Assembly (NCBI RefSeq): GCF_026151205.1
Contig: NC_087073.1
Location: forward strand, 19,682,837-19,746,836
Length of the DNA: 64,000 nucleotides
Direction: 5' to 3'
Source of the DNA: Bolinopsis microptera
Taxonomy: Eukaryota > Ctenophora > Tentaculata > Lobata > Bolinopsidae
Part shown: positions 1 through 64,000 of the stretch, piece by piece
Layout: each line of letters opens with the position of its first letter
How positions within the stretch are numbered: position 1 is the stretch's first letter
Translations under genes and position numbers: made by a program
Notes under the pieces: generated by a model
What the model was told of the DNA's origin: nothing
The model's database searches: none
The model's input: only the letters and a program-made list of their open reading frames with translations

Positions 1-16
1 AACCGTTCGGAAATTT

Positions 17-330
<314 letters not shown>

Positions 331-913
331 TTTCTTGAGATTATTAAGGTTAAATTAAAATTCATTATCAGCATTACGGTTGTTGTTGCGCTTTGATTTC
401 CTTAGTCCCGTTATATTGTATAACATAAAGTTAGACCATTCGTCTGCAATCATAAAGCTTTTAGAAGTGCCGTTCAAGGTAGTTCAGTTAATTCATGTTA
501 AACCGACACTTATTAGCAGAAAAATAGTGAATGGCTCATAAAAATATATAAATGAATTAAGAATACTTGAACCCATATTTGATATCTGTAATAACTGATA
601 CTAAGTGGAAACATAATACTAAGTGTTGTAATTAGTTTAATATATGTTATTATACGAAAAGTGGACCAAACGGAACTAAACTGGTTGGATTATGATAAAT
701 CTAAGATGAGTCTGTGCGATATTTGGAGTTTCACGGGGTGATCCCCTGGATTTAGATTAATTAATCTTGCATGTGTATAATTATATTGCCTAGATAGTGC
801 GGTATCTCGAGATTAAAATACCCACGTGACCGTTACGCTATAAGCTTATACACAATACAGTGAGAAGTAGCTAGGTCATTATGAGTATAGTCACAGTTAT
901 ACTGTTTAGATAC

Positions 914-988
914 TTAGCTACATATAACTACATAATATAACTAAGCTACATATAACTAAGCTACATATAACTAAGCTACATATAACTG
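914..988. repeat. 15-bp tandem repeat
   Basis: About four to five copies of CTAAGCTACATATAA in a row, the first ones slightly degenerate. No associated gene is seen. Confidence 0.85.
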
Positions 989-1539
989 ACACTCGACACT
1001 CTTCTTGCTTCTCACATAAAATAGATGAGGTATAGTGAGCCTTCAATTGCTCATGTTGTCTTATAATGGAACACTGTCTTTATCCTATATAATGATACTG
1101 TTAATGTTATCATATATAATAATTAAGTTAATGTGCTTCAAAACTCACATAATATAATGTATAAAATCATTACTTAACTTACATAGTAACCGACACCATA
1201 GACTTTGTGTAAAAATATTTCTAATATTTCTCTCGTTCAAGCCTTGATTTGGTGAGGTGCCTTACACGAATACTAAATGCATACCAACGTTACACAAGTC
1301 ACGAGGCACCTGTACCAAGGTCACGAGGTACCTTTACCCCACTAAATTTTTATCACACACTATCGCTCTATTGTCTTGCAGAGCCTACATTTCGTGTTGT
1401 TATTATATATCGTGCGCCATCTTTATTGACAATTACTCAGTCTTTCTTTATATAATTCTCATGAAATTTATTTGACAGCATCCGGATTTTTATACAATTA
1501 ATATCACAATCACGATATAATTTAAGGTTAAACATGATA

Positions 1540-1705
1540 GTGTTTCACATACGTAATCAGCCGAGGGGGAGCCGGGAGGGGGGTTTCCAAATGATTACGC
1601 GTGTAATTTGGACACAATAGCTATGTGTAAAACTGATTACGGAGGGGGGAGGAAGTTAAAAATTGTTCAAAAAGTGATTACATAATATGTGAACGACCCC
1701 CTACA
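1540..1705. repeat. Short foldback (MITE-like) element
   Basis: The left end reads TTCACATACGTAATCA and the right end is its imperfect inverse, TGATTACATAATATGTGAA. G-rich stretches (GAGGGGGAGCC, GGAGGGGGGAGG) lie inside. The inverted ends and small size suggest a non-autonomous DNA element. No clear target duplication was identified. Confidence 0.5.
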
Positions 1706-2403
1706 GCCTGACACGGTCAATACTAGACGACCAAAATGCCTCCTTCACGACAGGAAAATATTTTTGAGTGTCACAAACCGTTTCCAAGTAATTTGGCGTG
1801 ATTCCAAGTAGTTTGGTTTCCTAATTCCCATTCTCATGCTATGCCTACTATGTTGACGACAGTACTGCGACAGTAGACTTACTTAGATAGTTGGGTTGTT
1901 TCTTCCTCCCTTTTATATGTTTTGAAGTGGAGTTATCTAGTTTATCTTTTGTCCTAGTGTATACCCTTGTAATCACGTCATGCTACAATTTCTCAATTGG
2001 CAGAGCTATCGTAAAGTCAAGCGTGAGTTTTAGACATTGTAGTGTTTAGTAGGGAGCATCACTGCTCTCGACTGACAAGGTGAAACAAGGCAAATAACAG
2101 ATGAGGACTAAATGAAAATAATCGACGTTTCGGCACTCATTGGCCTTTTACTAAGATAAGAGATTATATATTACTAATTACAAGGGTCTCACACATCAAT
2201 GTGGTTAGCGCATAATTGGGCTGCAATCCTTGACAGGCCTGTAATTACCCAATTTTAAATGAACGATATCTCATTCTACAGAATGATGAGAGCGTAAACA
2301 GAATGCTTCCCGGAATCAGCACAATGAAGGGAACAAGAGGCTGTTGGAATTTCAATTATTCATCTTCCACCCGTAGTCCCTACATAATTGTATTATAACT
2401 TAA

Positions 2404-2438
2404 CCTCTTGTTTGGATGTAGTTAGTCCAAACAAGAGG
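2404..2438. repeat. Perfect 13-bp hairpin
   Basis: CCTCTTGTTTGGA at 2404-2416 is followed after a 9-nt loop by its exact reverse complement at 2426-2438. No T-tract or gene lies beside it that would argue for a terminator, so its role is unknown. Confidence 0.8.
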
Positions 2439-2565
2439 GTAAGTGTTACCTCCTAGCCTAATCTCCGCCTTAATTTGTTACTATTTTAAACTATTTATAG
2501 CCAAGTTAGGGTCCACTTTACGACTTACATGCTTGTTTTCGTTCCTGTAATAATTTATTCACGTG

Positions 2566-3345
2566 CTCTAATTCGACACGCAATATAGTTCGACAACTTA
2601 AGTTCGCCAGATATCACCCCTGTCGAACTTCGGTACGTGTCGAACTCGAGTCCAGGCTAGGTAGCGTACTCTAGTTCGACAAATAGTTTCTGCTTGTGAT
2701 CTAACGGCTATTGCCGAGTCCTTATCATAGGATCACAGGGTTTAATGGCAGATAAAACAATCTTCTGAAATCTGGAAACCAGCGGTTAGAAATTCCAGAA
2801 CCTTTCAGTATAGTTTTAATTCCCCTGTCGGTTCTGGTCTAACTAACAGGAAAATAGATTGATATCCGACTGTTTCCGGTTCAGCAGCCAAATCTCTAGA
2901 CCGGTACGAGGTTACTAGTCGTTAGTGATAATATAAAGTGTGGTATGAGGTAGATATTTATATAGCGTACTCTATTATCTAGATCTATAAAACGGAGTAC
3001 GAGTTACCACGATAGTCTACAAATCTGCTAACTAACAATTGAGTCTGATGTCAATTAAATGTCCATAGATATGGATTATAGAAATTACATTCACACAATA
3101 TAGTCGAACAGCATGAGAAAAGTGGAAAACAAACAAACGAATACATTGTTTCGTTTGCTCGTAAAGGTACTAAAGGATCGTTGCTTGAGTCGGAGATTTC
3201 AAAACTCTAGTTCGACAGTCGAAGTTATCTTGTCGAACTTTACTACGTGTCGAACTTGAGTCCAGGTAGCGCACTTTAGTTCGACAGAGTCGAACTTTAG
3301 GGTTTGTTGGACTACAGTACGTGTCGAACTTGAGTACGTGTACCG
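2566..3345. repeat. Dispersed TCGAAC-type repeat, two clusters
   Basis: Two clusters (about 2566-2690 and 3200-3345) share repeated motifs such as GTCGAACTT, TACGTGTCGAACT and TAGTTCGACA, and both contain GAGTCCAGG. Within each cluster the motif occurs on both strands, giving local inverted repeats. This looks like a duplicated, decayed repeat unit. Confidence 0.6.
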
Positions 3346-4228
3346 TAATAATTGAGCTTGCATACTTATTAAGATCATTTTTAATTAGTAATCTTTATTT
3401 ACCGATGTGAGCTACATAACCCAATCAGCTTAAGGTTAAAGCAGCGATCAATCAAAAACAATTAATGTTACTAACTTCCTTTTTTAAGTACCTCTAGTTA
3501 GTCCATCATTATAATAAATATATGGCGGAGAATTTTAAAATCCTCCAAATTTGGTTTACCAAATTAAATTTAATACTTTATCGGAGCCCAGCCATGAAAA
3601 ATTCAGCAAAGGCCGGGAAACTTCCAGACTCTGAATCTACATAAGAGTATAAGGCTTCGAAGGTCACTCAGATTATTTATGTTGTTTAGCCTTGTCAGCT
3701 AAAATTGACGCCCGACATCACTGTAAAATGAACACATCACACACCTCTAGTTTTAATGTAGACGTTTAGTGTTCAGACGCCAATTTTATTTGATTTCACT
3801 TTGATTAACTTAAATGGTCTGACAGCAAAAGCGTTTAAATTTTAACCACCGATGTCTGCCTTATTTTTTACCGGGGCACAGTTTATTTATGTCCGAGCAA
3901 TCTGGCCATTACCAATCGTTGTCAATCATCGTCACCAGTGAACTTAACAGCATCTGACATTTTCTATTTCTTTCTAGCACCTGTAACCTGTTCACTTCGT
4001 TTTCTCACTAATTCTAAGGGCTCCTTACGATTTCTGATTTATTTGGTTCTTTAAGATTAAAGGAACAATTTATCCCACCACGAAAAATCTACTTAGATTA
4101 TTAGATTCTACAATGACACAATGTACGGGTTCTAAGCCTGCGTATGTTGATGCGTAATTCAGTTCACAACAGATAGTTGAACCAGATGAAACTTCATAAA
4201 TGTATCTGTTACCAGAATCGCATGTGTT

Positions 4229-4955
4229 ACCAAGTTACAAACCTCCACCCTCCGCATGCGTTACAAACCTCCACCCTCCGCATGCATTATAAACCTCCAC
4301 CCTCCGCATACGTTACAAACCTCCACCCTCCGCATGCGTTACAAACCTCTACCCTCCGCATGCGTTACAAACCTCCACCCTCCGCATGCGTTACAAACCT
4401 CCACCCTCTGCATGCGTTACAAACCTCCACCCTCCGTATGCGTTACGAACCTCCACCCTCCGCATGCGTTACAAACCTCCACCCTCCGCATGCGTTACAA
4501 ACCTACACCCTCCGCATGCGTTACAAACCTCCACCCTCCGCATGCGTTACAAACCTCCACCCTCCGCATGCGTTACAAACCTCTACCGTCCGCATGCGTT
4601 ACAAACCTCCACCCTCCGCATGCGTTGTAAACCTCCACCCTCCCCAGGCGTTACAAACTCCCACCCTCCGCATGCGTTACAAACCCCCACCCTCCGCATG
4701 CGTTACAAACCTCTACCCTCCGCAAGCGTTACAAACCTCCACCCTCTGCATGCGTTATAAACCTCCACCCTCCGCATGCGTTACAAACCTCCACCCTCCG
4801 CATGCGTTACAAACCTCCACCCTCTGCATGCGTTATAAACCTCCACCCTCCGCATGCGTTACAAACCTCCATCCTCCGCATGCGTTATAAACCTCTACCC
4901 TCCGCATGCGTTATAAACCTCCAGTCCTCCGCATGCGTTATAAACCTCCACCACC
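4229..4955. repeat. 26-bp minisatellite, about 28 copies
   Basis: The unit is GCGTTACAAACCTCCACCCTCCGCAT with scattered point variants. Each unit joins the next through the palindrome GCATGC. Because 26 is not a multiple of 3, the same peptide cycle appears in all three forward frames, so the long frames across it are artefacts of the repeat. Confidence 0.95.
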
Positions 4956-5651
4956 TGCACCCCAGACTCAGAGTTATGTAAGAAGCACTGTATTGTCCCA
5001 CTTCAATACAGCACATTTGTAATCTGTTCGGACAGTATAATTCCCTTTTAATTACATGTTGGACCTTGGGACTACTCCCGTGGTATTTCTGATTTGATGT
5101 CACCGTGCCAATGGCACTGAAATGAAGTATGTTCATATTATCAGTCTACGATACTAGTTGCATGTGATATATTTTTGTTAAAATGTCAGTCCAGGCAAAC
5201 TTTACAGCCTGCAGGTTTCCAAAATCATGGACTTGGCAAATTTCCATCTCTTTCGCGTTTTGTAGTTTTAAATATTCAAATACTATGTAAAATTTCTACA
5301 CATTAATGATTATCAGTAACGAATTAAGGTTTCATAATTTAATAACACGACACCTTAAAATACCCTTCAACAGAAAACGGGGTTCAATATTCTAGTCACA
5401 TTCTGTGCCAAATATTTCTAATTATTGAATAATCGAATATTAAACGTGATATTCCTAATTATTCGTTACCTTTTATTTTTTGTCAGTTGTCACGATTGAG
5501 CAGGATTGTAGCCGGATACCATATTATTAACTTTAACTTTAAGGGAGCGTTCACATATTAGTATTACAAGTTTTTGGCCATGTTTACCCCCTCCCCAACT
5601 CCGTCAGCAACTATCTGCATAAAGCGACCCCCCTCCCTCTTCTCCATTAGA

Positions 5652-5700
5652 GTACAATGTTGTAAGTTATACAGAAATAATAACTTACAACATTCCGTAC
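5652..5700. repeat. 15-bp-arm hairpin
   Basis: AATGTTGTAAGTTAT at 5656-5670 pairs exactly with its inverse at 5680-5694. GTAC outside each arm extends the symmetry. It may be a tiny foldback relic. Confidence 0.75.
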
Positions 5701-5925
5701 AATATCTTGGTGGGACACGTGCAGACTCAGTAGCCAAGAAGTAAACATGAAGCTCTCTGCTCTTACAATGGGGACGGAATGCTCGATTGTATCGGTTTAA
5801 ATACATCCAAATAAGGAGAAAACATTGCCTGGTCGAAACATGTCTCTGAGTAAATAGCTGCCCGTAGCTTCATCACAATCACATCAAACTAGGAATACAG
5901 TCGCCTGATGCTAACATGTTTACTG

Positions 5926-5945
5926 CCCCCCCCCCCCCCCCCCCC
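5926..5945. repeat. Poly-C run (20 nt)
   Basis: Twenty consecutive C residues about 115 bp upstream of the transporter start codon. It is prone to length errors in sequencing and could form a G-quadruplex on the other strand. Confidence 0.95.
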
Positions 5946-6059
5946 TGCCCCGACTGGCGACTGCTGAAGTAATATGCGAATGCTCCCCAACCGTATACAC
6001 CTAATACATTTACTATTATTTATCACCGATTGTTTTAGTCCAGGGTAACAGCACCTGAT

Positions 6060-9000
6060 ATGGCAGAGCTAGAGGGGGCCAAATACCACCCCGTAAACCA
6101 TGGTCCTCCCATCACCATACCAGACCCACCCGCCCGGCCCACGTGGGCAGGGGCCGTTATCAAGGACCAGAGTTTGTGGTTCAAGTGTGGATATGGGCCT
6201 CTCAAGCTCAAGTTGAACCCTGTTGTCACTATAATGAGTGTGGTTATTATTGTGGCGTTTATTCTGTGGTGCGTCCTAGAATCTGCCCGTAAGTTTCTTT
6301 ATCTTTTTGTTCAACTGCTCATTGATTCTAGAGAACTGTTCCGAAGAGAAACCTATCTCTATTATCATACATATGAAAGTAGACCTATTCAAAGATGTTA
6401 CAGTAGGGCCAGTAAAGAAAATGCTCATATCTTCAGACGCATTGGTATCGTTCAACACGGCCAAGACCTGGATAACAATGACCTTTACTTGGCTATATGT
6501 TGGTTCCCAGGACGTGTGGGCTCTGGTTATCATTGCTATCTACTTTAGCAAGTACGGCAATATGAAACTAGGTACGTTACATTGGCATTGTGAGCTACGT
6601 GTTAGCTGTTGGTTTCTTTCGTTGTAAAACTATGATGTGTCATTGTGTAGTGGGATTATCACCACTGCGCAAGCTTGGAAAAATGCCAAAAGTTCCATGA
6701 TGAATGAAGATGATCTCCAAACATAAGTCTTGGCAGGAATGGCTGAAAACTTTTCCAAGTAAATATTCTCAAAACCACTTCAGGACAGGACGACGAAGTA
6801 CCCGAGTATAACGATGCAACATGGTTCTGTATGTTGTACGCATGTGGTATCGGAGTCGGTCTCTTCTTCTTTGGTGTAGCGGAGCCAATATGGCACTACG
6901 CCTACCCTAACAGATATAACGCCGACAAATACATGCCTGACAATGAGGTGGCTCAGCATGCCATAAATCTGACCCTCTTCCATTGGGGTATCCACGGCTG
7001 GGTGGTGTATGCCATGGTGGCCATTCTTTTAGGGTTTCTGACATTCAGAAAAGGAATGCCCATGACAATGAAATCGTGTTTTTACCCATTGATCGGAAAT
7101 AGAATTTATGGATGGCTGGGTGATGCCATCGACATCTTCTCGATCCTGACTACTTTGTTTGGAGTATGCACTTCTCTGGGGCTGGGAACTATGCAGGTTA
7201 ACAAAGGTTAGTACTTTATTGTAGAACCTTATGTACAGTTAGAAGTTACATAGTTATAAGTTGCAAAGTTAGAAAATGAGCACAGTTATTGCTACGAAGC
7301 AACATACCAAAACACCCATTCCCAGGATTGAACTTCCTGAACCCAGACATTGAAGTGGGCACTAAAAACCAGGTCATCATAATCTGGGCTATCACCGCAC
7401 TGGCCACCACATCTGTACTAACGGGTATTGGTATGGGTATCAGGAGGTTATCTGAGATCTGCTTCTCTCTTGGAATGGTAATCATGATGATGGTGCTCTT
7501 CCTTGATGACACGTGGTATGAAAGTTACACATTTTATGGAGTTTTATTCGAAATATTTAGAAGCATTTTTCAAGTTCTCGTAACTCGTAAGCTAAAAATC
7601 TAAAGAAACTCTCGAAATTCTGGACCGAAGACAACCATCATCCACGCGAATTGCAGTCCAATACATACACTCATGCCCATGGTACGACATAAAGAGGATA
7701 ACCTCTTTTTTTCTATGAAATTTCATCACCTCTTCTCTCTTTCTCTCAGGTATCTACTGAACCTGTTCTGCCAAAGTCTCGGTTACTACTTCCAATGGAT
7801 CATACAGCTCGGGTTCCATTGCGATGCCTTCGAACTGAGCACCAAATCATACGGTGCTCGAGATAGAGGTTTGATGATTTATTATACTTTTAATTAAAAA
7901 CATCATTGTTTGTGTTAAAGATACCTTAACTCCTCGTACTGAAGCTTCACAGTAACAAGTTTTTGAAGTAATAAAGGTATTTCAAAGGTACAGCCCGAAA
8001 CGATGAGAATGATACAAGATATGAAAAGGATCCAAACTAAAACCACAATATCTCCAGGTAGAGAGTTTGACGACGGAGAAGGAGATGGACCTGCGGGATG
8101 GATGGATGCGTGGACTATCTTCTACTGGGGCTGGTGGATCTCGTGGTCTCCTTTTGTTGGGATGTTCATTGCTAAGATATCTCGGGGCAGAACTATCCGA
8201 GAGTTCATCAACGGTAGGTAGAGGTTCACCTCTTTATCAAACGGTGTTGCTTTGTGCTGATTACATTACATGTGTAAGGAGGCAGGGCAGAATTTCCATT
8301 ATTTAGGAAACGGGCAAAACTACAAGTTATTTTGGATATTAAACGAAAATTTTGGAGTAGCCTAATTATATAAAACACACCCTCTAAGGTACACCCTCTA
8401 AGGTACACCCTCTAAAAAACACCCTCTAAAATACACCCTCTAAAAAACACTCTAAGGTACACCCTCTAAAATACACCCTCTAAGGTACAATGACGGCTCC
8501 AGTAATGTACAGTTTCTTGTGGCTCGTTATATTTGGAGGTGCAGGAATCAGGACAGAGAGGCTGGCAGCTGGACAGGGACTTTGCTGTACTTCCTGGAAC
8601 TCTACTGTCTTAAATTGGGACCCAGTTACGGTAAGTTACAACTAGTTACCACTAGTTACCATTAGTTACCATTAGTTACCATTAGTTACCATTAGTTACC
8701 ATTAGTTACCATTAGTTACCATGAGTTTCCACTTTTCACAACTTGTAACCATCTGTTACCATCATTAGATACGGTTGATTACCCTTTCTTAGTAGCACTC
8801 AAATATGGCGCACAGAAAACAGGAACATTTTAACGACTGTCTTAGTCAGTATGTTTCTTAGTTTACACCTTACACGACGTTTAATTGTCTAAATATGTAC
8901 AGGAACTTAAAATTATAACGCAGAATAAAAATTGTAACGTTGAAAATCTCTCAGTTTGCAGTTCAAACAACGAGCTGGTCTGTCTCTAAAACAGGGCTGA

Positions 9001-10634
9001 AGGTCTGTAATGGTGTAGACGAATCAGCAGCTTGCGGAACGTGCGAGTGGAACTTAGTGGAAGCTTTTGTCACCGCCCAAGATGAGCCGCCAACTTTGAG
9101 GGGTGTCGTGGATTACATTAGTGAGAACCAGAGATGGTTGGGGAAATACAAATCAGAAACAGACAGGTTAGTTTATTCTAAATTAATTAATTAATTGAAT
9201 TTATTTTCAAATTTAGTTCAATATTCCCCCTGACGTTCCCGTATCTGATAAACACTGTCAAGAATCAGCATTATAGTTAAACTATGTTCCTCTGAAAATA
9301 ACTCCAACAGGAGTTTTGCTAGATTGTCGTGCATGCCTAGCGAGGAGATGTGGTTTGCGAACATCTCAACTTACGGTGACATGGGGCCCTTTTTGTGCAT
9401 AACCTCCCTTGTTGCCCTCATTCTTTACTTCGTTACAAGTTCTGATTCAGGTTATTAAATATCTTATGTTAGGAAATGTTTGGTCGAAATTTGATGTTTT
9501 AAAAAGTATGTCCGTTTTGCTTTACAAGATGCTTCCATGACTCAAAATTAGATCCGCTTTATAACGAACTTCCGTAAAAACCACCAAAAACAGCCCGATA
9601 TCATCTCAGGTAGTTTAGTTATAGACATCATGTCCGCTAATGGAGATCAAGATCCGCCCGCCCTGCAGAGAGTGTTCTGGGCTCTGATAGAAGGTGGTAC
9701 CGCTACCGCTCTGCTTGTAGCCGGGGGTTCTGACTCCTTGAAAGCTCTACAGGTACGTTACAGAGCAATGGGTATTGGGACAGCTTACTTTGGTTCTTAG
9801 GGCTTTAAGGTAGATTATTAGATTAAAACCTCACTTTCAGACTGCGAGCGTAGCTGCAGGACTCCCTTACACCATTATTCTGTGTTTTGTCTGTGTTTCC
9901 ACCTGGAGAGCACTTGCTATGGAAGCTGGGGACTTGAACCCGTATGGTCCTGACTTTGCGGTATCTCTGGTGGACCCCTTCTCTCAAATGAGACCCAAAC
10001 TTTGGCTCGGAGTCATTAAGAACGCGTTCTTAACGTGAGTTATTATCAGGCTGTTGATCAACATTTAGTGTAGTTATACTTCTATATCTGCAGTTTCATG
10101 TCCAAGGTATAATGATGACATAAAATATAAATGCTACGCGTTAATCCAGATGTTTTCGAGTGGTTACATACTAGGTTTCAAATATTCAGAATAATATAAG
10201 TTAAACTGACGATATAATCCACTTTCAGGCCCTTCACGCTGTACAGAACCATGAAGACCCACAAGATGGGTGCCATGATTCCAGCCATCGCGTCAGCAAT
10301 TTGCTGGGCCGGCTGGATAATAATCATGATACTTGAAATAGTCTACCTCACCAACCCCACCATCAAGCTCAACGGGATATATTCTCTTGCCTGGGTCCTT
10401 TACTTAGGGTTTGTGACCGTGGTTACAGCTGCTAGGGTTAACATCCGTAACCACTACGGTATCCATGGCAATCCTATCGAGGATTTCTTCGCAGTATTGT
10501 TCATGTACCCGAGTGTAATGGTACAGTTGGAGCTTGTGAGTGAGGAGGGAGGGCTTGCTCCTCTTATGCCGGATAACAGGAACCCTCAAATCTCAGAATT
10601 TACAAACGGCAAGAACCACGAGGCGGCTGTTTAA
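6060..10634 (+). CDS. BCCT-family (betaine/choline/carnitine-type) transporter, 12 exons
   Basis: Predicted secondary transporter of the BCCT family, a plasma-membrane protein of about 12 helices that usually moves betaine, choline or related osmolytes with Na+. Exons by GT-AG sites with matching phases are 6060-6288, 6437-6571, 6784-7206, 7326-7515, 7750-7868, 8058-8213, 8485-8630, 8955-9166, 9311-9450, 9610-9752, 9841-10034 and 10229-10634. They give about 830 residues, longer than most bacterial members. Family blocks appear in order: [13 protein letters not shown] (exon 2), [17 protein letters not shown] (exon 3), the signature [11 protein letters not shown] followed by [19 protein letters not shown] (exon 6), FGGAGIRTE (exon 7) and [17 protein letters not shown] (exons 9-10). 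The aromatic-box tryptophans of the signature helix are all present. Substrate and coupling ion cannot be read from sequence. The start is the first ATG before the first membrane segment. Confidence 0.93.
8376..8484 (+). repeat. 14-bp intronic repeat ending at a 3' splice site
   Basis: About eight copies of ACACCCTCTAAGGT with variants (AAAA, AAAT) at the last positions. The final copy ends CCCTCTAAG and is immediately followed by exon 7 of the transporter, so the repeat itself supplies the pyrimidine tract and the AG used for splicing. Confidence 0.9.
8631..8745 (+). repeat. 10-bp intronic repeat starting at a 5' splice site
   Basis: Eight near-perfect copies of ATTAGTTACC lie at 8641-8720, with degenerate copies after them. 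The array begins right behind the splice donor GTAAGTTAC, whose AGTTAC part matches the repeat unit. Confidence 0.9.
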
Positions 10635-11200
10635 ATGGCGAGATGGCGGTATAGATGGTGATATTTAATGTGGTCTCAGTGAATGGCTTAGTGAATATCA
10701 CAATTTATACAACATTATATAATAAGAAATAATTCTTATTTCTTGGTCGATTGCGTCTAGGTGCTGCCCGAATTGGTTCAATCACGAACTCCCCTTACTA
10801 TTATTCTTTGCAATTGATGACAATGTCGTCGTTTTTAATACACTATGGACTTTTATCTTTTATCTTATTCCAAGTAATGTGTCTACTGTCTAGGAGTAGG
10901 GTTGACGGTTGTACGAGAATATTTATTGATATCATTTGTTTGAGTTTTGAGAAATTAAATTGAGAATTCTGTTTAACTTGAATTCTATATAATTTCGACT
11001 TAATTCTGTATAATTTCGAATCATTATACTTAAACAGTTGTCTGTACTGTACTTGATAATCAATAATGTCGCTTAATAGCGAACACAGCCCCGGATAATA
11101 CCAGCAATACCAGACAAGGATTACCTCCCTGTATTATAATAATACCGTACAAAGCTGATTTGTGAAATAAAACTTTGGCATGATTCCAAATTGCAGTCCA
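10635..11200. other. Shared 3' region of the convergent BCCT and MCM6 genes
   Basis: This 566-bp AT-rich stretch should hold both 3' ends. AATAAA lies on the plus strand near 11166, and on the minus strand at 10922-10927. A perfect hairpin (AATAAGAA, loop ATAA, TTCTTATT) lies at 10721-10740. I searched the minus strand for the missing MCM6 winged-helix exon and saw nothing resembling it. Confidence 0.55.
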
Positions 11201-15904
<4,704 letters not shown>

Positions 15905-16282
15905 CCTAACCCTTCAAAGTTATTATGAGTACACATTATACTTAACTGCGTTTATTTTAACACTTTAATATCAAGTTTTATGATAACAATAGGTTTAAAC
16001 AAAATTAAACTGTTCGACAGTATACTTTATTTTTGACACAGAGTGAATTATCAACCCAAAGTTAGCAACATCATAAAGAATATCAACTTTAACACAGACA
16101 CACAGGAATAAATATTTTACAGATCACTCAAGTATTAACAAAAGTTTAATTCGAATGTATTATACAAAATCCCAAGAAATTCTGAAATAAACTCAACGTC
16201 TGGTAAGTAAGCAAATCAATCCATTTTGAATACAAAATCCAAAGAAATTCAAAACCATCCAAAATATTTTCTGGAACATTTT

Positions 16283-17281
16283 CTAATCCATTTTGAAGAC
16301 TATCTTTCCTTTGGCCCTCCTACTTTTCAGTAGATCAAAACCCTTCTCAACTGCCTCAGCAGTAAAAGGTAACTCCTCAGCTATAACTGGTTTTAAATAC
16401 TCCTGAACTCCTTCTGAATTTGTCCAGCCATCATCCACTAACTTTGCAAGTTGTTGTAAATCTTCAGGGTTCTGTTTCGCGAGCATCATATGTTGGTTAG
16501 CTTTGAAGCCGATGGTGTACATCCGAATCCACATATCCCTACTACCATTGATTGCAACGTACTGTCCATGTTTTTTATCTGCAGTGGCAGGTTTCAGTAA
16601 TTCCATTGAAATGTTTTTGTAGTCCTCGCCACCCCCACTATTAGTGGCAGCATCATAAATCACATCAAACTGTAATTCAGGGTTAATAGCCCCTGATTCA
16701 TTAAGACAGTAATCTTTAATAGTCTGCTTAGTGTAATCTATAACATCAGTTGCTCCCAGAGATTTTACAAATTCCTCATTTTTACCACTGCAAACCCCAA
16801 CAATATCTTTAGCTCCCATAGATTTAGCAACCTGGATCCCAGCAGTACCACACCCACCACTAGCCCCAATTACCAGAACACGATCATCTTTACTAAGTTT
16901 ACCATAGTCCCTTAATGATTGAAGAGATGTCGAATACGTAGTGCACATTGCCGCAGCTTCCACGAATGAAGCACTTTTAGGTTTGTGAGCCACTCCAGCA
17001 AGTGGAGCAATGGTATATTCAGCTAAACTACCATTGAATGTTCCACCATAAACTTCATCTCCGACCTTAAACTTGTCCCCAACCTTATCACCTTTCTCTT
17101 CAACAATACCAGCAAAATCAATACCTGTAACGGGCCCTTTTATTGGCCACCCCACTTTGTAGTCGATAGGGTTAATACCTGCTGCTTTTACGCGAACTAG
17201 TATGTTGTCTGCTCCACATTTTGGTTTTTTGTAGTCCGATTTAAAGGAGAGGTTACCTCGACTAAAAACAGCAGCTTTCAT
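16283..17281 (-). CDS. MDR oxidoreductase, quinone-reductase-like (copy A, type 1)
   Basis: A 332-residue, intronless NAD(P)H-dependent medium-chain dehydrogenase/reductase. The N-terminal GroES-like half holds GINPIDYKVGWP. The Rossmann half holds the dinucleotide loop GASGGCGTAGIQVA at 139-152 and DVIYDA at 206-211. The catalytic-zinc ligands of alcohol dehydrogenases are not seen, which favours the quinone-oxidoreductase group. The substrate is unknown. This copy shares CTTYSTSLQ (113-121) and GSRDMWIRMYTIG with copies D and F. A 3' splice site (AAATTCAG) lies 13 nt upstream of the ATG. MCM6 begins 378 bp downstream on the same strand, and the remnant of a zinc-finger gene ends 265 bp upstream. 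Confidence 0.92.
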   Translation of the reverse strand: MKAAVFSRGNLSFKSDYKKPKCGADNILVRVKAAGINPIDYKVGWPIKGPVTGIDFAGIVEEKGDKVGDKFKVGDEVYGGTFNGSLAEYTIAPLAGVAHKPKSASFVEAAAMCTTYSTSLQSLRDYGKLSKDDRVLVIGASGGCGTAGIQVAKSMGAKDIVGVCSGKNEEFVKSLGATDVIDYTKQTIKDYCLNESGAINPELQFDVIYDAATNSGGGEDYKNISMELLKPATADKKHGQYVAINGSRDMWIRMYTIGFKANQHMMLAKQNPEDLQQLAKLVDDGWTNSEGVQEYLKPVIAEELPFTAEAVEKGFDLLKSRRAKGKIVFKMD

Positions 17282-17546
17282 GTTAGAGAAACCTGAATTT
17301 AGTTATTTAGTTAGTATTTATAAAGTAGGTAGTAAAATGTGGGATTGTTTTAGCACTGAATTATTTAATCGTTAAAAAGATTTCAGTGCAGCATATTATT
17401 TAACTGTTTGACAGTGTAATGTTTCATTTTGACGGAGGAGGAGCGAATTAACCATAATTCAAAATCAGAGACAACAACATCTTTAAACAAATTTCAGTAA
17501 TAATTCTGACAACAATTCAAACAAGATTCAAAATAAAGAACATTCA
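17282..17546 (-). promoter_or_regulatory. Conserved zinc-finger/oxidoreductase spacer
   Basis: This 265-bp spacer is almost the same at 33256-33519 and 48640-48900. On the minus strand it holds a conserved block with GCTCCTCCTCCGTCAAAA and, at its end, ACTAACTAAATAACTAAATTCAG-type sequence that makes a branch site and 3' splice site before the oxidoreductase ATG. I see no AATAAA on the minus strand and no strong splice donor. It may be a promoter, a leader intron or an intercistronic region. Confidence 0.5.
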
Positions 17547-17587
17547 TTACACTTGTAGGGTTTCTCTCCGGTGTGAGTCCTCATATG
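17547..17587 (-). pseudogene. 3' remnant of the zinc-finger gene Z1
   Basis: On the minus strand this reads CAT ATG AGG ACT CAC and on through the TGEKPYKC linker, exactly the last finger of the array genes. The rest of the gene resumes at 21421, on the other side of the RAG1-like element. The last five bases at the junction, ATATG, are repeated at 21421-21425. Confidence 0.85.
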
Positions 17588-19671
17588 CACACAGGTGCTT
17601 GGCGCAGTCTGTGAGGTTATCATGCTGATTGCATTTTCTGGACAACTGTATCCTGTACCGTCTCAAGAATTTGTTTGCAGATTCTATACCTCCTTCCGAT
17701 AGAGTTCCCAGCCCATAATTGTCATTCAGGGAGACTAACTCCCAAGAGTGTCCAAGTAGTTTGTGGACTGTGGGGGACATCTCACAAACAGGACGTGGGT
17801 AGGAAGTTAAGAAAAGCCTGTAGGTTTCTTTACAAAAGGCTTCCAGCTCATCCACCTTTGAGTTGGATAGCTTCCTAGTGCTACTGACAACCCTCAAAAC
17901 AACAGCTACTCTCACCATAATCGCCCTCAATTTGTCTCTTCTTTCTTCACTATCGATCAATTCCAGAAGTAATTCTCTGACATCTCTTTCATACAACAAC
18001 CTCCTGGCAACATTTCCTGTGGTTGTTGTTCCACTATTACCAGTACTATCAGGAAATGCCACTTTCAGTCCTGTTTTTTCTTTCATGTGGGCCTGAACTT
18101 TCAACTTGGCATTCTTTATGAACTGGACATCCCTCATGCATACACTTTCACTCCAATGATTGACTCCAGCAATTTCATGGTACAGAAGTTTAAGCAAAAA
18201 ATCAGTGGACCTCAGTAGCATGTGCAAGCCTTGGACAGATTCTATATCTTTTTCTACAATGGGAGCTCGTTTTTGTCCAAATCTTGTGCTGTAGTCTCCT
18301 TTCTTGCTTTTTATTTCACCTGTCAAAGGATCTATATCTAGATTTTCCAATAGAGCCTTATTTGTCTCGAGAGATCTCGTGATGCGAAGCAAATCCTCAC
18401 CAATGCAAGAGACCTCGTGTGCTTGGTCTAAGGACAGGTGGCAAAGGTCACAATAAGCACCTCCCATGCCAGACACTGCATTTGCTGCTTTTCTGTCTAA
18501 TGCTGAGATCCGTATAACAACATTGAATTTGATTGCATGGTCATTCACAATGACACATATCTCCTCCAGCTCCAATTCAGCCATTTCCTTCGTAACTGGA
18601 CCATACAATCTCAATCGTTCTATTGTTTCCTTTCCTAGTTGCAATATCAGAGGTCTGTGTGTATTTTGAGACTGTGGTTTGGGCTGCACCCAAACCTCCT
18701 TGCCATTTACTCTCAGAAAAATGGGACAAACCATTGCCATTGTTATGTTGTTAGTTTCTTCTGACCCCTTTTGATTAAAAATGCAATGCCCACCACTCCC
18801 ATCAAAGCCAGTCTTATAAACAATTTCAACTTTTGATCTAGCAAGCTCCGTAAAATCCAATTGCAATGTACTTAACAGACGTTCACTTGTCATTTTGATC
18901 ACTGGCAACAAGGGATATCTGATACCATTGTAGGGTTCATCAAGTTTTTGTGGTTTTGGAGTAATGCTTGAATTGAAAGTACTGACACGTTCATACCTGG
19001 GAAGTACTTGATACCCAAGCTCAGACTTTAAGATACCACGGGCTTTAATGTAGGGCACCTTACCAACCTGCAATGCTGACATCAAGAGGGAGGCTGCTGG
19101 AACAGTTATCTCGGATTTTGTCATGGGTTTACCATGACTAACAATTGAGTCTGCATACTCAGCAATATCCTTGTCCTTCTGGTATGCAATTCTACTCAAA
19201 AGCAATGCAGCAGCCTGTAATACAGATATATGTCCTCCATTTCGGCAAAGGAAATCATATCCTTATACAAGGAATCCATCCTAATATTTTGACGATGTTT
19301 TATAACATGAAGGATGTGCTTCCTAAATTTCTTAGGAGCTGGGGCCTCACTGTCTTGATCATCAGCTCCATCATCTTCATCATCACTCATGTCAATCAGC
19401 ACTTTGTCAGAGAGATCACTAGTGTAAAATGGCTCAGTCCATTCAGGCTCTTCATATCTGTCCCTCTTACTAGAGGTAAGCTTTTTTCTCTTCTCACGTA
19501 TTTTCATGAGCTCTCTGAACTTTTGTCTGTGAGTTTCCTCATCAAATTCCAGCTGAAAAAAGACATTGATCTCCAGTGAAAAATCAGTTAATGAAGCTTT
19601 TTTGTGCTTGGTGATGGTGCTTGTGAAAATTTTGTAGGCTTCCAATTTTGTTATGCTGTGAACTCCCATGG
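17547..19671 (-). CDS. RAG1L: RAG1-like transposase (Transib/ProtoRAG type), one frameshift
   Basis: A DDE transposase related to the V(D)J recombinase core. Residue numbers are for the 552-residue frame that begins at 19205. D135 in GFDGSGGH, D237 in SALDRKAAN and E504 in TLSEGGIESANKFLRRYR match RAG1 D600, D708 and E962. YCDLC (252-255) and HKLLGH (481-486) match the RAG1 zinc ligands CTLC and HKTLAH. KPQSQ...RPLILQL, SEERRDKLR and GNVARRLL also have counterparts in RAG1. Upstream coding (to about 19671, MGVHSITKLE) is in another frame. Restoring one G in AAGGAT near 19262 would join it to GYDFLCRNGG, so a 1-nt deletion is likelier than an intron. The C-terminal 13 residues and stop come from zinc-finger host sequence, so the normal tail is absent. 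No RAG2-like Kelch gene is present. Probably inactive. Confidence 0.88.
17583..17587. repeat. Target-site duplication, left (ATATG)
   Basis: ATATG directly before the element start matches 21421-21425. Intact paralogues read CCTCATATGTTTCTTGAG here with a single ATATG, which proves duplication of 5 bp, the length made by Transib and RAG transposition. Confidence 0.88.
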
Positions 19672-20482
19672 ATGAGTGATAACATGAACGTGAACTTTCC
19701 TGTGAAATAGTGATGAGATAAAAGTCATGTGAACATATTACAAAATACATATAATTTGATTACAATTTGAAATGAAATCAACACACTTTAGATGTTTGAA
19801 GTACAATTATCTGAATTAATGTTAATTGTTATGATCACAATATTTCATAACTGAAATAACCTTATTTACAGCTTTGTTGTGCTTGCCGGTGAAAGCAATT
19901 GCTGGTCACAGAATCATTGAGTATTAAATGAACCCTCATCATACCGCACAGCTGTTGGACTGGCCACCACGGAATGATGGGTGGCCAACCCAGAAACATG
20001 TCTCAATTGTTGATAGAAATTAAAACTCCATTGTATAAAACTATATAGTATTTCACTGTGTTTAACATTGGATATGATGATTCAACCTAAATAATTTCAA
20101 ATCGATTGGAAATGGTCAAAGAATGATCACAAATAGTGGATTAAACTCCTGAAAGCGCGCGCGCTATGTGTGTGTGTTTGCGGGTGGGGGAGCATTGAAT
20201 TGGCTTCCTTTTATATAAATTTGATCAAAAAACACCCTTTAAAACGTTCTCTGATTGTATTATCGCTAGAAAAGATCATTTTGCACAGAATTTCACATTA
20301 AACATCAATTATGGGGATATAAAGGGTCCGCGTATGAAAATTTTGAAAATTCTGAAAATTCAAAATATCGAAATAACTTTGTTTGTGATGACACTGGAGC
20401 TCTGAAAATGTCATAAAACGACTTTTTGGGCCAAACAACCCTCAAGAACAGTATATATTGCCAATCAGACCATTCATTCATG
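19672..20482. other. Non-coding 5' part of the RAG1-like element
   Basis: A 3' splice site (CTATTTCACAG on the minus strand, near 19700) suggests a further upstream transposase exon, but I could not identify one. The stretch includes a short GC/GT-repeat patch near 20155-20180. Confidence 0.45.
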
Positions 20483-20519
20483 CCTAAACTATCATGACCC
20501 CCCTTCGCGGCCCACTGTG
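20483..20519 (-). repeat. Internal second copy of the element's right end
   Basis: On the minus strand this reads CACAGTGGGCC, then 12 extra bases, then CATGATAGTTTAGG. The terminal copy (21394-21420) has the same parts in the same orientation but only AC between them. The block therefore lies 10 bp further from the heptamer in the internal copy. Confidence 0.8.
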
Positions 20520-20566
20520 TGTGGCTAGACTCTGATCCTGTACTAAATGCTTTAGTAACAAACAAT

Positions 20567-20680
20567 ATGCCTACTTGCGAAGAGTGTAAGATTAAGGGGC
20601 ATAGCTATCGCTACTGTCCAAAAAGATACGACACTGTATTGCAGCACGATGATTCTTTGGTGGAATCTTTTTTTGGCTAA
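20567..20680 (+). CDS. Short frame with one CCHC zinc knuckle
   Basis: A 37-residue frame beginning MPTCEECKIKGHSYRYC. The spacing C-x2-C-x4-H-x4-C is exactly that of a retroviral-type zinc knuckle. The frame is open upstream to about 20498, so it may be the last exon of a longer gene. It lies on the strand opposite to the transposase, within the element. No other part of a gene was recognised, and function is unknown. Confidence 0.35.
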   Translation: MPTCEECKIKGHSYRYCPKRYDTVLQHDDSLVESFFG

Positions 20681-21384
20681 TTTAAGTGCGCTGCCAGTTT
20701 TTACAGTTTTGTGAATTAAATGTTGAAAATGTTTCCTTGTCTTTAATGAGTGATTTTTATTTTTAACTTATTAAAAACTAATTCAAATTTAAAACAAATT
20801 CATTCATAGTTATTAGCAATTTAATACACACTTTACTTGAATTCATTGTATTCTTTCTGTATATTGACTGCTTATATAGTGCCGCGCCAGGAAAATACAC
20901 CAAAATGAGAGCAAACTGGGGATTTTGAAAAAGTCATAAAATGCAAAGCCAGATCCAGCCAGAACCATTCTTGGTTGCATTTGTTAGGAAATTGTCAGTA
21001 CTTAATGATAAAAGTGGTTTTTAGTGGGCACTAGAAGGCACTAACAACTATTCCTGGTCTTGAAACTGTGCAAAATGTGAAAAAGAGGGTCTAAATTTGC
21101 CTCTGCACGTAAATTTTTCCTAATCAAGAGGCATGATAAGGCCTATTTCACCAGAAAGATCATCCAAAACTGTTCTAGAAGGTATTAAAATAATCATTAA
21201 ACCTTATAAGGCCATTTTTCTGAGACACAGGCATTTAGTGGCCATTTTCACTGCCAAAATTGTCTATATTTGGCGCGCTGCCAAAACTCAACATTTGAAC
21301 ATTTTTCAATTCGGTTTTTTGCACTTTATGTGTATATCTATTTACTAGGAGATGAGATAAAGAAAATGGGATTCAAAGAAAGTC
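20681..21384. other. Non-coding right part of the RAG1-like element
   Basis: AT-rich with no recognisable protein. Short motifs such as AAGTCATAAAA and GCGC-GCTGCC resemble sequences left of the internal end at 20483, hinting that this part arose by duplication of an element arm. Confidence 0.35.
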
Positions 21385-21420
21385 GATTTTTGACCTAAAC
21401 TATCATGGTGGCCCACTGTG
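21385..21420 (-). other. RSS-like right terminus of the element
   Basis: Read inward on the minus strand: heptamer CACAGTG (21414-21420), a 20-nt spacer, then TCAAAAATC (21385-21393), which matches the nonamer ACAAAAACC at 7 of 9 positions. The heptamer match is exact. The nonamer match may be chance in AT-rich DNA. Confidence 0.55.
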
Positions 21421-22209
<789 letters not shown>

Positions 22210-22813
22210 GACAAATTTTCCTGGATAAATAACTGATTAATAAAATAAAAACACAGAAACTATCCAAATTCAAATAACTAAATCTTTAAAATTACCAGTG
22301 GGTATAAATAAATGGAATAGTATTAAATTATAATATTTAGACCACGCTTAGACATCCATATTCTATCAGTACCATGCAGCAATAATGCAGTTAATATATG
22401 TCATATCATAGTTATATAATAAAAATAACAAATAATATAGATTGTGGAAAAACGATAAATTTACTAATTTCTACTATTGAGACAAGATAAAATCAGTGAG
22501 ATTCAATTAATGGTTAGATAATAGATGTACATATCAAAGATTATGATTGTTTCCTCATTTATTTGTGCAATAAACTGCAAAATTCTTTTCTTTAAATCAG
22601 AAAAATTCATTTCAAAACTAGCTCTAAAAATTTGTGGAAATTATTTCTAGACTATCAATGCAATCATTGATCATACCTCGTTGTTCAACTAATAATATAA
22701 AAGTGGAAGTAAACTGACATCCTTTACCCGTGAATACGCTGGTACCTATCTAATAAAATGTGACTGATCAGAACAAGTATAAAAGTTGTTATGTGAGAAC
22801 ATTCCTGGAAATT
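22210..22813. other. Conserved zinc-finger gene spacer (empty site)
   Basis: About 600 bp repeated between all neighbouring zinc-finger genes. On the minus strand, TTTATCCAG/G lies 12 nt before the Z1 ATG (a 3' splice site), and AAATAAATG near 22560 is the likely poly(A) signal of the upstream gene Z2. It reads GACCACGCTTAGACATCC without insertion, which makes it the empty site for the LINE and MITE found in other copies. Confidence 0.7.
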
Positions 22814-23788
22814 TTAGAGTTTCTCTGCCGTGTGAGTCCTCATATGTTTCTTGAGATCACTTTTCTGAGCACTACAATATGAACATCCATTACACTTGTA
22901 GGGTTTCTCTCCCGTGTGAGTCCTCATATGTCTCTTGAGATCACTTTTCTGAGCACTACAATATGAACATTCCTTACACTTGTAGGGTTTCTCTCCTGTG
23001 TGAGTCCTCATATGTTTTATGAGATCACTTTTCTTAGCACTACAAAATGAACATTCCTTACACTTGTGGGGTTTCTCTCCCGTGTGAGTCCTCATACAAT
23101 GACTCTTGAGATTACATTTCTTAGCACTGCAAAATGAACATTCCTTACACTTGTACGGTTTCTCTCCCGTGTGAGTCCTCGTATGTCTCTTGAGATCACT
23201 TTTCTTAGCACTGCAAAATGAACATTCCTTACACTTGTAGGGTTTCTCTCCCGTGTGAGTCCTCATATGTCTCTTGAGATCACTTTTCTGAGCACTGCAA
23301 AATGAACATTCCTTACACTTGTAGGGTTTCTCTCCCGTGTGAGTACGTTGGTGTCTGATAAGCGTTGATTTAAAAGAGCAAGCAAATGAACATTCTATAC
23401 ACTTGTAAGGTTTCTCCCCCGTGTGAATACCTAAATGTTTCACAAGATCACTGTTCTCAGTACAGGTATAAGAACAATCGTCACATTTAAAAGCTTTCCC
23501 AACAGAAGAAGTATTTTCTTTGCCAAACCTGTCTGATGATCGTAAAGAATTTAATTGGACATTTGTAGTAGACATATCATTGATTGTTTCACCATGATGT
23601 TCTCTGATGTGTTCCACAAAGAACTCATCATAAAGGAAGTGAGCTTCACATTGCGGACAAATGAAACCATGTGATATTTCAGCCAACTCCTCCTGTTCAG
23701 TTTTTATCTCCTTTTTGATCGGAATTAAATTTTTGTTAGTCTTTTCTTTATCAGCAACGGTTGATGATCTTTTACTCCGTGTTAACAT
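22814..23788 (-). CDS. C2H2 zinc-finger protein Z2, 9 fingers
   Basis: A 324-residue protein, probably a nuclear DNA-binding factor. It has a basic start (MLTRSKRSS), overlapping sumoylation-type motifs IKKE and IKTE, an atypical N-terminal C2H2 unit, then eight fingers joined by TGEKPYKC linkers. Most helices are QKSDLKR or KKSDLKR variants. One finger has H-x4-H (HCMRTH) and one has a CNGC core. It ends TAEKL just after a linker, as related genes do. The target sequence is unknown. High similarity to the other array members indicates recent duplication or conversion. Confidence 0.9.
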   Translation of the reverse strand: MLTRSKRSSTVADKEKTNKNLIPIKKEIKTEQEELAEISHGFICPQCEAHFLYDEFFVEHIREHHGETINDMSTTNVQLNSLRSSDRFGKENTSSVGKAFKCDDCSYTCTENSDLVKHLGIHTGEKPYKCIECSFACSFKSTLIRHQRTHTGEKPYKCKECSFCSAQKSDLKRHMRTHTGEKPYKCKECSFCSAKKSDLKRHTRTHTGEKPYKCKECSFCSAKKCNLKSHCMRTHTGEKPHKCKECSFCSAKKSDLIKHMRTHTGEKPYKCKECSYCSAQKSDLKRHMRTHTGEKPYKCNGCSYCSAQKSDLKKHMRTHTAEKL

Positions 23789-23925
23789 TACAAATTTTCC
23801 TGGATAAATAACTGATTAATAAAATAAAAACACAGAAACTATCCAAATTCAAATAACTAAATCTTTAATTACCAGTGGGTATAAATAAATGGAATAGTAT
23901 TAAATTATAATATTTAGACCACGCT

Positions 23926-24348
23926 CAGGTCCATTCTAAACATCAAATGGCCTAAAGGTATGATGAGCAACAAAGCATTGTATGAAAGGTGCAAAGTTAA
24001 AAAGTTATCTAAGCGTATCGAACACCAGCGGTGGAAGATGTTTGGACACATTCTCAGGAGTATGGAGAACACCCCAGCCCAAACGGCTCTCTCTTTTGCT
24101 ATTGAATCAGATAATTTATTCACTGGAAGATTGGGGAGACCTAGAATGAACTTGTTATCGGTTTTAAGAAATGATTTAATTAGTAGAAATTTGCAAATGG
24201 ACAACTCTCATGAATTGAACGAAATTAGAGATATAGCTGCATGCAAAAGATGTTGGGAAAATCTTTTTCAAGGGTACAGTTTACCGCATTAAGGTATTTT
24301 TAAGAATCATTTTTGTTGGTAAAATCCTGTTTTATAATAATAATAATA
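23926..24348 (+). mobile_element. 5'-truncated LINE 3' end, copy 1
   Basis: The readable frame 23960-24292 has the C-terminal reverse-transcriptase signature WKMFGHILRSMENTPAQ followed by GRLGRPRMN, known from many non-LTR elements. It ends with an (ATA)n tail. The 10-bp sequence AGACCACGCT flanks it (23916-23925 and 24349-24358), and paralogues hold it once. The insertion therefore has ordinary LINE features and is a dead 423-bp fragment. Confidence 0.9.
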
Positions 24349-24360
24349 AGACCACGCTTA

Positions 24361-24696
24361 CAGCCCAGTTCCACGGCTCAGTTTTGCGACCAGATTTGAC
24401 ACAAAACTCCGCGAAAAGAGTTTTGAAAGGCAAAACTCCGCGAAGGCAGTTTTGTTTACAATGTGCGTTCCCACGGTTGGTATTTTTGGACGCAGATTTG
24501 CGCGCGCACGTGGGCGCATTATAATGAAATGTACCACGCGAGCGCCCAGGTTAGAACTGCTTTCACGGAGTTTTGGGTCATATCAAAAATATTTCTCTGT
24601 GCGGAGAAATATTTTTGAATTTCATTTCCGGTCGCAAAAATGTGAGAAAAAATGTGAGCAAATCTGGTTGCAAAACTGAGCCGTGGAACTGCAGGG
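24361..24696. mobile_element. 336-bp MITE with 33-bp inverted ends, copy 1
   Basis: The ends read CAGTTCCACGGCTCAGTTTT and its inverse, over about 33 bp. The interior is GC-richer than its surroundings (GCGCGCGCACGTGGGCGC). TA on both sides suggests a TA target duplication, as for Tc1/mariner-type elements. It sits directly behind the LINE target duplication. Confidence 0.85.
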
Positions 24697-25156
24697 TAAG
24701 ACATCCATATTCTATCAGTACCATGCAGTAATAATGCAGTTAATATATGTCATATCATAGTTATATAATAAAAATAACAAATAATATAGATTGTGGAAAA
24801 ACGATAAATTTACTAATTTCTACTATTGAGACAAGACAAAATCAGTGGGATTCAATTAATGGTTAGATAATAGATATATATCAAAGATTATGATTGTTTC
24901 CTCATTTATTTGTGCAAAAAACTGCAAAATTCTTTTCTTTAAATCAGAAAAATTAATTTCAAACATAGCTCTAAACATTTGTGGAAATTATTTCTAGACT
25001 ATAAATGCAATCATTGATCATACCTCGTTGTTGAACTAATAATATAAAAGTGGAAGTAAACTGACATTATTTACCCGTAAATACGCTGGTATCTAATAAA
25101 GTGTGACTGATCAGAACAAGTATAAAAGTTGTTATATGAGAACATTCCTGGCAATT
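24697..25156. other. Rest of zinc-finger spacer
   Basis: Same conserved spacer as 22210-22813, with the minus-strand poly(A) signal AAATAAATG. Nothing else is seen. Confidence 0.6.
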
Positions 25157-25963
25157 TTAGAGTTTCTCTCCCGTGTGAGTACGTTGGTGTCTGACAAGAC
25201 TTGATTTAACAGAGAAAGTATATGAACATTCATTACACTTGTAGGGTTTCTCTCCCGTGTGAGTCCTCATATGTTTCTTGAGATCACATTCCTGAGCACT
25301 ACAATATGAACATTCCTTACACTTGTAGGGTTTTTCTCCCGTGTGAGTCCTCATATGTCTCTTGAGATCACTTTTCTTAGCACTACAAAATGAACATTCC
25401 TTGCATTTGTAGGGTTTCTCTCCTGAGTGAGTCCTCATATGTAATGTGAGATTACCTTTCTGAGCACTAGAATATGAACATTCCTTGCACTTGTAGGGTT
25501 TCTCTCCCGTGTGAGTCCTCATATGTCTCTTGAGATCACTTTTCTTAGCACTACAAAATGAACATTCCTTACACTTGTAGGGTTTCTCTCCCGTGTGAAT
25601 ACCCAAATGTTTCACAAGATCACTGTTCTCAGTACAGGTATAAGAACAATCGTCACATTTAAAAGCTTTCCCAACAGAAGAAGTATTTTCTTTGCCAAAC
25701 CTGTCTGATGATCGTAAATAATTAAACAAGACATTTGTAGTAGACATATCATTGATTGTTTCACCATGATGTTCTCTAATGTGTTCCACAAAGAACTCAT
25801 CATAAAGGAAGTGAGCTTCACATTTCGGACAAATAAAACCATGTGATATTTCAGCCAACTCCTCCTGTTCAGTTTTTATTTCCTTTTTGATCGGAAAATT
25901 TACATTTTTGTTAGTCTTTTCTTTATCAGCAACGGTTGAGGATCTTTTACTCCGTGTTAACAT
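25157..25963 (-). CDS. C2H2 zinc-finger protein Z3, 7 fingers
   Basis: A 268-residue protein of the short subtype: the shared N-terminal module plus six regular fingers, with helices ENSDLVK, KKSDLKR, QKGNLTL, KKSDLKR, QECDLKK and VKSSLVR. Residue 21-24 reads NVNF, one codon-length variant of the NVIP seen elsewhere. It ends TGEKL. Same strand and same spacer as its neighbours. The order of fingers is identical in Z4, Z10 and Z11, so these four form one duplicated block. Confidence 0.9.
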   Translation of the reverse strand: MLTRSKRSSTVADKEKTNKNVNFPIKKEIKTEQEELAEISHGFICPKCEAHFLYDEFFVEHIREHHGETINDMSTTNVLFNYLRSSDRFGKENTSSVGKAFKCDDCSYTCTENSDLVKHLGIHTGEKPYKCKECSFCSAKKSDLKRHMRTHTGEKPYKCKECSYSSAQKGNLTLHMRTHSGEKPYKCKECSFCSAKKSDLKRHMRTHTGEKPYKCKECSYCSAQECDLKKHMRTHTGEKPYKCNECSYTFSVKSSLVRHQRTHTGEKL

Positions 25964-26100
25964 GACAAATTTTCCTGGATAAATAACTGATTAATAAAAT
26001 AAAAACACAGAAACTATCCAAATTCAAATAACTAAATCTTTAATTACCAGTGGGTATAAATAAATGGAATAGTATTAAATTATAATATTTAGACCACGCT

Positions 26101-26523
26101 CAGGTCCATTCTAAACATCAAATGGCCTAAAGGTATGATGAGCAACAAAGCATTGTATGAAAGGTGCAAAGTTAAAAAGTTATCTAAGCGTATCGAACAC
26201 CAGCGGTGGAAGATGTTTGGACACATTCTCAGGAGTATGGAGAACACCCCAGCCCAAACGGCTCTCTCTTTTGCTATTGAATCAGATAATTTATTCACTG
26301 GAAGATTGGGGAGACCTAGAATGAACTTGTTATCGGTTTTAAGAAATGATTTAATTAGTAGAAATTTGCAAATGGACAACTCTCATGAATTGAACGAAAT
26401 TAGAGATATAGCTGCATGCAAAAGATGTTGGGAAAATCTTTTTCAAGGGTACAGTTTACCGCATTAAGGTATTTTTAAGAATCATTTTTGTCGGTAAGAT
26501 CCTGTTTTATAATAATAATAATA
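26101..26523 (+). mobile_element. LINE fragment, copy 2
   Basis: Same insertion at the same site as 23926-24348, with the same AGACCACGCT duplication (26091-26100 and 26524-26533). It reflects duplication of the host block 2,175 bp apart, not a new insertion. Confidence 0.9.
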
Positions 26524-26535
26524 AGACCACGCTTA

Positions 26536-26871
26536 CAGCCCAGTTCCACGGCTCAGTTTTGCGACCAGATTTGACACAAAACTCCGCGAAAAGAGTTTTG
26601 AAAGGCAAAACTCCGCGAAGGCAGTTTTGTTTACAATGTACGTTCCCACGGTTGGTATTTTTGGACGCAGATTTGCGCGCGCACGTGGGCGCATTATAAT
26701 GAAATGTATCACGCGAGCGCCCAGGTTAGAACTGCTTTCACGGAGTTTTGGGTCATATCAAAAATATTTCTCCGTGCGGAGAAATATTTTTGAATTTCAT
26801 TTCCGGTCGCAAAAATGTGAGAAAAAATGTGAGCAAATCTGGTTGCAAAACTGAGCCGTGGAACTGCAGGG
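26536..26871. mobile_element. 336-bp MITE, copy 2
   Basis: Identical in length and position to copy 1, with a few substitutions. It was duplicated together with the flanking LINE fragment and zinc-finger gene. Confidence 0.85.
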
Positions 26872-27331
26872 TAAGACATCCATATTCTATCAGTACCATG
26901 CAGTAATAATGCAGTTAATATATGTCATATTATAGTTATATAATAAAAATAACAAATAATATAGATTGTGGAAAAACGATAAATTTACTAATTTCTACTA
27001 TTGAGACAAGACAAAATCAGTGGGATTCAATTAATGGTTAGATAATAGATATATATCAAAGATTATGATTGTTTCCTCATTTATTTGTGCAACAAACTGC
27101 AAAATTCTTTTCTTTAAATCAGAAAAATTAATTTCAAACATAGCTCTAAACATTTGTGGAAATTATTTCTAGACTATAAATGCAATCATTGATCATACCT
27201 CGTTGTTGAACTAATAATATAAAAGTGGAAGTAAACTGACATTATTTACCCGTAAATACGCTGGTATCTAATAAAGTGTGACTGATCAGAACAAGTATAA
27301 AAGTTGTTATATGAGAACATTCCTGGCAATT
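26872..27331. other. Rest of zinc-finger spacer
   Basis: Conserved spacer sequence as at 24697-25156. No other feature is seen. Confidence 0.6.
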
Positions 27332-28105
27332 TTAGAGTTTCTCTCCCGTGTGAGTACGTTGGTGTCTGACAAGACTTGATTTAACAGAGAAAGTATATGA
27401 ACATTCATTACACTTGTAGGGTTTCTCTCCCGTGTGAGTCCTCATATGTTTCTTGAGATCACATTCCTGAGCACTACAATATGAACATTCCTTACACTTG
27501 TAGGGTTTTTCTCCCGTGTGAGTCCTCATATGTCTCTTGAGATCACTTTTCTTAGCACTACAAAATGAACATTCCTTGCATTTGTAGGGTTTCTCTCCTG
27601 AGTGAGTCCTCATATGTAATGTGAGATTACCTTTCTGAGCACAAGAATATGAACATTCCTTGCACTTGTAGGGTTTCTCTCCCGTGTGAGTCCTCATATG
27701 TCTCTTGAGATCACTTTTCTTAGCACTACAAAATGAATATTCCTTACACTTGTAGGGTTTCTCTCCCGTGTGAATACCCAAATGTTTCACAAGATCACTG
27801 TTCTCAGTACAGGTATTTAAAGAACAATCGTCACATTTAAAAGCTTTCCCAACAGAAGAAGTATTTTCTTTGCCAAACCTGTCTGATGATCGTAAAGAAT
27901 TTAATTGGACATTTGTAGTAGACATATCATTGATTGTTTCACCATGATGTTCTCTGATGTGTTCCACAAAGAACTCATCATGAAGGAAGTGAGCTTCACA
28001 TTGCGGACAAATGAAACCATGTGATATTTCAGTCAACTCCTCCTGTTCAGTTTTTATTTCCTTTTTGATCGGAAAATTTACATTTTTGTTAGTCTTTTCT
28101 TTATC
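27332..28105 (-). pseudogene. C2H2 zinc-finger gene Z4, start codon lost
   Basis: Same six-finger order as Z3. The first codons (MLTRSKRSSTVA) are gone: between GATAAAGAAAAG and the leader, about 30 bases present in paralogues are deleted across a short AAC repeat. The remaining frame has no ATG before the fingers except far downstream. One finger has lost its second zinc cysteine (CKEYSF for CKECSF), and the first finger has an added codon (CSLNTC). The leader continues for a few bases and then meets the foldback element at 28141. Confidence 0.85.
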
Positions 28106-28140
28106 AACATTACAAACTTTCCTGGATAAATAACTGATTA

Positions 28141-28994
28141 AGGCCAGAGGGGGAAGGGGGGGGGGGGGGGTAAATTATGGCACTTTTCTAGTTTTCACAT
28201 ATTTGATAATAGCTGCTGGAGACGAACAAGAAGAAAAAAACCGGATCAAAATCTGACCTTGCGCTTTTGAGATATCGCACGCTAAAATTTGAGGTTTACC
28301 TGTAATTACATGCTAAACTGGATCTTAAACGGCTGTAACTTTTTTGACCTTACGATTCCTTAGTTGAGAAAACCGGCCACTCCCTGATCTTGATTCTTGA
28401 GGTTTGGTACAGTGGTTTCTTGGACAATTATTCTCATACCTTACAAGACATATATTTATGTGGATCATAATTACATAATTAGCGGGGATCGAAATTATGG
28501 GGGAACGAAAATATGGGGATTTTTTTCAGAAATACAGTAATTCAGTACGAAATTTCAGAAATTCAGTACGAATATGGGGATTTTTTCCCATTTTTTCCAA
28601 AAATCCCCAAATTTCGTACCATATAAATATGTCTCGTAAGGCATAATATATGGAGCAGCGATATTTTTTATTTGACTCGGTTCTCGAATCATGAGGTTAA
28701 CTATACAATTTTTGACATGTCAAAAATTCGGAAAATTTAATTGGTTAACCTCATAATTCGAGAAACGAGTCGAATAAAAAAATCGCTGAACCTAATATCT
28801 ATATACTTGTCCCAGGAACCACTGTACCAAATCTCAATATCAGGGGGTGGTTGGTTTTCTCAACTAAGGGTTTTTACAAAATGTGTTTTGAGATAGATGC
28901 AATTCACTGTCTTCAAAATTTTGAATATTCACTGGAATGTATCACAGTTCGTTAGTTAGGACTTTGTATTATACACTTAATAACGTTTACTTAC
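28141..28994. repeat. Large nested foldback, copy 1
   Basis: It begins AGGCCAGAGGGGG with a G-run. Nested inverted repeats follow: CCTTAGTTGAGAAAACC (about 28360) against GGTTTTCTCAACTAAGG (about 28850), CAGTGGTTTCTTGG against CCAGGAACCACTG, and near the centre CATGAGGTTAAC against GGTTAACCTCAT. No protein is coded. The same element, split by a LINE, is found at 43645 and 54601, each time next to an identical oxidoreductase fragment. Confidence 0.75.
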
Positions 28995-28997
28995 CTG

Positions 28998-30052
28998 GGG
29001 GTCCTTTCCGAAAAAACGCTTAAGTGGCACTTAAGTGTATGGTCGACTTAAGTAGAATTAGTGAAAGTGTTTCCGAAACTCTACTTATGTATTTCCCAAA
29101 GTTTACTTATTCTGTTTCAAGTTTGAGACTTGAGTACAAAAATGTACTTAAGTCGCGTTCAAAAATCAACTTAAGTGCAACTTAAGTGCACGTGTGAAAG
29201 CCGCGCTAAGACTCGCACTAAAACTCTGACCATTTGTACAATCGTGATGCGCGTTCTGTTTGAGATTTTACAGTTTATTGAACGCGTCTCTTGTTGTGCG
29301 GAAAAAGTAGCGCTTAGTTTCTTTGGTTCTGGGAGTTACCTACAAACTCTTCACATTATCGAACTATGGGATAGCACCATCATCCATTTATAAAATAATT
29401 GTTCGGGTATTTTGTGCAGTTTCTGACAGTTTCTGACAGTTGACGATTCGAGCAGACTAAGTCTTATTAAGGATGGTTTCTAGGACTATGGTCAATTCCC
29501 AAGTTGTCTTGGTGCAATTGATGGAACTCAAATAAGAATCAAACGAGGAGATTTATGTGAATCGCAAAGGATATCATTCGATTAACGTACAGCTGATATG
29601 CTCGATGAATCAGGAAATCACGTCATGCACAGTGAAGTGGCCCGGTTCGGTACACGACAGCACGATATGGAACAATAGCACAATTTGCTCCCAGTTAAAC
29701 CGTGGCTACACTGGATGGCTGATAGGCGACAGTGGTTATCCGCTTAGGGAGAAAATAATTCTGTAATTATACTATTAGTTTGCAACCTTTCAAAAACTTG
29801 TTTTACTTTTAATATTTCGAGTTAGAGTTACAATTTAGGCACTTAAGTAACCTCTAGACCATACTTACATTTTAAGTGAAAAATACCGCACTTAAGTACG
29901 TACTTAGGTAAAATTCTCTACTTAAGTAAAAATACTTAAGTGCGAAATATGACTTAAGTTTTTGCACTTAAGTCTCATTTCGAAAATACTTATTGCTTAA
30001 CTTTTTACTTAAGTACCATTTTTGACTTAAGTACCGTTTCGGAAAGGACCCC
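28998..30052 (+). mobile_element. PIF/Harbinger-type DNA transposon relic
   Basis: A 1,055-bp element with inverted ends GGGGTCCTTTCCGAAA and a 3-bp CTG duplication (28995-28997 and 30053-30055). The related copies at 46921 and 58596 lack it. Both subterminal regions are crowded with the palindromic motif ACTTAAGT. The interior holds the transposase relic at 29474-29766. The 3-bp duplication and the transposase type agree with PIF/Harbinger. Confidence 0.85.
29474..29766 (+). pseudogene. Harbinger transposase (DDE_4) fragment
   Basis: The first part reads DYGQFPSCLGAIDGTQIRI, containing the first catalytic Asp in the family motif IDGT. A shift near 29540 changes frame, after which VNRKGYHSINVQ, WPGSVHDS and GDSGYPL follow, all typical of HARBI1-like nucleases and including the second Asp. 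The last acidic residue and the N-terminus are absent, so it cannot be active. Confidence 0.88.
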
Positions 30053-30097
30053 CTGGCCATTCCCTAAATGATTTTAGCCACTTTCAGTAATTAATGT

Positions 30098-30327
30098 CCT
30101 TGTATTTAAACTTGTCCCCAAACTTATTATATATCACCCTTCTCTCCAACAATACCAACAAAATCAATTCCTGTAACGGGCCCTTTTATTGGCCATCCCA
30201 CTTTGTAGTCGACAGGGTTGATACCTGCTGCTTTTACACGAACTAGTATGTTGTCTGCTCCACATTTTGGTTTTTTGTAGTCCGATTTAAAGGAGAGGTT
30301 ACCTCGACTAAAAACAGCAGCTTTCAT
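30098..30327 (-). pseudogene. Oxidoreductase 5' fragment (copy B)
   Basis: Only the first 66 residues of the MDR reductase remain (MKAAVFSRGN to GEKGDI), with G59V and E62G-like changes. It breaks near codon 66-72 at the same place as fragments E and G, where foldback sequence begins. The 5' leader with its splice acceptor is kept. Confidence 0.88.
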
Positions 30328-30787
30328 GTTAGAGTAACCTGAATTTAGTTATTTAGTTAGTGTTTCTTAAGTAGGTAGTAAAATGTGGGATTGTTTTAGC
30401 TTTTTAGCACTGAATTATTTAATCGTTAAAAAGATTTCAGAGCAGCATATTATTTAACTGTTTGACAGTGTTTCATTTTGACGGAGGAGGAGCGAATTAA
30501 CAATAATTCAAAGTCAGAAACAACATAATCTTTAAACAAATTTCAGTAATAATTCTGACAACAATTCATCCAAGATTCAATTTAATAAAGATTAACTATA
30601 TACAAATTTTAAATTTCAATCATGAATCATCAGTAGTGACTATAAGTTCATTTTCAATCGTATACACAATACACGTTTATATATAATATTTATTTACTGG
30701 TTACTCAACAAAGCTTAAGTATAGATAAAAATCATTTAAAGAACATACAAAATCTAAAGAAATTCAAAACATTTTCTGGGTCATTTT
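30328..30787. other. Oxidoreductase spacer
   Basis: Conserved flanking sequence of the reductase genes: the GACGGAGGAGGAGCGAATTAAC block near 30480 and the 3' flank of copy C. No gene is seen. Confidence 0.6.
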
Positions 30788-31786
30788 CTAATCCATTTTG
30801 AAGACTATCTTTCCTTTGGCCCTCCTACTTTTCAGCAGATCAAAACCCTTCTCAACTGCCTCAGCAGTAAAAGGTAACTCGTCAGCTATAACTGGTTTTA
30901 AATACTCCTGAACTCCTTCTGAGTTTGTCCATCCATCATCCACTAACTTTGCAAGTTGTTGTTGATCTTCAGGGTTCTGTTTCGTGAGCATCGTATGCTG
31001 GTTAGCTTTGCTGCCAATGGTGAACTTTCTTATCCACATATCTGCACTTCCAGTGATTACAACGTACTGCCCATGCTTTTTATCTGCAGTGGCAGGTTTC
31101 AGTAATTCCATTGAAATGTTTTTGTAGTCTTCCCCACCACCACCATTAGTGGCAGCATCATAAATCACATCAAACTGTAATTCAGGGTTAATAGCCCCTG
31201 ATTCATTAAGACAGTAATCTTTAATAGTCTGCTTAGTGTAATCTATAACGTCAGTTGCTCCCAGAGATTTCACAAATTCCTCATTTTTACCACTGCAAAC
31301 CCCAACAATATCTTTAGCTCCCATAGATTTAGCAACCTGGATCCCAGCAGTACCACACCCACCACTAGCCCCAATTACCAGAACACGATCATCCTTACAA
31401 AGTTTACCATAGTCCCTCAAAGCTTGAAGAGATGTCATATACGTAGTGAACATTGCCGCAGCTTCCACGAATGAAGCACTTTTAGGTTTGTGAGCCACTC
31501 CAGCAAGTGGAGCAATGGTAAATTCAGCTAAACTACCATTTAATGTTCCACCATAAACTTCATCTCCGACCTTAAACTCGTCCCCAACCTTATCACCTTT
31601 CTCTTCAACAATACCAGCAAAATCAATACCTGTAACGGGCCCTTTTATTGGCCACCCCACTTTGTAGTCGACAGGGTTGATAGCTGCTGCTTTTACACGA
31701 ATTAGTATGTTGTCTGCTCCACATTTTGGTTTTTTGTAGTCCAATTCAAAAGAGAGGTTACCTCTACTAAAAACAGCAGCTTTCAT
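30788..31786 (-). CDS. MDR oxidoreductase (copy C, type 2)
   Basis: A full 332-residue frame with the same cofactor loop as copy A. It differs in two patches: FTTYMTSLQALRDYG at 113-127 and TGSADMWIRKFTIGSKANQHT near 245-265, shared with copy H. These patches flank the expected substrate pocket, so types 1 and 2 may prefer different substrates (inference). The leader acceptor before the ATG is intact. Confidence 0.92.
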   Translation of the reverse strand: MKAAVFSRGNLSFELDYKKPKCGADNILIRVKAAAINPVDYKVGWPIKGPVTGIDFAGIVEEKGDKVGDEFKVGDEVYGGTLNGSLAEFTIAPLAGVAHKPKSASFVEAAAMFTTYMTSLQALRDYGKLCKDDRVLVIGASGGCGTAGIQVAKSMGAKDIVGVCSGKNEEFVKSLGATDVIDYTKQTIKDYCLNESGAINPELQFDVIYDAATNGGGGEDYKNISMELLKPATADKKHGQYVVITGSADMWIRKFTIGSKANQHTMLTKQNPEDQQQLAKLVDDGWTNSEGVQEYLKPVIADELPFTAEAVEKGFDLLKSRRAKGKIVFKMD

Positions 31787-32256
31787 GCTAGAGTAACCTG
31801 AATATAGATAGTTAGTTAGTGTTTATAAAGTAGGTAGTAAAATGTGGGATTGTTTTAGCACTTAATTATTTAATCGCTAAAAAGATTTCAGTGCAGCATA
31901 TTATTTAACTGTTTGACATTGTTTCATTTTGACGGAGGAGGAGCGAATTAACAATAATTCAAAGTCAGAAACAACAATATCTTTTTTTAAAATTCAGCAA
32001 TAATTCTGACATCAATAATCTAAGATCCGAGATAAAGATTAACTAATATACAAATTTTCAATTTTCAATCATAAATCATCAGTAGTGACTATAGTTCAGT
32101 TTGAATCGTATACACAATACACATTTATATATATTATTTTACTGGTTACTCAACAAAGCTTAAGTATAGACAAAAATCACTTAAAGAACATACAACATCC
32201 AAAGAAATTCAAAACCATCTAAACGTCACGGTATTTAGTAGGGAGCTGAACATTTT
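31787..32256. other. Oxidoreductase spacer
   Basis: Same conserved spacer as 30328-30787 with small indels, including T/A-run differences near 31980. No gene is seen. Confidence 0.6.
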
Positions 32257-33255
32257 CTAATCCATTTTAAAGACTATCTTTCCTTTGGCCCTCCTACTTT
32301 TCAGCAGATCAAAACCCTTCTCAACTGCCTCAGCAGTAAAAGGTAACTCCTCAGCTATAACTGGTTTTAAATACTCCTGAACTCCTTCTGAGTTTGTCCA
32401 GCCATCATCCACTAACTTAGCAAGTTGTTGCAAATCTTCAGGGTTCTGTTTCGCGAGCATCATATGTTGGTTAGCTTTGAAGCCGATGGTGTACATCCGA
32501 ATCCACATATCCCTACTACCATTGATTGCAACGTACTGCCCATGTTTTTTATCTGCAGTGGCAGGTTTCAGTAATTCCATTGAAATGTTTTTGTAGTCCT
32601 CGCCACCCCCACTATTAGTGGCAGCATCATAAATCACATCAAACTGTAATTCAGGGTTAATAGCCCCTGATTCATTAAGACAGTAATCTTTAATGGTCTG
32701 CTTAGTGTAATCTATAACATCAGTTGCTCCAAGTGATTTTACAAATTCCTCATTTTTACCACTGCAAACCCCAACAATATCTTTAGCTCCCATAGATTTA
32801 GCAACCTGGATCCCAGCAGTACCACACCCACCACTAGCCCCAATTACCAGAACACGATCATCCTTAACAAGGTTACCATAGTCCCTTAATGATTGAAGAG
32901 ATGTTGAATACGTAGTGCACATTGCAGCAGCTTCCACGAATGAAGCACTTTTAGGTTTGTGAGCCACTCCAGCAAGTGGAGCAATGGTAAATTCAGCTAA
33001 ACTACCATTGAATGTTCCACCATAAACTTCATCTCCAACCTTAAACTCGTCCCCAACCTTATCACCCTTCTCTTCAACAATACCAGCAAAATCAATACCT
33101 GTAACGGGCCCTTTTATTGGCCATCCCACTTTGTAGTCGATAGGGTTGATACCCGCTGCTTTTACACGAACTAGTATGTTGTCTGCTCCACATTTTGGTT
33201 TTTTGTAGTCCGATTTAAAGGAGAGGTTACCTCGACTAAAAACAGCAGCTTTCAT
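32257..33255 (-). CDS. MDR oxidoreductase (copy D, type 1)
   Basis: A 332-residue frame nearly identical to copy A; differences include N128/V130 in YGNLVKDDR. The cofactor loop and hydrophobic core are intact, and no zinc ligands are seen. Zinc-finger gene Z5 ends 264 bp upstream on the same strand. The ATG is preceded by AAATTCAG at 13 nt. Confidence 0.92.
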   Translation of the reverse strand: MKAAVFSRGNLSFKSDYKKPKCGADNILVRVKAAGINPIDYKVGWPIKGPVTGIDFAGIVEEKGDKVGDEFKVGDEVYGGTFNGSLAEFTIAPLAGVAHKPKSASFVEAAAMCTTYSTSLQSLRDYGNLVKDDRVLVIGASGGCGTAGIQVAKSMGAKDIVGVCSGKNEEFVKSLGATDVIDYTKQTIKDYCLNESGAINPELQFDVIYDAATNSGGGEDYKNISMELLKPATADKKHGQYVAINGSRDMWIRMYTIGFKANQHMMLAKQNPEDLQQLAKLVDDGWTNSEGVQEYLKPVIAEELPFTAEAVEKGFDLLKSRRAKGKIVFKMD

Positions 33256-33519
33256 GTTAGAGTAACCTGAATTTAGTTATTTAGTTAGTTTTCTAAAGTA
33301 GATAGTAAATGTGGGATTGTTTTAGCACTGAATTATTTAATGGCTAAAAAGATTTCAGTGCAGCATATTATTTAACTGTTTGACAGTGTTTTATTTTGAC
33401 GGAGGATCAGGAGGAGCGAATTAACGATAATTCAAAGTCAGAAACAACAATATCTTTAAACAAATTTCAGTAATAATTCTGACAACAATTCATACAAGAT
33501 TCAAAATAAAGAACATTCT
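33256..33519 (-). promoter_or_regulatory. Conserved zinc-finger/oxidoreductase spacer
   Basis: Second copy of the 265-bp spacer described at 17282-17546, with the same C/T-rich block and splice acceptor. Confidence 0.5.
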
Positions 33520-35239
33520 TTACACTTGTAGGGTTTCTCTCCCGTGTGAACTGTGAGTCCTCATAATATGTTTCTTGAGATCACCTTTCTTAGCACTACA
33601 ATATGGACACTCTTTACACTTGTATGGTTTCTCTCCCGTATGAGTCCTCATATGTTTCTTGAGATCAATTTTTTGAGCACTGTGAAAAGAACATTGGTTA
33701 CACTTGTAGGGTTTCTCTCCCGTGTGAGTCCTCATATGCGCTGTGAGGTGACCTTTATGAGCACTACAATGTGAACATTCGTTACACTTGTAGGGTTTCT
33801 CTCCTGTGTGAGTACGTTGGTGTTGGACAAGATTTGATTTAACAGAGCAAGTATATGAACATTCATTACACTTGTAGGGTTTCTCTCCGGTGTGAGTCCT
33901 CATATGTTTCTTGAGATCATCTTTCTTAGCACTACAATATGGACACTCTTTACACTTGTATGGTTTCTCTCCCGTATGAGTCCTCATATGTTTCTTGAGA
34001 TCAATTTTTTGAGCACTGTGAAAAGAACATTGGTTACACTTGTAGGGTTTCTCTCCCGTGTGAGTCCTCATATGCGCTGTGAGGTGACCTTTATGAGCAC
34101 TACAATATGAACATTCGTTACAATTGTAGGGTTTCTCTCCTGTGTGAGTACGTTGGTGTTGGACAAGATTTGATTTAACAGAGCAAGTATATGAACATTC
34201 ATTACACTTGTAGGGTTTCTCTCCGGTGTGAGTCCTCATATGTATTGTGAGATGACCTTTCTGAGCACAAGAATATGAACATTGGTTACACTTGTAGGGT
34301 TCCTCCCTTGTGTGAATACGTTGGTGTTGGACAAGACTTGATTGAACAGAGCAAGCAAATGAACATTCCTTGCACTTATAGGGTTTCTCTCCCGTGTGAG
34401 TCTTTATTAAATGTAATGTGAGTCGACTTTTCTGAGCACTACAATATGAACATTCGTTACACTTGTAGGGTTTCTCTCCTGTGTGAGTACGTTGGTGTTG
34501 GACAAGATTTGATTTAACAGAGCAAGTATATGAACATTCATTACACTTGTAGGGTTTCTCTCCGGTGTGAGTCCTCATATGTTTCATGAGATCATCTTTC
34601 TTAGCACTACAATATGGACATTCTTTACACTTGTATGGTTTCTCTCCCGTATGAGTCCTCATATGTTTCTTGAGATCACTTTTTTGAGCACTGTGAAAAG
34701 AACATTGGTTACACTTGTAGGGTTTCTCTCCCGTGTGAGTCCTCATATGCGCTGTGAGGTGACCTTTATGAGCACTACAATATGAACATTCGTTACAATT
34801 GTAGGGTTTCTCTCCTGTGTGAGTACGTTGGTGTTGGACAAGATTTGATTTAACAGAGCAAGTATATGAACATTCATTACACTTGTAGGGTTTCTCTCCG
34901 GTGTGAGTCCTCATATGTATTGTGAGATGACCTTTCTGAGCACAAGAATATGAACATTGGTTACACTTGTAGGGTTCCTCCCTTGTGTGAATACGTTGGT
35001 GTTGGACAAGACTTGATTGAACAGAGCAAGCAAATGAACATTCCTTGCACTTATAGGGTTTCTCTCCCGTGTGAGTCTTTATTAAATGTAATGTGAGTCG
35101 ACTTTTCTGAGCACTGCGAAATGAACATTCGTTACACGTGTAGGGTTTCTCTCCCGTGTGAATACCTAAATGATTCACAAGATCACTATTCTCAGTACAT
35201 GTATAAGAACAATCGTCACATTTAAAAGCTTTCTCAACA
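33520..35239 (-). pseudogene. C2H2 zinc-finger gene Z5, 19-20 fingers, split by insertion
   Basis: The longest array of the window. After the CDDC finger (35179-35239) come 19 regular fingers. Their helices repeat with a period of eight fingers: SRLTL, VQSSLVQ, KGHLTI, VKSNLVQ, KGHLTA, KSDLKK, KDDLMK, VKSNLVQ, and then again. The frame is open throughout and ends in a shifted tail (SSHGRETLQV) after a 1-nt change in the last linker. The N-terminal module lies 2.9 kb away at 38151-38438, beyond an inserted element, so a normal protein cannot be made unless the insertion is spliced out. The finger region alone remains intact. Confidence 0.85.
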
Positions 35240-38150
35240 CTGCCAAAATTTGCAAAAAGGAAGCAAGTGACATTTTTGAAAATATGGAGTTCTATACACC
35301 GTTGGAAAAGTCTCGCTGAGCTCTATTTCACTAACTAAGTCTTATTAACAGCAGATGTAACTAAAATTTCAAAGTGGGAAGTATCTACACGATTTTCACC
35401 ATTCTTAGCAGTATTTGATTACTCACGATAATCAAAAAGGAAGTAACTGCAAAGATACTTCCTTTTTGCATATTTCCAGTACTTGCTTCCTTTTTGCGTG
35501 TTTTTCAACTAAAGATACTTCCTTTTTGCATAATCTCATCTCAAGATACTTCCTTATTGCAGATTTTAACCTTGAGATTACTTATTTGGCATAGTGCCAT
35601 CCTGCAGATACTTCCTAATTACCAAACAGGGTGAACAGTAAATGTCAAAGGAGGAGGACTGAGGGGAACTGAGGAGGAGGGGGAGGAGGAGTAAAACTGA
35701 GGAGGACTGAGGAGAAGGAGGAGGAGGACTGAGGAGGAGGACTGAAGAGGGGGACTGAGGAAGAGGAGGGGAGGCGGAGGAGGATTGAGGAGGATGACTG
35801 ATGACTCGTGAGGAATGATGAGGAGGGGAAGGAGGTGGATGAGGAGGATGAGGAGAATGAGGAGGACTAAGGAGGAGGAGGAGGAGAAGGAGGACTGGTG
35901 AAGAGGATTGATGAGGAGGAGGACTGATGAGGAGGAGGAGGAGGACTGAGGAGAAACTGAGAAATATGAGGAGGAGGACTGAGGAGGAGGATGAGGACTG
36001 AGGAGGACTGAGGAGGACTGAGGAGGATGGCCGAGGAGGATGGCTGAGACTCTGAGAGGGAGGAGGAGGAGGAGTAAAACTGAGAAGGACTGAGGAGAAG
36101 GAGGATGAGGACTGAGGAGGACTGAAGAGTAGGACTGAAGAGGGGGACTGAGGAGGAGGAGGGGAGGCGGAGGAGGACTGAGGAGGATGACTGATGACTG
36201 GTGAGGAATGATGAGGAGGGGAAGGAGGTGGATGAGGAGGATGAGGAGGACTAAGGAGGAGGAGGAGGAAAAGGAGTACTGGTGAAGAGGATTGATGAGG
36301 AGGAGGACTGATGAGGAGCAGGAGGAGGACTGACGAGGAGGAGGACTGAGGAGAAATATGAGGAGGAGGACTGAGGAGGACTGAGGAGGATGGCTGAGGA
36401 GGATGGCTGAGAGGGAGGAGGAGGAGGAGGAGTAAAACTGAGAAGGACTGAGGAGAAGGAGGATGAGGACTGAGGAGTAGGACTGAAGAGGGGGACTGAG
36501 GAGGAGGAGGGGAGGCGGAGGAGGACTGTGGAGGATGACTGATGAGGAATGATGAGGAGGGAAAGGAGGTGGATGAGGAGGATGAGGAGGACTAAGGGGA
36601 AGGAGGAGGAGAAGGAGGACTAGTGAAGAGGATTAATGAGGAGGAGGAGGAGGACTGATGAGGAGGAGGAGGAGGACTGAGGAGGAGGAGGACTGAGGAG
36701 TAAAAGTAGGAGGATGACTGAGGAGGGGAGGAGGAAGAGGACTGAGGAGGATCAGGATGACCCAGGAGGACCAAGGAGGAGGAGGAGGAGGCGGAGGACT
36801 GAGGAGGAGGAGGACTGAGGAGGAGGAGGAGGACTGATAAGGACTGAAGGAGGAGGACTGAGAAGAACTGAGGAGGAGGAGGAGTACTGAATATGAGGAG
36901 GAGGGGGACTGGGGGAGACAGAGGAGGAGGACTGAGGAGGAGGAGGACTAAGGAGAAGGATGAGGAGGAGGACTGAGAAGGAGGACTGAGGACTGAAGAG
37001 GAAGAGGAGGAGGATGACCCGGGAGGAGGAGGAGGAGGACCCAGGAGGAGGACCAAGGAGGAGGACCCAGGAGGAGGACCCAGGAGGAGGACCCAGGAGG
37101 AGGACCCAGGAGGAGGACCCAGGAGGAGGACCCAGGAGGAGGAGGAGGTGGACTGAGAAGGAGGAGGACTGAGGAGTACTGAGGAGGAGGAGGAGGACTG
37201 AATAGGAGGAGGAGGAGGACTGGGGGAGACAGAGGAGGAGGACTGAGGAGGAGGAGGACTAAGGAGAAGGATGAGGAAGACTGAGGACTGAAGACTGAAG
37301 AAGAAGAGGAGGAGGATGAAAAGGAGGAGGACTGAGGATCAGGAGGAGGGGGAGGAGGATGAGGGGAGGAGGAGGAGGACTGAGGAGGACTGAGGAGAAG
37401 GAGGAGGAGGACTGAGGAGGGCTGAGTAGGAGGACTGAGAGGGAGGAGGAGGAGGAGGAAGACTGAGGAGGAGGAGGAGAAGGACTGAAGAGGAGAAGGA
37501 GGAGAAGGACCCAGAAGGAGGACCAGGAAGAGGACCCAGGAGGAGGACCCATGAGGAGGAAGAGGAGGAGGAGGAGGAGGAGGTGGAGGAGGAAGAGGAG
37601 GAGGAAGCATCTAAATGTTATTTCCATTTTTGTTATTTTTTGTTCGTTTTTGTCCGCTCTATTTTTTGTCCGTTTTGAAAATATAGGGTACCGAACGGAA
37701 AAAAAACATGAGCCCCCCTTCTATTATATTTCAGAGTTTCATTGTCTAATATTTTCATAATTTTGGACTGAAAAACCATTATTTTCAACACGAATTAAGC
37801 TTGCATAATGACACAAAATAATGAATTATGTACGGAAGCATCTACATAGTTGAATACCAAAACACTGCAAAAAGGAAGTAAGTAGTCGAAAATCTGCAAA
37901 AAGGAAGTATCTCGCTTTGGCAGTCAAATTTTTTTCTGGCAGTGAAAACGGAACCCGTTTTCATGAAAAATTGGTTCAAATAATCGGAATAAAATTGTTC
38001 AGAAAAGTTACCCTGGACGATTCTTAATGTATTCAAACAAAAATTTAAAGCATTATGCAGTCAGCTGAACGTCAGAAACGGGTCTAGTTCACATACTTTT
38101 ATCTCAAAACGATGATTTTGCAGATACTTCCTTCTTGCAAAAAGGGGCAG
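35240..38150. mobile_element. Transposon filled with a polypurine satellite
   Basis: A 2,911-bp insertion in Z5. The ends read CTGCCAAAATTTGCAAAAAG and, inverted, CTGCCCCTTTTTGCAAGAAG. The 4-bp AACA flanks it (35236-35239 and 38151-38154), while intact paralogues hold AACA once. Many subterminal copies of AGATACTTCCTTTTTGCA occur on the left, with inverse copies on the right near 37870-37910. No transposase was found. The superfamily is not assigned. Confidence 0.82.
35641..37612. repeat. Polypurine GAGGA satellite, about 2 kb
   Basis: The plus strand is almost only G and A for nearly 2 kb, built from GGAGGACTGAGGA-like units with a longer repeat of about 400-450 bp at the start. The proline/serine-rich frames on the minus strand are low-complexity artefacts. 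The tract could form triplex or G-quadruplex structure. Confidence 0.95.
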
Positions 38151-38438
38151 AACAGGTGAAGCATTTTCTTTGCCAAACCTGTCTGATGATAGTAAAAAAT
38201 TTAATTGGACATTTGTAGTAGACATATCATTGATTGTTTCACCATGATGTTCTCTGATGTGTTCCACAAAGAACTCATCATGAAGGAAGTGAGCTTCACA
38301 TTTCGGACAAATAAAACCATGTGATATTTCAGCCAACTCCTCCTGTTCAGTTTTTATTTCCTTTTTGATCGGAATTACATTTTTGTTACTCTTTTCTTTA
38401 TCAGCAGCTGTTGAGGATCTTTTACTCCGTGTTAACAT
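38151..38438 (-). pseudogene. N-terminal part of zinc-finger gene Z5
   Basis: Intact N-terminal module from MLTRSKRSS to FGKENASPV. Then the frame runs into the inserted element and stops at 38061. It has the normal leader acceptor upstream. Together with 33520-35239 it was one gene before the insertion. Confidence 0.88.
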
Positions 38439-39043
38439 TACAAACTTTCCTGGATAAATAACTGATTAATAAAATAAAAACACAGAAACTATCCAAATTC
38501 AAATAACTAAATCTTTAATTACCAGTGGGTATAAATAAATGGAATAGTATTAAATTATAATATTTAGACCACGCTTAGACATCCATATTCTATCGGTACC
38601 ATGCAGCAATAATGCAGTTAATATATGTCATATCATAGTTATATAATAAAAATAACAAATAATATAGATTGTGGAAAAACGATAACGACTAATTTCTACT
38701 ATTGAGACAAGACAAAATCAGTGGGATTCAATTAATGGTTAGATAATAGATGTATATATCAAAGATTATGATTGTTTCCTCATTTATTTGTGCAATAAAC
38801 TGCAAAATTCTTTTCTTTAAATCAGAAAAATTCATTTCAAAACTAGCTCTAAAAATTTGTGGAAATTATTTCTAGACTATTATATCAATGCAATCATTGA
38901 TCATACCTCGTTGTTCAACTAATAATATAAAAGTGGAAGTAAACTGACATCCTTTACCCGTGAATACGCTGGTACCTATCTAATAAAATGTGACTGATCA
39001 GAACAAGTATAAAAGTTGTTATGTGAGAACATTCCTGGAAATT
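38439..39043. other. Zinc-finger spacer (empty site)
   Basis: Conserved spacer, without LINE or MITE at GACCACGCTTAGACATCC (about 38567). It holds the Z5 leader acceptor and the minus-strand poly(A) signal of Z6. Confidence 0.65.
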
Positions 39044-40198
39044 TTAGAGTTTCTCTGCCGTGTGAGTCCTCATATGTTTCTTGAGATCACTTTTCTGAGC
39101 ACTACAATATGAACATCCATTACACTTGTAGGGTTTCTCTCCCGTGTGAGTCCTCGTATGTTTCTTGAGATCACTTTTCTGAGCACTACAATATGAACAT
39201 TCCTTACACTTGTAGGGTTTCTCTCCCGTGTGAGTCCTCGTATGTTTCTTGAGATCACTTTTCTGAGCACTACAATATGAACATTCCTTACACTTGTAGG
39301 GTTTCTCTCCCGTGTGAGTCCTCATATGTCTCTTGAGATCACTTTTCTGAGCACTACAATATGAACATTCCTTACACTTGTAGGGTTTCTCTCCCGTGTG
39401 AGTCCTCGTATGTTTCTTGAGATCACTTTTCTGAGCACTACAATATGAACATTCCTTACACTTGTAGGGTTTCTCTCCCGTGTGAGTCCTCATATGTCTC
39501 TTGAGATCACTTTTCTGAGCACTACAATATGAACATTCCTTACACTTGTAGGGTTTCTCTCCTGTGTGAGTCCTCATATGTTTTATGAGATCACTTTTCT
39601 TAGCACTACAAAATGAACATTCCTTACACTTGTGGGGTTTCTCTCCCGTGTGAGTCCTCATACAATGTCTCTTGAGATCACATTTCTTAGCACTGCAAAA
39701 TGAACATTCCTTACACTTGTAGGGTTTCTCTCCCGTGTGAATCCTCGTATGTCTCTTGAGATCACTTTTCTTAGCACTGCAAAATGAACATTCCTTACAC
39801 TTGTAGGGTTTCTCTCCCGTGTGAGTCCTCATATGTCTCTTGAGATCACTTTTCTGAGCACTGTTCTCAGTACAGGTATAAGAACAATCGTCACATTTAA
39901 AAGCTTTCCCAACAGGTGAAGCATTTTCTTTGCCAAACCTGTCTGATGATAGTAAAAAATTTAATTGGACATTTGTAGTAGACATATCATTGATTGTTTC
40001 ACCATGATGTTCTCTGATGTGTTCCACAAAAAACTCATCATAAAGGAAGTGAGCTTCACATTTCGGACAAATAAAACCATGTGATATTTCAGCCAACTCC
40101 TCCTGTTCAGTTTTTATTTCCTTTTTGATCGGAATTACATTTTTGTTACTCTTTTCTTTATCAGCAGCTGTTGAGGATCTTTTACTCCGTGTTAACAT
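39044..40198 (-). CDS. C2H2 zinc-finger protein Z6
   Basis: A 384-residue protein: shared N-terminal module, one chimeric first finger (CDDCSYTCTEN fused to SAQKSDLKRH, with the Cys-His distance too long), then nine regular fingers. Helices are almost all QKSDLKR or QKSDLKK, so the array is highly monotonous. One finger has H-x4-H (HCMRTH). It ends TAEKL. Z7 is a near-identical tandem copy 1,760 bp away, a very recent duplication. Confidence 0.9.
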   Translation of the reverse strand: MLTRSKRSSTAADKEKSNKNVIPIKKEIKTEQEELAEISHGFICPKCEAHFLYDEFFVEHIREHHGETINDMSTTNVQLNFLLSSDRFGKENASPVGKAFKCDDCSYTCTENSAQKSDLKRHMRTHTGEKPYKCKECSFCSAKKSDLKRHTRIHTGEKPYKCKECSFCSAKKCDLKRHCMRTHTGEKPHKCKECSFCSAKKSDLIKHMRTHTGEKPYKCKECSYCSAQKSDLKRHMRTHTGEKPYKCKECSYCSAQKSDLKKHTRTHTGEKPYKCKECSYCSAQKSDLKRHMRTHTGEKPYKCKECSYCSAQKSDLKKHTRTHTGEKPYKCKECSYCSAQKSDLKKHTRTHTGEKPYKCNGCSYCSAQKSDLKKHMRTHTAEKL

Positions 40199-40803
40199 TA
40201 CAAACTTTCCTGGATAAATAACTGATTAATAAAATAAAAACACAGAAACTATCCAAATTCAAATAACTAAATCTTTAATTACCAGTGGGTATAAATAAAT
40301 GGAATAGTATTAAATTATAATATTTAGACCACGCTTAGACATCCATATTCTATCAGTACCATGCAGCAATAATGCAGTTAATATATGTCATATCATAGTT
40401 ATATAATAAAAATAACAAATAATATAGATTGTGGAAAAACGATAACGACTAATTTCTACTATTGAGACAAGACAAAATCAGTGGGATTCAATTAATGGTT
40501 AGATAATAGATGTATATATCAAAGATTATGATTGTTTCCTCATTTATTTGTGCAATAAACTGCAAAATTCTTTTCTTTAAATCAGAAAAATTCATTTCAA
40601 AACTAGCTCTAAAAATTTGTGGAAATTATTTCTAGACTATTATATCAATGCAATCATTGATCATACCTCGTTGTTCAACTAATAATATAAAAGTGGAAGT
40701 AAACTGACATCCTTTACCCGTGAATACGCTGGTACCTATCTAATAAAATGTGACTGATCAGAACAAGTATAAAAGTTGTTATGTGAGAACATTCCTGGAA
40801 ATT
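40199..40803. other. Zinc-finger spacer (empty site)
   Basis: Nearly identical to 38439-39043. No insertion and no gene. Confidence 0.65.
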
Positions 40804-41958
40804 TTAGAGTTTCTCTGCCGTGTGAGTCCTCATATGTTTCTTGAGATCACTTTTCTGAGCACTACAATATGAACATCCATTACACTTGTAGGGTTTCTCT
40901 CCCGTGTGAGTCCTCGTATGTTTCTTGAGATCACTTTTCTGAGCACTACAATATGAACATTCCTTACACTTGTAGGGTTTCTCTCCCGTGTGAGTCCTCG
41001 TATGTTTCTTGAGATCACTTTTCTGAGCACTACAATATGAACATTCCTTACACTTGTAGGGTTTCTCTCCCGTGTGAGTCCTCATATGTCTCTTGAGATC
41101 ACTTTTCTGAGCACTACAATATGAACATTCCTTACACTTGTAGGGTTTCTCTCCCGTGTGAGTCCTCGTATGTTTCTTGAGATCACTTTTCTGAGCACTA
41201 CAATATGAACATTCCTTACACTTGTAGGGTTTCTCTCCCGTGTGAGTCCTCATATGTCTCTTGAGATCACTTTTCTGAGCACTACAATATGAACATTCCT
41301 TACACTTGTAGGGTTTCTCTCCTGTGTGAGTCCTCATATGTTTTATGAGATCACTTTTCTTAGCACTACAAAATGAACATTCCTTACACTTGTGGGGTTT
41401 CTCTCCCGTGTGAGTCCTCATACAATGTCTCTTGAGATCACATTTCTTAGCACTGCAAAATGAACATTCCTTACACTTGTAGGGTTTCTCTCCCGTGTGA
41501 GTCCTCGTATGTCTCTTGAGATCACTTTTCTTAGCACTGCAAAATGAACATTCCTTACACTTGTAGGGTTTCTCTCCCGTGTGAGTCCTCATATGTCTCT
41601 TGAGATCACTTTTCTGAGCACTGTTCTCAGTACAGGTATAAGAACAATCGTCACATTTAAAAGCTTTCCCAACAGGTGAATCATTTTCTTTGCCAAACCT
41701 GTCTGATGATCGTAAAGAATTTAATTGAACATTTGTAGTAGACATATCATTGATTGTTTCACCATGATGTTCTCTGATGTGTTCCACAAAAAACTCATCA
41801 TAAAGGAAGTGAGCTTCACATTTCGGACAAATAAAACCATGTGATATTTCAGCCAACTCCTCCTGTTCAGTTTTTATTTCCTTTTTGATCGGAATTACAT
41901 TTTTGTTAGTCTTTTCTTTATCAGCAACGGTTGAGGATCTTTTACTCCGTGTTAACAT
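40804..41958 (-). CDS. C2H2 zinc-finger protein Z7
   Basis: A 384-residue tandem twin of Z6 with the same chimeric first finger and the same nine following fingers. The few differences cluster in the N-terminal module (STVADKEKTNKN, LRSSDRFGKENDSPV), which matches other members better. This suggests patchwork conversion between array genes. Confidence 0.9.
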   Translation of the reverse strand: MLTRSKRSSTVADKEKTNKNVIPIKKEIKTEQEELAEISHGFICPKCEAHFLYDEFFVEHIREHHGETINDMSTTNVQLNSLRSSDRFGKENDSPVGKAFKCDDCSYTCTENSAQKSDLKRHMRTHTGEKPYKCKECSFCSAKKSDLKRHTRTHTGEKPYKCKECSFCSAKKCDLKRHCMRTHTGEKPHKCKECSFCSAKKSDLIKHMRTHTGEKPYKCKECSYCSAQKSDLKRHMRTHTGEKPYKCKECSYCSAQKSDLKKHTRTHTGEKPYKCKECSYCSAQKSDLKRHMRTHTGEKPYKCKECSYCSAQKSDLKKHTRTHTGEKPYKCKECSYCSAQKSDLKKHTRTHTGEKPYKCNGCSYCSAQKSDLKKHMRTHTAEKL

Positions 41959-42552
41959 GACAAATTTTCCTGGATAAATAACTGATTAATAAAATAAAAA
42001 CACAGAAACTATCCAAATTCAAATAACTAAATCTTTAATTACCAGTGGGTATAAATAAATGGAATAGTATTAAATTATAATATTTAGACCACGCTTAGAC
42101 ATCCATATTCTATCAGTACCATGCAGCAATAATGCAGTTAATATATGTCATATCATAGTTATATAATAAAAATAACAAATAATATAGATTGTGGAAAAAC
42201 GATAAATTTACTAATTTCTACTATTGAGACAAGACAAAATCAGTGGGATTCAATTAATGGTTAGATAATAGATATATATCAAAGATTATGATTGTTTCCT
42301 CATTTATTTGTGCAACAAACTGCAAAATTCTTTTCTTTAAATCAGAAAAATTCATTTCAAACATAGCTCTAAACATTTGTGGAAATTATTTCTAGACTAT
42401 AAATGCAATCATTGATCATACCTCGTTGTTGAACTAATAATATAAGAGTGGAAGTAAACTGACATTCTTTACCCGTGAATACGCTGGTATCTAATAAAGT
42501 GTGACTGATCAGAACAAGTATGAAAGTTATATTGAGAACATTCCTGGCAATT
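41959..42552. other. Zinc-finger spacer (empty site)
   Basis: Conserved spacer with no insertion. No gene is seen. Confidence 0.65.
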
Positions 42553-43614
42553 TTAGAGTTTCTCTCCCGTGTGAGTACGTTGGTGTCTGACAAGACTTGA
42601 TTTAACAGAGAAAGTATATGAACATTCATTACACTTGTAGGGTTTCTCTCCCGTGTGAGTCCTCATATGTATTGTGAGATGACCTTTCTGAGCACTACAA
42701 AATGAACATTCCTTACACTTGTAGGGTTTCTCTCCTGTGTGCGTACGTTGGTGTAGATTAAGATTTGATTTAGCAGAGCAAGTATATGAACATTCCTTGC
42801 ACTTGTAGGGTTTCTCCCCGGTGTGAGTCCTCATATTATGTATTGTGAGATGACCTTTCTGAGCACAAGAATATGAACATTGGTTACACTTGTAGGGTTT
42901 CTCCCTTGTATGAATACGTTGGTGTTGAACAATACTTGATTTAACAGAGCAAGTATATGAACATTCATTACACTTGTACGGTTTCTCTCCGGTGTGAGTC
43001 CTCATATGTATTGTGAGATGACCTTTCTCAGCACCAGAATATGAACATTGGTTACACTTGTAGGGTTTCTCCCTTGTGTGAGTAAGTTGGTGTCTGATAA
43101 GACTTGATTTAACAGAGCAAGTGTATGAACATTCCTTACACTTGTAGGGTTTCTCTCCCGTGTGAGTACGTTGGTGTATAATAAGAATTGATTTAACAGA
43201 GCAAGTGTATGAACATTCCTTACACTTGTAGGGTTTCTCTCCCGTGTGAGTACGTAAATGTTTCACAAGATCACTGTTCTCAGTACATGTATAAGAACAA
43301 TCGTTACATTTAAAAGCTTTCCCAACAGGTGAAGCATTTTCTTTGCCAAACCTGTCTGATGATAGTAAAGAATTTAATTGGACATTTGTAGTAGACATAT
43401 CATTGATTGTTTTAGCATGATGTTCTCTGATGTGTTCCACAAAGAACTCATCATAAAGGAAGTGAGCTTCACATTGCGGACAAATGAAACCATGTGATAT
43501 TTCAGCCAACTCCTCCTGTTCAGTTTTTATTTCCTTTTTGATCGGAAAATTTAAATTTTTGTCACTCTTTTCTTTATCAGCAACGGTTGAGGATCTCTTA
43601 CTCCGTGTTAACAT
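42553..43614 (-). CDS. C2H2 zinc-finger protein Z8, 10 fingers
   Basis: A 353-residue protein with a more varied finger set: ENSDLVK, VKSILII, VKSSLIR, EKGHLTI, VKSSIVQ, QKGHLTI (with H-x4-H), AKSNLNL, QKGHLTI and VKSSLVR. The N-terminal module carries HHAKTIND where others have HHGETIND. Just upstream of its leader lies the foldback element at 43645, which replaces the normal spacer. Confidence 0.9.
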   Translation of the reverse strand: MLTRSKRSSTVADKEKSDKNLNFPIKKEIKTEQEELAEISHGFICPQCEAHFLYDEFFVEHIREHHAKTINDMSTTNVQLNSLLSSDRFGKENASPVGKAFKCNDCSYTCTENSDLVKHLRTHTGEKPYKCKECSYTCSVKSILIIHQRTHTGEKPYKCKECSYTCSVKSSLIRHQLTHTREKPYKCNQCSYSGAEKGHLTIHMRTHTGEKPYKCNECSYTCSVKSSIVQHQRIHTREKPYKCNQCSYSCAQKGHLTIHNMRTHTGEKPYKCKECSYTCSAKSNLNLHQRTHTGEKPYKCKECSFCSAQKGHLTIHMRTHTGEKPYKCNECSYTFSVKSSLVRHQRTHTGEKL

Positions 43615-43644
43615 TACAAACCTTCCTGGAAAAACAACTGATTA

Positions 43645-43797
43645 AGGCCAGAGGGGGGGGGGGGGGTAAATGGCACTTTTCTAGTTTTCACATATATTTG
43701 ATAATAGCTGCTTGAGACGAACAAGAAGAAAAAAACCGGATCAAAATCTGACCTTGCGCTTTTGAGATATCGCACGCTAAATTTTGAGGTTTACCTG
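43645..43797. repeat. Foldback element, copy 2, left part
   Basis: Matches 28141-28300. It is interrupted at TTTACCTG by the retroelement block 43798-46610 and resumes at TAATTACATGC (46611). Confidence 0.75.
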
Positions 43798-44212
43798 ATG
43801 TTTTCAAGAAGGCTCTCAAGACCCATCTATTTCATCAAGCATATCCTGTATGTAATGTGCGAACAGTATTTTTGGTGATTCAGTAGTCATGGACGCAGGA
43901 CTTTAAGATCAATCTACAATTTATAAATTTGAATTTTAATTAGAAAAGGGACTACTTAGCTATATTTATCTGCACCGCTTTGTTGGCCAGTATCAACTCC
44001 ATTTTTTGGACTTTGGTCGCTTATACGGCCTAAGCGGTATACAAATAAAGCGTTATTATTATTATATCAAGTCTCAATTTAAAGAGGTCTCGACTACCTA
44101 GGCATCAAACCTTGGCAATCGGTAATTTTCCTCTGGCCCGGAGTCAGCTGACCCTAGGGACCAGAGGATAAAGGCGTAGAGACTGTGTGTATCTACAAAA
44201 GTGGTTGTTTTT

Positions 44213-44737
44213 ACAAGAAACAGGGCTTGCAACGCAAGGGAAGAAAAACGGGAGAAACAAACGCAAAATGCATATTAAATGACTTAACAAATAGAAATTC
44301 AAACAATCCTACACTACAATAAATGTTTATTACATAATTATAATATGTTGTATAAACAAGAAACAGGGCTTGCATGGCAAGAGATGGGACACATAAGAGC
44401 TGGCCACAGAGTGTATAATACAGTAATTCAGCAAACACCTATATTACTAATACTGAAAACTGAATCACAAATTATCACAATAATTACAATAATATACGAA
44501 ATACTAAACACAATTTTTATACAAGAAACAGGGCTTGCAGAGCAAGGGAAGAAAAACAAGAGAAATAACTGTAACAATTGTATATCACAAAGTCCAGACG
44601 AAAATAATCTTTACACAAATCTGGGAGTAATTTCAATACAGTATACTTAATAAATACAATAACTTTCCGATATGTACATTGATATGAGTTAAAAGTTGTA
44701 TAAACAAGAGACAGGGCTTGCGGAGCAAGGGAAGAGA
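44213..44737 (+). repeat. ACAAGAAACAGGGCTTGC motif, four spaced copies
   Basis: Near-identical 35-bp motifs start at about 44213, 44356, 44520 and 44703. Each has the small hairpin CTTGC-N3-GCAAG and is preceded by TATA-like sequence. They probably belong to the untranslated tail of the retroelement; function is unknown. The same set lies at about 55163-55690. Confidence 0.7.
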
Positions 44738-44826
44738 TATAGGAGGACCAGGCAAAAAGTAATATATTACAGTTATACAGAATAAACTAAAACTGAAAGA
44801 AGAGCTACGGTGTATGAAACACTCTA

Positions 44827-46590
44827 TTAGATGTCCAAGACCATCCTGAGAATTCTGGCTGATCCAAGCAGAGCTGTCTTCTGGAGATTAGAGATGCTCA
44901 GATTGCAGTGTACTGCGTCGAGGTGATTACGAAAGTTTATGGTGACAGTTCCTAAAGCGCCTACCGCCACTGGGACAATTGTAACCTTTCGTAAATTCCA
45001 GTTCTTCTTAATCTCTCTTTTTAGGTCTTGATAAGCTAGTATCTTATCTTGCTCTCTATCCAAGATCCGGGTATCTCCTGGGACTGCAACGTCGATGATG
45101 CATGGATGGTTGCTGCGTTGGTTACCTTGTCTACCAGGAGAAGATCCGGTCTGCAGTGCTCGATAACGTGGTCTGACTGGATGTGAAAGTCCCACAATAG
45201 CTTGACTTTTTCATTCTCCAACACCTTCTCTGCTCGGTGTTCGTACCACTTTTTACTGCGTGTGAATCCGTATTCCTTGCACAGACTCCAGTGCAATGCG
45301 GCAGCTACTTTGTCATGCCTACACTTATATTCTGTCTGTGAAAGTTTTGGGCACCCATTCAGTATGTGATCTATTGTCTCATAATGATTTCTGCAGAGTC
45401 TCCAGAGTGGAGAAGAGCCGGGTGTTTTGTCAATCTTATTCTTTACATAGTTAGTCCTAAGTGCTTGGTCTTGGGCTGCTATCAACAATCCTTCTGTCTC
45501 CTTCTTCAAGTCTTGTTGAGTGAGCCAGTACAGTTCCAAGAGGTTATCGGATCTGCTATACCCGTCATCTGCCTTGGAAACTGTCCGTGCATCACTTTAG
45601 TTGTCCACTTCTCCTTGCATATTTCCTCGCGTTGTGTTCGGTCAGTATCTTTGTCTATCTCTTCACCTAAGAGTATCTTGTCTTTGACAAAGTAGTCCTT
45701 CAGAGCAATCAGTTCCGGGTCTCTACTCTTCATCACATAGGTGGTGAGTGCATTCTCCTCTCTCTTTACAACTTCCTCTATACTATGAAGCCCACGGCCA
45801 CCAAGTTGACGGCTGACGTATAGCCGATCAACATCTCCTTGGGGATGATGACCTCCATTTATCCTCATTAGTTTCCGGGTCTTGACGTCCAAGGCTTTGA
45901 TTTCTCCAGCGTTCCAAGAAAGAATTCCAGCTCCATATCTTATCACAGGTACAGCCCAGGTGTTAATTGCTTGTATACTATTCCTACCATGAAGCTGGGA
46001 TTTTAACACCTTTTTGACTTTTCTGATATACTCCTTTGTGACAAGTGCTTTCATCTCTTTGTGTAGAATATTATTGGCTTCTAGTATTCCCAGATACTTA
46101 TGCCCTCGTCCTCCAACTCATGGATCTGTTCACCTGTGGGTAGGGTGATGCCTTCAATAGCGGCTTTTGCTCCCTTCTTCACCTTCACCACGGCGCATTT
46201 CTCAAGCCCAAACTCCATTCTGATGTCTCTGCTAAATTCTGACGTGGTGTTTACTAGTGTCTGCATTTCATCTTCACTCTCGGCATAGAGCTTGAGGTCG
46301 TCCATGTATAGCCTATGCGACACTTTTGGTCCATCTTTTCTGTCCAGAGAGTATCCTATGACGTGCTTATTCAAAAGAATGGAAAGGGGTATAAGACTAA
46401 TGATAAAGTGGATAGGGGAGACTGAGTCTCCTTGAAATAAACCTTTATTAATTTTAATCCTCCCAAGGGAAACTTTACCAAGCATCAGGTTTAAATATGA
46501 TTGATTGAATGAGGCTTCAAAGAGGTCTATGATGGATGATGAGATACCGCACATGGTCATACAAGACAGAATCCAGGAGTGTGGGACGCT
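44827..46590 (-). pseudogene. R2-like LINE reverse transcriptase/endonuclease, copy 1
   Basis: 5'-truncated at RT motif A (YDSVPHSWI at the 46590 end). RT motifs FQGDSVSP and YMDDLKLYA follow, then a thumb/linker region with AINTWAVPVIRYGAG, a CCHC-type knuckle (WRLCRNHYETIDHILNGCP) and an endonuclease-like stretch RPDLLLVDK with DVAVPGD (PD-D/E-K pattern). A frameshift near 46085, shared with copy 2, splits RT from the rest. This copy also has 5 extra bases near 45530 and an 8-bp duplication near 45100. It is not functional. Confidence 0.85.
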
Positions 46591-46610
46591 ATCATATTTA
46601 TTATTATTAT

Positions 46611-46957
46611 TAATTACATGCTAACCTGGATCTTTAAACGGCTGTTACTTTTTTGACCTTTCGATTCCTTAATAATTCGAGAACCGAGTCAAATAAAAAA
46701 TATCACTGCACCATATAATACGAGGATAATTGTCCAAGAAACCACTGTACCAATCTCAATATCAGGGGGTGGCTGGTTTTCTCAACTAAGGAACTGAAAG
46801 TTACAAAATGTGTTTTGAGATAGATGCAATTTAGTGTTTTTTAAAATTTTGAATATTCACTGGAATGTATCACAGTTCGTTAGTTAGGACTTTGTATACA
46901 CTTAATAACGTTTACTTACCTGGCCAATGGCCATTCCTTAAATGATTTTAGCCACTT
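46611..46957. repeat. Foldback element, copy 2, right part
   Basis: Continuation of the element at 43645, with one arm GGTTTTCTCAACTAAGG near 46775. It lacks the Harbinger insertion found in copy 1. Confidence 0.7.
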
Positions 46958-47194
46958 TCAGTAGTTAATGTCCTTGTATTTAAACTTGTCCCGAACCTTA
47001 TCACCCTTCTCTTTAACAATACCAGCAAAATCAATACCTGTAACGGGCCCTTTTATTTGCCACCTCACTTTGTAGTCGACAGGGTTGATAGCTGCTGCTT
47101 TTACACGAATTAGTATGTTGTCTGCTCCACATTTTGGTTTTTTGTAGTCCGATTTAAAGGAGAGGTTACCTCGACTAAAAACAGCAGCTTTCAT
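46958..47194 (-). pseudogene. Oxidoreductase 5' fragment (copy E)
   Basis: The first ~71 residues of the reductase remain, with WQIK for WPIK; the frame then passes into foldback sequence (KYKDINY, stop). Truncation is at the same codon as in fragments B and G, so all three descend from one event. Confidence 0.88.
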
Positions 47195-47640
47195 GTTAGA
47201 GTAACCTGAATTTAGTTATTTAGTTAGTGTTTCTAAAGTAGGTAGTAAAATGTGGGATTGTTTTAGCACTGAATTATTTAATGGCTAAAAATATTTTAGT
47301 GCAGTATATTATTTAACTGTTTGGCAGTGTTTTATTTTGACGGAGGAGGAGCGAATTAACAATAATTCAAAGTCAGAAACAACAACATATTTAAACAAAT
47401 TTCAGTAATAATTCTGACAACAATTCATCAAAGATTCAGAATAAAGATTAACTATATACAAATTTTAAATTTCAATCATGAATCATCAGTAGTGACTATA
47501 AGTTCATTTTCAATCGTATAAACAATACACATTTATATATATTTATTTACTGGTTACCCAACAAAACTTAAGTATAGATAAAAATCTTTTAAAGAACATA
47601 CAAAATCTAAATAAATTCAAAACATTTTCTGGATCATTTT
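47195..47640. other. Oxidoreductase spacer
   Basis: Conserved flanking sequence as at 30328-30787. No gene is seen. Confidence 0.6.
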
Positions 47641-48639
47641 CTAATCCATTTTGAAGACTATCTTTCCTTTGGCCCTCCTACTTTTCAGCAGATCAAAACC
47701 CTTCTCAACTGCCTCAGCAGTAAAAGGTAACTCCTCTGCTATAACTGGTTTTAAATACTCCTGAACTCCTTCTGAGTTTGTCCAACCATCATCCACTAAC
47801 TTAGCAAGTTGTTGTAAATCTTCAGGGTTCTGTTTCGTGAGAATCATATGTTGGTTAGCTTTGAAGCCGATGGTGTACATCCGAATCCACATATCCCTAC
47901 TACCATTGATTGCAACGTACTGCCCATGGTTTTTATCTGCAGTGGCAGGTTTCAGTAATTCCATTGAAATGTTTTTGTAGTCCTCGCCACCCCCACTATT
48001 AGTGGCAGCATCATAAATCACATCAAACTGTAATTCAGGGTTAATAGCCCCTGATTCATTAAGGCAGTAATCTTTAATAGTCTGCTTAGTGTAATCTATA
48101 ACGTCAGTTGCTCCCAGAGATTTTACAAATTCCTCATTTTTACCACTGCAAACCCCAACAATATCTTTAGCTCCCATAGATTTAGCAACCTGGATCCCAG
48201 CAGTACCACACCCACCACTAGCCCCAATTACCAGAACACGATCATTCTTAACAAGGTTACCATAGTCCCTAAATGATTGAAGAGATGTTGAATACGTAGT
48301 GCACATTCCAGCAGCTTCCACGAATGAAGCACTTTTAGGTTTATGAGCCACTCCAGCAAGTGGAGCAATGGTAAATTCAGCTAAACTACCATTGAATGTT
48401 CCACCATAAACTTCATCTCCGACCTTAAACTCGTCCCCAACCTTTTCACCCTTCTCTTCAACAATACCAGCAAAATCAATACCTGTAACGGGCCCTTTTA
48501 TTGGCCACCCCACTTTGTAGTCGATAGGGTTGATACCTGCTGCTTTTACGCGAACTAGTATGTTGTCTGCTCCACATTTTGGTTTTTTGTAGTCCGATTT
48601 AAAGGAGAGGTTACCTCGACTAAAAACAGCAGCTTTCAT
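47641..48639 (-). CDS. MDR oxidoreductase (copy F, type 1)
   Basis: A full 332-residue frame, closest to copy D (YGNLVK). Private changes include AGMCTTY at 110-116, K132N and ANQHMILTKQ. All cofactor-loop glycines are present. Gene Z9 ends 261 bp upstream on the same strand. Confidence 0.92.
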   Translation of the reverse strand: MKAAVFSRGNLSFKSDYKKPKCGADNILVRVKAAGINPIDYKVGWPIKGPVTGIDFAGIVEEKGEKVGDEFKVGDEVYGGTFNGSLAEFTIAPLAGVAHKPKSASFVEAAGMCTTYSTSLQSFRDYGNLVKNDRVLVIGASGGCGTAGIQVAKSMGAKDIVGVCSGKNEEFVKSLGATDVIDYTKQTIKDYCLNESGAINPELQFDVIYDAATNSGGGEDYKNISMELLKPATADKNHGQYVAINGSRDMWIRMYTIGFKANQHMILTKQNPEDLQQLAKLVDDGWTNSEGVQEYLKPVIAEELPFTAEAVEKGFDLLKSRRAKGKIVFKMD

Positions 48640-48900
48640 GTTAGTGTAACCTGAATTAAGTTATTTAGTTAGTGTTTATAAAGTAGGTAGTAAAATGTGG
48701 GATTGTTTTAGCACTGAATTATTTAATGGCTAAAAAGATTTCAGTGCAGCATATTATTTAACTGTTTGACAGTGTTTTATTTTTGACGGAGGAGGAGCGA
48801 ATTAACGATAATTCAAAGTCAGAAACAACAATATCTTTAAACAAATTTCAGTAATAATTCTGACAACAATTCATACCAGATTCAAAATAAAGAACATTAT
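48640..48900 (-). promoter_or_regulatory. Conserved zinc-finger/oxidoreductase spacer
   Basis: Third copy of the spacer at 17282-17546, with the same block and leader acceptor. Confidence 0.5.
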
Positions 48901-50226
48901 TTACACTTGTAGGGTTTCTCTCCTGTGTGAGACGTGAGTCCTCATATGTCTCTGGAGATCACTTTTCTGAGCACTACAATATAAACATTCCTTACACTTG
49001 TAGGGTTTCTCTCCTGTGTGAGTCCTCATATGTCTCTTGAGATCACTTTTCTGAGCACTACAATATAAACATTCCTTACACTTGTAGAGTTTCTCTCCCG
49101 TGTGAGTCCTCATATGTTTCTTGAGATCACTTTTCTGAGCACTACAATATGAACATTCCTTACACTTGTAGGGTTTCTCTCCCGTGTGAGTCCTCATATG
49201 TCTCTTGAGATCACTTTTCTGAGTACTACAATATGAACATTCTTTACACTTGTAGGGTTTCTCTCCTGTGTGAGTACGTTGGTGTTGATTAAGATTTGAT
49301 TTAACAGAGCAAGTATATGAACATTCCTTGCACTTGTAGGGTTTATCTCCGGTGTGAGTCCTCATATGTATTGTGAGATTACCTTTCTGAGCACAAGAAT
49401 ATGAACATTGGTTACACTTGTAGGGTTTCTCTCTTGTGTGAATACGTTGGTGTTGAACAAGACTAGATTGAACAGAGCAAGCAAATGAACATTTCTTGCA
49501 CTTATAGGGTTTCTCTCCCGTGTGAGTCCTTATTAAATGTAATGTGAGTCGACTTTTCTGAGCACTACGAAATGAACACTGGTTACACTTGTAGGGTTTC
49601 TCTCCTGTGTGAGTACGTTGGTGTTGATTAAGATTTGATTTAACAGAGCAAGTATATGAACATTCCTTGCACTTGTAGGGTTTTTCTCCGGTGTGAGTCC
49701 TCATATGTATTGTGAGATTACCTTTCTGAGCACAAGAATATGAACATTGGTTACACTTGTAGGGTTTCTCTCCTGTGTGAATACGTTGGTGTTGAACAAG
49801 ACTTGATTGAACAGAGCAAGAATATGAACATTCGTTACACGTGTAGGGTTTCTCTCCCGTGTGAATACCCAAATGTTTCACAAGATCACTGTTCTCAGTA
49901 CAGGTATAAGAACAATCGTCACATTTAAAAGCTTTCCCAACAGGTGAAGCATTTTCTTTGCCAAACCTGGCTGATGATCGTAAAGAATTTAATTGGACAT
50001 TTGTAGTAGACATATCATTGATTGTTTCACCATGATGTTCTCTGATGTGTTCCACAAAGAACTCATCATAAAGGAAGTGAGCTTCACATTTCGGACAAAT
50101 AAAACCATGTGATATTCCAGTCACCTCCTCCTGTTCAGTTTTTATTTCCTTTTTGATCGGAATTACATTTTTGTTAGTCTTTTCTTTATCAGCAACGGTT
50201 GAGGATCTTTTACTCCGTGTTAACAT
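48901..50226 (-). CDS. C2H2 zinc-finger protein Z9, 13 fingers
   Basis: A 441-residue protein: the shared N-terminal module (with EEVTGISHG), the CDDC finger, and eleven more fingers. A three-finger block (VQSSLVQ, KGNLTI, VKSNLNQ) appears twice around an SRLTL finger, and four QKSDLKR/QKSDLKK/QKSDLQR fingers close the array. The last linker is frameshifted and ends SHRRETLQV, the same peptide end as Z5 and as the read-through tail of the RAG1-like gene. The type of array matches what remains of Z1. Confidence 0.9.
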   Translation of the reverse strand: MLTRSKRSSTVADKEKTNKNVIPIKKEIKTEQEEVTGISHGFICPKCEAHFLYDEFFVEHIREHHGETINDMSTTNVQLNSLRSSARFGKENASPVGKAFKCDDCSYTCTENSDLVKHLGIHTGEKPYTCNECSYSCSVQSSLVQHQRIHTGEKPYKCNQCSYSCAQKGNLTIHMRTHTGEKPYKCKECSYTCSVKSNLNQHQRTHTGEKPYKCNQCSFRSAQKSRLTLHLIRTHTGEKPYKCKKCSFACSVQSSLVQHQRIHTREKPYKCNQCSYSCAQKGNLTIHMRTHTGDKPYKCKECSYTCSVKSNLNQHQRTHTGEKPYKCKECSYCSTQKSDLKRHMRTHTGEKPYKCKECSYCSAQKSDLKKHMRTHTGEKLYKCKECLYCSAQKSDLKRHMRTHTGEKPYKCKECLYCSAQKSDLQRHMRTHVSHRRETLQV

Positions 50227-50363
50227 GACAAATTTTCCTGGATAAATAACTGATTAATAAAATAAAAACACAGAAACTATCCAAATTCAAATAACTAAAT
50301 CTTTAATTACCAGTGGGTATAAATAAATGGAATAGTATTAAATTATAATATTTAGACCACGCT

Positions 50364-50786
50364 CAGGTCCATTCTAAACATCAAATGGCCTAAAGGTATG
50401 ATGAGCAACAAAGCATTGTATGAAAGGTGCAAAGTTAAAAAGTTATCTAAGCGTATCGAACACCAGCGGTGGAAGATGTTTGGACACATTCTCAGGAGTA
50501 TGGAGAACACCCCAGCCCAAACGGCTCTCTCTTTTGCTATTGAATCAGATAATTTATTCACTGGAAGATTGGGGAGACCTAGAATGAACTTGTTATCGGT
50601 TTTAAGAAATGATTTAATTAGTAGAAATTTGCAAATGGACAACTCTCATGAATTGAACGAAATTAGAGATATAGCTGCATGCAAAAGATGTTGGGAAAAT
50701 CTTTTTCAAGGGTACAGTTTACCGCATTAAGGTATTTTTAAGAATCATTTTTGTCGGTAAGATCCTGTTTTATAATAATAATAATA
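50364..50786 (+). mobile_element. LINE fragment, copy 3
   Basis: Same insertion as 23926-24348 with AGACCACGCT at 50354-50363 and 50787-50796. Duplicated with its host block. Confidence 0.9.
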
Positions 50787-50798
50787 AGACCACGCTTA

Positions 50799-51134
50799 CA
50801 GCCCAGTTCCACGGCTCAGTTTTGCGACCAGATTTGACACAAAACTCCGCGAAAAGAGTTTTGAAAGGCAAAACTCCGCGAAGGCAGTTTTGTTTACAAT
50901 GTACGTTCCCACGGTTGGTATTTTTGGACGCAGATTTGCGCGCGCACGTGGGCGCATTATAATGAAATGTACCACGCGAGCGCCCAGGTTAGAACTGCTT
51001 TCACGGAGTTTTGGGTCATATCAAAAATATTTCTCAGTGCGGAGAAATATTTTTGAATTTCATTTCCGGTCGCAAAAATGTGAGAAAAAATGTGAGCAAA
51101 TCTGGTTGCAAAACTGAGCCGTTGAACTGCAGGG
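50799..51134. mobile_element. 336-bp MITE, copy 3
   Basis: Same element and place as 24361-24696; the right end has one change (CCGTTGAAC for CCGTGGAAC). Confidence 0.85.
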
Positions 51135-51594
51135 TAAGACATCCATATTCTATCAGTACCATGCAGTAATAATGCAGTTAATATATGTCATATCATAGTT
51201 ATATAATAAAAATAACAAATAATATAGATTGTGGAAAAACGATAAATTTACTAATTTCTACTATTGAGACAAGACAAAATCAGTGGGATTCAATTAATGG
51301 TTAGATAATAGATATATATCAAAGATTATGATTGTTTCCTCATTTATTTGTGCAACAAACTGCAAAATTCTTTTCTTTAAATCAGAAAAATTAATTTCAA
51401 ACATAGCTCTAAACATTTGTGGAAATTATTTCTAGACTATAAATGCAATCATTGATCATACCTCGTTGTTGAACTAATAATATAAAAGTGGAAGTAAACT
51501 GACATTATTTACCCGTAAATACGCTGGTATCTAATAAAGTGTGACTGATCAGAACAAGTATAAAAGTTGTTATATGAGAACATTCCTGGCAATT
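51135..51594. other. Rest of zinc-finger spacer
   Basis: Conserved spacer sequence. No gene is seen. Confidence 0.6.
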
Positions 51595-52398
51595 TTAGAG
51601 TTTCTCTCCCGTGTGAGTACGTTGGTGTCTGACAAGACTTGATTTAACAGAGAAAGTATATGAACATTCATTACACTTGTAGGGTTTCTCTCCCGTGTGA
51701 GTCCTCATATGTTTCTTGAGATCACATTCCGGAGCACTACAATATGAACATTCCTTACACTTGTAGGGTTTTTCTCCCGTGTGAGTCCTCATATGTCTCT
51801 TGAGATCACTTTTCTTAGCACTACAAAATGAACATTCCTTGCATTTGTAGGGTTTCTCTCCTGAGTGAGTCCTCATATGTAATGTGAGATTACCTTTCTG
51901 AGCACTAGAATATGAACATTCCTTGCACTTGTAGGGTTTCTCTCCCGTGTGAGTCCTCATATGTCTCTTGAGATCACTTTTCTTAGCACTACAAAATGAA
52001 CATTCCTTACACTTGTAGGGTTTCTCTCCCAAGTGAATACCCAAATGTTTCACAAGATCACTGTTCTCAGTACAGGTATAAGAACAATCGTCACATTTAA
52101 AAGCTTTCCCAACAGAAGAAGCATTTTCTTTGCCAAACCTGGCTGATGATCGTAAAGAATTTAATTGGACATTTGTAGTAGACATATCATTGATTGTTTC
52201 ACCATGATGTTCTCTGATGTGTTCCACAAAGAACTCATCATAAAGGAAGTGAGCTTCACATTTCGGACAAATAAAACCATGTGATATTCCAGTCACCTCC
52301 TCCTGTTCAGTTTTTATTTCCTTTTTGATCGGAATTACATTTTTGTTAGTCTTTTCTTTATCAGCAACGGTTGAGGATCTTTTACTCCGTGTTAACAT
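51595..52398 (-). CDS. C2H2 zinc-finger protein Z10, 7 fingers
   Basis: A 267-residue short subtype, finger order as in Z3. The first linker reads LGEKPYKC instead of TGEKPYKC, shared only with Z11. One finger has CSAPECDLKK where Z3 has CSAQECDLKK. The N-terminal module matches Z9 (EEVTGISHG), suggesting exchange between neighbours. Confidence 0.9.
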   Translation of the reverse strand: MLTRSKRSSTVADKEKTNKNVIPIKKEIKTEQEEVTGISHGFICPKCEAHFLYDEFFVEHIREHHGETINDMSTTNVQLNSLRSSARFGKENASSVGKAFKCDDCSYTCTENSDLVKHLGIHLGEKPYKCKECSFCSAKKSDLKRHMRTHTGEKPYKCKECSYSSAQKGNLTLHMRTHSGEKPYKCKECSFCSAKKSDLKRHMRTHTGEKPYKCKECSYCSAPECDLKKHMRTHTGEKPYKCNECSYTFSVKSSLVRHQRTHTGEKL

Positions 52399-52535
52399 GA
52401 CAAATTTTCCTGGATAAATAACTGATTAATAAAATAAAAACACAGAAACTATCCAAATTCAAATAACTAAATCTTTAATTACCAGTGGGTATAAATAAAT
52501 GGAATAGTATTAAATTATAATATTTAGACCACGCT

Positions 52536-52958
52536 CAGGTCCATTCTAAACATCAAATGGCCTAAAGGTATGATGAGCAACAAAGCATTGTATGAAAGGT
52601 GCAAAGTTAAAAAGTTATCTAAGCGTATCGAACACCAGCGGTGGAAGATGTTTGGACACATTCTCAGGAGTATGGAGAACACCCCAGCCCAAACGGCTCT
52701 CTCTTTTGCTATTGAATCAGATAATTTATTCACTGGAAGATTGGGGAGACCTAGAATGAACTTGTTATCGGTTTTAAGAAATGATTTAATTAGTAGAAAT
52801 TTGCAAATGGACAACTCTCATGAATTGAACGAAATTAGAGATATAGCTGCATGCAAAAGATGTTGGGAAAATCTTTTTCAAGGGTACAGTTTACCGCATT
52901 AAGGTATTTTTAAGAATCATTTTTGTCGGTAAGATCCTGTTTTATAATAATAATAATA
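52536..52958 (+). mobile_element. LINE fragment, copy 4
   Basis: Same insertion as 23926-24348, with AGACCACGCT at 52526-52535 and 52959-52968. Confidence 0.9.
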
Positions 52959-52970
52959 AGACCACGCTTA

Positions 52971-53306
52971 CAGCCCAGTTCCACGGCTCAGTTTTGCGAC
53001 CAGATTTGACACAAAACTCCGCGAAAAGAGTTTTGAAAGGCAAAACTCCGCGAAGGCAGTTTTGTTTACAATGTACGTTCCCACGGTTGGTATTTTTGGA
53101 CGCAGATTTGCGCGCGCACGTGGGCGCATTATAATGAAATGTACCACGCGAGCGCCCAGGTTAGAACTGCTTTCACGGAGTTTTGGGTCATATCAAAAAT
53201 ATTTCTCAGTGCGGAGAAATATTTTTGAATTTCATTTCCGGTCGCAAAAATGTGAGAAAAAATGTGAGCAAATCTGGTTGCAAAACTGAGCCGTGGAACT
53301 GCAGGG
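52971..53306. mobile_element. 336-bp MITE, copy 4
   Basis: Same element and place as 24361-24696. Confidence 0.85.
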
Positions 53307-53766
53307 TAAGACATCCATATTCTATCAGTACCATGCAGTAATAATGCAGTTAATATATGTCATATCATAGTTATATAATAAAAATAACAAATAATATAGA
53401 TTGTGGAAAAACGATAAATTTACTAATTTCTACTATTGAGACAAGACAAAATCAGTGGGATTCAATTAATGGTTAGATAATAGATATATATCAAAGATTA
53501 TGATTGTTTCCTCATTTATTTGTGCAACAAACTGCAAAATTCTTTTCTTTAAATCAGAAAAATTAATTTCAAACATAGCTCTAAACATTTGTGGAAATTA
53601 TTTCTAGACTATAAATGCAATCATTGATCATACCTCGTCGTTGAACTAATAATATAAAAGTGGAAGTAAACTGACATTATTTACCCGTAAATACGCTGGT
53701 ATCTAATAAAGTGTGACTGATCAGAACAAGTATAAAAGTTGTTATATGAGAACATTCCTGGCAATT
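53307..53766. other. Rest of zinc-finger spacer
   Basis: Conserved spacer sequence. No gene is seen. Confidence 0.6.
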
Positions 53767-54570
53767 TTAGAGTTTCTCTCCCGTGTGAGTACGTTGGTGT
53801 CTGACAAGACTTGATTTAACAGAGAAAGTATATGAACATTCATTACACTTGTAGGGTTTCTCTCCCGTGTGAGTCCTCATATGTTTCTTGAGATCACATT
53901 CCTGAGCACTACAATATGAACATTCCTTACACTTGTAGGGTTTTTCTCCCGTGTGAGTCCTCATATGTCTCTTGAGATCACTTTTCTTAGCACTACAAAA
54001 TGAACATTCCTTGCATTTGTAGGGTTTCTCTCCTGAGTGAGTCCTCATATGTAATGTGAGATTACCTTTCTGAGCACTAGAATATGAACATTCCTTGCAC
54101 TTGTAGGGTTTCTCTCCCGTGTGAGTCCTCATATGTCTCTTGAGATCACTTTTCTTAGCACTACAAAATGAACATTCCTTACACTTGTAGGGTTTCTCTC
54201 CCAAGTGAATACCCAAATGTTTCACAAGATCACTGTTCTCAGTACAGGTATAAGAACAATCGTCACATTTAAAAGCTTTCCCAACAGAAGAAGTATTTTC
54301 TTTGCCAAACCTGTCTGATGATCGTAAAGAATTTAATTGGACATTTGTAGTAGACATATCATTGATTGTTTCACCATGATGTTCTCTGATGTGTTCCACA
54401 AAGAACTCATCATGAAGGAAGTGAGCTTCACATTTCGGACAAATAAAACCATGTGATATTTCAGTCAACTCCTCCTGTTCAGTTTTTATTTCCTTTTTGA
54501 TCGGAATTACATTTTTGATACTCTTTTCTTTATCAGCAACGGTTGAGGATCTCTTACTCCGTGTTAACAT
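53767..54570 (-). CDS. C2H2 zinc-finger protein Z11, 7 fingers
   Basis: A 267-residue short subtype with the same finger order as Z3 and the LGEKP linker of Z10. The N-terminal module reads KSIKNVIP and EELTEISHG, the latter as in Z4. The leader runs into the foldback element at 54601, exactly as for Z8, which marks the start of the duplicated segment. Confidence 0.9.
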   Translation of the reverse strand: MLTRSKRSSTVADKEKSIKNVIPIKKEIKTEQEELTEISHGFICPKCEAHFLHDEFFVEHIREHHGETINDMSTTNVQLNSLRSSDRFGKENTSSVGKAFKCDDCSYTCTENSDLVKHLGIHLGEKPYKCKECSFCSAKKSDLKRHMRTHTGEKPYKCKECSYSSAQKGNLTLHMRTHSGEKPYKCKECSFCSAKKSDLKRHMRTHTGEKPYKCKECSYCSAQECDLKKHMRTHTGEKPYKCNECSYTFSVKSSLVRHQRTHTGEKL

Positions 54571-54600
54571 TACAAACCTTCCTGGAAAAACAACTGATTA

Positions 54601-54752
54601 AGGCCAGAGGGGGGGGGGGGGTAAATGGCACTTTTCTAGTTTTCACATATATTTGATAATAGCTGCTTGAGACGAACAAGAAGAAAAAAACCGGATCAAA
54701 ATCTGACCTTGCGCTTTTGAGATATCGCACGCTAAATTTTGAGGTTTACCTG
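54601..54752. repeat. Foldback element, copy 3, left part
   Basis: Matches 43645-43797. Interrupted by the same composite LINE block. Confidence 0.75.
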
Positions 54753-55712
54753 ATGTTTTCAAGAAGGCTCTCAAGACCCATCTATTTCATCAAGCCTATC
54801 CTGTATGTGCGAACAGTATTTTTGGTGATTCAGTAGTCATGGACGCAGGACTTTAAGATCAATCTACAATTTATAAATTTGAATTTTGATTAGAAAAGGG
54901 ACTACTTAGCTATATTTATCTGCACCGCTTTGTTGGCCAGTATCAACTCCATTTTTTGGACTTTGGTCGCTTATACGGCCTAAGCGGTATACAAATAAAG
55001 CGTTATTATTATTATATCAAGTCTCAATTGAAAGAGGTCTCGACTACCTAGGCATCAAACCTTGGCAATCGGTAATTTTCCTCTGGCCCGGAGTCAGCTG
55101 ACCCTAGGGACCAGAGGATAAAGGCGTAGAGACTGTGTGTATCTACAAAAGTGGTTGTTTTTACAAGAAACAGGGCTTGCAACGCAAGGGAAGAAAAACG
55201 GGAGAAACAAACGCAAAATGCATATTAAATGACTTAACAAATAGAAATTCAAACAATCCTACACTACAATAAATGTTTATTACATAATTATAATATCTTG
55301 TATAAACAAGAAACAGGGCTTGCATGGCAAGAGATGGGACACATAAGAGCTGGCCACAGAGTGTATAATACAGTAATTCAGCAAACACCTATATTACTAA
55401 TACTGAAAACTGAATCACAAATTATCACAATAATTACAATAATATACGAAATACTAAACACAATTTTTATACAAGAAACAGGGCTTGCAGAGCAAGGGAA
55501 GAAAAACAAGAGAAATAACTGTAACAATTGTATATCACAAAGTCCAGACGAAAATAAAATCTTTACACAAATCTGGGAGTAATTTCAATACAGTATACTT
55601 AATAAATACAATAACTTTCCGATATGTACATTGATATGAGTTAAAAGTTGTATAAACAAGAGACAGGGCTTGCGGAGCAAGGGAAGAGATATAGGAGGAC
55701 CAGGCAAAAAGT

Positions 55713-56469
55713 ATATATATACATATCACCGGAGACTCGCGGGCGGAACAAAATATTGCACGCGCACGCGCGTGCAATATTTCATATGTCCCCGAGGGCG
55801 CTAGCCCGAGGAGGACATATTTTCGTATAGCACGGAGGGCCCATCGGGCCCGAGTGCTATACGATTTTTCCGCCCGCGGGTCGAGGTGATGTGGATTATA
55901 TCCACCAGCGGGCGTATTACAGTTAATATATAATTTTATAAATAAACAATGGAGCTTGTATAAAAGTCAACTCTAGAAAAGGTCGCCACTAATTGTTGTA
56001 ACCATGGTAACACGTCACGTGTTCAATGTAAGCCAATCATAAAGGGATGTGTCGTATATATAGGGGCTGGAGATGCACTGCATTCCTGGGCCGTAGGAAT
56101 AATGAATGTAATGTCAGTGACGATGAATATCAATAATATAGGGGGATTATAGTGCTGATGTGTATTATGTAGTGTGTTATAATAACTTTGATATAAATCA
56201 AAGTATCATGTCATCTGCTCACGAGCTGCATGAGCAGCCCTACCGGACACAAAAATAAAATGTATTATATAGTTGCAGTGTAATAAGGAATTTCACATGG
56301 AGACGATACAGAAACTGAAAAAATTTTAGAGAACTCCGGGCTATATTGCTACTGGTCAAATTAAATGTCACTTGTTAGCGGGCTATATCGTGAGCGGGCT
56401 GTAGAGATATCGGGCCCTTTGACAGCGGGCTGGTGAGAGCCCGCTATGCGAAAAAGCGCACGCTGGTGG
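55713..56469. mobile_element. GC-rich hairpin insertion with promoter-like elements
   Basis: Absent from the duplicate at 44760, so it is a later insertion. The left part folds strongly: TATTGCACGCG/CGCGTGCAATA, TATGTCC...GGACATA, CGTATAGCAC...GTGCTATACG, and an outer pair ATCACC..CGCGGGCGG against CCGCCCGCGGG..GGTGAT. The right part repeats AGCGGGCT and AGCCCGCT. No long frame is present. The superfamily is unknown. Confidence 0.75.
55998..56062 (+). promoter_or_regulatory. X-box / CRE-like / CCAAT / TATA series
   Basis: GTAACCATGGTAAC (55998-56011) fits the RFX X-box consensus GTNRCC-N-RGYAAC. It overlaps the palindrome AACACGTCACGTGTT (56009-56023), which holds a half CRE and an E-box. 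CCAAT follows at 56033-56037 and TATATATA at 56055-56062. An AATAAA lies near 56255, after two small hairpins. Order and spacing resemble a compact RNA polymerase II promoter. Any transcript would code only short peptides. Confidence 0.5.
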
Positions 56470-56530
56470 ATATATTACAGTTATACAGAATAAACTAAAA
56501 CTGAAAGAAGAGCTACGGTGTATGAAACAC

Positions 56531-58266
56531 TCTATTAGATGTCCAAGACCATCCTGAGAATTCTGGCTGGTCCAAGCAGAGCTGTCTTCTGGAGATTAGA
56601 GATGCTCAGATTGCAGTGTACTGCGTCGAGGTGTTTACGAAAGTTTATGGTGACAGTTCCTAAAGCGCCTACCACCACTGGGACAATTGTAACCTTTCGT
56701 AAATTCCAGTTCTTGATAAGCTAGTAGGTATCTTATCTTGCTCTCTATCCAAGATCCGGGTATCTCCTGGGACTGCAACGTCGATGATGGTTGCTGCGTT
56801 GGTTACCTTGTCTACCAGGAGAAGATCCGGTCTGCAGTGCTCGATAACGTGGTCTGACTGGATGTGAAAGTCCCACAATAGCTTGACTTTTTCATTCTCC
56901 AACACCTTCTCTGCTCGGTGTTCGTACCACTTTTTACTGCATGTGAATCCGTATTCCTTGCACAGACTCCAGTGCAATGCGGCAGCTACTTTGTCATGCC
57001 TACACTTATATTCTGTCTGTGAAAGTTTTGGGCACCCATTCAGTATGTGATCTATTGTCTCATAATGATTTCTGCAGAGTCTCCAGAGTGGAGAAGAGCC
57101 GGGTGTTTTGTCAATCTTATTCTTTACATAGTTAGTCCTAAGTGCTTGGTCTTGGGCTGCTATCAACAATCCTTCTGTCTCCTTCTTCAAGTCTTGTTGA
57201 GTGAGCCAGTTCCAAGAGGTTATCGGATCTGCTATACCCGTCATCTGCCTTGGAAACTGTCCGTGCATCACTTTAGTTGTCCACTTCTCCTTGCGTATTT
57301 CCTCGCGTTGTGTTCGGTCAGTATCTTTGTCTATCTCTTCACCTAAGAGTATCTTGTCTTTGACAAAGTAGTCCTTCAGAGCAATCAGTTCCGGGTCTCT
57401 ACTCTTCATCACATAGGTGGTGAGTGCATTCTCCTCTCTCTTTACAACTTCCTCTATACTATGAAGCCCACGGCCACCAAGTTGACGGCTGACGTATAGC
57501 CGATCAACATCTCCTTGGGGATGATGACCTCCATTTATCCTCATTAGTTTCCGGGTCTTGACGTCCAAGGCTTTGATTTCTCCAGCGTTCCAAGAAAGAA
57601 TTCCAGCTCCATATCTTATCACATGTACAGCCCAGGTGTTAATTGCTTGTATACTATTCCTACCATGAAGCTGGGATTTTAACACCTTTTTGACTCTTCT
57701 GATATACTCCTTTGTGACAAGTGCTTTCATCTCTTTGTGTAGAATATTATTGGCTTCTAGTATTCCCAGATACTTATGCCCTCGTCCTCCAACTCATGGA
57801 TCTGTTCACCTGTGGGTAGGGTGATGCCTTCAATAGCGGCTTTTGCTCCCTTCTTCACCTTCACCACGGCGCATTTCTCAAGCCCAAACTCCATTCTGAT
57901 GTCTCTGCTAAATTCTGACGTGGTGTTTACTAGTGTCTGCATTTCATCTTCACTCTCGGCATAGAGCTTGAGGTCGTCCATGTATAGCCTATGCGACACT
58001 TTTGGTCCATCTTTTCTGTCCAGAGAGTATCCTATGACGTGCTTATTCAAAAGAATGGAAAGGGGTATAAGACTAATGATAAAGTGGATAGGGGAGACTG
58101 AGTCTCCTTGAAATAAACCTTTATTAATTTTAATCCTCCCAAGGGAAACTTTACCAAGCATCAGGTTTAAATATGATTGATTGAATGAGGCTTCAAAGAG
58201 GTCTATGATGGATGATGAGATACCGCACATGGTCATACAAGACAGAATCCAGGAGTGTGGGACGCT
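56531..58266 (-). pseudogene. R2-like LINE reverse transcriptase/endonuclease, copy 2
   Basis: Same domains as copy 1: RT (FQGDSVSP, YMDDLKLYA) at 57757-58266 and a longer open 353-residue piece at 56669-57730 carrying the CCHC knuckle and the RPDLLLVDK endonuclease motif. It keeps the shared frameshift near 57760 but lacks the 5-base insertion of copy 1. About 20 bases of the C-terminal part are deleted near 56715. Not functional. Confidence 0.85.
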
Positions 58267-58286
58267 ATCATATTTATTATTATTAT

Positions 58287-58633
58287 TAATTACATGCTAA
58301 ACTGGATCTTTAAACGGCTGTTACTTTTTTGACCTTTCGATTCCTTAATAATTCGAGAACCGAGTCAAATAAAAAATATCACTGCACCATATAATATGAG
58401 GATAATTGTCCAAGAAACCACTGTACCAATCTCAATATCAGGGGGTGGCTGGTTTTCTCAACTAAGGAACTGAAAGTTACAAAATGTGTTTTGAGATAGA
58501 TGCAATTTAGTGTTTTTTAAAATTTTGAATATTCACTGGAATGTATCACAGTTCGTTAGTTAGGACTTTGTATACACTTAATAACGTTTACTTACCTGGC
58601 CAATGGCCATTCCTTAAATGATTTTAGCCACTT
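58287..58633. repeat. Foldback element, copy 3, right part
   Basis: Matches 46611-46957 almost base for base. No Harbinger insertion. Confidence 0.7.
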
Positions 58634-59349
58634 TCAGTAGTTAATGTCCTTGTATTTAAACTTGTCCCGAACCTTATCACCCTTCTCTTTAACAATACCA
58701 GCAAAATCAATACCTGTAACGGGCCCTTTTATTTGCCACCCCACTTTAGGCATCATGTAGCCTCCAGGCTCGACAAACCCCGACAAACCCCGACAAACCC
58801 CGACAAACCCCGACAAACCCCGACAAACCCCGACAAACCCCGACAAACCCCGACAAACCCCGACAAACCCCGACAAACCCCGACAAACCCCGACAAACCC
58901 CGACAAACGGGGTTTGTCGGGGTTTGTCGAGGGGTTTTGCCTCGGGCCCACCGGCTACATGAGGCCTTCTTGTATAGTGTTTTTCCACGTAAAGCTTGAT
59001 GACTCCGTCTCGGCTTTTTGTTGGGAGACTCAAAAAAAAAAGAAAAAAAAAAAAAAAAAGCCTCCAGGCTCGACAAACCGGAAACCCCGTCAAACCCCGT
59101 CAAACCCTGACAAACCCCGACAAACCCCGACAAACCCCGACAAACCCTGACAAATCCCGACAAACCCCGACGTGTCAAGAAATGTCGTATCATGTCGGGC
59201 CCACCGGCTACATGATGCCTCACTTTGTAGTCGACAGGGTTGATAGCTGCTGCTTTTACACGAATTAGTATGTTGTCTGCTCCACATTTTGGTTTTTTGT
59301 AGTCCGATTTAAAGGAGAGGTTACCTCGACTAAAAACAGCAGCTTTCAT
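58634..59349 (-). pseudogene. Oxidoreductase 5' fragment (copy G), split by a foldback
   Basis: Residues 1-43 (59349 down to 59221) and about 43-72 (58747 down to 58634) of the reductase are separated by the element 58748-59220. The truncated end is the same as in fragment E, including WQIK. The duplicated CACTTT marks the insertion. Confidence 0.9.
58748..59220. mobile_element. GGCATCATG foldback element, expanded copy
   Basis: 473 bp, with ends AGGCATCATGTAGCC and GGCTACATGATGCCT (15 bp, perfect inverse). The exact 6-bp duplication is CACTTT (58742-58747 and 59221-59226); fragment E is the empty site. The interior has about 14 copies of the 10-mer GACAAACCCC, then a second partial unit after an A-run at 59031-59059 with about nine more degenerate copies. 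It seems to be two units joined head to tail. Confidence 0.9.
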
Positions 59350-59478
59350 GTTAGAGTAACCTGAATTTAGTTATTTAGTTAGTGTTTCTAAAGTAGGTAG
59401 TAAAATGTGGGATTGTTTTAGCACTGAATTATTTAATGGCTAAAAATATTTTAGTGCAGTATATTATTTAACTGTTTG

Positions 59479-60049
59479 GATCTTAAGTACTAAGTGCCGT
59501 ACGTGACGTCGACTAAGTGCAGTTTTGGACTTTACAAAAAGGACTCACCCACCCCCTTCACGGTACTAACTGCTTTTTCGGGCAATATTTAGGACACCCA
59601 CCCCATTTTGCCAGCTTTGCGGTACTAACTGTTGAGAAATCACGGTACTAACTGAGTCTTGGTATATAAAATAGGATACCCACCCATAAATTGCTTTAAA
59701 CAGCTCATTAAACATTGGGAAATGGGCAAATTATACCCACTATTTAGTAGGGGTTTTGTTTTCAATGTACTAGTCGAATTAGATAAAAAGTTACAAAAAA
59801 ATTTGTAATTACAAAAAACCCAAAAAAAACCTCAAAACCCATTCCCAAAATTGAAATTTGAGGTAAAATGGGTTTTTTTTGGGGTTGGACACTCAAAAAA
59901 TAAACCCCTTAGTACCATGTACCAACTGTTTTTCTGGGAAATGAGCAGCAGACCCACCACTAAGTACAAGAGTACTAACTGCGTTTTGGAAGAAAATATG
60001 ACCCACCCACCCAACGTCACGTACGATTCTGACCATATGATTCCCCCCG
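59479..60049. mobile_element. 571-bp element with 7-bp duplication, copy 1
   Basis: Inserted in the reductase upstream flank. CTGTTTG occurs on both sides (59472-59478 and 60050-60056) and once in other copies. The outer parts share CGTACGTGACGT in inverse orientation, and GGTACTAACTG recurs inside. No coding capacity. The left end looks shortened against copy 2. Confidence 0.75.
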
Positions 60050-60056
60050 CTGTTTG

Positions 60057-60384
60057 ACAGTGTAATTTTCATTTTGACGGAGGAGGAGCGAATTAACAAT
60101 AATTCAAACTCAAAAACATCAACATCTTTAAACAAATTTCAGTAATAATTCTGACAACAATAATCTAAGATCCGAAATAAAGATAAACTAATATACAAAT
60201 TTTCAATTTTCAATCATAAATCATCAGTACTAGTGACTATAAGTTCAGTTTGAGTCGTATACACATTTATATATATCATTTTACTGGTTACTCAACAAAG
60301 CCTAAGTATAGACAAAAATCATTTAAAGAACATACAAAATCCAAAGAAATTCAAAACCATCCAAAACATTTCCTGGAACATTTT
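60057..60384. other. Oxidoreductase spacer
   Basis: Conserved block GACGGAGGAGGAGCG and the 3' flank of copy H. No gene is seen. Confidence 0.55.
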
Positions 60385-61383
60385 CTAATCCATTTTGAAG
60401 ACTATCTTTCCTTTGGCCCTCCTACTTTTCAGCAGATCAAAACCCTTCTCAACTGCCTCAGCAGTAAAAGGTAACTCCTCTGCTATAACTGGTTTTAAAT
60501 ACTCCTGAACTCCTTCTGAGTTTGTCCAGCCATCATCCACTAACTTAGCAAGTTGTTGTTGATCTTCAGGGTTCTGTTTCGTGAGCATCGTATGCTGGTT
60601 AGCTTTGCAGCCAATGGTGAACTTTCTTATCCACATATCTGCACTTCCAGTGATTACAACGTACTGCCCATGTTTTTTATCTGCAGTAGCAGGTTTCAGT
60701 AATTCCATTGAAATGTTTTTGTAGTCCTCCCCACCCCCACCATTGGTGGCAGCATCATAAATCACATCAAACTGTAATTCAGGGTTAATAGCCCCTGATT
60801 CATTAAGACAGTAATCTTTAATGGTCTGCTTAGTGTAATCTATAACATCAGTTGCTCCCAGAGATTTTACAAACTCCTCATTTTTACCACTGCAAACCCC
60901 AACAATATCTTAAGCTCCCATAGATTTAGCAACCTGGATCCCAGCAGTACCACACCCACCACTAGCTCCAATTACCAGAACACGATCATCCTTAACAAGT
61001 TTACCATAGTCCCTTAATGATTGAAGAGATGTCATATACGTAGTGAACATTGCAGCAGCTTCCACGAATGAAGCACTCTTAGGTTTATGAGCCACTCCAG
61101 CAAGTTGAGCAATGGTAAATTCAGCTAAGCTACCATTTAATGTTCCACCATAAACTTCATCTCCGACCTTAAACTTGTCCCCAACCTTATCACCCTTCTC
61201 TTCAACAACACCAGCAAAATCAATACCTGTAACGGGCCCTTTTATTGGCCACCCCACTTTGTAGTCGACAGGGTTGATAGCTGCTGCTTTTACACGAATT
61301 AGTATGTTGTCTGCTCCACATTTTGGTTTTTTGTAGTCCGATTTAAAGGAGAGGTTACCTCGACTAAAAACAGCAGCTTTCAT
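60385..61383 (-). pseudogene. MDR oxidoreductase (copy H, type 2) with one stop codon
   Basis: Exactly the full 999-nt frame, but codon 158 (AAA, Lys, in all other copies) is TAA at 60910-60912, just after the cofactor loop. Everything after it stays open and matches copy C. G93-like change AQLAG for APLAG is private. It could be a young pseudogene or a base-call error. Confidence 0.88.
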
Positions 61384-61512
61384 GTTAGAGTAACCTGAAT
61401 TTAGTTATTTAGTTAGTGTTTCTAAAGTAGGTAGTAAAATGTGGGATTGTTTTAGTACTGAATTATTTAATCGCTAAAAAGATTTCAGTGCAGCATATCA
61501 TTTAACTGTTTG
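61384..61512. other. Oxidoreductase upstream flank
   Basis: Leader acceptor and conserved flank of copy H up to the inserted element. Confidence 0.5.
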
Positions 61513-62072
61513 CAAGGGGGGCCGGGGGGGATCAGGTACTAAGTGCGGAAGTGCCGTACGTGACGTCGACTAAGTGCAGTGTTGGACTTTACAAAAAGGA
61601 CCCACCCACCCCCTTCACGGTACTAGCTGCTTTTTCGGTACTTTTTTTTGCGGTACTAACTGTTGAGAAATCACGGTACTAACTGAGTCTTGGTATATAA
61701 AATAGGATACCCACCCATAAATTGCTTTAAACAGCTCATTAAACATTGGGAAATGGGCAAATTATACCCACTATTTAGTAGGGGTTTTGTTTTCAATGTA
61801 CTAGTCGAATTAGATAAAAAGTTAATTACGTACAAAAAACCCAAAAAAAAACCTCAAAACCCATTCCCAAAATTGAAATTTGAGGTAAAATGGGTTTTTT
61901 TGGGGTTGGACACTCAAACAATAAACCCCTTAGTACCATGTACCAACTGTTTTTCTGGGAGATGAGCAGCAGACCCACCACTAAGTACAAGAGTACTAAC
62001 TGCGTTTTGGAAGAAAATATGACCCACCCACCCAACGTCACGTACGATTCTGACCATATATGATTCCCCCCG
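61513..62072. mobile_element. 571-bp-type element, copy 2
   Basis: 560 bp, at the same site as copy 1 with CTGTTTG at 61506-61512 and 62073-62079. Its left end (CAAGGGGGGCCGGGGGGGATCA) is more complete and pairs with the right end GATTCCCCCCG, showing inverted G/C-rich termini. Confidence 0.75.
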
Positions 62073-62407
62073 CTGTTTGACAGTGTAATTTTCATTCTGA
62101 CGGAGGAGGAGCGAATTAACAATAATTCAAACTCAAAAACATCAACATCTTTAAACAAATTTCAGTAATAATTCTGACAAAAATAATCTAAGATCCGAAA
62201 TAAAGATAAACTAATATACAAATTTTCAATTTTCAATCATAAATCATCAGTACTAGTGACTATAAGTTCAGTTTGAGTCGTATACACATTTATATATATT
62301 ATTTTACTGGTTACTCAACAAAGCCTAAGTATAGACAAAAATCATTTAAAGAACATACAAAATCCAAAGAAATTCAAAACCATCCAAAATATTATCTGGA
62401 TCATTTT
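62073..62407. other. Oxidoreductase spacer
   Basis: Nearly identical to 60050-60384, showing the two units were duplicated together. Confidence 0.6.
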
Positions 62408-63406
62408 CTAATCCATTTTGAAGACTATCTTTCCTTTGGCCCTCCTACTTTTCAGCAGATCAAAACCCTTCTCAACTGCCTCAGCAGTAAAAGGTAACTC
62501 CTCTGCTATAACTGGTTTTAAATACTCCTGAACTCCTTCTGAGTTTGTCCAGCCATCATCCACTAACTTAGCAAGTTGTTGTAAATCTTCAGGGTTCGTC
62601 TCCAAATTCATCAAATGCTGGTTAGCCTTAAAACCTATGGTGAACTTCCGTAGCCACATGTCTGCACTACCATTGATTGCAACGTACTGCCCATGTTTTT
62701 TATCTGCAGTGGCAGGTTTCAGTAATTCCATTGAAATGTTTTTGTAGTCCTCGCCACCCCCACTATTAGTGGCAGCATCATAAATCACATCAAACTGTAA
62801 TTCAGGGTTAATAGCCCCTGATTCATTAAGACAGTAATCTTTAATAGTCTGCTTAGTGTAATCTATAACATCAGTTGCTCCCAGAGATTTTACAAATTCC
62901 TCATTTTTACCACTGCAAACCCCAACAATATCTTTAGCTCCCATAGATTTAGCAACCTGGATCCCAGCAGTACCACACCCACCACTAGCCCCAATTACCA
63001 GAACACGATCATCCTTGCTGACCTTTCCAAAGTCCCTTAATGCTTGAAGTGTCGTCATATACGTAACATACATTCCAGAAGCTTCCACGAATGAAGCATT
63101 TTTAGGTTTCAGAGCAACTCCAGCTGGCTTAGAAACAGTGAACTCGGCTAAACTTCCATTCCAACTACCACCATAAACTTCATCTCCGACCTTTAACTCG
63201 TCCCCAACCTTATCACCCTTCTCTTCAACAACACCAGCAAAATCAATACCTGTAACGGGCCCTTTCATCGGCCATCCGATCTTGTAATCCACTGGGTTGA
63301 TAGCTGCTGCTTTTACACGAACAAGGATACTGTCCGCACTGCATTTGGGCTTTGCATAGTTCGATTGAAAGGATACATTTCCCCGACTGAAAACAGCAGC
63401 TTTCAT
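62408..63406 (-). CDS. MDR oxidoreductase (copy I), mosaic
   Basis: A 332-residue frame. Residues about 135-245 and 271-332 are the same as in copy F, down to the DNA. Residues 1-134 are clearly diverged (NVSFQSNYAKPKCSADS, GSWNGSLAEFTVSKPAGVALKPKN, MYVTYMTTLQALRDFGKVS), as is 246-270 (LRKFTIGFKANQHLMNLET). The cofactor loop is intact. Its 5' flank is unlike the other copies, and no AAATTCAG acceptor is kept. It lies at the outer edge of the array and may be the older founder, partly overwritten by conversion. Confidence 0.9.
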   Translation of the reverse strand: MKAAVFSRGNVSFQSNYAKPKCSADSILVRVKAAAINPVDYKIGWPMKGPVTGIDFAGVVEEKGDKVGDELKVGDEVYGGSWNGSLAEFTVSKPAGVALKPKNASFVEASGMYVTYMTTLQALRDFGKVSKDDRVLVIGASGGCGTAGIQVAKSMGAKDIVGVCSGKNEEFVKSLGATDVIDYTKQTIKDYCLNESGAINPELQFDVIYDAATNSGGGEDYKNISMELLKPATADKKHGQYVAINGSADMWLRKFTIGFKANQHLMNLETNPEDLQQLAKLVDDGWTNSEGVQEYLKPVIAEELPFTAEAVEKGFDLLKSRRAKGKIVFKMD

Positions 63407-64000
63407 CCTAGTAAAATTTTAAATGGAGTTACTTTATTAGATAGCGATAGGTAGTACAAATGTGAGATGGATACAACACTGATACGATTAAATGAAGCTA
63501 AGATGTGGGCCTTATTACTTTATTATTTGAGTGGTGCACAGAATTGCTCAGAATTAAGTTTAAACTAAGGGATTAAAGAACATGAGCTCACTTGATGCAA
63601 TTAGCACTGTATAATCTTTATTCTGTGTTTCCCTGTTTATACTTGTGTTTGAATTCAGAACCACAGGAAATGAGTACACAAATACTGGTTGAAATGAGAG
63701 TTAAATAATACATTGTCATACTGTAGTACTACAATAATATCATAATCTTAAGATGAGTATTTCATCAAAAAGTAAAATTTATTAATTTGTGATACTAAAA
63801 TTCGAAAATGTCCTCAAATGGCCTTAAAATAATTATTGCTGTTAAAACCTTTTAAAATGATACAATGAAAAACCATATTAAAGTAATAAAATAAATATCA
63901 GAAACAAATTAAAATAAGAAAATGAGTAAAATATAATATATAAAAAATTGTAAGCATGTTCAATTAGTTTGTCTTTACCATGTTTACACTTTCACAGTAA
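63407..64000. other. AT-rich flank of the array
   Basis: Unique AT-rich sequence upstream of copy I. It presumably includes that gene's promoter. No other gene or repeat is recognised. Confidence 0.5.

Follow-up and report, generated by a model that had tools for sequence, protein, structure and literature searches.

A broken RAG1/Transib-type transposon of the ctenophore Bolinopsis microptera with a short-spacer end, a long-spacer end and an apparent internal inversion

Transib-like proteins of ctenophores were described by Tao et al. 2022 (PMC9435367), whose tree contains Transibs of Mnemiopsis and Pleurobrachia. The order of the legend in PMC9435367 suggests that both belong to Subgroup I, which that paper defines by CTT1, the alpha11-alpha12 region, and asymmetric ends; ctenophores would then be known hosts of that subgroup. 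Known Transibs encode one protein, as stated in a passage of PMC4411706. Asymmetric bipartite ends are reported in an excerpt of PMC8289069 for RAG (12/23) and ProtoRAG (27/31), and an excerpt of PMC8355894 ties the recognition of end asymmetry to RAG2. The latter also relays from Kapitonov and Jurka 2005 that 12/23-like ends occur in a few Transibs of insects, and part of PMC7204232 suggests that invertebrate RAGL are little sensitive to asymmetry. How RAG came to require a 12-spacer signal together with a 23-spacer signal is the wider question on which the elements described here bear.

The window, a stretch of 64,000 nucleotides from the genome of Bolinopsis microptera to which all coordinates refer, contains one RAG1/Transib-type transposon at 17588-21420 (3,833 positions) within a degraded zinc-finger gene copy (Table 1). 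The 5-bp ATATG duplication reported in the initial annotation was confirmed, as it is exact on both sides, and the zinc-finger frame reads through when the flanks are joined with one ATATG. The sequence GTGAGTCCTCATATG is common to 46 other places in the window, which are zinc-finger repeats with the same context. ATATG is single in the 45 bases shown for each of these 46 repeats, and the doubled ATATG in uninterrupted zinc-finger copies that had been named as evidence against an insertion was thus not seen there. The element had also been described as caught inside a host gene. The surrounding sequence is indeed zinc-finger sequence, but this host gene is itself a broken copy, with three frames across 21395-22236 and, once the flanks are joined, a stop in the frame of the right flank.

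Table 1. Features of the element and its target site (window coordinates)
Feature	Position	Strand	Remark
5-bp target duplication ATATG, left copy	17583..17587	.	single ATATG in the empty-site reading
Putative inverted segment within the element, with end B followed by the N-terminal part and core of the transposase	17588..20519	-	ends A and B point in one direction; the two gene pieces, on opposite strands, complement each other without overlap
Putative left inversion junction, ATATG-CA-CACAGGTGC	17588..17598	+	homologous to coding ..DCAKRLW.. in P0001
Transposase core ORF	17589..19262	-	558 aa up to the junction; D154, D256, E523, CDLC, HKLLGH, SEGGIES..FLRRYR
Transposase N-terminal part, other frame	19199..19759	-	likeness by eye to the N-terminal frame of the L059 relative
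End B: heptamer CACAGTG, 16-bp G-rich spacer, 13-bp box CATGATAGTTTAG	20484..20519	-	inside the element
Last 52 transposase codons (20522-20677) and stop	20522..20680	+	original orientation; WLDSDPVL..FFG* against WVNSDPVI..FFS of P0001
C-terminal zinc knuckle CEECKIKGHSYRYC	20576..20617	+	Cx2Cx3GHx4C, CTT1 type
End-A region common with the 1,444-bp nonautonomous family	20884..21420	-	4 family copies were compared and are 88-94% identical to it
End A: heptamer CACAGTG, 6-bp spacer GGCCAC, 13-bp box CATGATAGTTTAG	21395..21420	-	right terminus; CACAGTGGGCC at 21410-21420
5-bp target duplication ATATG, right copy	21421..21425	.	exact match to the left copy

The minus-strand open frame at 17550-19262, of which 17589-19262 lies within the element, matches Pfam RAG1 (E 2.7e-13), and its best match among PDB chains is 6pqn (1.3e-18), followed by 6b40 (1.9e-16) and vertebrate RAG1 in third place. 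The PDB listing labels 6pqn as a DNA-mediated transposase and 6b40 as RAG1L; we take these to be HzTransib and lancelet ProtoRAG, respectively. An 18-sequence profile that included the window's own sequence left the order unchanged, with 205, 128, and 96 bits. The matches uphold the earlier proposal of a RAG1-type DDE transposase. Likewise, the catalytic residues first numbered D135/D237/E504 are D154/D256/E523 with a shifted start, the spacing of 102 and 267 in the 558-residue frame being the same, and both zinc pairs (CDLC, HKLLGH) and the SEGGIES..FLRRYR block were found as described. The N-terminal frame gave no Pfam match above the cut-off, and the C-terminal piece alone gave none. Because a frameshift lies between the N-terminal and core frames, the window copy is dead. 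The Cx2Cx3GHx4C knuckle is present in 12 of the 17 first-round homologues, including P0004 with one extra residue, and absent from P0003, P0011, P0014, P0015, and P0017, the first four of which stop short. The CDLC-to-LHMLLR distance is 73 residues in the window and 66-71 in 16 of 17 homologues measured, a length that appears to fit the zinc-domain/alpha11-alpha12 character of Subgroup I, judged by length alone.

The initial annotation placed the left terminus of the element at 17588. This assignment failed, as CACACAGGTGC at this position is transposase coding sequence and the true second end is internal. A second CACAGTGGGCC end lies at 20509-20519, just left of the C-terminal codons, and has the same facing as the end at 21420. 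In full-length relatives, ..DCAKRLW is followed by ..NSDPV.., with the knuckle near the end. The minus-strand frame of the window breaks at DCAKHL against ATATG, and its continuation, WLDSDPVL..CEECKIKGHSYRYC..FFG*, is found at 20522-20680 on the plus strand. Comparing the two pieces, 17588 reads as an inversion junction within the transposase coding sequence and not as a terminal repeat. A single inversion of 17588-20519 in an ATATG-flanked element would account for the misplaced end, the split gene, and the duplication together. A left end at 17588 that is real but degenerate, as the coordinates of the initial annotation imply, carrying the cryptic heptamer CACACAG and used in one-ended transposition, would agree with the exact ATATG beside both 17588 and 21420, and CACACAG matches the heptamer in five of seven bases. 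We regard it as highly improbable, however, since the complete end B at 20484-20519 has the wrong facing and is directly adjoined by codons that continue the broken frame, all of which, with the duplication, one inversion covers at once. No more credible is a pair of copies, with a truncated second element lying inside a nonautonomous one. The end-A and end-B sides each match the 1,444-bp nonautonomous family, but the gene pieces are complementary, do not overlap, and jointly form one protein, and the stretch shows only two ends and one duplication. On these grounds two nested copies were rejected; no gene stretch duplicated between the two transposase pieces was seen in the window element.

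The inner junction of the inverted element reads CACTGTG-TGTG-GCTAGAC. By our division of the bases between the two sides, CA at the left junction and TGTG at the inner junction appear to be extra. One inversion breakpoint lies exactly at the heptamer edge, the border of end B and the duplication, which is 1 position in 3,833. The internal breakpoint adjoins a CACAG located on the strand required of a signal. Positions within 2 bp of a CACAG edge make up 0.8% of the element, and those within 2 bp of a CACA edge 2.4% (junction included); the putative heptamer likeness of this breakpoint is weak. An inversion without transposase, in which the CACAG of end B and an inverted CTGTG in the gene served as microhomology, deserves serious weight but seems unlikely to us. 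The CACAG/CTGTG inverted matches at both breakpoints are what it predicts, whereas a simple exchange leaves no extra bases, and the base-exact position on the duplication/heptamer border points away from it. A misassembly in which part of an intact element was turned round is improbable. Only one inverted copy was seen among the ends surveyed, as a misjoin would have it, but extra bases at both junctions and a breakpoint exact to the base at the heptamer are unexpected from misjoining.

The relic inversion looks transposase-cut, the agent being inferred from the junctions. After insertion, the transposase would have cut end B of the window copy, and the segment so released would have been joined back in reverse at the CACAG-like site within the gene, with two bases left over at one junction and four at its counterpart. 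The opening of hairpins leaves palindromic bases in V(D)J joints, and CA at the left junction may be a palindromic copy of the TG of the flank. The extra TGTG of the inner junction does not fit palindromic copying, and a 4-bp overlap instead of a 5-bp one matches target attack imperfectly.

The exact RSS heptamer CACAGTG was correctly recognised in the initial annotation at the right terminus, and the same heptamer is present at end B. A genome search for copies sharing this end, as the annotation had proposed, returned 125 sites for the CACAGTGGGCC 11-mer against 39 for the reversed control, some of the former being simple tandem repeats and not ends (L073, L074, and L078). Extended patterns were far more selective, with 91 sites for A and 102 for B against 0 and 0 for the reversed controls. 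When 100 of the 102 end-B sites were used and opposite-facing sites within 8 kb were paired, 76 of 76 pairs were A+B, with no A+A and no B+B pair, for these two patterns in the species' own genome. The 76 pairs share descent and go back to about six families, five of them closely alike, and thus represent far fewer independent observations. There remained 15 A and 24 B unpaired sites, including the window's two; at L011, L012, and L024 the pattern missed the other end, which has too many changes. Target duplications of 5 bp are exact in 39 of the 40 elements for which both flanks were fetched, the 40th agreeing in four of five bases. This count excludes the window copy, with its exact ATATG, and three odd short elements (L072, L100, and L101), whose duplications are 5/5 by eye.

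The A/B spacer layout is 6/16 in five families and one sub-family and 9/18 in L063. The box varies by family, being CATGATAGTTTAG, CATGCTATACTAG, CAGGCTATATTAG, CATGCTAGCATAG, CAGGCTATAATTG or a form in ..AATAG, and CTGGAAA(G/A)AATCA in L063. Within each family, the A and B boxes are identical at 12 or 13 of 13 positions, and this agreement was equalled in 0 of 2000 shuffles for each family, with one chosen end pair per family. The heptamer and second box, at spacings one helical turn apart and with one of each per element, thus resemble a 12/23-type signal pair, as far as sequence can tell. We propose that the transposase engages an A end together with a B end and that cleavage at the heptamer would yield blunt element ends and hairpinned flanks, as with RAG and Transib, before insertion at target cuts staggered by 5 bp. 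With spacers that differ by one helical turn, the transposase could tell A from B, which would be the role of the A/B spacing in function.

No RAG2-like gene was recognised in the window element, L059, or L063, each of which has one transposase gene by eye among frames of at least 60-70 aa, a size below which small exons could escape. Seven scanned frames of the elements had no Pfam match at 0.1, and a Pfam RAG2 search of the genome gave 0 matches, a count that carries no weight, the control genomes likewise giving none. Relationships were examined in a tree of 34 rows, comprising the window, L063, three partial references, and those 29 of the 49 found proteins that have 540 residues or more; besides relatives that are mostly unnamed it includes HzTransib, RAG1, RAG1L, and two rows from sponges, and it is unrooted, with a root drawn at the midpoint only. 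The two rows of mouse RAG1 and lancelet RAG1L split from the 32 others with support of 100/100, the window being among the others. It groups with P0001 and P0002 (97/88) and adjoins LOC134813500, its closest protein relative, from the same species. HzTransib, mouse RAG1, and L063 form long branches, and the placement of HzTransib and L063 is unsure. The initial annotation had expected the core domain to group within the RAG1/Transib-type set. This is where the window lies, but apart from the RAG1 and RAG1L pair, and membership in RAG1L/RAGL was rejected on that 100/100 split, together with the lack of a recognised linked RAG2L. Given this position and the Transib features of the protein, the absence of RAG2, which had been presented as a peculiarity of the element, is the rule for a Transib and no oddity, although the observation itself stands.

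The RAG1/Transib DDE core with CxxC and Hx4H, the 5-bp target duplication, and the CAC-starting inverted ends characterise the element as a Transib, and the C-terminal CTT1 motif Cx2Cx3GHx4C and the asymmetric ends are features of Subgroup I. It is well supported as a new member of the Transib superfamily from a ctenophore, bearing Subgroup I features, and very probably represents a dead copy, with an internal inversion, of the single-gene kind of Transib called Subgroup I by Tao et al. 2022 (PMC9435367). Its apparent fit was judged from domain features, ends, and tree against the published description. It shares with Subgroup I Transibs (PMC9435367) the single transposase gene, the RAG1-like core, a zinc-domain stretch of RAG1 length, the CTT1 knuckle, asymmetric ends, and a ctenophore host. 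However, the main text of that paper gives no spacer lengths for this subgroup, whereas Bolinopsis shows 6/16 and 9/18 spacers with a box that changes jointly at both ends. HzTransib (6pqn), which by our reading of PMC9435367 belongs in Subgroup II, also has the DDE core, the Hx4H pair, and a SEE..RNK..FRRFR block, and it makes a 5-bp duplication, as part of PMC7204232 reports. It differs in the CxxC-to-LH distance, about 31 residues against 66-73 in the Bolinopsis family, and in its ends, which an excerpt of PMC8289069 describes as symmetric, in contrast to the asymmetric ends of Bolinopsis. No knuckle is present in the aligned part of HzTransib, which ends at residue 469 of 497.

ProtoRAG RAG1L (6b40) and vertebrate RAG1 share the catalytic triad, the zinc pairs, the 5-bp duplication, and the heptamer, CACAGTG in RAG or CACTATG in ProtoRAG. 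They lie on the other side of the tree and are partnered with RAG2 or RAG2L, and their spacer differences are 11 bp (RAG) and 4 bp (ProtoRAG) against 10 bp in Bolinopsis. AanRAGL of Aureococcus (PMC9435367) also has asymmetric bipartite ends, and its 4/13-bp spacers differ by 9 bp, as do the 9/18 of L063, but it has RAG2L and other box sequences. A literature search of titles and abstract openings, covering few subscription papers, found no description of a 6/16 layout or of such an inversion. What looks new is the one-helical-turn end layout with strict pairing, together with a relic inversion seemingly cut by the transposase.

Many RAG2-less elements, some of them young, thus pair a short-spacer end with a long-spacer end, both with the exact RSS heptamer, and an ancestral spacer rule can therefore be put directly to the test with a single protein and a pair of short DNA ends. 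A tentative interpretation, to which we give less than an even chance, is that a RAG2-free ctenophore transposase imposes a short/long-spacer rule of its own, at spacings one helical turn apart and with the exact RSS heptamer, and that the window copy keeps a RAG-style inversion, as two hybrid joints with palindromic bases, cut at the heptamer. If so, both of these V(D)J-associated hallmarks would be older than the recruitment of RAG2 and readable in a living early-branching animal.

A protein search of the same genome gave at least 43 matches, counted exon by exon. The L059 relative keeps both ends and spans 3,927 bp, with a TATCT duplication and one gene as two open frames spanned by the annotated protein P0001. 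The more distant L063 (4,348 bp, TGGTG duplication) is a putative relative by its tblastn match (31% identity, E 1.1e-27), its frames giving no Pfam match. Two longer elements, L009 (5,976 bp) and L010 (7,436 bp), were considered as autonomous copies and rejected, as they are nonautonomous and enlarged by long ORFs that resemble reverse transcriptases by eye and do not match the window transposase. Shorter elements with the same ends measure about 900, 1,110, 1,260, and 1,444 bp. The mean identity is 97% for four copies of the 1,444-bp kind, 97% for ten of the 1,110-bp kind, and 89% for four of the 900-bp kind, and some elements are young because the fetched copies are up to 97% identical on average.

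The element lies within a series of C2H2 zinc-finger gene copies that closely resemble one another. The window holds 47 occurrences of GTGAGTCCTCATATG, one of which is at the left junction of the element.

Elsewhere in the Bolinopsis microptera assembly, some family members are reduced to minimal remnants. CACAGTGGGCCCACTGTG, an 18-bp palindrome with TACCG on either side, is an element shrunk to two fused ends that still keeps its 5-bp duplication. A second remnant, of 30 bp with CACCG on either side, consists of a bare inverted heptamer fused to end B. At another locus, the start of end B (the end with the 16-bp spacer) is repeated three times in tandem, with ACCTTG before each copy and spacings of 63 and 68 bp.

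Other elements are enlarged or nested. Two nonautonomous copies (L009 and L010) contain large insertions; the ORFs in these, 1,073 and 1,234 aa long, resemble reverse transcriptases by eye. In addition, a 907-bp element sits within an element of another family, and matching 5-mers are present at the flanks of each.

Coordinates of the features described (C-numbers, assembly contigs)
Feature	Locus	Position
Zinc-finger gene run		window 17573-54135
Element		window 17588-21420
18-bp palindrome	L072:351-368	G000:C9:1164750-1164767
30-bp remnant	L100:94-123	G000:C5:22329393-22329422
Tandem end B starts	L099:90-250	G000:C3:2278539-2278699
Nested elements	L106-L109	G000:C11:13830330-13833604

Beyond ctenophores, two proteins of the glass sponge Oopsacas minuta (P0035 and P0042) are relatives of the window transposase clade.
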